A stretch of DNA of 32,210 nt from a virus, in the IMG/VR virus record IMGVR_UViG_3300050821_022590, positions 1 through 32,210 of that record. One strand, written 5' to 3'. Of this stretch, positions 1-32,210 are shown in pieces. Position numbers and translations under genes: made by a program. The notes beneath the pieces are model-generated. The model searched no databases and was not told the DNA's origin. It saw only the letters and a list, made by a program, of their open reading frames with translations. Positions within the stretch are counted from its first letter, which is position 1. The number at the start of each line of letters is the position of its first letter.

Positions 1-132
1 AGAGAAAATAAAAATGGTAAGCGTGCATGTTCTAGACCTTGCAAATATTGCCAAGAGCTAATAGCGATTTCGGGAATTAAAAAAATTATCTATACCCACG
101 AAGGTAGCTTTAAAGAAGAAGAGGTTGCGTAA
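1..132 (+). CDS. Deoxycytidylate/cytidine deaminase-like protein, C-terminal fragment
   Basis: The reading frame is open from the window edge to a TAA at 130-132, so only the last 43 residues are visible. They contain a PCKYC motif (P13, C14, C17), followed by a hydrophobic helix and the segment GIKKIIYTHEG. This matches the second zinc-binding motif (PCxxC) and the following beta strand of the cytidine/dCMP deaminase fold. The H-x-E catalytic motif would lie upstream, outside the window. The stop codon abuts the ATG of the GMP reductase gene, so the two are almost certainly co-transcribed, and a nucleotide-pool role fits both. It could be a dCMP deaminase or another nucleoside deaminase; the fragment does not decide. 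Confidence 0.7.
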   Translation, partial: RENKNGKRACSRPCKYCQELIAISGIKKIIYTHEGSFKEEEVA

Positions 133-1098
133 ATGGAAGTTTCCTACGGATTTGAATCCATCGCTATTAAGCAAAAGAAGAATATTTGTAAATCAAGACT
201 AGATACAGATATTTCATCAGAAATTATCAAGGGAATTATAAGACCGATTCCCTTGATAGCGGCCAATATGTCGACTGTAGTAAATCCAGAATTTTATATT
301 AAACTTTATAGCGCGGGCGCTTTTGCCTTTTTGCATCGCGCCGCTGATTTTGATACTAGAATTAAAGATGTAAAGTTTGTTTATAATCATTGCGATCATG
401 TTGCCACCTCTGTTGGGATTGGAAATCAAGAGTACGAAATCGCACAAGAACTGATTGAAAACGGAGCCAATACTATACTAATTGACATCGCCCACGGCTA
501 TTGCGACGACGTAATTAATATGGGTAAGGGGCTAAAAAAACTATATCCACATATCAAAATGGTTTTAGGTAATACAACCAACGTCGATATGTTAGAAGAA
601 GTTGCCGATTTCTGTGATGCATTAAAAATCGGGCTCGCCCAAGGTTACGCGTGCGAGACAAAAAGTACAGCGGGTTGTACCGAAAAGCAATTTTCTGCTG
701 TTTTAAAGTTTAAGCAACGCTCAAAAGAACTCGGTATCCCCATTATTTCTGATGGCGGAATTCGTGAGGGTGCGGATGTAGTTAAATCAATTGCCGCAGG
801 CGCTAATTCGGTAATGATGGGCAAGATTTTTGCTGCCTGTCCTGAAAGTGCTGCTCCAATAGTGGACGGGAAGAAACTTTATGCTGGAATGGCTTCTGAA
901 TGGGTTCAAAATCGATGGCGTAATGGACTCAAACCAGGAACTTGTGCTGAAGGTGGTGTTAGGATGCTTGATATTGGACCATCACTAGAAAAGGTGTTAG
1001 AATATTATACCGGTGCTTTACGTACAGGTATTACCTATAGCGGAGCACTAGATATTAAAACTCTTCAAGAAAGAGTAGAATTTATCAGGTTGGTTTAG
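133..1098 (+). CDS. guaC: GMP reductase (IMPDH/GMPR family)
   Basis: The 321-residue protein is a TIM-barrel enzyme of the IMP dehydrogenase/GMP reductase family without CBS domains. GMP reductase converts GMP to IMP and ammonia using NADPH. Visible motifs are AANMSTV (43-49), the catalytic loop with Cys174 and Thr176 (GYACET), the phosphate-binding ISDGGIREGADV (205-216) followed by GANSVMMG, and YAGMASE (250-256). Glu273 in AEGG corresponds to the catalytic Glu of GMP reductases. The C-terminus (GALRTGITYSGA, then RVEFIRLV) resembles the GuaC ending (GGxRSxCTYVGA, RTTFIRV) more than IMPDH, and the length is close to the usual ~345 residues. The start is fixed by an AAGAAGAGG ribosome site and the abutting upstream stop. 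IMPDH is the alternative but less likely. The glycines usual in the catalytic loop (GxGPGS) are altered to GLAQGY. Confidence 0.82.
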   Translation: MEVSYGFESIAIKQKKNICKSRLDTDISSEIIKGIIRPIPLIAANMSTVVNPEFYIKLYSAGAFAFLHRAADFDTRIKDVKFVYNHCDHVATSVGIGNQEYEIAQELIENGANTILIDIAHGYCDDVINMGKGLKKLYPHIKMVLGNTTNVDMLEEVADFCDALKIGLAQGYACETKSTAGCTEKQFSAVLKFKQRSKELGIPIISDGGIREGADVVKSIAAGANSVMMGKIFAACPESAAPIVDGKKLYAGMASEWVQNRWRNGLKPGTCAEGGVRMLDIGPSLEKVLEYYTGALRTGITYSGALDIKTLQERVEFIRLV

Positions 1099-1365
1099 GT
1101 GAAAATCAATATAGACGACTATAAGAATAGTAAAGCTTTCATACAGGATTGGTTTTTAAAAAATGGAGAAGGAAAAATAACAGAAACGGTATCGATAATG
1201 GGGCCATCTACGATGGTTCCGTGCATTGTCATTGCTTTTTGGATCGGTGAAGTAACTAATTGGGATAAAGAAGCCTTGGAATCCATACAAACACTAACCG
1301 AATTCTATGATTATACAGAAATATTAAATATTCCAGATAGTTATCCAAAGAAAAATAATAGTTGA
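1099..1365 (+). CDS. Hypothetical protein, 88 aa
   Basis: The gene begins with GTG directly after the TAG of the GMP reductase gene, so the two are translationally coupled. The protein is small and mostly acidic, with a hydrophobic central stretch (VPCIVIAFWIGEV) that is too short and isolated to call a membrane anchor with confidence. I do not recognise the family. The -35 element of the promoter for the next gene overlaps its stop codon. Confidence 0.6.
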   Translation: MKINIDDYKNSKAFIQDWFLKNGEGKITETVSIMGPSTMVPCIVIAFWIGEVTNWDKEALESIQTLTEFYDYTEILNIPDSYPKKNNS

Positions 1366-1390
1366 CTTATAATAGTGTATTTGGTAGGAT
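1362..1390 (+). promoter_or_regulatory. Sigma70-like promoter upstream of the 1397 gene
   Basis: TTGACT (1362-1367), a 17-bp spacer and TAGGAT (1385-1390). The -35 overlaps the upstream stop codon. The predicted transcription start falls on or next to the ATG at 1397, so the message may be leaderless. The AGGA within the -10 could instead serve as a ribosome site for transcripts reading through from upstream. Confidence 0.45.
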
Positions 1391-1396
1391 CATTTT

Positions 1397-1855
1397 ATGA
1401 AAAATACGACTTTTAATCATGAGTTTGATTTGGGTGATACAGCGGTTTCCAAAATGTTTGGAAATGTAGAGGTAATGGGCATGGAATACATTAAAACCCA
1501 ACTCAGTTCTAATGTCGTATATCGCGTAAGAGACGCTACGGCTTCGTATCATTATGTATCAGATACCGATTTAATCCAACCTATTACTCAAACATCAACC
1601 CTTCCACCTACGAGCAGTACAGCTTATGTTACTCCTATAAGTGGGACGTATGCTTATTCAGGCGTTATTGTTGGCACTTCCGGAGCAGCGGGTTCAATAA
1701 ATCTTACTTTGCCAAAAGGCCTTACTTTTGATCCTACTTTCGGTAGTGATCCAGTTAAAGTGCCAGCAAAGTGCGAGTGTGGCGCAGAAGCCGTGGGTTC
1801 TAGCAGCCATTCTTCTTGGTGTGGTAAACACAATTCGTTTGGTTTAGGAGTTTAA
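1397..1855 (+). CDS. Hypothetical protein with C-terminal CxC-H-C metal knuckle, 152 aa
   Basis: I do not recognise a named family. The N-terminal ~60 residues look globular. The middle (about 61-110) is a Ser/Thr/Pro/Gly-rich, beta-like or disordered stretch. The C-terminus has a compact Cys/His pattern: C126-x-C128, H138, C142 (CECGA, then HSSWC), suggestive of a zinc knuckle of the kind seen at the tails of many phage hypothetical proteins. The gene has its own candidate promoter and is followed closely by the 1856 gene. A DNA- or protein-binding accessory role is possible but is inference only. Confidence 0.6.
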   Translation: MKNTTFNHEFDLGDTAVSKMFGNVEVMGMEYIKTQLSSNVVYRVRDATASYHYVSDTDLIQPITQTSTLPPTSSTAYVTPISGTYAYSGVIVGTSGAAGSINLTLPKGLTFDPTFGSDPVKVPAKCECGAEAVGSSSHSSWCGKHNSFGLGV

Positions 1856-2062
1856 ATGAGTACTAAAGCGACAATTGAACACGGCGAGAACTTTCATTTT
1901 TATGCCGAATGTTTTGTGGATCATCTAGTATACTTAAATGTTAATGACGATGATCTTGAGTTTGTAACGTGGCCCAAAAATGTAACTGTGGGAATCAAAG
2001 CCGAAGACATGGATAAAATCGCTAAAGCTTGGCTAGAGTATAGGAAGAAGGAAGTTGTATGA
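1856..2062 (+). CDS. Small conserved-type hypothetical protein, 68 aa
   Basis: The gene starts at an ATG just after the upstream TAA, with a TAGGAG ribosome site overlapping the end of the preceding gene. The N-terminus STKATIEHGENFHFY, followed by a VYL strand and a later VTVGI strand, resembles a small beta-rich protein of unknown function that I recall from phages and bacteria (proteins starting STKATI with a FHxY motif). No function can be assigned. Its last codons overlap the next gene by four bases (ATGA), so the two are translationally coupled. Confidence 0.6.
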   Translation: MSTKATIEHGENFHFYAECFVDHLVYLNVNDDDLEFVTWPKNVTVGIKAEDMDKIAKAWLEYRKKEVV

Positions 2063-2484
2063 AAGTATGTTATCTTGATTTTGATGGTACGATCAACAAT
2101 TTTCATACCCATAGCAACTCGACTGGCACAGATTTTTCTGCTACCGCTTGCACTAATCTAAATAAGCTGCTAAATAGTGTGCCGGATCTTAAGATCGTTG
2201 TATCGAGTTCATGGCGTATGTGGGGGCTTACGAAGATGAAAGAAATTCTTGCCAAGAATGGGATTGATCCTGATAAAGTAATTGATATTACAGGAGATGA
2301 ACCCGGAGAAAGAGGAGATCAAATTCAGGCGTGGTTGGATAGAAATTCCAATGTAGATGGCTTCGTTATATTAGACGACGAACAAGATATGGGTCATCTA
2401 ATAGATCACTTAGTCCACACTAACGCTTATGTTGGGCTTACGGAAGAGAATGTCAAAGAAGCTATTAAAATCCTCAATAAATAA
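2059..2484 (+). CDS. HAD-superfamily phosphatase
   Basis: The 141-residue protein carries the HAD phosphatase motifs. Motif I is DFDGT with nucleophile Asp7 and acid/base Asp9. Motif II is the serine-rich strand VVSSSWR (47-53). Motif IV is LDDEQD with Asp106, Asp107 and Asp110. The SSSWR strand and the HLVHTNAYVGLT ending are typical of the small HAD domains seen in phages and linked to RNA-repair enzymes ('Swiss Army Knife' HAD). No kinase or ligase domain is attached, so it may act alone on a phosphorylated nucleotide or nucleic-acid end. The start is set by the ATGA overlap with the preceding gene and an AGGAAGAAGG ribosome site. The substrate is unknown. Confidence 0.8.
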   Translation: MKVCYLDFDGTINNFHTHSNSTGTDFSATACTNLNKLLNSVPDLKIVVSSSWRMWGLTKMKEILAKNGIDPDKVIDITGDEPGERGDQIQAWLDRNSNVDGFVILDDEQDMGHLIDHLVHTNAYVGLTEENVKEAIKILNK

Positions 2485-2490
2485 TTTATT

Positions 2491-2519
2491 TTGACTTATT
2501 ATTATAGTTATGTTAGAGT
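2491..2519 (+). promoter_or_regulatory. Sigma70-like promoter upstream of the 2528 gene
   Basis: TTGACT (2491-2496), a 17-bp spacer and a weaker TAGAGT (2514-2519). It repeats the TTGACTTAT wording of the 1362 promoter. It lies just after the HAD gene stop and gives an expected start close to the ATG at 2528. Confidence 0.38.
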
Positions 2520-2527
2520 ATTTTAAG

Positions 2528-2881
2528 ATGATTAAAAAATTTTATAACAAAATAAAATATAGTTTAAATGTCCCTAAAGTTGGCAATACCTATTACGGCG
2601 ACCCACTTCTTTTTGTTATTGGTAAGCCAGTAGAATACGTTCTCTATGGTTTGACAGATAAAAACGGTAATAAGTTGGTTGAAATCGTACCCAGCTGGGA
2701 CTGTTATAGGATTACCATTAGAAGCATCCAGCCCTTATATTATATTTTAGATGCGGAAGTCTTTTGCGCAACAAAAGATAATTTTAAATGGATGTCTAGA
2801 ACTCAACCCGTAAGATTCAATAAAGAAAATTTCAAGCAAATGGTAATCGGCGGAACTCTAACAAAAGGGAATAAACAATGA
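2528..2881 (+). CDS. Hypothetical protein, 117 aa
   Basis: I do not recognise the family. The frame also has an ATG at 2510, but that codon lies inside the candidate promoter spacer, so the ATG at 2528 (MIKKFYNK...) is preferred. The protein is basic and aromatic-rich with alternating hydrophobic residues, and looks like a small soluble beta-rich domain. There is no signal peptide and no convincing membrane segment. It overlaps the start of the PagL-like gene by four bases (ATGA), so the two are coupled. Whether it assists that envelope protein is not shown by the sequence. Confidence 0.6.
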   Translation: MIKKFYNKIKYSLNVPKVGNTYYGDPLLFVIGKPVEYVLYGLTDKNGNKLVEIVPSWDCYRITIRSIQPLYYILDAEVFCATKDNFKWMSRTQPVRFNKENFKQMVIGGTLTKGNKQ

Positions 2882-3360
2882 AATATATAATCCTACTATT
2901 GGTTTTGGTCCCCTGTTTTGCATTTGCCGATGACGATCAGCTAATTTTAGATGGTGGAGTTGGGGTGTTTCATAGTGCTGATAAAGGTCTTTCAGAAACT
3001 AAGTTGCTTACACTTGGAGTGCAAGAAACGATTTGGGGACCCCTAAAAGATCGGGCTTTAGTTGGTGGATGGATTGATGATACTGGCGATGGAAAATCTG
3101 GGAGCGCTTTAATTGGTGGACAGCTAGGTTTTGAAGTAAATAACAATGGCTGGGTTGGAAGTGTTTTTTCAGGTCCTGCAATAATTAGCAATACTGATGT
3201 GCTTTTGGGCGGAAATTTTGAGTTCGTAGACGACCTTCATCTCGGCATTCAAGACCAGCATGGCTATTATATTGGTGTAATGTATCGCCATATAAGTTCC
3301 GCTGGGTTGGAATTTCCAAATATCGGGCGCGACTTCATTGCTCTGGAACTTCGGTGGTAA
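2878..3360 (+). CDS. PagL-like outer-membrane lipid A deacylase (putative)
   Basis: The 160-residue protein starts with a clear signal peptide (basic K2, hydrophobic core, cut after AFA at 15-17), giving a mature chain of about 143 residues, close to the ~150 of PagL. The rest is Gly-rich alternating beta strands and ends in a terminal aromatic Trp160, as outer-membrane barrels do. Near the C-terminus RHISSAGLEFPNIGRD places His138, Ser140, Asn148 and Asp152 with the same spacing as His126, Ser128, Asn136 and Glu140 of Pseudomonas PagL, which removes the 3-O acyl chain of lipid A. Here the Asn after the Ser is Ser141 and the acid is Asp. A role in altering host lipopolysaccharide late in infection is inferred. 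It could also be an inactive barrel. Confidence 0.6.
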   Translation: MKYIILLLVLVPCFAFADDDQLILDGGVGVFHSADKGLSETKLLTLGVQETIWGPLKDRALVGGWIDDTGDGKSGSALIGGQLGFEVNNNGWVGSVFSGPAIISNTDVLLGGNFEFVDDLHLGIQDQHGYYIGVMYRHISSAGLEFPNIGRDFIALELRW

Positions 3361-3361
3361 T

Positions 3362-3547
3362 ATGGCAAAAAAGAAAAAGAATAAACCAAAGAAACAAAAA
3401 GCTCCACAAATCTCAAAAGAGCGTCAATTTTTAATGACTCTTATTAAGCATACCGAGAACGCCATTAGAAATGATGGAACCGATCTAGACGCTTTCTTTA
3501 AGGGTCAAGCTGATAAACTCAAAAAACAACTGGAACAAATGTCGTGA
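3362..3547 (+). CDS. Small highly basic protein, 61 aa
   Basis: The ATG at 3362 lies one base after the PagL-like gene's stop, preceded by GGTGG. The N-terminus is lysine-rich (AKKKKNKPKKQK), and the rest is predicted helical with a C-terminal amphipathic stretch (ADKLKKQLEQM). Such a basic tail suggests nucleic-acid binding, but no family is recognised. Its stop overlaps the GTG of the next gene (GTGA). Confidence 0.6.
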   Translation: MAKKKKNKPKKQKAPQISKERQFLMTLIKHTENAIRNDGTDLDAFFKGQADKLKKQLEQMS

Positions 3548-3717
3548 GATATTTGAAGGCTTATTTTAAGGCTTTAATATATGTATTAGGATTTTTAGGG
3601 ACATTTTTTCTAATTTTTAGTTCTTTTAGGGATGGGTCGGCTTTATTTTTAGTTTGTGCATCCGCTATAATGTCTTTAGCTGAGCCAATTAAAGTTATGA
3701 TTGAAAATAAAACTTGA
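3544..3717 (+). CDS. Small two-helix membrane protein (holin-like topology), 57 aa
   Basis: A GTG start overlapping the previous stop (GTGA, 3544-3547) opens a 57-residue frame ending at TGA 3715-3717. It has a short basic N-terminus (RYLKAYFK), a hydrophobic segment at about 9-27 (ALIYVLGFLGTFFLIFSS), a tight charged turn (FRDG) and a second hydrophobic segment at about 31-46, then a short charged tail. Two closely spaced helices with a tight turn is the topology of class II holins and other small phage membrane proteins. The nearest lytic enzyme is about 20 kb away (23269-23706), so a lysis role is only a possibility. The -35 of the next promoter overlaps its stop. Confidence 0.55.
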   Translation: MRYLKAYFKALIYVLGFLGTFFLIFSSFRDGSALFLVCASAIMSLAEPIKVMIENKT

Positions 3718-3742
3718 TTTTTATATATTTTAGTGATAGTAT
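3714..3742 (+). promoter_or_regulatory. Sigma70-like promoter upstream of the AT-hook gene
   Basis: TTGATT (3714-3719), a 17-bp spacer and TAGTAT (3737-3742). The expected transcript start is near 3749, leaving a short leader with an AGGAG ribosome site at 3761-3765 before the ATG at 3774. Confidence 0.5.
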
Positions 3743-3773
3743 GTAATAAACAATTAACCAAGGAGAAATGAAA

Positions 3774-3953
3774 ATGTCTAATAATACGAATGTAGTCGAT
3801 ACGGTAACCAATACAACCCCAGTGAAGCGCGGTCGCGGTCGACCAAAGGGTTCTAAAAATAAGCCAAAGACGACAGTTACTGGAACTACCCCTGTGACTA
3901 CCACCGGCACTGTAGCAATTCCAGTTGTTGTAGATTACGCTAGTTTGAGGTAA
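3774..3953 (+). CDS. AT-hook small protein, 59 aa
   Basis: The core KRGRGRPKGSKNKPK (18-32) contains an R-G-R-P AT-hook (R21 to P24), a motif that binds the minor groove of AT-rich DNA. It is followed by a Thr/Val-rich low-complexity stretch (33-52). There is an ATG at 3768, but AGGAG at 3761-3765 is two bases from it and eight from the ATG at 3774, so 3774 is chosen. A dedicated promoter directly upstream suggests strong independent expression. A role as a small DNA-binding or nucleoid-like protein is inferred from the hook alone. Confidence 0.7.
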   Translation: MSNNTNVVDTVTNTTPVKRGRGRPKGSKNKPKTTVTGTTPVTTTGTVAIPVVVDYASLR

Positions 3954-3959
3954 TTTTGC

Positions 3960-4136
3960 ATGGCAAAGAAAAAAGAGCAATCGGATAAGCCCGTTCAAGA
4001 TCCAGCTTCAGAAGCTCTAGAGCTTGCTAAGGCTAATCAAAAAGCTATCGAAGAGCTTAAGGATCAATTTGAGAAGGCTTTTAAAGCACTTGATAGTCAG
4101 TATAAACTTCTAGTTGAACGTAATCGTTTACGTTAA
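3960..4136 (+). CDS. Small coiled-coil protein, 58 aa
   Basis: The frame opens at ATG 3960 with GAGGT nine bases upstream, at the end of the AT-hook gene, and closes at TAA 4134-4136. The N-terminus is basic (AKKKEQ). Residues 18-57 form one continuous amphipathic helix with heptad-like hydrophobic spacing (ALELAKANQKAIEEL, then FEKAFKALDSQYKLL). It is probably oligomeric. No family is recognised. It is the last gene before the hairpin terminator and probably shares the promoter of the AT-hook gene. Confidence 0.6.
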   Translation: MAKKKEQSDKPVQDPASEALELAKANQKAIEELKDQFEKAFKALDSQYKLLVERNRLR

Positions 4137-4175
4137 CTCTTTGATTTCATTATAATTAGTAAAATTAGTGATATA

Positions 4176-4222
4176 TAGCGTATGAGGTAAAGAAACGGAA
4201 TCTTTATCTTATACGCTATTTT
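4176..4222 (+). terminator. Strong hairpin with T-run between the accessory block and the tail block
   Basis: The arms 4176-4193 and 4201-4218 pair over 18 positions, counting two G-T wobbles, around a 7-base loop AACGGAA. The outer eight pairs are perfect (TAGCGTAT/ATACGCTA). TTTT follows at 4219-4222. This fits a factor-independent terminator for the transcript ending with the coiled-coil gene. It also lies in the leader of the tape-measure gene, so it could act as an attenuator or stabilising 5' structure instead. An (C/G)AATCTTTA element overlaps its loop and 3' arm. Confidence 0.7.
4199..4206 (+). promoter_or_regulatory. AATCTTTA element upstream of the tape-measure gene
   Basis: One of six (C/G)AATCTTTA copies found between genes, here preceded by G and followed after a short gap by TTATA. 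It is 52 bases before the TTG start at 4259. It is a candidate late-promoter element; the assignment rests only on recurrence and position. Confidence 0.35.
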
Positions 4223-4258
4223 GCGTTTAATGCCCTAAAATCATAAGGTATTGAAATC

Positions 4259-6514
4259 TTGGATAAAAAACTCAAAATCAGTCTTGATTTAGATGACCGG
4301 GCTTTCACAAGCGCCGTTAAGCGCATGCAAGAACAGCTTAACCAAATTAATTCTGGTCCAGCATTATTAAAACAGCAGCAACAAATCTCTCAGAAGATGC
4401 AACAATTAGGACTCGGACCTCTTCCTGGCGCAGGATCTGCTCAACAAACCCAACAAGCCAATCAAAAAGCTAAGCAGGATGCCGATAAGTTATTTGAAGA
4501 CACAAGACGTAAAATGGAGATTATTAAAAGACTCCAAGCCGACCTTAATAAAGAACAAGCATCAGGTCTAGCCACAGAAGAGCGCAAGCTTAGAATACGT
4601 GAGCGCCTGGTAGAGCTTGGACAACTAGAAAAAAGAACTACTGGTGGAATGGCAGCCTTAGTAGCTGATAGAGGCGCTATGCCTGCTGGTGGCGGTACTT
4701 TAGGCGGCGGTGGAGGCTCAGACCTACTTAGTATGACCAAGACCATTCTTGGCGCCATGGGCATCGGTATAGGTATGTCCGCTTTAGTCAATCTAGGTAA
4801 GCAAGTTTATACTTCTTATGTAAGCGCTCCTTCTCAAATGAATCTAGCTACGGGTTCGGCAGTTCAAAACGCTGTTGGTTATCAGAATCAAAGCATGCTA
4901 TCTGGTGATATCGCTTCCCAAGCTATTTTACAAAATCAGGTAGGTAAGGGTAGAGGATTAGCGGAAAGAAATTTTGATTCTCAGATTTCAAATAAAATAT
5001 CCAATATTTTTGCTACCGCCAAGGATATGGCATCTGCAGCAACTAATTACATACTAGATGTAAATTTAGACCCAAATAGAAACAGGAATGCTTTTCAGTC
5101 TAATAGAGCTAAAGAAATTGCTGATGAAACAGTCAAGCAAGCGCAGGCTTCTGTAGCACAAAATAATTCCTTGGTTTTAGCACAAGGCATGTTCGGTCAG
5201 ACTTTTAACCGCAATCTAGGCGCTGAACGCTCCCTAGGACTTGGAACCGATCAATTCCAAAAAATGCAAATGCAGATGAATAACTCTGGATTCCTAACAG
5301 ATCAGGGATTAGGAATGTTAAGCCAAATCCAGGGCGCCGGGGGCTCTGCAGCAGGTCCTAATGCTGGCAGACTTGCTAATCTAGGCTTAGGCGCCCAGCG
5401 TGGCATGAACATTACCAACGCCGGTAATGTCCTTGGTAAATTAACCGGTTTATATGGTGCTGGTGGTATTTCACAAACCGAAGAAGCTACTAAGAGAATT
5501 CTAGAAGAGTCTATTAAAAAGGGTTTTGACAAATCTGAAAATACCGAAATCATAAGAAAGTTTGTAGAGGCATCAGCCGATATCGTTTACAAAGGCGAAG
5601 CTACGAAAGGTGAAGACGTTCAGCGTCTAACTAAAGACTTTTCCCAACTCCTATCTGACAATCCTAGCATTAAACAATTCGAAGCCGCTTCGACCGCATA
5701 CCAGAGATATCAAGGGTTGACTTCCGAAACATCGGGACGAGGCGGAGCTTTGGGTTTTGCGGCTTTTGCGGGTAATAGTAGCTTTTCAAAACTCTCACCC
5801 TTACAAATTGGCAACCTGCAATCTCTTCCTGAAGGTCGTATTACATCTACCAACAGTGATATCGTAGCAGCTGCTGTTCAACAAGGCATTTCTCCAGAAG
5901 AGATGGCTAAGCAAGTTCTAGCCGCAAAACAACAACAAGCTCTTTCTACAGTAGGCATTTCCCAGAAACAAATGGGTGCGCTAAAAGGCTATTTGGGCGG
6001 TAGAGATATTAGCACTTTGATGGGCAATGCTAGCGAGCTTACAAAACTACAGAGTACCAACCCAGAAGCTTATCAAGCTTATCAAGCACTTCAAACCAGA
6101 GCCGATCTTTCTGGTACTTCTGGAAGTGATGCAGAAAAACAAGCAATGATGAAACAGCTTTTCTTAGGTCCGGCTGCTTTTGGCGGTGCTGGAGGAACAG
6201 AAACAGCTGCAGGTCGCATTGCCACTGGCACAGGCGGTAAAAAAGAAGAAGAATATATTGCAGCACAAGCCGGTCAAGAAAAGCAGATGGTATTAAACCT
6301 AAAAGCTTTACAAGACAATTTATATCCTACAGCAGATGGTATTAAGCAACTAACCCAAGCTATTATAGGTCTAGGAAATGCAGCTCACATTCTAACTGAT
6401 GACGAGAGAGCGCGCGGAGTCCTTCGAGGAACCCCAACTGGCGGTGTCAGTACAAAAGAATCTCTCTCTAGAACTTCTACCAATGGATCCAAACCTAGAA
6501 CCGGAAATCAGTAA
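4259..6514 (+). CDS. Putative tail tape-measure protein, 751 aa
   Basis: The start is TTG at 4259, supported by AAGG ten bases upstream and by an N-terminus (DKKLKISLDLDDRAFTSAVKRM) typical of tape-measure-like tail proteins. Residues 15-125 are Gln/Lys/Leu-rich and coiled-coil prone. A Gly-rich linker (about 143-155) is followed by a hydrophobic segment (LGAMGIGIGMSALVNLG), as tape-measure proteins often have. The remainder is Ala/Gln/Gly-rich helical sequence with a disordered Ser/Thr/Lys tail. It lies directly ahead of hub and spike genes, where tape measures are found. As a fully helical ruler it would span roughly 110 nm. No peptidase or lysozyme domain was seen. It could be another internal tail protein. 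Confidence 0.55.
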   Translation: MDKKLKISLDLDDRAFTSAVKRMQEQLNQINSGPALLKQQQQISQKMQQLGLGPLPGAGSAQQTQQANQKAKQDADKLFEDTRRKMEIIKRLQADLNKEQASGLATEERKLRIRERLVELGQLEKRTTGGMAALVADRGAMPAGGGTLGGGGGSDLLSMTKTILGAMGIGIGMSALVNLGKQVYTSYVSAPSQMNLATGSAVQNAVGYQNQSMLSGDIASQAILQNQVGKGRGLAERNFDSQISNKISNIFATAKDMASAATNYILDVNLDPNRNRNAFQSNRAKEIADETVKQAQASVAQNNSLVLAQGMFGQTFNRNLGAERSLGLGTDQFQKMQMQMNNSGFLTDQGLGMLSQIQGAGGSAAGPNAGRLANLGLGAQRGMNITNAGNVLGKLTGLYGAGGISQTEEATKRILEESIKKGFDKSENTEIIRKFVEASADIVYKGEATKGEDVQRLTKDFSQLLSDNPSIKQFEAASTAYQRYQGLTSETSGRGGALGFAAFAGNSSFSKLSPLQIGNLQSLPEGRITSTNSDIVAAAVQQGISPEEMAKQVLAAKQQQALSTVGISQKQMGALKGYLGGRDISTLMGNASELTKLQSTNPEAYQAYQALQTRADLSGTSGSDAEKQAMMKQLFLGPAAFGGAGGTETAAGRIATGTGGKKEEEYIAAQAGQEKQMVLNLKALQDNLYPTADGIKQLTQAIIGLGNAAHILTDDERARGVLRGTPTGGVSTKESLSRTSTNGSKPRTGNQ

Positions 6515-6519
6515 GTTAT

Positions 6520-8451
6520 ATGAGTAACAACAAGGCTTACAGTTATCCAATTGGAAATCAATCGGCTGGTAATAATGACACAAACTTTGAAAAACAAAGC
6601 TCGCCCTCTTGGGTATTAACTTTCGTACGATTTTCTTATCGTGACTTATTAAGAACACCTCATAATTCTTTAACACAAACGCCTATTACCGATCCCCTAA
6701 TTGTACAAAATGACTGCATCCAATTAGAAACCGTAGATGTAAAGAACAATTTAACGCCGAGTTTTAAAGCGACCCTAGTACAAACAGACGTGGATTATGA
6801 AACCGCCATTAATCCTGGAGACTTCGTTTTAGTCAACATTTTAAACTGGGATATCGGTGATGTCCCAAACAAACCTTCTACCTCAGAACAAAGCACCAAT
6901 TCTCCTGGTAGTACTTTTGTAGGAGAAATGACACAAGATTCTTTAATTAAAAGAATCCAGCAAGGATTGAATATCAATCGGCTTCAGGACGGATTTAAGG
7001 GTGTTTATAGAATCCAATCCGTAAGAAAAACCGTGGCTGTCAACCCTCAAAATGCAGTTAAAACCGTAAGGTTTGAAATCACAGGTTTTGCTTTTACTGA
7101 ATTTAACAACTCACTTTATTTTAATCCAAATCTAGTAAATCAAAACATAGCAGGAAATATTCCTCTTTTTTCAGCCGACATCCAGGAAACTTGGGCGAAC
7201 CTCAATAATTTTGCTGGCGTTCCTTTTATTCAAGAATTAATTTCTACTCTTATTAGAATATTTCTAGGGTCTGGCACAAGTTCTAGCGTCACAGGTGAAA
7301 ATATATCGGGTCTAACATTCTCCTTTAATAACCAATATATAATACCTGGATTGGTAGGAAAACTCCTGGGGCTAGGACAATTTGTAAATTCCAGTGGGGA
7401 TATTCGAGCGACAGACCTGTACACGTATTTATTTGGTGTCCAATCCTATAACGCAAATGCTACCACAGTTGCTACGGGATTAAATCCTGCTGGATTAACA
7501 GAAAAATATCCTAAATTTTTTTATACCCCAGATTATTGTCCAAGCAACAGTACCTTAAAAGCCGATTACTGGAATAATGTAAAACTCTGGTCAGTTTTAA
7601 ATGAGTACACAAATAGTCCTTTAAACGAGATGTACACCTGTTTTCGTTTGTCGCCAAACAATATGGTTTTACCTACGATAGTTTTTAGGCAGATTCCATT
7701 TACAAATGATGATTTTGTAACCCAGAATTTTGGTGTGCTGGATAATGGGCAAGCTTCCACAATTAAGACTACTCTTTTTACTAATGTGCCACGCTGGAAG
7801 ATCAGCCCCTATTATGTTTTTTCTTTAAACATCGGTAAAGAAGAATCAGCTAGAATTAACTTCGTACAGTATTTTGCCAAATCACTTTTTACTAAAAATG
7901 GTTTTGATTTATCAGCAGAAACGGCTAAACACAATTATTGTTTTGATGCGGAGGATGCACAAAGAAGCGGACTTAAGCCTTATATTGTTTCAAATCAATT
8001 TAGTGATGTACCAGATGCCGCAATCGATAACGCTGCTGTTTGGGCTAGGATCATTTCAGATTTCTTATTTGGTGGTCAGTTAAAAATGAACGGTTCAATG
8101 GAGTGTGTTGGTATTTATGAGCCCATTGCGGTTGGTGATAATTTAGAGTTTGACAATATTATCTATCACATCGAAGGCATAGTACATAGATGTGCTATAA
8201 GCGATAACGGCGTAAAAATGTTTAGAACCATTCTCACTCTTAGTAATGGTATCAGCACAAACACTTCAAAATCTGGACTTAAATACGCTCAAATGGAAAA
8301 TGTAAATGCCTATGACGAGAGAGACGTAGATTACGATAACAATCAGATATTACCAGGCGTATCAGAAAGTCAAGATACACTAAGTCGAGCTGGTGATATA
8401 GACAATATACCTAGTTCCAATTTAAACTTCCCACAGCCATCGGACGACTAA
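6520..8451 (+). CDS. Baseplate hub protein (gp27/gpD-like), 643 aa
   Basis: The protein lies between the tape-measure-like gene and the spike gene, the usual place of the hub. N-terminal strands (ILQTVDVKNN-like at 67-77, then SFKATLVQTDVDYETAINPGD and FVLVNILNW) and the later GVYRIQSVRKTV strand look like the beta domain that hub proteins use to trimerise around the tube end. The C-terminal part (MECVGIYEPIAVGDNLEFDNIIYHIEGIVH, with interruptions) resembles the second hub barrel, where the user axis meets the spike. A central region (about 230-330) is hydrophobic and Gly-rich. Similarity to T4 gp27 or P2 gpD is by layout and strand pattern, not by a signature motif. The last ~60 residues are acidic and disordered. 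Confidence 0.6.
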   Translation: MSNNKAYSYPIGNQSAGNNDTNFEKQSSPSWVLTFVRFSYRDLLRTPHNSLTQTPITDPLIVQNDCIQLETVDVKNNLTPSFKATLVQTDVDYETAINPGDFVLVNILNWDIGDVPNKPSTSEQSTNSPGSTFVGEMTQDSLIKRIQQGLNINRLQDGFKGVYRIQSVRKTVAVNPQNAVKTVRFEITGFAFTEFNNSLYFNPNLVNQNIAGNIPLFSADIQETWANLNNFAGVPFIQELISTLIRIFLGSGTSSSVTGENISGLTFSFNNQYIIPGLVGKLLGLGQFVNSSGDIRATDLYTYLFGVQSYNANATTVATGLNPAGLTEKYPKFFYTPDYCPSNSTLKADYWNNVKLWSVLNEYTNSPLNEMYTCFRLSPNNMVLPTIVFRQIPFTNDDFVTQNFGVLDNGQASTIKTTLFTNVPRWKISPYYVFSLNIGKEESARINFVQYFAKSLFTKNGFDLSAETAKHNYCFDAEDAQRSGLKPYIVSNQFSDVPDAAIDNAAVWARIISDFLFGGQLKMNGSMECVGIYEPIAVGDNLEFDNIIYHIEGIVHRCAISDNGVKMFRTILTLSNGISTNTSKSGLKYAQMENVNAYDERDVDYDNNQILPGVSESQDTLSRAGDIDNIPSSNLNFPQPSDD

Positions 8452-8454
8452 TTT

Positions 8455-9369
8455 ATGGATAACTATCTAGATTCAGGCGGTGTTCTTCCATCAGGTCTAC
8501 TTAGTGGAAATGATTTCATCGAAAAGATGGCAGGATTTAATAAAACTTATAAAAATTATGCGCTTAGGGCAGGAGTTGTAAATACAATTTATGCATATAA
8601 TGATCCACAAAATTTCACCAAGCTTAGTACGGAATATGATGTCTCAGTTTTTGAACAAAATGAAGACCGTGGAAGTACAATTATTACTTATAAAAATTGC
8701 ATCGCTTCTGATGGTCTTGGGTCTATAGCTGATTTTTTCGAAAAGAATTTTAGAGTTAAAACCACCAACGACAACCCAAACGGCGGACTAAACACTACTT
8801 ATCAAAACGGTGCCATCGTAATACTTCTTTGTTTGGACGCTGTTTCTGAAAAGGCAGTCATTATTGGCGGGTTAAATCACCCTGATCGTCCCACGACCTT
8901 AATAGATACTCAACCAAGACTTCAAGGTGAATATAATGGGGTCAATGTTGCAGTTAATCCCGACGGATCTACTGCTTTAACTTTTAAAGGTGCTACAGAT
9001 AGCGAGGGTAATGCTATAGATTCCAGTCAGGGGAATACCGTAGTTCAAATCGCTACCGATGGTAGTTTTTCTGTCTCTCATTCAACTATAACGATGAATT
9101 TGGCTAAAGATGGAAATATAAGTATCACAGCGACAGGTAATGTAGATATAACCAACCAAGGTACTACAAATATTATTGCTCAAGGAACCACAACAGTGGA
9201 TGGCAGCACTATTAAGTTAGGTCAGAATGCAGTTGAATCGGTAATCAAAGGCGATACATTTAAAGATCTATACAATGCTCATACTCATATCGGAAATCTT
9301 GGAGTACCAACGGGGCCACCGCAAGTAGCGATGGATCCCTCATTAAGCAAGCACACCTTCACAGAATAG
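8455..9369 (+). CDS. Baseplate central spike protein (gp5/gpV/gp45-like)
   Basis: The 304-residue protein has the spike layout. Residues about 38-145 form an OB-fold-like barrel (AIVILLCLDAVSEKAVIIGGL). Residues 160-260 are short repeated strands with Gly/Asn/Thr turns (ISITATGNVDI, TTNIIAQGTTTVDG), consistent with a trimeric beta-helix. The tip is LYNAHTHIGNLGVPTGPP: His276-x-His278 is the iron-binding pair seen at the apex of phage spikes, and PTGPP is a common end motif. The protein pierces the outer membrane when the tail contracts. It starts three bases after the hub stop. There is no lysozyme insertion, unlike T4 gp5. Confidence 0.85.
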   Translation: MDNYLDSGGVLPSGLLSGNDFIEKMAGFNKTYKNYALRAGVVNTIYAYNDPQNFTKLSTEYDVSVFEQNEDRGSTIITYKNCIASDGLGSIADFFEKNFRVKTTNDNPNGGLNTTYQNGAIVILLCLDAVSEKAVIIGGLNHPDRPTTLIDTQPRLQGEYNGVNVAVNPDGSTALTFKGATDSEGNAIDSSQGNTVVQIATDGSFSVSHSTITMNLAKDGNISITATGNVDITNQGTTNIIAQGTTTVDGSTIKLGQNAVESVIKGDTFKDLYNAHTHIGNLGVPTGPPQVAMDPSLSKHTFTE

Positions 9370-9376
9370 GAATTTT

Positions 9377-9625
9377 ATGCCAATAACTGGACAAGAATCT
9401 GTTTTAACTTCTGCTTTAACATCCGCAATAACAGCCGCTATAGAGGCGCAACTTGGTAGCGCGGTACAAAGTCCAGAGTATATTAATGCTTTATCTACAG
9501 GTATAGCAAATGCCATCATACCATTTCTAGTTACCAACACAGAAGTAAACCCAATTGCAGCAGGTAGTTTAACAAGCCCATCAGGTGCGGTTACTGGCGT
9601 TACGGCTCCAGGAACTATTATGTAA
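9377..9625 (+). CDS. Small Ala/Thr-rich protein downstream of the spike, 82 aa
   Basis: The gene begins seven bases after the spike stop, with AGGA upstream. Residues 6-52 form an Ala-rich helical region (LTSALTSAITAAIEAQLG, then INALSTGIANAIIPFL). The tail is flexible and Gly/Thr/Pro-rich (VTGVTAPGTIM). It is not a PAAR tip protein: no PxxR or histidine pattern is present. Position suggests a minor structural or assembly protein of the spike complex, but no family is recognised. Confidence 0.6.
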   Translation: MPITGQESVLTSALTSAITAAIEAQLGSAVQSPEYINALSTGIANAIIPFLVTNTEVNPIAAGSLTSPSGAVTGVTAPGTIM

Positions 9626-9629
9626 TTTT

Positions 9630-9893
9630 GTGGCAAAAAATAAAAATCCCTACAAGGGTTTCACTACAGAAGAAGTTAATAGAGCTGAAGCTAATTCTTT
9701 TGTAATAAGAATAGGTAACGATTATTACAATAAAGACGGCAATTTTACTTTTTCTTTGAAGCAAGCAGAAAAATACTACGAGATACTTTTACATAATATT
9801 TTGATTACGATTGATGAAGGAACACCTAAGCAAAAGAAGGCAGCATTAGCTTGTCTAGCCAAACTACATATAGAACCATTACGCATCCAATGA
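9630..9893 (+). CDS. Hypothetical protein, 87 aa
   Basis: The frame is open from further upstream, but a GTG at 9630 just after the previous stop gives the natural N-terminus AKNKNPYKGFTTEEVNRAE, so it is preferred to a GTG at 9585 that would overlap the 82-aa gene. The protein is charged, with helical segments (SLKQAEKYYEILLHNILI, then KQKKAALACLAKLHIEPL). No family is recognised. Its 3' end overlaps the end of the convergent minus-strand gene by 15 bases. It may be the last gene of the first tail transcript. Confidence 0.55.
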   Translation: MAKNKNPYKGFTTEEVNRAEANSFVIRIGNDYYNKDGNFTFSLKQAEKYYEILLHNILITIDEGTPKQKKAALACLAKLHIEPLRIQ

Positions 9894-10235
9894 TACAATT
9901 TGCCCGCATTGGCTTAGAGCAAGATAGTAAGAGAGTATATAGCGATTTTTTATATGAAGATCGTTAGTTTCTTGATAAAGAAATAAAATAGAATCTACTG
10001 CTTCTAATATACGTTTTACAAATGCATCAAATTTAGGATTATCTTCATAAGGACCACCCATTTTAGTATTACGATGGAAAGAATAAATTACTTCACACTC
10101 TCGATATATTTGAGAATCGTCTAGCCACTCATTAACCTCTAAAAAATCATCTATATCTGTCCAACCATTTGCTTCTGAGGACATCAGTTCATCATAAACA
10201 AATATTAAGTTCTTGGTTTGAACAGAATCAAGCAT
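9879..10235 (-). CDS. Hypothetical protein, 118 aa (minus strand within tail block)
   Basis: The protein is acidic and rich in aromatic residues. The N-terminal strand NLIFVYDELMSS has some resemblance to the first strand of gamma-glutamylcyclotransferase-like proteins (FVYGxLM), but the rest does not carry that fold's pattern, so I do not assign it. It follows the lipoprotein gene with a three-base gap, so the two probably form one minus-strand transcript. It converges on and overlaps the + strand gene ending at 9893. Confidence 0.6.
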   Translation of the reverse strand: MLDSVQTKNLIFVYDELMSSEANGWTDIDDFLEVNEWLDDSQIYRECEVIYSFHRNTKMGGPYEDNPKFDAFVKRILEAVDSILFLYQETNDLHIKNRYILSYYLALSQCGQIVSLDA

Positions 10236-10238
10236 AGG

Positions 10239-10811
10239 TCACCAAGGAATGCAGCGTTGAAACATTTCTTTTATATAATCATTATAGTGGGCTACAACAC
10301 AATCGTCATCCAAAATAGAAGGGTACATAATACTGGTTGGGCAAATGTCTTCATACCTACCAGGTTTAGGACCCTTACGTTTTTGCCAATCTAGGGCTTC
10401 CTTAATTCTGTCTTCTCTTTTTTCAGGATATTTACCGCCATCATAATCATGTTCTCTAGTACAGTAGGCGTGATCGAGTTCGTGCATTAAAAGTACCCAG
10501 CGCGTGATATAACTAGATTTATTATAGTACTCTTTGTCAATGTCTATTTCACGCCAAGTATAGCCATAATAGGTCATACCAACAGCATTTCCTTGATTAA
10601 TCTTTTTAAATCCAATAGTTACACCATTTTTGAATATAATACCTTGATCTTTAGCTAATCTCTTATATTCGTCGACATATCCTTGCAATTTAGAATCTAC
10701 ACCATCGTATTCCGGACCTATTTTTGAGCCGTTTATAGCGCACGAAATTATGTTTATACAAGTAAAAAAAGCAATGAAAACAACTAGTAACCTTAGAAAA
10801 TTTAATCTCAT
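10239..10811 (-). CDS. Lipoprotein zinc metallopeptidase (HExxH-x6-H zincin), 190 aa
   Basis: Starting at the ATG at 10811, the protein has a lipoprotein signal: basic MRLNFLR, a hydrophobic core and the lipobox IISC with Cys24 as the lipidated residue. An in-frame TTG at 10844 would put 11 charged residues ahead of the signal and is rejected. The catalytic site is HELDHAYCTREH (His110, Glu111, His114, His121), followed by a Met-turn-like SIMYPS (160-165). This is the HExxH...H plus SIM arrangement of small bacterial and phage lipoproteins with HELGHCxLxRxH. Lipid anchoring implies it acts in the host periplasm or outer membrane. Lysis help, superinfection control or cleavage of an envelope protein are all possible. 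It runs against the surrounding tail operon. Confidence 0.75.
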   Translation of the reverse strand: MRLNFLRLLVVFIAFFTCINIISCAINGSKIGPEYDGVDSKLQGYVDEYKRLAKDQGIIFKNGVTIGFKKINQGNAVGMTYYGYTWREIDIDKEYYNKSSYITRWVLLMHELDHAYCTREHDYDGGKYPEKREDRIKEALDWQKRKGPKPGRYEDICPTSIMYPSILDDDCVVAHYNDYIKEMFQRCIPW

Positions 10812-10842
10812 ACCTTTATTTATATCATAACGGCGAAATTGC

Positions 10843-10850
10843 AATCTTTA
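10843..10850 (+). promoter_or_regulatory. AATCTTTA element upstream of the LysM/gp25 baseplate gene
   Basis: CAATCTTTA, 16 bases before the ATG at 10867. The ribosome site AAGAGG (10855-10860) follows within five bases, so any leader would be very short. It sits where the tail block restarts after the minus-strand pair, exactly where a new promoter is needed. Confidence 0.4.
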
Positions 10851-10866
10851 ATGTTAAGAGGTTTTA

Positions 10867-13536
10867 ATGGCCGATAATGTGGGTTTAGGCACTTTTGGAT
10901 CAAGTTCTTCCACTAATACCCCTAGTTTAGGGGTAGATACTGGATTTGCTAACCCAACTACAGCTTTTGCTTCACAATTACAGTCTCAAATAAATCAAAC
11001 GGCATCAGTCGTTTCTAAGCCCTGGGATTCTGCTAGTGCAAGCCCAGTCAATAGTGCCTTCTTTTCTTATATCAATCCAATAGATGCGACTAGGTGGAAT
11101 CAACTATTCCCATATCGTTTATTGGTAATAGATGTTAATAATGGGAATACCATTGTAAATGGTGGATCATCTTTAGGCAATCCAGTAGTCAGTTATCAGC
11201 AGGGTACTACGACGCTATCGTTTACGCCCACCCAAAGTCAGTGGATATTTAGCCTACCAATTACGCCTCAACAACTTAATATTGTTGATCAATATGCTAT
11301 ACAAACTACTGCTACTCTAAGGGGTATTTTAGAAGAGCATAACGGCGTAAAATTTAAACTAATTAGCGCTTCAGGAACTATGGGTGTATGGCCGTATAGA
11401 TCTGCTCCTCAGGCGCCGGGTAGTCCAAACGTGCTCCAATCGGTTTTCGGTGGCACTATCAATGCGGTAAACAGCCTGGTTAGCCAAGCTCAAGCTACCG
11501 TAAGGACTTTTACAACTGGTAGTCCTGCTAGTAAGCCCATCACACCCCTTCCAGGCAGCGGTGTTAATGGTGCGGGTCCAGCAACCAGCACGGGCTATTA
11601 TCAAGCAATGATGTTTCAGCAATTTCTAGAACAATACGCTGAAGCCAAGAAGGATCCCGCTAATTCAGGTTGGCGTTTAGTTTTTGATATCCCAAAACAG
11701 AATCAAAGTTATGTAGTCACGCCGATGCAGTTTACTTGGCAGCAATCGGTTCAAAAGCCGATGGAGATCATGTATCAGCTCCAGTTTAAGGCTTGGAGAC
11801 GCATTAATCTACAGGAAAGCCCACAACAGACAAGTCCAGCACAAGCTTATACTGTTACACCAGGAATTTTACAAAGAATTTTAAATGGGATCACAGAAGC
11901 AAGACTTACTTGCAGCTCCGCCATAGGTGTCATTGGCGCGGTAACAGCAGATGTAAATAATATATTTAACGTATTAAGCCAAACCGCATTGTTTGTAAAA
12001 GATCTTTTAGGTGTAGCTGTCGCCGCAAGCGATTTACCATCTAGTATTACAAAAGATTTTAATTCTGCTATTCAACAATATACGTTTACTAACTCCGCGT
12101 CGATGCTGTCGACAGTGAGCACGGCTGCAGGTGCCGCTGCAGTTGCAGCTGTTGTTGTTTCCACTACGCAAAGAAATGGCATTTCACAAACAGCAGCTTC
12201 AAATGGACAATTAGGACCAAATGTTTCGACAGCACAACAAACTAATGCTGCTGCAGCTATTTTTAATAATCCAAATGCTAATGTAGATTTTTTAGATCAA
12301 GTTCCAGTAAATCAATTGTCATTAAATAATGCTCAACAGAAAAAACTAAACAGCATTTTATCAAATACCTCGCTTAGTGTTGCACAATTACAAAATAATG
12401 CAAATGTTATTTTAAATTTAACTACACTTCTAGCAGATTATTTTGGTGCTGGAGACGCCATATTTAATAACTTGTTTGGATTATTGCCACCACCAGTTAC
12501 TAATCAGCCGATGTCTATTAATCAATTTTTGATCTTAGATACTTTGTATGAATTCATTCAAGGCATAGGCTATTTGACTGCTACTACACAAGTTACTGAT
12601 CAAGAAATCGTAGATTCTCTAAACTATGTAGCTGGTTTAGCAAATACTTCGGGGATTCCATTTACGGTACCAAATAGTAAAATTTACGTGCCGGTTCCAT
12701 ATGGTCTTGATCTAGAAGGAATTGCCGCACGCTATTTGGGTGACCCACAAAGATGGATTGAAATTGCCACTTTGAATCAACTTGAAGAACCCTATATTGA
12801 TCAGAGTGGTTTTCAATTACCGTTGTTGAGTAATGCTATCGGTAGACAAGTTATCGTTTCAAGCAATCAAAATTTATATTTGCAACAAACCGTGACATTA
12901 AATGGCGCAAATCAAATACCAATTTCAAGACAGATTGATAATATAACTACTCTACCTAATAATGGTGGATTCATTCTTACGTTAAACGGAGAACCAAATC
13001 TAGGCAATTTTACTCTTTCAAATCAGGCTTATGTTCAGGCATATTTGCCTAATACCGTGAATTCACAACAAAAGATTTTCATCCCTAGCACTTTACCAAG
13101 TCCAGAATACCCCGGTCAATTAAACATTTTACCCCCTGCAGAAGCGCAATCAGATCCTTTGACAGGACTAAGTGGTGTTGATTTTCTACTGACAGAATCC
13201 GGCGATATAGTTCTAGATCAGTTTGCAAATTTCCAAATTTCATTTGGGCTTACAAACCTAATTCAAGCATTACGTATTTTGTTTACTACCACGCTTAATA
13301 GCTTTTTAATTCATCCAGAGTATGGTTTGGGCGTATCACCAGGGACATCTGTGTCCGATATAAATATACAGCAATTTTATCAACAAATTAATAGCCAGGT
13401 ATTGCAAGATCCACGTTTTGCGTCGATAACAGGACTTCAAATTACAGCTAATCCACCAATTTTAACAATATCTCTAGGTGTAAGTTTGCCGGGTAACAAT
13501 GGCACCTTACCAATATCGTTCCAATTGGCAGCTTAA
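10867..13536 (+). CDS. Baseplate wedge protein with LysM-like (gp53-type) and gp25-like domains, 889 aa
   Basis: The protein combines several baseplate parts. Residues about 55-300 hold strands (IFSLPITPQQLNIVDQ, TTATLRGILEEHNGVKFK, LISASGTMG) resembling the tail proteins that grip the tube end. Residues 340-600 are Ala/Asn-rich and helical. Residues about 598-655 are LysM-like (IYVPVPYGLDLEGIAARYLG, then DPQRWIEIATLNQL), as in T4 gp53. The last ~130 residues (about 761-889) match the gp25 wedge fold, with FGLTNLIQALRILFTT, the conserved HPEYGLG (816-822 approximately) and a terminal strand LPISFQL. In T4 gp53 and gp25 are separate proteins that clamp gp6 and gp7 in the wedge; here both are on one chain. 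The gp6-like gene follows directly. The start is set by AAGAGG. Confidence 0.78.
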   Translation: MADNVGLGTFGSSSSTNTPSLGVDTGFANPTTAFASQLQSQINQTASVVSKPWDSASASPVNSAFFSYINPIDATRWNQLFPYRLLVIDVNNGNTIVNGGSSLGNPVVSYQQGTTTLSFTPTQSQWIFSLPITPQQLNIVDQYAIQTTATLRGILEEHNGVKFKLISASGTMGVWPYRSAPQAPGSPNVLQSVFGGTINAVNSLVSQAQATVRTFTTGSPASKPITPLPGSGVNGAGPATSTGYYQAMMFQQFLEQYAEAKKDPANSGWRLVFDIPKQNQSYVVTPMQFTWQQSVQKPMEIMYQLQFKAWRRINLQESPQQTSPAQAYTVTPGILQRILNGITEARLTCSSAIGVIGAVTADVNNIFNVLSQTALFVKDLLGVAVAASDLPSSITKDFNSAIQQYTFTNSASMLSTVSTAAGAAAVAAVVVSTTQRNGISQTAASNGQLGPNVSTAQQTNAAAAIFNNPNANVDFLDQVPVNQLSLNNAQQKKLNSILSNTSLSVAQLQNNANVILNLTTLLADYFGAGDAIFNNLFGLLPPPVTNQPMSINQFLILDTLYEFIQGIGYLTATTQVTDQEIVDSLNYVAGLANTSGIPFTVPNSKIYVPVPYGLDLEGIAARYLGDPQRWIEIATLNQLEEPYIDQSGFQLPLLSNAIGRQVIVSSNQNLYLQQTVTLNGANQIPISRQIDNITTLPNNGGFILTLNGEPNLGNFTLSNQAYVQAYLPNTVNSQQKIFIPSTLPSPEYPGQLNILPPAEAQSDPLTGLSGVDFLLTESGDIVLDQFANFQISFGLTNLIQALRILFTTTLNSFLIHPEYGLGVSPGTSVSDINIQQFYQQINSQVLQDPRFASITGLQITANPPILTISLGVSLPGNNGTLPISFQLAA

Positions 13537-13540
13537 GTTA

Positions 13541-13550
13541 TGATATATAA
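13541..13550 (+). promoter_or_regulatory. TGATATATAA element upstream of the baseplate J gene
   Basis: TGATATATAA followed by GGTATATT in the 45-base gap before the 1759-codon gene. It resembles both an extended -10 and the TATAAATA type of late promoter in T4. A similar TGATATAAAA precedes the gene at 31334. No -35 was found. Confidence 0.3.
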
Positions 13551-13581
13551 GGTATATTAAAAGGGAAATAGGATAAAAGAT

Positions 13582-16500
13582 ATGGCAACTACCCCCACAA
13601 TTCCTCAACCACAATCATACCAACAGATTCTGGGTGATCAACTTTCAGAATTCGCAAGTAAGACGGGTATCCCCTCAGTAGCCGTTGGTAGTGCAAGCTT
13701 AAGCTTTTTTGAAACCGTATCATTAGCAATCGCACGTGCATCTGGAGACGTATTTCAAACTCTTCTTAATTCTAGTCTTCAATATGCTACCGGGTCTTCT
13801 TTACAAGCTATCGCTACTGAATTTGGTATAACCCCAACTGTTTCTCAAATTGCTACAGGGTTCGTAACTGTTACCGATACCTCTTTTCAAAAAGTAGCTA
13901 CTACAGTATACCCCGGAGCAGCAGCTGTCAATGTCGGCTCAATGTTTATTTCCGCTAGCTCTAATGTCGGATTTCCTTCTTCTGGTAATATCTATGTTGG
14001 TAGGGGAAGTAACGACTCAGAAGGCCCGTTACCATATACTTCCATCACCGCAGTTGGAAATTATTTTCAATTTAATCTTTCTTCACCCACCCAGAAATTT
14101 CATAATATTGGTGAGTCCATCATTTTAGCACAAGGTGGAAATCGCGTTGTACCAGTTAATACAATCGTTCTTTCCCCCTCTAATGGACTACAGCCTTCAC
14201 AACAATATACGGTAACTCAGCAAGGCATACTTCTAGATGGAGAAACTACTGCTACCAATATCCCGGTCAGTGCTCTGCTTCCAGGATCCGCTGGTAACGT
14301 GCCTTCAAATTCTATCACTCAATTTGCCTCGCCACCATTTACAAATGCGACGGTTAATAACCTAGCGGCAACTTCAGGCGGCACTGATCCAGAAACTGAT
14401 GACCAATTAAGAACACAAATTCAATTAGTTCTTTCTTCCATTGGACTAGGAACCGCTACAGCTATTAAGAATAGTATTATTGGTGCTACTTCTCCTACTG
14501 AACCAGGTGCGATTACTTCTGATTCTCTGGTTACAAATAGTAGCGGAAGCTCAATCGTTTATATTTCAACCGGTGGTTCACGACCATATGAGGCTAAAAC
14601 CGCTGGGGTTGCGATTGAACATATCATCGATGATGCCGTCGGTGGTGAATCATTCTTCCAACTACAAACTGGTGGGACACAAGCTCCTGTAGCTAAAGCT
14701 TTTGTCACTTCTACTGATACTAGTCCATTTCAAGTCTCTGGGGGCTACGTATTAGCTGTAACCGTTGGCGGAGTAACTACCCAACACACTTTTCAAAATT
14801 CAGATTTTCAAGCTCCAGGTGCGGCAACAGCATATGAAATTTGCGCAAGTATTAATGCAGACTCTTCATTAAACTTTCAAGCCACTACTTCTGGCGATGG
14901 AACTTTTGTGGTTCTTCGTGCCATTGCCGAATCTCATCAAACTATCCAAGTCACATCACCTTCTTCTCCAACTGTTGTAAATGCTAATAATTTCTTAGGA
15001 TTTCCCACAACTATTAATGAAACACTTCGTCTTTATAAAGACGGTGTTTTACTTAGCGAAGATGGTAACACCGCTTCTATATTTAGTCAACAACAGTCTC
15101 TTTGGTCTAATAGCATTACAAATGGTGACACTTTAATCCTAGTCGTTGATGGTACCGCACCAATTACTTATACCATCTTAAATACCGATTTTATTGCAAC
15201 TGGTCTTTATACTACTGTAAATGCTTCTAACTCGCTTGCTTCATGGGCACAAGTATTTAATAACAAAATCACAGGTATTACAGCAACGGTTGTTGGCACA
15301 CAAATCGATATCTCAAGTAATCTCGGAGCTTCATCTAGAGCACAAGTTGTTATTGACCCGTCCTCAACTCTTGTCACAAAGAGTATGTTCGGACACGCAC
15401 AAGCATTGTCTTCTCAAGGCGCTGCTGCTGATTATACTCTAGATAGAAATACAGCACAAATTCAATTGACAACCCCACTTGTTGCCGGTGATAATTTAAC
15501 TGCAGGAACCGATGATACTAAAGGAACCATAAAGAGCGCAGCCATTACAAGTGGATCTATAAATTTTGCCTCAGAAGGCTATATTTGGATTGCAATCGAT
15601 GAGCCAACAACAACCATAAATACCGGCGTTACATCCGGTAGCTTCCTATCTGTTTCTGCTTCAGGCAGTCTGGTAAGCTATAAATCTGGAACCACATCTG
15701 CGTTTGCCAGTGTTCTTCCGGGTGATTATGTAATTATCTGGTCACCACAGCTTAATTCCAATAATAGACTTGAAGGCCGTGTTCATTCTATTACCACTAC
15801 ATCGGCTTCAAATGACACGCTTAATATTTTAGTTACCGCTACAGAAGCTGCTGCTGTGGTTCCACAAACCGATGTGGTCTACATGCAGGGATTTGTAGTT
15901 GTTAGAGCAGAATATGTGCCACAAAAGTTTAACGTACAAGCAGGTCTTCAGTCTCTAGACGTTATTGCAGCTTACTTACAAACTCAAACCGATTCCCTAA
16001 CTTTTGGTGTTGCAATTGAAGAATTCCTAACTATTAATACAACTACACTAAATACTGCTGGTGCCGTCACCGTTGTAACTTTTGATATTGTAGGAAGCCA
16101 ACTAGGTTTTACCGCTGGACAAAGCAATGTAAGTAATTATCCTATTATTGCGTATCAGGATACTGCTGGTTCTTACACGCCTTCTTTCTTTCATAGCACT
16201 GTGTCTTCTGATACTTTTGCCTCACCACCCGATTCATTTCTAACATCTTTCACTTCTAACATTTCATTGTCAGGAAGACAACCAGATGAAATCGTTACTT
16301 TTCTTAATCCTTATGGTGGGATCGATGATGAACAACCTGCTAATGAAGTTGTTCAAGAGACCACGCTGTCAGGAACTGCAGTAGGTATCACACAAGATCC
16401 AGATGTCAGACGTATTAGAACTAACGATAGATTCTTTTTGTCAAGTCCGCTATCGTTTGGTAATACCGATTCAATGACAGTTGTTATCGATAACAATCCT

Positions 16501-18861
16501 TCTAATTACACATTTCAGATTCCACTTTATCGCAGCGCTTTAACCAACACAACTTATGGTGTGAATTCAAATGATTTCAATGCTTATGATGTGAGCTACG
16601 GACCTACTGGAAGTTTTGCCGCGTCATTTGGACCAACTTTTAGCTTTAACAATTATCAGGTCTTGATGCAGGCTAAGAAAACCTTAAGCAGCACTACGCA
16701 ACAAAGCTCCATTTTATACAGATCGGTTCCTTGGGGCAGTAGCGGAGAGCAAATTGTTGTTAGCTACATTTTTAATGGCGCTGCCGTAGCAATTACGAGT
16801 TCTGTAGTTATTGGAAGCACTGTTGATATAACCATTACCGTACCACCCTCTACTTCCGCTTCTACAGTTGCAGCTTATGTAAATGCTAATCTATCAAAAT
16901 ACGTAAGTGCCACCGTAGTTGATGACGGATATGGTGGAACACCGGGCTCAGGTTTTATTACCGCCAATGCCAGCGCACAGCTCCTAGACGGCATGAATTG
17001 GTTATTATCTAGTAACGTTTCTAGTTCACCACAATTCGTGCTTAAAAAACCACTAGCGCTACCAAGTGACGTTGGTTACGCTTTTAATAACGGTGAGACT
17101 GTTCTTTTTAGTCCAACAACTTTTGATCAAGTAGAAAAATATCTAAATGTTCTACCTGTAAGCGGATTGACTACGGCAAGCCTCGTTAATACCGCCAATA
17201 GAGATTCTGTTGTAGAAATTTCATCCGACACCTTTGGATCAGGCGGCTACGTAGATATTGTCGGTGGTCCAGCAAATGGGTATGCTTTTCCTGTTATTAA
17301 TTCTGCTTTAAATATCAACGATACGTATGCTGCAATTTCTGCTTCAAATACGGCTTCAGCGAATGTAGTTAGCGGCCAATGGTTTAGATTACAAGCCTCT
17401 AATGTTCAACAAAAAGATACTAACTTTGGCGTAAATTCTGATGTAACTATTACCCCAAACACACCATTAGCAGGTCAAAGTACCGTCCAGGTTTCGGGGC
17501 AGTTACTAACGCAGAGATATTTTGGTAAGCCGAGATCTATTTCAGGTCTATCAGGGCTTACGTTTAGGGTAGAGCAGCAAGGTGATTTGGTTTGTTTTAG
17601 CTATGTAAACAGCACTTCTAGTCCACAATACCTGTCGTTCCCAGTTAATTTTAATGAATCTGGTGGCGGCACTTTAAGTGTTTCCTTGGTAGCCGGAAGT
17701 AATGACGCTCAATATACGATTCTAACTGGAGCCGCTACTTTTGCTAATATTAACATCGGTGATTTGGTAACGGTCTCCGGATTAAGTAATAGCGGTAATA
17801 ACGGCACTTTCATGGTTACAGGATCGAGGTCAACTGTACTACAGGTAACAAATGTGAATGCTGCGGTTGAAGCTAGTGATACTTATACTACAGGAACTTT
17901 TACAGCTACTACGGGAGTTATGGAAGGCGATTCTGTTATCGTAGGGTCACCATTCTCAGCTTCGAATCAAGGTACTTATAGGGTCATCAGAGTGTTTAAC
18001 GACAGCTTTTGGATTCAAAATCCAGACTTTATCGAAGAAGAACAAGTATTGACTTCAAGTTCGCTAACTTTTTATGAATACGAAGCAACGATTCCAGGTG
18101 ATAGCCTAGTTATTTCAGGCACTGCTTTTGGAGTAAATAACGCGGGAACATATCCTGTCGTTTCTATAACTAGTCCAAGCGAGATAGTTGTTACTGGTGT
18201 ACTTACTTCAGTTGTCAGTCTAAATTTGACTGGGTTGTTGTCCTCATTTTACATTGATGAGGGAGTTCCTTATAGCGGATATAAACAAGCTTACTTGGTA
18301 GCCGCACAACCTGGAACCACTAATTTGAACGAGATTCTATTTACCACCTACTTACAATATGAGAAAATAAATCAAGCCGCTGGTGTAGAAGTAACGGCGC
18401 TAAATAAATTGGGTTATTCAACACAAATTTCTGAAGGGCTTGACGGCTATAAATACAATACCGGTTTGATCCAAGAGGCTAATAGAATTATCTATGGAGA
18501 TCCAACAGACCCTCTTACATTTCCAGGAGTTGCGGCTGCAGGCTCCGATGTATTTGTGCAAGAACCTCTTGGGTTGGTGATTTCAATGGCAATTGATGTG
18601 CGTTTACAAACTGGAGCACCCTTTAGCTCTATTTCACAACAAGTGCAGAATAATGTAGCTGCGTTGATAAATAGTAATAATATAGGAGCTTCTATAGCTT
18701 TAAGCTCAATAGTTTCGGTTTGTACTATAATACCTGGCGTTATTTCTGTTGCAATTTCTAGTCCAAACTATAGTCCCACAAGCGATTTAATTGTAGTTCA
18801 ACCAAGTGAACAAACTTTTGTCATAGATCCATCTAATATCAGTGTGTCACTTATAACATAG
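13582..18861 (+). CDS. Giant baseplate J/gp6-like wedge protein, 1759 aa
   Basis: The N-terminal ~330 residues have the baseplate-J pattern: a helical start (QQILGDQLSEFASKTG), a second helix (TGSSLQAIATEFGI), the strand INVGS-like region, and the signature SGGTDPETDDQLRTQI (near 265-280) followed by GLGTATAIKNSIIGA. The C-terminal ~190 residues return to the J/gp6 type (PLGLVISMAIDVRLQTG, VQNNVAALINSN, IIPGVISVAISSPN). Between them lie roughly 1250 residues of beta-rich Ser/Thr/Gly domains, including three tandem copies of one module (1393-1560). T4 gp6 has 660 residues, so the insertion is very large. It forms the inner ring of the baseplate, and the inserted domains probably project outwards. 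Stop is TAG. An AGGA ribosome site precedes the ATG. Confidence 0.82.
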   Translation: MATTPTIPQPQSYQQILGDQLSEFASKTGIPSVAVGSASLSFFETVSLAIARASGDVFQTLLNSSLQYATGSSLQAIATEFGITPTVSQIATGFVTVTDTSFQKVATTVYPGAAAVNVGSMFISASSNVGFPSSGNIYVGRGSNDSEGPLPYTSITAVGNYFQFNLSSPTQKFHNIGESIILAQGGNRVVPVNTIVLSPSNGLQPSQQYTVTQQGILLDGETTATNIPVSALLPGSAGNVPSNSITQFASPPFTNATVNNLAATSGGTDPETDDQLRTQIQLVLSSIGLGTATAIKNSIIGATSPTEPGAITSDSLVTNSSGSSIVYISTGGSRPYEAKTAGVAIEHIIDDAVGGESFFQLQTGGTQAPVAKAFVTSTDTSPFQVSGGYVLAVTVGGVTTQHTFQNSDFQAPGAATAYEICASINADSSLNFQATTSGDGTFVVLRAIAESHQTIQVTSPSSPTVVNANNFLGFPTTINETLRLYKDGVLLSEDGNTASIFSQQQSLWSNSITNGDTLILVVDGTAPITYTILNTDFIATGLYTTVNASNSLASWAQVFNNKITGITATVVGTQIDISSNLGASSRAQVVIDPSSTLVTKSMFGHAQALSSQGAAADYTLDRNTAQIQLTTPLVAGDNLTAGTDDTKGTIKSAAITSGSINFASEGYIWIAIDEPTTTINTGVTSGSFLSVSASGSLVSYKSGTTSAFASVLPGDYVIIWSPQLNSNNRLEGRVHSITTTSASNDTLNILVTATEAAAVVPQTDVVYMQGFVVVRAEYVPQKFNVQAGLQSLDVIAAYLQTQTDSLTFGVAIEEFLTINTTTLNTAGAVTVVTFDIVGSQLGFTAGQSNVSNYPIIAYQDTAGSYTPSFFHSTVSSDTFASPPDSFLTSFTSNISLSGRQPDEIVTFLNPYGGIDDEQPANEVVQETTLSGTAVGITQDPDVRRIRTNDRFFLSSPLSFGNTDSMTVVIDNNPSNYTFQIPLYRSALTNTTYGVNSNDFNAYDVSYGPTGSFAASFGPTFSFNNYQVLMQAKKTLSSTTQQSSILYRSVPWGSSGEQIVVSYIFNGAAVAITSSVVIGSTVDITITVPPSTSASTVAAYVNANLSKYVSATVVDDGYGGTPGSGFITANASAQLLDGMNWLLSSNVSSSPQFVLKKPLALPSDVGYAFNNGETVLFSPTTFDQVEKYLNVLPVSGLTTASLVNTANRDSVVEISSDTFGSGGYVDIVGGPANGYAFPVINSALNINDTYAAISASNTASANVVSGQWFRLQASNVQQKDTNFGVNSDVTITPNTPLAGQSTVQVSGQLLTQRYFGKPRSISGLSGLTFRVEQQGDLVCFSYVNSTSSPQYLSFPVNFNESGGGTLSVSLVAGSNDAQYTILTGAATFANINIGDLVTVSGLSNSGNNGTFMVTGSRSTVLQVTNVNAAVEASDTYTTGTFTATTGVMEGDSVIVGSPFSASNQGTYRVIRVFNDSFWIQNPDFIEEEQVLTSSSLTFYEYEATIPGDSLVISGTAFGVNNAGTYPVVSITSPSEIVVTGVLTSVVSLNLTGLLSSFYIDEGVPYSGYKQAYLVAAQPGTTNLNEILFTTYLQYEKINQAAGVEVTALNKLGYSTQISEGLDGYKYNTGLIQEANRIIYGDPTDPLTFPGVAAAGSDVFVQEPLGLVISMAIDVRLQTGAPFSSISQQVQNNVAALINSNNIGASIALSSIVSVCTIIPGVISVAISSPNYSPTSDLIVVQPSEQTFVIDPSNISVSLIT
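17758..18240 (+). repeat. Three tandem beta-module repeats within the baseplate J protein
   Basis: The encoded starts GDLVTVSGLSNSGNNGTFMV (17758), GDSVIVGSPFSASNQGTYRV (17926) and GDSLVISGTAFGVNNAGTYP (18097) are spaced 168 and 171 bases apart. Each follows the pattern GDxVxVSGxxxSxNxGTYxV, then a strand rich in Val/Ile. A fourth relative (GNYVNIYGGGFASSANVGTY) occurs in the next baseplate gene near 20718. The DNA copies are diverged, so this is an old protein-level repeat. Confidence 0.7.
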
Positions 18862-18874
18862 AATGTAAATTTAT

Positions 18875-18903
18875 TTGACTTTTTAAGAAACATAGTAGAT
18901 AAT
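18875..18903 (+). promoter_or_regulatory. Sigma70-like promoter upstream of the EDxHD endonuclease gene
   Basis: TTGACT (18875-18880), a 17-bp spacer and GATAAT (18898-18903). The ATG at 18910 is six bases past the -10, and no ribosome site is visible before it. A transcript from here would be leaderless. Confidence 0.5.
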
Positions 18904-18909
18904 TTAATT

Positions 18910-19941
18910 ATGAAGTATAATAAATGGACATTTGAAAAATTGCAATTGGAGGCTCTAAAATATGATACCCGTTCTGCTTTTAAAAAAGGCAATTATGGAG
19001 CATATCAAGCGGCTATAGCGCGAAATCTTTTAGATCAAATATGCTCTCACATGGCGAGTTCCGATTATTTTTGGAAAGACGAAGCTTTAGATAAAATTAT
19101 AAGATCTTATCATAGTAGAAGCGCCTTAGCAAAAGGGAATTTGGGAGCTTATAAAGTGGCTATGAAAAGAGGATTATTAGACGACTATCCACACATGCCA
19201 AAGCATATAGACCAATCTGGGGAAAACAGCCCCAGATTTAAGTGGACACACAAAATGCTTCAAAAAGAAGCCTTAAAATATAAAACTAAGAAAGAATTTC
19301 AAGTCGGAAATTACGCAGCTTATACCGCTGCTCAAAAAAGAGGTATTTTAGACGAAATATGCAAGCACATGATACCGGGTTTTAAAACTGGTGAAAATCA
19401 TTATAATTTTAAATGGACAGATAAAAAATTAAGAAAAGAAGCATTAAAATATACAACAAGAGCGGAATTTCAAAAAGGTAGCGGAGCTGCTTATAATGCC
19501 GCTTTGAAAAGGGGCATTTTAGATGAAATTTGTTCTCATATGAAAAAATCCAGTAATATTTCTATACCTGAAAGAGAGTTATTTAATATTATTAAAAATA
19601 TTTTTATATCAACACAAAAACTTTATGATCGTAAGGTTAAAATTGATAAAAAACCTTATATAAAAGGTTTTGAAATTGATATTTTTGTCCCAGAACTAAA
19701 ATTAGGTATAGAGTTCGATGGTAAACGCTACCATTCATTTGAATATATGAGAAAAGATAAACAAAAAAAGCTTTGGACTGATTGCGATATTGTTAACTAC
19801 CACGAGATCAAAGACACTTGGTTTTTAACTAAAGGAATCAAAATTCTACACATCAAAGAACAAGGTTGGCTTGAAGATAAACAAGCATGTATCGATAGAT
19901 GTCTAGAATTTTTAAGTCTTTCTAATAGAAAGGCTGCTTAA
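18910..19941 (+). CDS. Free-standing homing endonuclease, EDxHD/Vsr-like fold, 343 aa
   Basis: The protein has four repeats of about 42 residues (6-48, 55-95, 112-154, 169-211) of the form W-T-x-x-x-L-x-x-E-A-L-K-Y-x-T-R-x-E-F-x-K-G-x-x-x-A-Y, ending in (L)DEICxHM. These are the predicted DNA-binding units. A C-terminal nuclease domain (219-335) of the very-short-patch-repair type follows: Glu255-x-Asp257 in GFEIDIFVPELKLGIEFDG, Asp270, His275, then YHEIKDTW and GIKILHIKEQGW. This matches the phage EDxHD homing endonucleases. It sits between two baseplate genes with only one base before the next ATG, a typical free-standing homing gene placement. It has its own promoter-like sequence and an internal hairpin at 19214-19238. 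The AT-rich, Lys-rich composition differs from the neighbouring structural genes. Confidence 0.85.
   Translation: MKYNKWTFEKLQLEALKYDTRSAFKKGNYGAYQAAIARNLLDQICSHMASSDYFWKDEALDKIIRSYHSRSALAKGNLGAYKVAMKRGLLDDYPHMPKHIDQSGENSPRFKWTHKMLQKEALKYKTKKEFQVGNYAAYTAAQKRGILDEICKHMIPGFKTGENHYNFKWTDKKLRKEALKYTTRAEFQKGSGAAYNAALKRGILDEICSHMKKSSNISIPERELFNIIKNIFISTQKLYDRKVKIDKKPYIKGFEIDIFVPELKLGIEFDGKRYHSFEYMRKDKQKKLWTDCDIVNYHEIKDTWFLTKGIKILHIKEQGWLEDKQACIDRCLEFLSLSNRKAA
19214..19238 (+). repeat. Perfect 9-bp inverted repeat inside the EDxHD endonuclease gene
   Basis: AATCTGGGG (19214-19222) and CCCCAGATT (19230-19238) flank a 7-base loop AAAACAG. The stem has five G-C pairs. There is no T-run after it. It lies in the linker between repeats 2 and 3 of the protein, where coding constraint is low. 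Confidence 0.65.
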
Positions 19942-19942
19942 T

Positions 19943-21889
19943 ATGCCAATAGTAACACAAGAATCAGAATACGCGCGTTTACGCTCATACTTAAACCCCG
20001 CCCTCAAGGGTCCTAATGTTTCTGCGGTCTTAAATGCGCTCGCTACAAGTACTTCTTATCTAGTAAATTCTGTTTATGCAGTCAACGCCAACCTGTTCAT
20101 CACGACCGCTTCCGCACAATACCTTGATCTTCTTCTAAGCCAATACGGTGTTACAAGACCCCCTTCAGTGGGAATTGGCGACGATGTTTTTCGTGAGATC
20201 GGCTTACAGGTAAAAAACAGAAAGCAAGTTCGTGATCTTATCAACAACTTGCTTGACGCTGTCTTCGGAGACGAACTTTGTAAAGCCACTAATTCCTCTA
20301 CAATGATAGAACCATACGCTCTTGCTGATGGTGACACTCTTATAGTCAATTACGACGGCGGTCAAACAGTTACTATTCCCTTTGAAGCCGCCGCATTTCA
20401 AGATATCACAAACGCCAAAGCTATTGAAGTCGCTGATGCCATTGTTTCCTATCTTACAAGCCAAAATCTTTCCGGACTCGCCACCATAAAGAATAATGGC
20501 AACGGTAACTACGTAGAGCTGGTCAGCAGCACAATTGGACCGAGATCGTCTGTAACGGTATTTGGTGGGTCAGCACAAAATGTCCTAGTTTTTTCTTCGA
20601 CCGTTAATGCCGGCGGCAATTTTAGTACCCAATGGACCATCAGCGTACAACCTGGTGGTAAACTCAGATTTACTTGGTCTGGTGGTGGCGATCCTAACGT
20701 AGGCAGACTGGTACCAGGGAATTACGTAAACATTTATGGCGGTGGGTTCGCATCTTCTGCAAATGTAGGTACTTATACCATTTTAGATTCGGTTGGTGGA
20801 ACTGTTGGGAACGCTTACTTTGATATTTATAACCCCCTAGGAACAACCGGCATCGTGGTTCAAGGAACTGATGCTGCGGTACTCTTTTTTAATCCTACAA
20901 GACGAACCATTCAAAGCAATGGTTATTATGCCGCGCTGTATCAAACTGAAACTAATGTAGTTCAAATTTTCTTACCTGCCACCACTAATGTAGTACGACG
21001 TGGAAGGGCAGGTTCCGCACATTTACATGATCCTCCAAGGGGAACTTTTGCACTTAACGCGCAACCAAATCCAGGAGATAATTTTGGGATCACTTCTTCG
21101 ATATTTTTAATCGCTGGGACAAACTTTGTTATTGGTGCCACAACCTTAGAGACAGTAACGAATATCGTTGCCGCTATCAATGCTTTAGACGCTGGAATGG
21201 TAGCATTAGTAAACGTAATTGATGGCGTGCCTACAGTTTATATTCAGAACGATAGTTTATCTAATACTCTTACAATTACTTATACCGGTAGTGCTAATAT
21301 TGTAGCTAGTGGTCCGCAAGGATCGAATATTTCACTGGAACCTAATCAACCAGGGCCGTATGTTTTTGATTTACAACAAACGTTCACGATAGGGTCATCT
21401 CATACTACTTTAACACAAGATGCTAATTCGACGACAGGAAGAGTTCTTTTGGTAGAAGATAGCGTAGGGTTCCCAAACTCGTCTGGTTACGTAGTTTTTG
21501 ATTATGGCGGACCACAACAAGAACTAGCTGCTTACATTGCAGTTCCTTCTAGTAATTCTATCCTATTAAGTCCGGTTGATAATTTACAATTCGATCACTC
21601 CATAGGCACAGAGGTCAGATTGGTTGCAAGTAATGCTCCAGTCGTACTAAATCCAACCGGCAGTGATTATGAGTTTTTTATAACCGACGTCGTCGGCGGA
21701 AGAGTCTACGCACAGGACCTCATTGAACAAGTAATCGCAGCAGGTATATCGCTTGTATTCACGATTTTGTATCCCGACGATATTGGGCTTGGAAAAGCAG
21801 GCACATCTTTTTCAGAAATAAAATATGTGTATGGACCAGACCCTACTACTGTTCAATATCCAACTAACGATTTAGGGGGCGGAGTGTAA
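19943..21889 (+). CDS. Second baseplate wedge-like protein, 648 aa
   Basis: The N-terminal ~110 residues are helical (SEYARLRSYLNPALKG, SAQYLDLLLSQYGV, VRDLINNLLDAVFGDE) and resemble the opening of the baseplate-J protein, with the same 'xLxxLAxxyGI' logic. The rest is beta-rich, with modules also seen in the J protein: a GNGNYVELVSSTIG segment like GDGTFVVL in J, and a GNYVNIYGGGF...NVGTY segment like the three J repeats. The C-terminus is TDVVGGRVYAQDLIEQVIAAGI. In P2-type phages gpJ is followed by gpI, and in T4 gp6 is joined to gp7 and gp53; position and content suggest an equivalent wedge partner. Exact orthology is not shown. Start is ATG two bases after the endonuclease stop. Confidence 0.6.
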   Translation: MPIVTQESEYARLRSYLNPALKGPNVSAVLNALATSTSYLVNSVYAVNANLFITTASAQYLDLLLSQYGVTRPPSVGIGDDVFREIGLQVKNRKQVRDLINNLLDAVFGDELCKATNSSTMIEPYALADGDTLIVNYDGGQTVTIPFEAAAFQDITNAKAIEVADAIVSYLTSQNLSGLATIKNNGNGNYVELVSSTIGPRSSVTVFGGSAQNVLVFSSTVNAGGNFSTQWTISVQPGGKLRFTWSGGGDPNVGRLVPGNYVNIYGGGFASSANVGTYTILDSVGGTVGNAYFDIYNPLGTTGIVVQGTDAAVLFFNPTRRTIQSNGYYAALYQTETNVVQIFLPATTNVVRRGRAGSAHLHDPPRGTFALNAQPNPGDNFGITSSIFLIAGTNFVIGATTLETVTNIVAAINALDAGMVALVNVIDGVPTVYIQNDSLSNTLTITYTGSANIVASGPQGSNISLEPNQPGPYVFDLQQTFTIGSSHTTLTQDANSTTGRVLLVEDSVGFPNSSGYVVFDYGGPQQELAAYIAVPSSNSILLSPVDNLQFDHSIGTEVRLVASNAPVVLNPTGSDYEFFITDVVGGRVYAQDLIEQVIAAGISLVFTILYPDDIGLGKAGTSFSEIKYVYGPDPTTVQYPTNDLGGGV

Positions 21890-21890
21890 T

Positions 21891-22316
21891 ATGGCAATCC
21901 CAGTAGTTATAACATCCGCGCAGATCACGATACAATTTAATAATATTCAATATAAAGAGGTTGCTGATATTTCTTTTACTATAGATTACGGCGAAGAAGA
22001 AATTTATGGCATAGACAATGTTTATCCCCAAGAAATTTCTGGTGGAAAAATTTCTGTTAGAGGGCAAGTTAACGGGTACCGCATCAAGCTCAGCGGCGGA
22101 CTCCAAGGCAAAAATCTCAGAAGTTTATTTAGCAATGTTTCCGCTACGCCCTATGTGAGCCTTCTAGTAGAAGACCGAACAACACAAGAGAATATCATCT
22201 TCATTCCCCAATGTAAGATTTCTTCTGAGTCCCATTCCATTCCAAATAAAGGGACTTACAAACTAAACTTCAGTTTCGTTGGTATGGTCCCTTTAATGGC
22301 TCTAGACAGATCCTAA
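21891..22316 (+). CDS. Tube-fold-like tail protein, 141 aa
   Basis: The protein is all-beta with regular alternating strands (VADISFTIDYGEEEIYGID, KISVRGQVNGYRIKLSG, YVSLLVEDRTTQENIIFIP, KISSESHSIPNKGTYKLNF). This pattern is like tail-tube and tube-initiator proteins, which form hexamers of a similar small beta barrel. A GGGGGCGGAGTG stretch just upstream gives a strong ribosome site, and the gene starts one base after the previous stop. A capping or initiator role at the baseplate-tube joint fits the position. It is not identified by a signature motif. Its stop overlaps that of the convergent phosphoesterase gene. Confidence 0.5.
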   Translation: MAIPVVITSAQITIQFNNIQYKEVADISFTIDYGEEEIYGIDNVYPQEISGGKISVRGQVNGYRIKLSGGLQGKNLRSLFSNVSATPYVSLLVEDRTTQENIIFIPQCKISSESHSIPNKGTYKLNFSFVGMVPLMALDRS

Positions 22317-22936
22317 GTTTTATTCTGCTTAGTCTTAGCAATCCAACTTTCAATCACAGAAATACTTACAGGGCGATATCCGTTCGCAGCCACACCGACA
22401 TCAAACTGGCGTCCCAATATTTTTTGACTTTTACCATTATTAGGAGAGTGGATGTGCCCATGGATATGATACTGACCTTCATCAGTAGTAGTGAAAATTC
22501 TTTGTTTTAATCTACTTTCACCGTGCCAATTTTCACCGTTTTGGCTACCCTTCATATTTTCGCATTCCTCGCGATAAACTCCTAATAGTGGGCAATGAGA
22601 AAGCGTTACGCGTTCACCAGCTATTTGCATGGTAGCGCCGTGTAGAACAACGTCAAAGCCCACTTTGTACATTGCTTCCACACCTTTGTCGTGATTTCCT
22701 AAAATACACACCTTAGTACCACCCATTTGGGAAATTACTTTTTGAACTGTATCAGTTTTACCAAGTCCAATGTCACCCAAAAAATAACAAACTCCATCTT
22801 TTACAGTGGAATTATAATTATTAATTAAAACTTCGTGCATATGGTCTAGATCTTCGAATGGACGATTGTCAAAAATTAATACATTTTTATGTCCAATGTG
22901 AAGATCTGACCAGAGAAAAATACCTTTTCTTTGCAT
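22313..22936 (-). CDS. Calcineurin-like metallophosphoesterase, 207 aa
   Basis: All five metal-binding motifs of the family are visible: DLH (Asp11, His13), GD (54-55), GNHD (80-83), a single His (114 in SHCP) and GHIH (His161, His163). Two-metal enzymes of this family hydrolyse phosphomono- or diesters. The SDLHIGHKN start and the short length match a common phage and bacterial subgroup of unknown substrate. The frame extends back to 22987, but that would overlap the upstream gene; the ATG at 22936, two bases after the upstream stop, gives the usual N-terminus just before the first strand and is preferred. It is part of a three-gene minus-strand operon headed by the transglycosylase. Confidence 0.85.
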   Translation of the reverse strand: MQRKGIFLWSDLHIGHKNVLIFDNRPFEDLDHMHEVLINNYNSTVKDGVCYFLGDIGLGKTDTVQKVISQMGGTKVCILGNHDKGVEAMYKVGFDVVLHGATMQIAGERVTLSHCPLLGVYREECENMKGSQNGENWHGESRLKQRIFTTTDEGQYHIHGHIHSPNNGKSQKILGRQFDVGVAANGYRPVSISVIESWIAKTKQNKT

Positions 22937-22937
22937 A

Positions 22938-23267
22938 TTATTTCTTGTCGCGTCCATAAACAATTTCTTTCCCAATCCCAACTTCATCTATCAGAGCATG
23001 CCCCGGCTTAATAGCGTCTTCAAGCGAACTATTAGGTCCATAATTTAGCATTTCAAATCCAACTACGTTATCTATGTATTTCTTAGAATAACCCATAAAT
23101 TGTTTTTTGGCTAGTTTTCTAACATTACTTTTTAGTGTTTTATAATCTGCCTTAGAAAAATAGACGTGGTTAGGAAAAGCGGTATGTGAATCACAAGCTC
23201 CTAATTTTTTAAGTAGATCCACTGGATCTAAAGCCAACATCTTCTTGGTAAGTTTTACAATTTTCAT
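22938..23267 (-). CDS. Hypothetical protein, 109 aa
   Basis: The ATG at 23267 follows the transglycosylase stop by one base, with GGGAT as ribosome site overlapping that stop. The protein is Lys-rich and mixed alpha/beta (KADYKTLKSNVRKLAKK, then GHALIDEVGIGKEIVYG). No signal peptide or known motif was seen. It sits between the transglycosylase and the phosphoesterase, and all three are probably translated from one message. Confidence 0.6.
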   Translation of the reverse strand: MKIVKLTKKMLALDPVDLLKKLGACDSHTAFPNHVYFSKADYKTLKSNVRKLAKKQFMGYSKKYIDNVVGFEMLNYGPNSSLEDAIKPGHALIDEVGIGKEIVYGRDKK

Positions 23268-23268
23268 A

Positions 23269-23706
23269 TCAATCCCTTACGAATACGCTACCACAAGTGA
23301 TTTGTTTTTGCAAGTCTTTACTAGCCTTATTTTTTACGCGTTTAACATAAGTATAATTTTTAGGATAAGTAGGGAATTTTTCACTTTCAATAAAACTGCC
23401 TGCATTATAAGCAGCAATTGCTTTACAATAATTATTTTCGTATCGTTGTAGTTGATATTTTAGATAAAGACCGGAATAATAAGCATTCACTTCAGGTCTC
23501 ATCAAATCCTTAGTCTTCCCTTTGAAACCAACTAGACGTGCCGTAGATTCTTTGAGTTGGCAAATTCCATGCGAAGGAGTTCCCTTATCGTTTGGATTGT
23601 AATTCATTTTAAAATCAGAACTCTCATAAGAACAAACTGCTAGAAGTAGTGCTCCATATATATGAGCCATTTTAGCAGCGGTTAGAATAGTAGATGTTAA
23701 ATCCAT
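23269..23706 (-). CDS. SLT-type lytic transglycosylase (putative endolysin), 145 aa
   Basis: The protein has the soluble-lytic-transglycosylase lysozyme fold motifs in order: CSYESSDF with catalytic Glu28, PSHGICQLKESTAR (44-57, the GxxQ motif), NAYYSGLYLKYQL and AIAAYNAG (97-103). It cleaves the glycan strands of peptidoglycan. There is no classical signal peptide, but the first 25 residues (ILTAAKMAHIYGALLLAV) are hydrophobic and belong to the catalytic fold's first helix. It carries no targeting domain and is not in the tail operon, so an endolysin role is more likely than a virion role. It has its own sigma70-like promoter and an AGGAGA ribosome site. Confidence 0.8.
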   Translation of the reverse strand: MDLTSTILTAAKMAHIYGALLLAVCSYESSDFKMNYNPNDKGTPSHGICQLKESTARLVGFKGKTKDLMRPEVNAYYSGLYLKYQLQRYENNYCKAIAAYNAGSFIESEKFPTYPKNYTYVKRVKNKASKDLQKQITCGSVFVRD

Positions 23707-23723
23707 ATTTTTCTCCTATTTTC

Positions 23724-23752
23724 ATAGTAATATAAAACTAACAATAAGTCAA
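23724..23752 (-). promoter_or_regulatory. Sigma70-like promoter for the transglycosylase operon
   Basis: On the minus strand, TTGACT (23752-23747), a 17-bp spacer and TACTAT (23729-23724). The expected start is near 23717, just at the AGGAGA ribosome site (23717-23712), so the leader is only about 11 bases. Confidence 0.55.
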
Positions 23753-23763
23753 CCCGAAAATAC

Positions 23764-23771
23764 AATCTTTA
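23764..23771 (+). promoter_or_regulatory. AATCTTTA element upstream of the 23789 gene
   Basis: CAATCTTTA followed by TATAAG, 17 bases before the ATG at 23789. The spacing is nearly the same as in the copy upstream of the baseplate gene at 10867. It faces away from the transglycosylase promoter. Confidence 0.4.
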
Positions 23772-23788
23772 TATAAGTAGGTGAAATT

Positions 23789-24517
23789 ATGAGTATTCGT
23801 GAAGACTTTCTGCCTTATTTTGATAAAAACGATTTGTTAGAACCCGCACCTGGACAACAAGATTGTGACAATGGGACTATGTATTTTTCAGAGTATATGG
23901 TGATGTTGAAAAAGCTTGAGCTTATTACTGATGAAGATAAGAAGAATTTTGCTAATCGTATATCCGCTTGTATTGGATTCAACCTACTCAATCGTAGACC
24001 TTTAGGACAGAATGAATCCCAAGAAGGTCCGGATAATTATTATGGGGTTTTAAATGCCTGCATAGAGTTGGGCAATACCAATGTACCTAGAACGCTTCTT
24101 TGGGGATGTATCAAATATAAAGGCTCTCTAGACAATGTTAGTCCCGGCAAGTGGCAGTGGGATGCTTTCTTGATTCGTCAACCACAATTACTAACGGCGA
24201 TGATTTCGGCTTCATTTCCTTCTCTAGTAAATCCGTTGCACTGGTTAATAAGGTTAGCAATATTTCCGTTATTTTTTATTTCAGCAGGTATAATAGTAAC
24301 TTCTTGTATGTGGACACCAACAGATCAAGCTGATCCAAGACGATTGGCATGGCATTTACAAAATAATCTAAAGAAAACCAGCTTAATGTGTTGGCTAGGA
24401 AGTAAAATTTGGTTATGGAGATTAGGAAAGGAATATCCTAATTTGATGCGAGATGTAGCAGGAATTTATTATAGTCCAGTTGGAAATAATCCGTACCAAA
24501 AATACTGGGTAACTTAA
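23789..24517 (+). CDS. Hypothetical membrane-associated protein, 242 aa
   Basis: I do not recognise a named family. The N-terminal ~140 residues look globular and acidic (SIREDFLPYFDKNDLLEP; then FNLLNRRPLGQNESQEGPDNYYG; then ASIELG-like helix). Residues about 142-170 (SASFPSLVNPLHWLIRLAIF, PLFFISAGIIVTS) form one long hydrophobic stretch that could be a single or hairpin membrane segment. The C-terminal ~70 residues are Trp- and Lys-rich (WHLQNNLKKT, MCWLGSKIWLWRLGKEYP). It has its own AATCTTTA element, and its stop shares a TTAA with the convergent 24514 gene. A virion or membrane role is possible. Confidence 0.6.
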   Translation: MSIREDFLPYFDKNDLLEPAPGQQDCDNGTMYFSEYMVMLKKLELITDEDKKNFANRISACIGFNLLNRRPLGQNESQEGPDNYYGVLNACIELGNTNVPRTLLWGCIKYKGSLDNVSPGKWQWDAFLIRQPQLLTAMISASFPSLVNPLHWLIRLAIFPLFFISAGIIVTSCMWTPTDQADPRRLAWHLQNNLKKTSLMCWLGSKIWLWRLGKEYPNLMRDVAGIYYSPVGNNPYQKYWVT

Positions 24518-24717
24518 CGTCTTTCACGTTCTTCAAAACGGTCAACCTCTAACGGACATGCTGCTAAATCTTCTTCTGATTGTGGCAATCGGCATTGATT
24601 AGAAGGACCAAACCAAATATTCCCGTTAGCAAGTAAAACCATTAAATCACCGCTAGCATTCATTACAACCGTACCAGCCTGAGTTGTACCACAAATAACT
24701 ACAGTTCCTTCTTCCAT
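24514..24717 (-). CDS. Hypothetical protein, 67 aa
   Basis: The ATG overlaps the stop of the zinc-ribbon gene by one base (TAATG), so the two are coupled. The first ~40 residues are short beta strands (TVVICGTTQAGTVVMNASGD, LMVLLANGNIWF). The C-terminus is charged, with two Cys that are too far apart for a metal site. No family is recognised. Confidence 0.55.
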   Translation of the reverse strand: MEEGTVVICGTTQAGTVVMNASGDLMVLLANGNIWFGPSNQCRLPQSEEDLAACPLEVDRFEERERR

Positions 24718-25106
24718 TATTTTTTGTCCTTTTCAGAGTCTTTTATAATGCCTTTGACATCTTTACTATATTTTTTTGATTTCGTTCGATTGGAACAAGA
24801 ATTGCACTTTCTATAGTACCATGTATCTGATATCTTATTATAAAGGAAAATTTCCAAATAGCCTTCCTGGCAGTCCCTACATTTCCATTCTTCTTTTAGG
24901 GATTCCAGTAAATTTTGGGTGGTAGGTAAGCCGCTATTCTTCTCATGGTCCTCTATGGCTTCTTTAACGTTCTCATAACGTCCTTGAAGTTCGATTCGGG
25001 CAAGTCGCTTACGAATTGCGGCTAGTTCTCTCTTAAGTACCTGATTTTCTTTAAGAAGTCGTTGTTCACGAGTGTAACCTTTTCTATCGACACGCGACCT
25101 ACCCAT
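24717..25106 (-). CDS. Coiled-coil plus zinc-ribbon protein, 129 aa
   Basis: Residues 1-12 are basic (GRSRVDRKGYTREQR). Residues 13-40 form a heptad-type coiled coil (LLKENQVLKRELAAIRKRLA). Residues 74-106 form a zinc ribbon with Cys76/Cys79 (WKCRDC) and Cys101/Cys104 (CNSCSNRT), separated by the usual beta hairpin. The tail is Lys/Ser/Asp-rich. The basic N-terminus, dimerising coil and ribbon suggest a nucleic-acid-binding regulator, but no specific function can be given. It has a near-consensus promoter (TTGACA...TATACT) and an AGGGG ribosome site. Confidence 0.7.
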   Translation of the reverse strand: MGRSRVDRKGYTREQRLLKENQVLKRELAAIRKRLARIELQGRYENVKEAIEDHEKNSGLPTTQNLLESLKEEWKCRDCQEGYLEIFLYNKISDTWYYRKCNSCSNRTKSKKYSKDVKGIIKDSEKDKK

Positions 25107-25127
25107 TTAAATTACCCCTAATAAAAA

Positions 25128-25157
25128 AGTATAACATATTAAAGATTCCAATGTCAA
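25128..25157 (-). promoter_or_regulatory. Sigma70-like promoter for the zinc-ribbon gene
   Basis: On the minus strand, a perfect TTGACA (25157-25152), an 18-bp spacer and TATACT (25133-25128). This is the best host-type promoter in the window. AGGGG and ATG follow. The spacer contains an AATCTTTA element. Confidence 0.6.
25140..25147 (-). promoter_or_regulatory. AATCTTTA element in the zinc-ribbon gene promoter (minus strand)
   Basis: GAATCTTTA on the minus strand, followed by ATATGTTATAC, 33 bases before the ATG at 25106. It lies inside the spacer of the sigma70-like promoter, so it could be a second promoter or a regulatory overlap. It is the only minus-strand copy seen. Confidence 0.35.
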
Positions 25158-25193
25158 ATATAAAAAATAAAAATTAATATTACAATAATTTCC

Positions 25194-25222
25194 TTGTATT
25201 ATAACTATTTATGATATATTAT
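25194..25222 (+). promoter_or_regulatory. Sigma70-like promoter for the HNH endonuclease gene
   Basis: TTGTAT (25194-25199), a 17-bp spacer and TATTAT (25217-25222), with TGATATA just upstream of the -10. The expected start is near 25229, followed by AAGGA and the ATG at 25239. Divergent from the zinc-ribbon promoter in a very AT-rich 130-base gap. Confidence 0.45.
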
Positions 25223-25238
25223 TAATATAAGGATGTAT

Positions 25239-25835
25239 ATGGAAAATGAGAAAAACAAAATATGTACCGGATGTAACACGCTTAAGCCTTTAAGTGAATT
25301 TTATAAAGACTCCTCAAAGAAAGATGGCGTGGAAGTAAAATGCAAATTGTGTAAGAAAATTCAAAAAGCCAAGTACTATATCTTAAATAGAGATAAACTT
25401 TGTGCCCAATCACGTATTTGGGCGATAGGAAATAAAGAAAAGGTTCGCACTATAAGACGAAAAACCCAAATAAAACGTGAATATTTACAAAAAACTTATG
25501 AAAAGAGAAAAAAGAAAAGAAACACTGATCCGCTATTTAAATTAGCGGATTGTGTGCGTTCTAGAATCAATAAAGTGTTTAGAGGTGAAAGTAAATCCAA
25601 AAAAACGCTGGATATTTTAGGTTGTACGTTTAAAGAATTAATAAAATATACAGAAAAACTATTTCAACCTGGCATGTCATGGGAAAATCACGGTCGCATC
25701 GGTTGGCATATTGACCATATTATCCCTCTATCTTCAGCTAAAAATAAAGAAGAACTACTAAAACTTTGTCATTACACTAACTTACAGCCACTATGGGCTT
25801 TAGACAATTTGAAGAAATCGAACAAGATATCATAG
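25239..25835 (+). CDS. HNH homing endonuclease, 198 aa
   Basis: The start at 25239 is chosen because AAGGA (25229-25233) is correctly spaced from it and overlaps the alternative ATG at 25233. The N-terminus has a zinc finger with Cys9/Cys12 and Cys35/Cys38 (CTGC, CKLC) and a SEFYKDSSKKDG loop. A Lys/Arg-rich linker (about 68-95) follows. The C-terminal HNH nuclease reads GWHIDHIIPLSS (His157, Asp159, His160), with Asn181 (YTNLQPLWALDN) and the KKSNK end. This is a very common free-standing phage homing endonuclease type. It sits 36 bases ahead of a fibre gene and is AT-rich compared with it. A perfect hairpin lies inside the gene at 25528-25550. Confidence 0.88.
   Translation: MENEKNKICTGCNTLKPLSEFYKDSSKKDGVEVKCKLCKKIQKAKYYILNRDKLCAQSRIWAIGNKEKVRTIRRKTQIKREYLQKTYEKRKKKRNTDPLFKLADCVRSRINKVFRGESKSKKTLDILGCTFKELIKYTEKLFQPGMSWENHGRIGWHIDHIIPLSSAKNKEELLKLCHYTNLQPLWALDNLKKSNKIS
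25528..25550 (+). repeat. Perfect 8-bp inverted repeat inside the HNH endonuclease gene
   Basis: ATCCGCTA (25528-25535) and TAGCGGAT (25543-25550) flank a 7-base loop TTTAAAT. Wobble pairs may extend the stem by two. It falls in the linker before the HNH domain and has no T-run after it. Confidence 0.6.
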
Positions 25836-25836
25836 G

Positions 25837-25844
25837 AATCTTTA
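25837..25844 (+). promoter_or_regulatory. AATCTTTA element upstream of the first fibre gene
   Basis: GAATCTTTA followed by AAATAGGG, 27 bases before the ATG at 25872, directly after the HNH gene stop. GGAG (25859-25862) is the ribosome site. Confidence 0.38.
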
Positions 25845-25871
25845 AAATAGGGTCTATTCGGAGAACAATGC

Positions 25872-28619
25872 ATGGCTATTATTAGGCGGGTGAACCAGCT
25901 GTCACAGATGCGCGAGGAAACAAGCGACCTCCGCGCCATTGAATCCGCAGCCTCTGCGGATTTCGATCTAGTTGCAGAATCTTTTATCGCTGGTTTAGGT
26001 TCCCCATATATTATTAACGGTTTTGAACTAAATCTCACCGGTCCTTGGGTTGGTACGCCTGCTTCAAGCCTTCAAGTAGTAGTTGCTAATGGCGCTCTTT
26101 TACATACCACAGCTTCTCAGTCCGGAACTTTTTTCATCGTTCAGCCTGGTACTCCAAACGTAACCCTAAACGCTGCTACGGTTTCTAATGTAAGTGGCGC
26201 TTTCGTACCAAGTGCCTTAAATTACGTTGGCATTGATTACTTCAGATTCCAAGATCCGCTAACAGATACACAGCGCTATATCTGGGATCCCACTTCGAAT
26301 CAAGAAGACCAAGCTATTGCACCCGCTGCAATCATAATGAACTATGAGTTTGTAATAACCTCAAGTCTCTGGGCTTCCAACATCCTCCCGCTTGCAATCG
26401 TTGAAACCGATGCAAGTAACAACGTTCTTTCAGTAACCGATGCTCGCCCACTTCTTTTCCGCTTGGGCTCCGGTGGCGCAACGCCCAATCCGTTTTTTAC
26501 TTATCCATGGCCAGAAGGTCAAACTGAAAACAATCCCATCTCTTCTTCAAATTCCAGTAACCCATTTTATGGCGGCGATAAAGGCATTACAGATCTAAAA
26601 GACTGGATGAATGCCGCGATGACCCAGATTCTAGATTTGGGCGGCGGACCTTACTGGTATTCCCCAGTCAATGGCACTGGTGGCGGCGGATCGATCGCTC
26701 AATTAAGAGAAGACACGGCAAATACCATTCTTACTGGCAACGGGAATATTATTCACAGCGCCACCACACCTGGCCTAATTAATTGGACTAGTGCTTTAAA
26801 TCTCACAATAGTTGGGTCAAGCCTTAATTATCAAGTTCAAACCAATCCTAGTGGCACAACTGTTACATTAAGCGATAACGAAGTAGCGTATTTAGAATTA
26901 AACAGAGACGTTGCTATTTCTCCAAATCTAGTTTTTACTAACGGTAGCGCCACCGTCACATCCGTTGGCAGCATCGCTTGGACTACCGGACTTTATAGCG
27001 TCGGCGCAAATGGTTACGGGGATTGGATTAAATTAGCTTCTGATACACACGCTGGCTATTACCAGATCCAATCCATTATTAATACTTTTACCGTTACACT
27101 TACAACTAATTTTACCGAAGCATCAACTGGTGTTGGTGGCGCTAAAGCGGTTTATGCTTATGGGTTATACACACTACCAGGAGTTACTAGCACAACTCGT
27201 GACATCCAGTTAGCTCAGCGCGGATCCGTTCCAATTAATCCAAACACTTTTTGGCTGTTAGCTAGAAATGATAATGGCGGCGCAATCCCTCGCGTCTTCG
27301 TTCGTTGGCTTGGGCTTGATTTACAACAAGGTGATGAGGAAGAAATTTCTGGACCACAGTTACAAAACGTATTAACTTATATCGGTAGCCCAATCGAATC
27401 TGCTACACAACCCAAATACGTTTCTGCTTATAATATTTACGAAGGTGGTGGTCCTACCGTACTGCCTCAGATTTCAAGTATTATAACTGGTGCCGCCTCA
27501 ACGATGGCACCAAGTCAATACTTTTTGATTAGTTCTTCTGCCGACGCCAGAAACTATGTTATTTGGTTTAAAATCAGTGGATCAGGATCTCTACCGGTAG
27601 TTGCTAATACAAACGCTTCAATCGAAGTTGATATTTTAAGTACTGATACCAATGCACAAGTAGCTACAAAATTAGCAAATGCATTAAATAATTTTTTACC
27701 ATTTGACGATTTCACTGCAACCGCTGCTTCTAACATTGTTACTGTAACTAATAATTCTTCCGGTGTTTCTAATGGCGCTTCTAATGGAAACGTATCCGCG
27801 CCATTTAGTATCAACACAACACAACCCGGAACCGGCCAAGGTAACTACATCATAAATGATGGCGATAGTTTAACGCTAGGAATCAAAAAATTAGATCTGG
27901 CATTGGGCAATCTTGAAGCCTCACTTGATTCCCCGACCTATGATGAAGTGGTAGAAATTGTAGCATCAGGTGCAACCCCCCCAACTTCATTAAATGGTCC
28001 AGTTGCGAATGGCACTATTATCACCATCCCGCTTAATTCCAGAGAAAGTGATTCGCTTACACAGTACACGGTAGGAAAAGGCACACTCCAAGTATTTTTG
28101 AATGGTCAATTCTTAGATGTTGAAAGTGGAGCATACTCAGAAGTTGGTTCTTCTGGAACCCCTTCAAATCAAATCCAGATTCTAACTCTTTCTGGCAGCG
28201 GCTTAGTTGTTGGTGATGAATTAGAATTTAGAATGGGTGGCGGCGGTGGTGGCGGTGGTGGGGGCGGAGTAGGACCAGTAGGACCTCCTGGACCAGCTGG
28301 TCCACAAGGACCTCCTGGCATCAACGCTTTTGGAAATCCTGTTAGCGTATCTACAAAAACTGGTGCGTACACACTAATGTTAACAGATTTCGTTATTTTA
28401 GGTGACGCAACTTCTGCAGCATTTAGTTTGTCATTACCAACCGCATCATCTGGCATTGGCAGAATATTTTTCTTAAAGAAAATTGATTCAAGTGTAAACG
28501 TTGTTACGATTCAAGCAGCAGGCTCTGAAACTATTGATGGAAGCAATACATTTTTATTAACTTCTCAATACCAGTCAATTACTTTGGTAAGTTCAGGAAC
28601 CTTTTGGTCCATTATTTAA
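25872..28619 (+). CDS. Tail fibre / virion surface protein with collagen-like segment, 915 aa
   Basis: The N-terminus (AIIRRVNQLSQMREETSDLR, then IESAASADFDLVAESFIAGL) looks like the virion-attachment part of a fibre. The body is beta-rich with Ser/Thr/Asn/Gly-rich strands. Residues 789-799 are eleven consecutive glycines, followed after one Val by six perfect Gly-X-Y triplets (801-818, GPV GPP GPA GPQ GPP GIN), a collagen-like trimerisation rod. The last ~90 residues (VSTKTGAYTLMLTDFVILGD; then FFLKKIDSSVNVVTIQ; then IDGSNTFLLTSQYQSITLVS) form a trimeric head of the type at the end of many phage fibres. It is probably a receptor-contacting or neck/baseplate fibre. Three further fibre-like genes follow in the same direction. 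Confidence 0.75.
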   Translation: MAIIRRVNQLSQMREETSDLRAIESAASADFDLVAESFIAGLGSPYIINGFELNLTGPWVGTPASSLQVVVANGALLHTTASQSGTFFIVQPGTPNVTLNAATVSNVSGAFVPSALNYVGIDYFRFQDPLTDTQRYIWDPTSNQEDQAIAPAAIIMNYEFVITSSLWASNILPLAIVETDASNNVLSVTDARPLLFRLGSGGATPNPFFTYPWPEGQTENNPISSSNSSNPFYGGDKGITDLKDWMNAAMTQILDLGGGPYWYSPVNGTGGGGSIAQLREDTANTILTGNGNIIHSATTPGLINWTSALNLTIVGSSLNYQVQTNPSGTTVTLSDNEVAYLELNRDVAISPNLVFTNGSATVTSVGSIAWTTGLYSVGANGYGDWIKLASDTHAGYYQIQSIINTFTVTLTTNFTEASTGVGGAKAVYAYGLYTLPGVTSTTRDIQLAQRGSVPINPNTFWLLARNDNGGAIPRVFVRWLGLDLQQGDEEEISGPQLQNVLTYIGSPIESATQPKYVSAYNIYEGGGPTVLPQISSIITGAASTMAPSQYFLISSSADARNYVIWFKISGSGSLPVVANTNASIEVDILSTDTNAQVATKLANALNNFLPFDDFTATAASNIVTVTNNSSGVSNGASNGNVSAPFSINTTQPGTGQGNYIINDGDSLTLGIKKLDLALGNLEASLDSPTYDEVVEIVASGATPPTSLNGPVANGTIITIPLNSRESDSLTQYTVGKGTLQVFLNGQFLDVESGAYSEVGSSGTPSNQIQILTLSGSGLVVGDELEFRMGGGGGGGGGGGVGPVGPPGPAGPQGPPGINAFGNPVSVSTKTGAYTLMLTDFVILGDATSAAFSLSLPTASSGIGRIFFLKKIDSSVNVVTIQAAGSETIDGSNTFLLTSQYQSITLVSSGTFWSII
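28236..28325 (+). repeat. Glycine run plus collagen-like Gly-X-Y repeat
   Basis: Eleven GGN codons (28236-28268) precede six Gly-X-Y triplets (28272-28325). The codons vary (GGT/GGC/GGG/GGA), so the DNA is imperfectly repeated. Slippage could still change its length. Confidence 0.75.
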
Positions 28620-28628
28620 GGAAAAACT

Positions 28629-29081
28629 ATGAGCTATAGTCCTTTCTACTTTAATCCCCAAGGAACTGGAACTGGTACAGGCTTAGTTACTATGTATACT
28701 AATAGTTCTGCTTCGCCAATTCCTCAAGGAACTCCAGTCAGCCTTACAGGCACTGCTGACCAAATTGCTCCAACCGATGTAACTTCTCAAGCATCAATTC
28801 AAGCTTTTGTAGGAATTGCACAATTTAGAATCGCAGGAAGTTCTAGTGGGCCGGTTATGTCTAATGGTCGTCTTTTGAATTTAACTGGATACAGTTTTTC
28901 AATTGGAGACTCTATTTGGATTAGTGTTTCTGGTTCACTTCAAAATACTCGTCCTGATGATGGTGTAACAGGTTTTAATCCAGGTGATTGGGTCTACTAT
29001 ATTGGAACCATTTCTCAAAATGAAAGCAATTCTTTACAGCAAGATTTAGTCATAATACCACAGTTAATTGGAGAACTTTAA
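28629..29081 (+). CDS. Small virion surface protein, 150 aa
   Basis: An all-beta protein with the motifs IPQGTPVSLTGTADQIAPTD (residues about 31-50), SNGRLLNLTGYSFSIGDSIW (79-98) and FNPGDWVYYIGTISQNES (117-134), ending LVIIPQLIGEL. The GTPV...GDSIW...GDWVYYIGTI layout resembles small trimeric fibre or capsid-decoration domains. It lies nine bases after the fibre gene stop, with AAGGA upstream, so it is probably a fibre partner. No named family is assigned. Confidence 0.55.
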   Translation: MSYSPFYFNPQGTGTGTGLVTMYTNSSASPIPQGTPVSLTGTADQIAPTDVTSQASIQAFVGIAQFRIAGSSSGPVMSNGRLLNLTGYSFSIGDSIWISVSGSLQNTRPDDGVTGFNPGDWVYYIGTISQNESNSLQQDLVIIPQLIGEL

Positions 29082-29125
29082 TCTTTTAATTTCAAGTATT
29101 TAGGATCAAAATTTAAACAAACCGC

Positions 29126-29133
29126 AATCTTTA
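29126..29133 (+). promoter_or_regulatory. AATCTTTA element upstream of the 712-aa fibre gene
   Basis: CAATCTTTA followed by GTTTATAGC in the 87-base gap after the 150-aa gene, 35 bases before the ATG at 29169. TTTAGGAG (29153-29160) is the ribosome site. A near miss (AATCTTTTA) also occurs at 29082-29090. Confidence 0.4.
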
Positions 29134-29168
29134 GTTTATAGCAAAAAATTAGTTTAGGAGCACGTAAA

Positions 29169-31307
29169 ATGTCAGTTTATAGCAAATTTTTAAGTCTCAT
29201 CTCTGGTTCCGCACGAACTGTTGATTTATCAACAAATACGTTGTCAGTTCAAGGTGTTCAGATCAATGCGGCAACGGGCGGTGGTGCGATTACACAAGCC
29301 GCACACAGCTCTACAAGCTCCTACACGATTGTTTGGCCACAAGCACAAGCCGCAAGTTCTGGTTACGTACTTACAAATGATGGCTCAGGTAATCTAAGTT
29401 GGTCTCCTGCAGCCGCAACTGGCGCTAATACCGCTCTAAGTAATCTGTCTGCAGTTGCTATCAATACCAGTTTACTTCCTGGTGTTGATGACTCAATTAA
29501 TTTGGGTTCGAGTTCCTTTTCTTGGGCTTCTGCTAATATTCATTCTTTAGCCGATGCTTCTGGTGTTATTTCTGTCGATGTTTATAATCGTTTTCTAAAA
29601 GATAGTTCCGGTGTTACCCAACTTACTTGGGCGACTACTGGTATCGAAATTAATGTAAATCCCTTAAATCTAAATAGTAATAAAATCGTCAATCTTGCTA
29701 CGCCAACAAATCCAAACGATGCCGCCAACAAAGCGTATGTTGATGCCGCAATAAATGGCTTGACATGGAAAGGTCCAGTTGCAGCCTATTCTGCTATAAA
29801 CGTTCCTCTAACCGGCTCTACTCCGCTAGTTATTGATGGCTATACGGTTCTAAATAACGATTTACTGCTCCTTGGAAATCAAACCACGGCTTCTCAAAAT
29901 GGTGAATATACAGCTGCGATTAGCGGCGGTAGTTACACCTTAACTGCGAATGGTCAACCCACTGCAGCCGGCGATGCATGGCTAGTTCTTAATGGAACAA
30001 CTTATTCTAACAGCGCATTCGTTGCAACCGCTGCAGTCCCTGCCGCACAGTTCACAGAATTTGCAGGACCAACTGCACTTAATTTTACCGCACCACTAGT
30101 TCTTACTGGCAATACCGTAAGTATTACACAAGCTACTACCTCTACAAATGGTTATTTAAGTTCTACCGATTGGAATACTTTTAATAATAAACAACCTGCT
30201 GGAAGTTACATTACTGCTCTAACAGGGGATGTCAGTGCTTCAGGTCCTGGTTCTGCAGTTGCAACTCTTGCAACGGTAAATAGCAACGTAGGCTCATTTG
30301 GATCTTCAACTTCGATTCCTTCGTTCACAGTAAATGCCAAGGGTTTAATTACAGCCGCTTCGGGTAATGCGGTTGTTGCACCAGCCGGAACTCTTTCTGG
30401 AACGACTTTAAATTCAACAGTTGTAAATTCTTCACTTACATCTGTTGGTACTATCGGAACCGGTGTTTGGCAGGGCTCTGCAGTCGGCGCTATTTATGGC
30501 GGGACCGGACTTACATCATACACCACTGGCGATTTGATTTACGCCAGCGCTACAAACACTCTTCACAATTTAGCGATTGGAAGTACCGGAAACGTACTAA
30601 CAGTTGTTGGCGGAATTCCTTCTTGGCAGCCAGCCGCAACTTCTGGTACCGTAACTTCAGTTTCTGTTGTTTCAGCGAATGGCTTTGCCGGAACCGTTGC
30701 AAATCCAAGCACTACTCCTGCTATTACCATTGAAACCACGATTAATAGTCCGGTCCTAGCTGGCAATGGAACCGCAATTAGCGCAGCAACCACAACCGGT
30801 ACGGGCTCAACGGTTGTATTGAGTGCGTCACCAACATTAACTGGGACCGTTCTAGCTACTAATGCTACGTTGAGCGGAAATTTGGTTGCACCAATTATCC
30901 AGATTAGTGGAACTTATAACGGAGCTGCTACGCTTTCAGCAAACACCACTTACGCGCTTCGTTATGGTATCCCAGCTAATTCCGAAACCGCTGGTGATTT
31001 TTATCTTGCTGATTGGAATACCGCATCATTTGATTTGTTTTGGGTTATCGGCTTATATAGCTCGACTTCCACAACTGCGACTGGTGCAAGCATCACAATT
31101 ACTTCAAAAGGATCATACACATTAGCAAGTGGCGATACTACGTTCGGATCTTCGGATCAAGGTAAGCCGGCGTGGCTAGGTGCTTCCGGAGCATTTACTC
31201 CTAATAGTACATTTAGTCCTTCTTCAGGAGATGCCAACGAAAAACTTGGAATCGTAACCAGTGCAAGCACGATTTACGTTGATTGTCAAATGATGGGCGT
31301 TTCTTAA
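29169..31307 (+). CDS. Tail fibre protein, 712 aa
   Basis: The protein carries several motifs widely shared by phage fibres: GYVLTNDGSGNLSW (near 66-79), LNLNSNKIVNLATPTNPNDA followed by ANKAYVDAA (about 171-194), an NGxY domain (about 196-301: WKGPVAAYSA, VIDGYTVLNNDLLLLGNQ, TASQNGEYT), TNGYLSSTDWNTFNNKQ (327-343), YGGTGLTSYTTGDLIYAS (near 443-460), and SGTVTSVSVVSANGF. The last ~120 residues are a different beta domain that probably forms the receptor-binding or capping tip. ANKAYVD segments are the usual hinge/linker between fibre shafts. It is preceded by an AATCTTTA element and followed by another fibre gene. Confidence 0.8.
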   Translation: MSVYSKFLSLISGSARTVDLSTNTLSVQGVQINAATGGGAITQAAHSSTSSYTIVWPQAQAASSGYVLTNDGSGNLSWSPAAATGANTALSNLSAVAINTSLLPGVDDSINLGSSSFSWASANIHSLADASGVISVDVYNRFLKDSSGVTQLTWATTGIEINVNPLNLNSNKIVNLATPTNPNDAANKAYVDAAINGLTWKGPVAAYSAINVPLTGSTPLVIDGYTVLNNDLLLLGNQTTASQNGEYTAAISGGSYTLTANGQPTAAGDAWLVLNGTTYSNSAFVATAAVPAAQFTEFAGPTALNFTAPLVLTGNTVSITQATTSTNGYLSSTDWNTFNNKQPAGSYITALTGDVSASGPGSAVATLATVNSNVGSFGSSTSIPSFTVNAKGLITAASGNAVVAPAGTLSGTTLNSTVVNSSLTSVGTIGTGVWQGSAVGAIYGGTGLTSYTTGDLIYASATNTLHNLAIGSTGNVLTVVGGIPSWQPAATSGTVTSVSVVSANGFAGTVANPSTTPAITIETTINSPVLAGNGTAISAATTTGTGSTVVLSASPTLTGTVLATNATLSGNLVAPIIQISGTYNGAATLSANTTYALRYGIPANSETAGDFYLADWNTASFDLFWVIGLYSSTSTTATGASITITSKGSYTLASGDTTFGSSDQGKPAWLGASGAFTPNSTFSPSSGDANEKLGIVTSASTIYVDCQMMGVS

Positions 31308-31315
31308 TAGCTTAG

Positions 31316-31325
31316 TGATATAAAA
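31316..31325 (+). promoter_or_regulatory. TGATATAAAA element upstream of the last fibre gene
   Basis: TGATATAAAA followed by GGGTAG, nine bases before the ATG at 31334. Its wording matches the element at 13541. AAGGG, immediately after it, is the ribosome site, so the leader would be very short if the element is a promoter. Confidence 0.25.
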
Positions 31326-31333
31326 GGGTAGAA

Positions 31334-32185
31334 ATGTCTACTTTCCTAAAATTAACAAATGGAAAGCCTACTTCGGCAACCGTCCAAGGCACAGATATTG
31401 GGTCTGGTTCTGCTACTAGTATTCAATTCTTAGCAGCTGATGGATCCGGAAGTGCTGCTTTTAGATCTTTAGCCTCTGGAGATTTACCTACAATTACGTT
31501 AACCAGCGATGTCACTGGTTCCGCAACTAGTGGTTCTATCGCTACTACAGTTGCTAAAATTCAAGGAATGGTAGTAAGTGGGACCACCGGAACAACTAAT
31601 GTAGTATTTAGTGTTGGTCCAACGCTATCGAATCCTGTTGTAGGTACGCAGGCGCAGTCAGATAATAGTACAAAAGCAGCATCTACGGCTTTCGTTACCA
31701 CAGCGATCTCTAATGCGATTTCCGGCATTAATCCCGCAGTGGCAGTCCAAGCGGCTACCACAAGTTCTAGCGATACTTCCAGTTTTACATATAATAATGG
31801 TGTTTCTGGCGTCGGCGCAACTTTAACATCTAATTCTAATAATACGCCGCTGACAGTTGATGGATTTACTTTTACAACCCTAGGTCAACGGTTGCTTGTA
31901 AAAGATAACAGTACACCAGCTAATAATGGCATCTATTACGTTACACAAGTTCAAGCGTCTTTATTACCTATTATTTTAACAAGATCTTTAGATTTCGATC
32001 AACCCTCAGATATTAATAACACGGGCGCTATCCCGGTAATTAATGGTACGGTAAACGGAACTACTTCATGGGTTGTAACTTCCACGGTTAATACCGTAGG
32101 AGTTGATCCGATCACGTTTGCTAAATTTACTAGAAATCCCGCAGATTACTTACTTAAAGCCAATAATTTATCTTATTTGGCTTAA
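31334..32185 (+). CDS. Tail fibre protein interrupted by in-frame TAA, 283 aa up to the stop
   Basis: Fibre motifs are GSGSAAFRSLASGDLPTIT (35-53), LTSDVTGSATSGSIAT, then GTQAQSDNSTKAASTAFVTT (103-122) and the NGxY domain (about 134-266: TVDGFTFTTLGQRLLVKDN, then TPANNGIYYVTQ, RSLDFDQPSD). The chain then reads LLKANNLSYLA and stops at TAA 32183-32185. In related fibres this motif continues without a break (NLSDLASASTSFNNI...). Here the codons after the TAA, in the same frame, read ASTSFHNI to the window edge. A single C-to-A change (TCA to TAA) would explain the stop. The gene is therefore either truncated by a nonsense change, read through, or affected by a sequence error. The frame stays open to the end of the window. 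Confidence 0.75.
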   Translation: MSTFLKLTNGKPTSATVQGTDIGSGSATSIQFLAADGSGSAAFRSLASGDLPTITLTSDVTGSATSGSIATTVAKIQGMVVSGTTGTTNVVFSVGPTLSNPVVGTQAQSDNSTKAASTAFVTTAISNAISGINPAVAVQAATTSSSDTSSFTYNNGVSGVGATLTSNSNNTPLTVDGFTFTTLGQRLLVKDNSTPANNGIYYVTQVQASLLPIILTRSLDFDQPSDINNTGAIPVINGTVNGTTSWVVTSTVNTVGVDPITFAKFTRNPADYLLKANNLSYLA

Positions 32186-32210
32186 GCGTCCACTTCTTTT
32201 CATAATATTT

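Follow-up and report, generated by a model that had tools for sequence, protein, structure and literature searches.

Genomic setting of the gene

The analyzed stretch of DNA, here called the window, comprises positions 1 to 32,210 (32,210 nucleotides) of the IMG/VR virus record IMGVR_UViG_3300050821_022590 and carries baseplate, wedge, and virion genes. At a distance of 0.9 kb from the tail module lies a gene for a protein of the PagL family, referred to below as pagL (Table 1). Its bounds are exactly those given in a preliminary description, made from the sequence alone, in which it was named a candidate PagL-like lipid A deacylase. The ATG of pagL shares the tetranucleotide ATGA with the TGA stop codon of the upstream open reading frame, for which no family match was found in Pfam or PHROGs. 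This overlap of stop and start, together with the AAGGGA motif at a spacing of 7 nt, gives pagL the appearance of a real, translationally coupled gene.

By inspection, the encoded protein contains both the signal peptide and the terminal aromatic residue noted in the preliminary description. The signal peptide has a probable cleavage site of the signal peptidase I type, AFA/DDD (MKYIILLLVLVPCFAFA/DDD), and shows no canonical lipobox, and the close relatives likewise end in W or F. A codon comparison of pagL with its two closest relatives gave pN values of 0.23 to 0.24 and a pS of approximately 0.8, which is saturated. The small number of nonsynonymous changes relative to saturated synonymous change indicates that the protein is under purifying selection.

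Table 1. Features in and around the pagL gene of the window
Feature	Position	Strand	Basis or remark
Upstream open reading frame, 123 aa, function unknown	2510..2881	+	Overlaps pagL start (translational coupling)
Shine-Dalgarno-like AAGGGA	2865..2870	+	Sequence; spacer to ATG, 7 nt
PagL-family gene, 160-aa outer-membrane beta-barrel, predicted lipid A 3-O-deacylase	2878..3360	+	PF09411, AlphaFold2, 2ERV match
Signal peptide, residues 1-17	2878..2928	+	Sequence; AlphaFold2 helix 2-10
His138, predicted catalytic His (PagL His126)	3289..3291	+	Alignments; invariant in 149 bacterial and all viral homologs
Ser140, predicted nucleophile (PagL Ser128)	3295..3297	+	Alignments; invariant in 149 bacterial and all viral homologs
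Ser141, PagL Asn129 position	3298..3300	+	S, D, N, or C in viral homologs
Asn148 (PagL Asn136)	3319..3321	+	Conserved across every homolog examined
Asp152, predicted catalytic acid (PagL Glu140)	3331..3333	+	Closes GRD signature
C-terminal Trp160	3355..3357	+	Terminal aromatic, typical of outer-membrane barrels
Small Lys-rich open reading frame, 61 aa	3362..3547	+	Similar-looking small open reading frames flank pagL in L259 and L289
751-aa open reading frame, start of tail module	4259..6514	+	Relative adjoins pagL in L259 (748 aa)

The gene is phage-borne: it lies near a tail module and recurs in a 162-kb phage contig. Most of the tail genes in the window have counterparts in that contig, with 34 to 58% identity in the aligned stretches, and the two pagL products are 63% identical over their full length, a value higher than that of every shared tail protein. 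In both genomes pagL adjoins the end of the tail module that carries the gene for the 751- or 748-aa protein, although its relative orientation is opposite. The arrangement at locus L289 looks like that of the 162-kb contig, and the 772-aa neighbor of pagL there resembles the 751-aa protein of the window by its first residues. Behind pagL in L259 come a dUTPase gene and, two genes on, a phosphoesterase gene, and the order in L266 is by appearance the same. A Phage_lysozyme gene lies two genes downstream of pagL in L268, which is the sole checked context with an endolysin close by; a lysis cassette as the general setting of pagL was therefore ruled out.

The nearest named phage is Myxococcus phage Mx1, which shares baseplate proteins with the window at 28 to 37% and in which no PagL match was found. 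A search for tRNA genes, sought for host inference, found none. Other genes in the window include one for a protein of the IMP dehydrogenase/GMP reductase family (positions 133 to 1098; PF00478, E = 1.9e-55), of which the 162-kb contig encodes a distant counterpart, and, two genes before pagL, one with a HAD domain of the Swiss Army Knife RNA repair type (2059 to 2484; PF18143, E = 2.4e-26). A gene resembling HNH or homing endonucleases lies between baseplate genes (18910 to 19941) and is probably mobile, with four scattered homologs in the 162-kb contig. Far from pagL, a gene on the minus strand (23269 to 23706) encodes an SLT transglycosylase (PF01464, E = 1.3e-12) that may serve as an endolysin or a virion lysin.

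Family membership and predicted fold

The assignment of the protein to the PagL family, as a candidate enzyme of a phage, is well supported. The profile search that had been proposed in the preliminary description gave a match to PF09411 (PagL) with E = 7.5e-7 and 29.8 bits, above the curated gathering cutoff of 23, and two close phage relatives likewise exceed this cutoff. PF09411 was the only Pfam family reported for the window protein at E values up to 10; the profile of LpxR (PF09982) was not matched, and no PHROG match was found. A hidden Markov model built from bacterial PagL sequences only scored the protein at 37.4 bits, versus 8.4 bits for the best of 10,000 shuffled versions of it. 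A phmmer search against all solved structures matched one chain, 2ERV (residues 96 to 154, E = 0.0078), the crystal structure of Pseudomonas aeruginosa PagL.

Structure prediction with AlphaFold2 from an alignment of 26 sequences, 7 of which were PagL sequences of Pseudomonas and its relatives that may pull the model toward PagL, gave an eight-stranded barrel with a pLDDT of 90.0, the five models agreeing at 88 to 90. This model matched 2ERV best by VIA (Z = 18.8, 1.5 Å over 131 residues; the runner-up structure had a Z of 15.6 at 2.7 Å) and by Foldseek (E = 2.5e-5). When only the three closest phage sequences were used, the model again had eight strands, at a pLDDT of 74 and with the other four models poor; 2ERV came first by Foldseek (E = 3.1e-5), and by VIA it ranked level with other small barrels (Z of 16.0 versus 15.9). 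The overlay on PagL that the preliminary description had set as a check thus yielded a predicted eight-stranded barrel for which 2ERV is the clear best match. Co-location of the catalytic residues would follow from the ungapped alignment of the motif and the 1.5-Å superposition.

The window protein resembles P. aeruginosa PagL in having a signal peptide, an eight-stranded outer-membrane barrel with a C-terminal last strand, and an HxS...N.G.[acid] motif of identical spacing. It differs in its overall sequence (approximately 22% identity), in having Asp rather than Glu as the acid and Ser rather than Asn129, in the Arg that precedes the acid (GRD), and in being encoded by a large phage beside its tail genes.

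Catalytic motif and predicted activity

In the phmmer match, the segment HISSAGLEFPNIGRD of the window protein and HYSNAGLKQPNDGIE of 2ERV form an ungapped alignment. The window segment contains His138, Ser140, Asn148, and Asp152 at the offsets of 0, +2, +10, and +14 that had been reported for them, and Gly143 occupies the position of PagL Gly131. The protein accordingly has the HxS motif with an Asn eight residues after the Ser (H138, S140, and N148) and a carboxylate (D152) as the third triad residue, 14 residues after the His; the Asn that usually stands beside the catalytic Ser in PagL, which is not a defining residue, is replaced by S141.

These positions were compared with 149 nonidentical PagL sequences drawn from a Pseudomonas-rich search and from 398 genomes sampled across one phylum. 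No sequence of this set varies at the His, the Ser, or the +10 Asn. The catalytic-acid position is occupied by E in 112 sequences, N in 17, D in 11, and T in 6. At the position after the catalytic Ser, 141 sequences have N, 6 have H, 1 has Q, and 1 has S. Two departures from PagL had been pointed out in the preliminary description. The Ser in place of Asn129 stands as a departure, being rare in bacteria and common in the viral branch, with Asp at this position in the two closest phage relatives. The Asp in place of Glu is no oddity: since it occurs in 11 of the bacterial sequences and in every viral homolog, it is an ordinary variant of the family. The 17 bacterial sequences with Asn at the acid position (loci L205-L217 and L187) raise the question of which residue completes their triad.

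PagL hydrolyzes the 3-O ester of outer-leaflet lipid A by attack of its Ser, which is assisted by the His and a third polar residue; all of these residues are present in the window protein. We consider it probable that the gene encodes a phage PagL-family enzyme that is exported, forms an eight-stranded barrel in the outer membrane, and uses its triad to hydrolyze the ester link of a lipid A acyl chain. The signal peptide would export the protein during infection, and the protein would then fold into the outer membrane of the host. There the triad His138-Ser140-Asp152, with Asn148 and Gly143, would cleave an ester-linked acyl chain, most likely at the 3-O position, as in PagL. Lipid A 3-O-deacylation is given here as a likely, predicted activity.

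Counting against PagL activity is the Asn129 position, with Ser in the window protein, Asp in its two closest relatives, and Asn in nearly all of the bacterial sequences. This difference, the great divergence of the barrel outside the catalytic residues, and the depth of the viral branch with its own GRD signature (see below) would also suit an outer-membrane esterase that has the PagL fold and acts on another substrate, such as a different acyl position, a phospholipid, or an unusual host lipid. Such a change of substrate appears improbable in view of the PF09411 match above the cutoff and of the same His, Ser, and Asn being kept in every bacterial PagL branch sampled.

Viral relatives

Searches recovered 22 further viral homologs, for a total of 23 with the window protein. 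The two close relatives in IMG/VR are encoded on the 162-kb contig described above and on a 23-kb contig (66 to 67% identity). Scans with patterns of the catalytic motif gave more loci, nearly all with a PagL-like open reading frame; most rows of the 19-row viral alignment were found in this way, and its invariant residues are partly built in. The claim of a conserved motif rests instead on a separate scan with a DNA pattern for another conserved stretch, D..LGG.F[QE]F..D, which recovered four known loci and four new ones (L279, L281, L289, and L291). All four new loci carry HxS...N.GRD, although the catalytic motif was not used to find them.

The retention of the catalytic residues in homologs at only 20 to 40% identity, including these four, and the purifying selection on pagL bear on whether the protein is an enzyme at all. 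BFVD matches show that outer-membrane barrels with no known function occur in many phages, and the protein could be an inactive barrel that masks or blocks the cell surface, for example, a superinfection exclusion protein with a borrowed PagL fold; against such conservation, we regard this as very improbable.

In a maximum likelihood tree, a branch with 97/95 support sets apart 19 of the 23 viral sequences, among them that of the window, and all 19 have the signature H-x-S-...-N-x-G-R-D. An Arg before Asp at the acid position occurs in 0 of the 149 bacterial PagL sequences. One very long-branched bacterial row sits among the 19, and the deep order of the tree is unsure because it is based on 140 columns and a midpoint root. 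The remaining four viral sequences (L270-L273) form a second group outside this branch. The PagL-like sequences of L270-L274 have the motif HLSNAG[LM]..PNIG.D and a short, odd N terminus, and the gene in L273 lies near a family A DNA polymerase gene. These comparisons support the view that the PagL-family genes of many uncultured phages form a virus branch of their own within the family.

No close relative of the window protein was found in bacterial genomes, and no close relative of pagL was found in plasmids. A tblastn search of named phages in INPHARED, in a version from which entries closest to the window may be absent, gave no matches for the window protein, three viral relatives, or two Pseudomonas-type queries. 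Although pagL occurs commonly in a large bacterial phylum (present in 113 of 398 genomes) and host-like copies are carried by Pseudomonas prophages, a host gene caught by chance, as a passenger or through assembly contamination and with no role for the phage, is extremely improbable given the lack of a close bacterial relative, the recurrence of the gene in the 162-kb phage contig at an identity above that of the shared tail proteins, and the well-supported grouping of the 19 viral sequences.

Host-like pagL genes in Pseudomonas prophages

The pagL genes of Pseudomonas prophages (phrog_15758, listed as of unknown function) are likewise phage-borne members of the family. They share 75 to 78% identity with P. 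aeruginosa PagL in the segment searched and are placed inside Pseudomonas PagL in the tree, apart from the separate viral branch to which the window gene belongs; this identity and nesting mark them as host-like cargo genes. They recur in IMG/VR prophage contigs (L099-L178; e.g., L137:4614-5192 and L105:4680-5192), often directly behind an antiterminator gene. Of 80 prophage pagL loci, 38 have an antiterminator Q homolog that begins approximately 1 kb ahead of the catalytic motif, 17 have a NinG homolog upstream, and 30 have a homolog of the terminase small subunit downstream. Such neighbors indicate a cargo site in the late region, as in other lambdoid prophages. In three loci (L105:5349-6305, L104, and L108) a gene for a colicin M-type bacteriocin stands directly behind pagL.

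LpxR, a lipid A deacylase, has been reported beside antiterminator Q in Escherichia coli prophages (PMC13192938) and provides a precedent; it is similar in being a phage-carried lipid A deacylase and different in belonging to a protein family (PF09982) other than PF09411. In a literature search, no paper describing a phage-encoded PagL was found, the apparent matches that were checked being author names or unrelated mentions.

Possible roles in infection

Expression of PagL raises outer-membrane vesiculation in Salmonella, where deacylated lipid A gathers in the vesicles (PMC4958258), which makes a late weakening or curving of the membrane plausible. The role that we favor, tentatively and with some doubt, is that the enzyme would lower the stability of the outer membrane and increase its curvature late in infection, which would help progeny to leave the cell without sticking to debris. 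A role in lysis finds little genomic support, since L268 was the only checked context with an endolysin nearby. Next in favor, and rather unlikely, is a change of the cell surface directed against competing phages. It may also be, though we lean slightly the other way, that large, probably lytic phages possess an old PagL branch of their own (the GRD type) that does not stem from recent host capture, and that trimming of lipid A is a regular function of their infection, which would make lipid A itself a phage target.

Phages are known to alter the sugars of host lipopolysaccharide; the enzymes known to trim its lipid anchor are mainly bacterial. A virus lineage of PagL extending over many uncultured phages would add remodeling of outer-membrane lipids to the phage toolbox and would offer a way, open to testing, by which release, exclusion, or vesicle formation could come about. 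It would also suggest a likely function for genes that are now called hypothetical, including those of phrog_15758.
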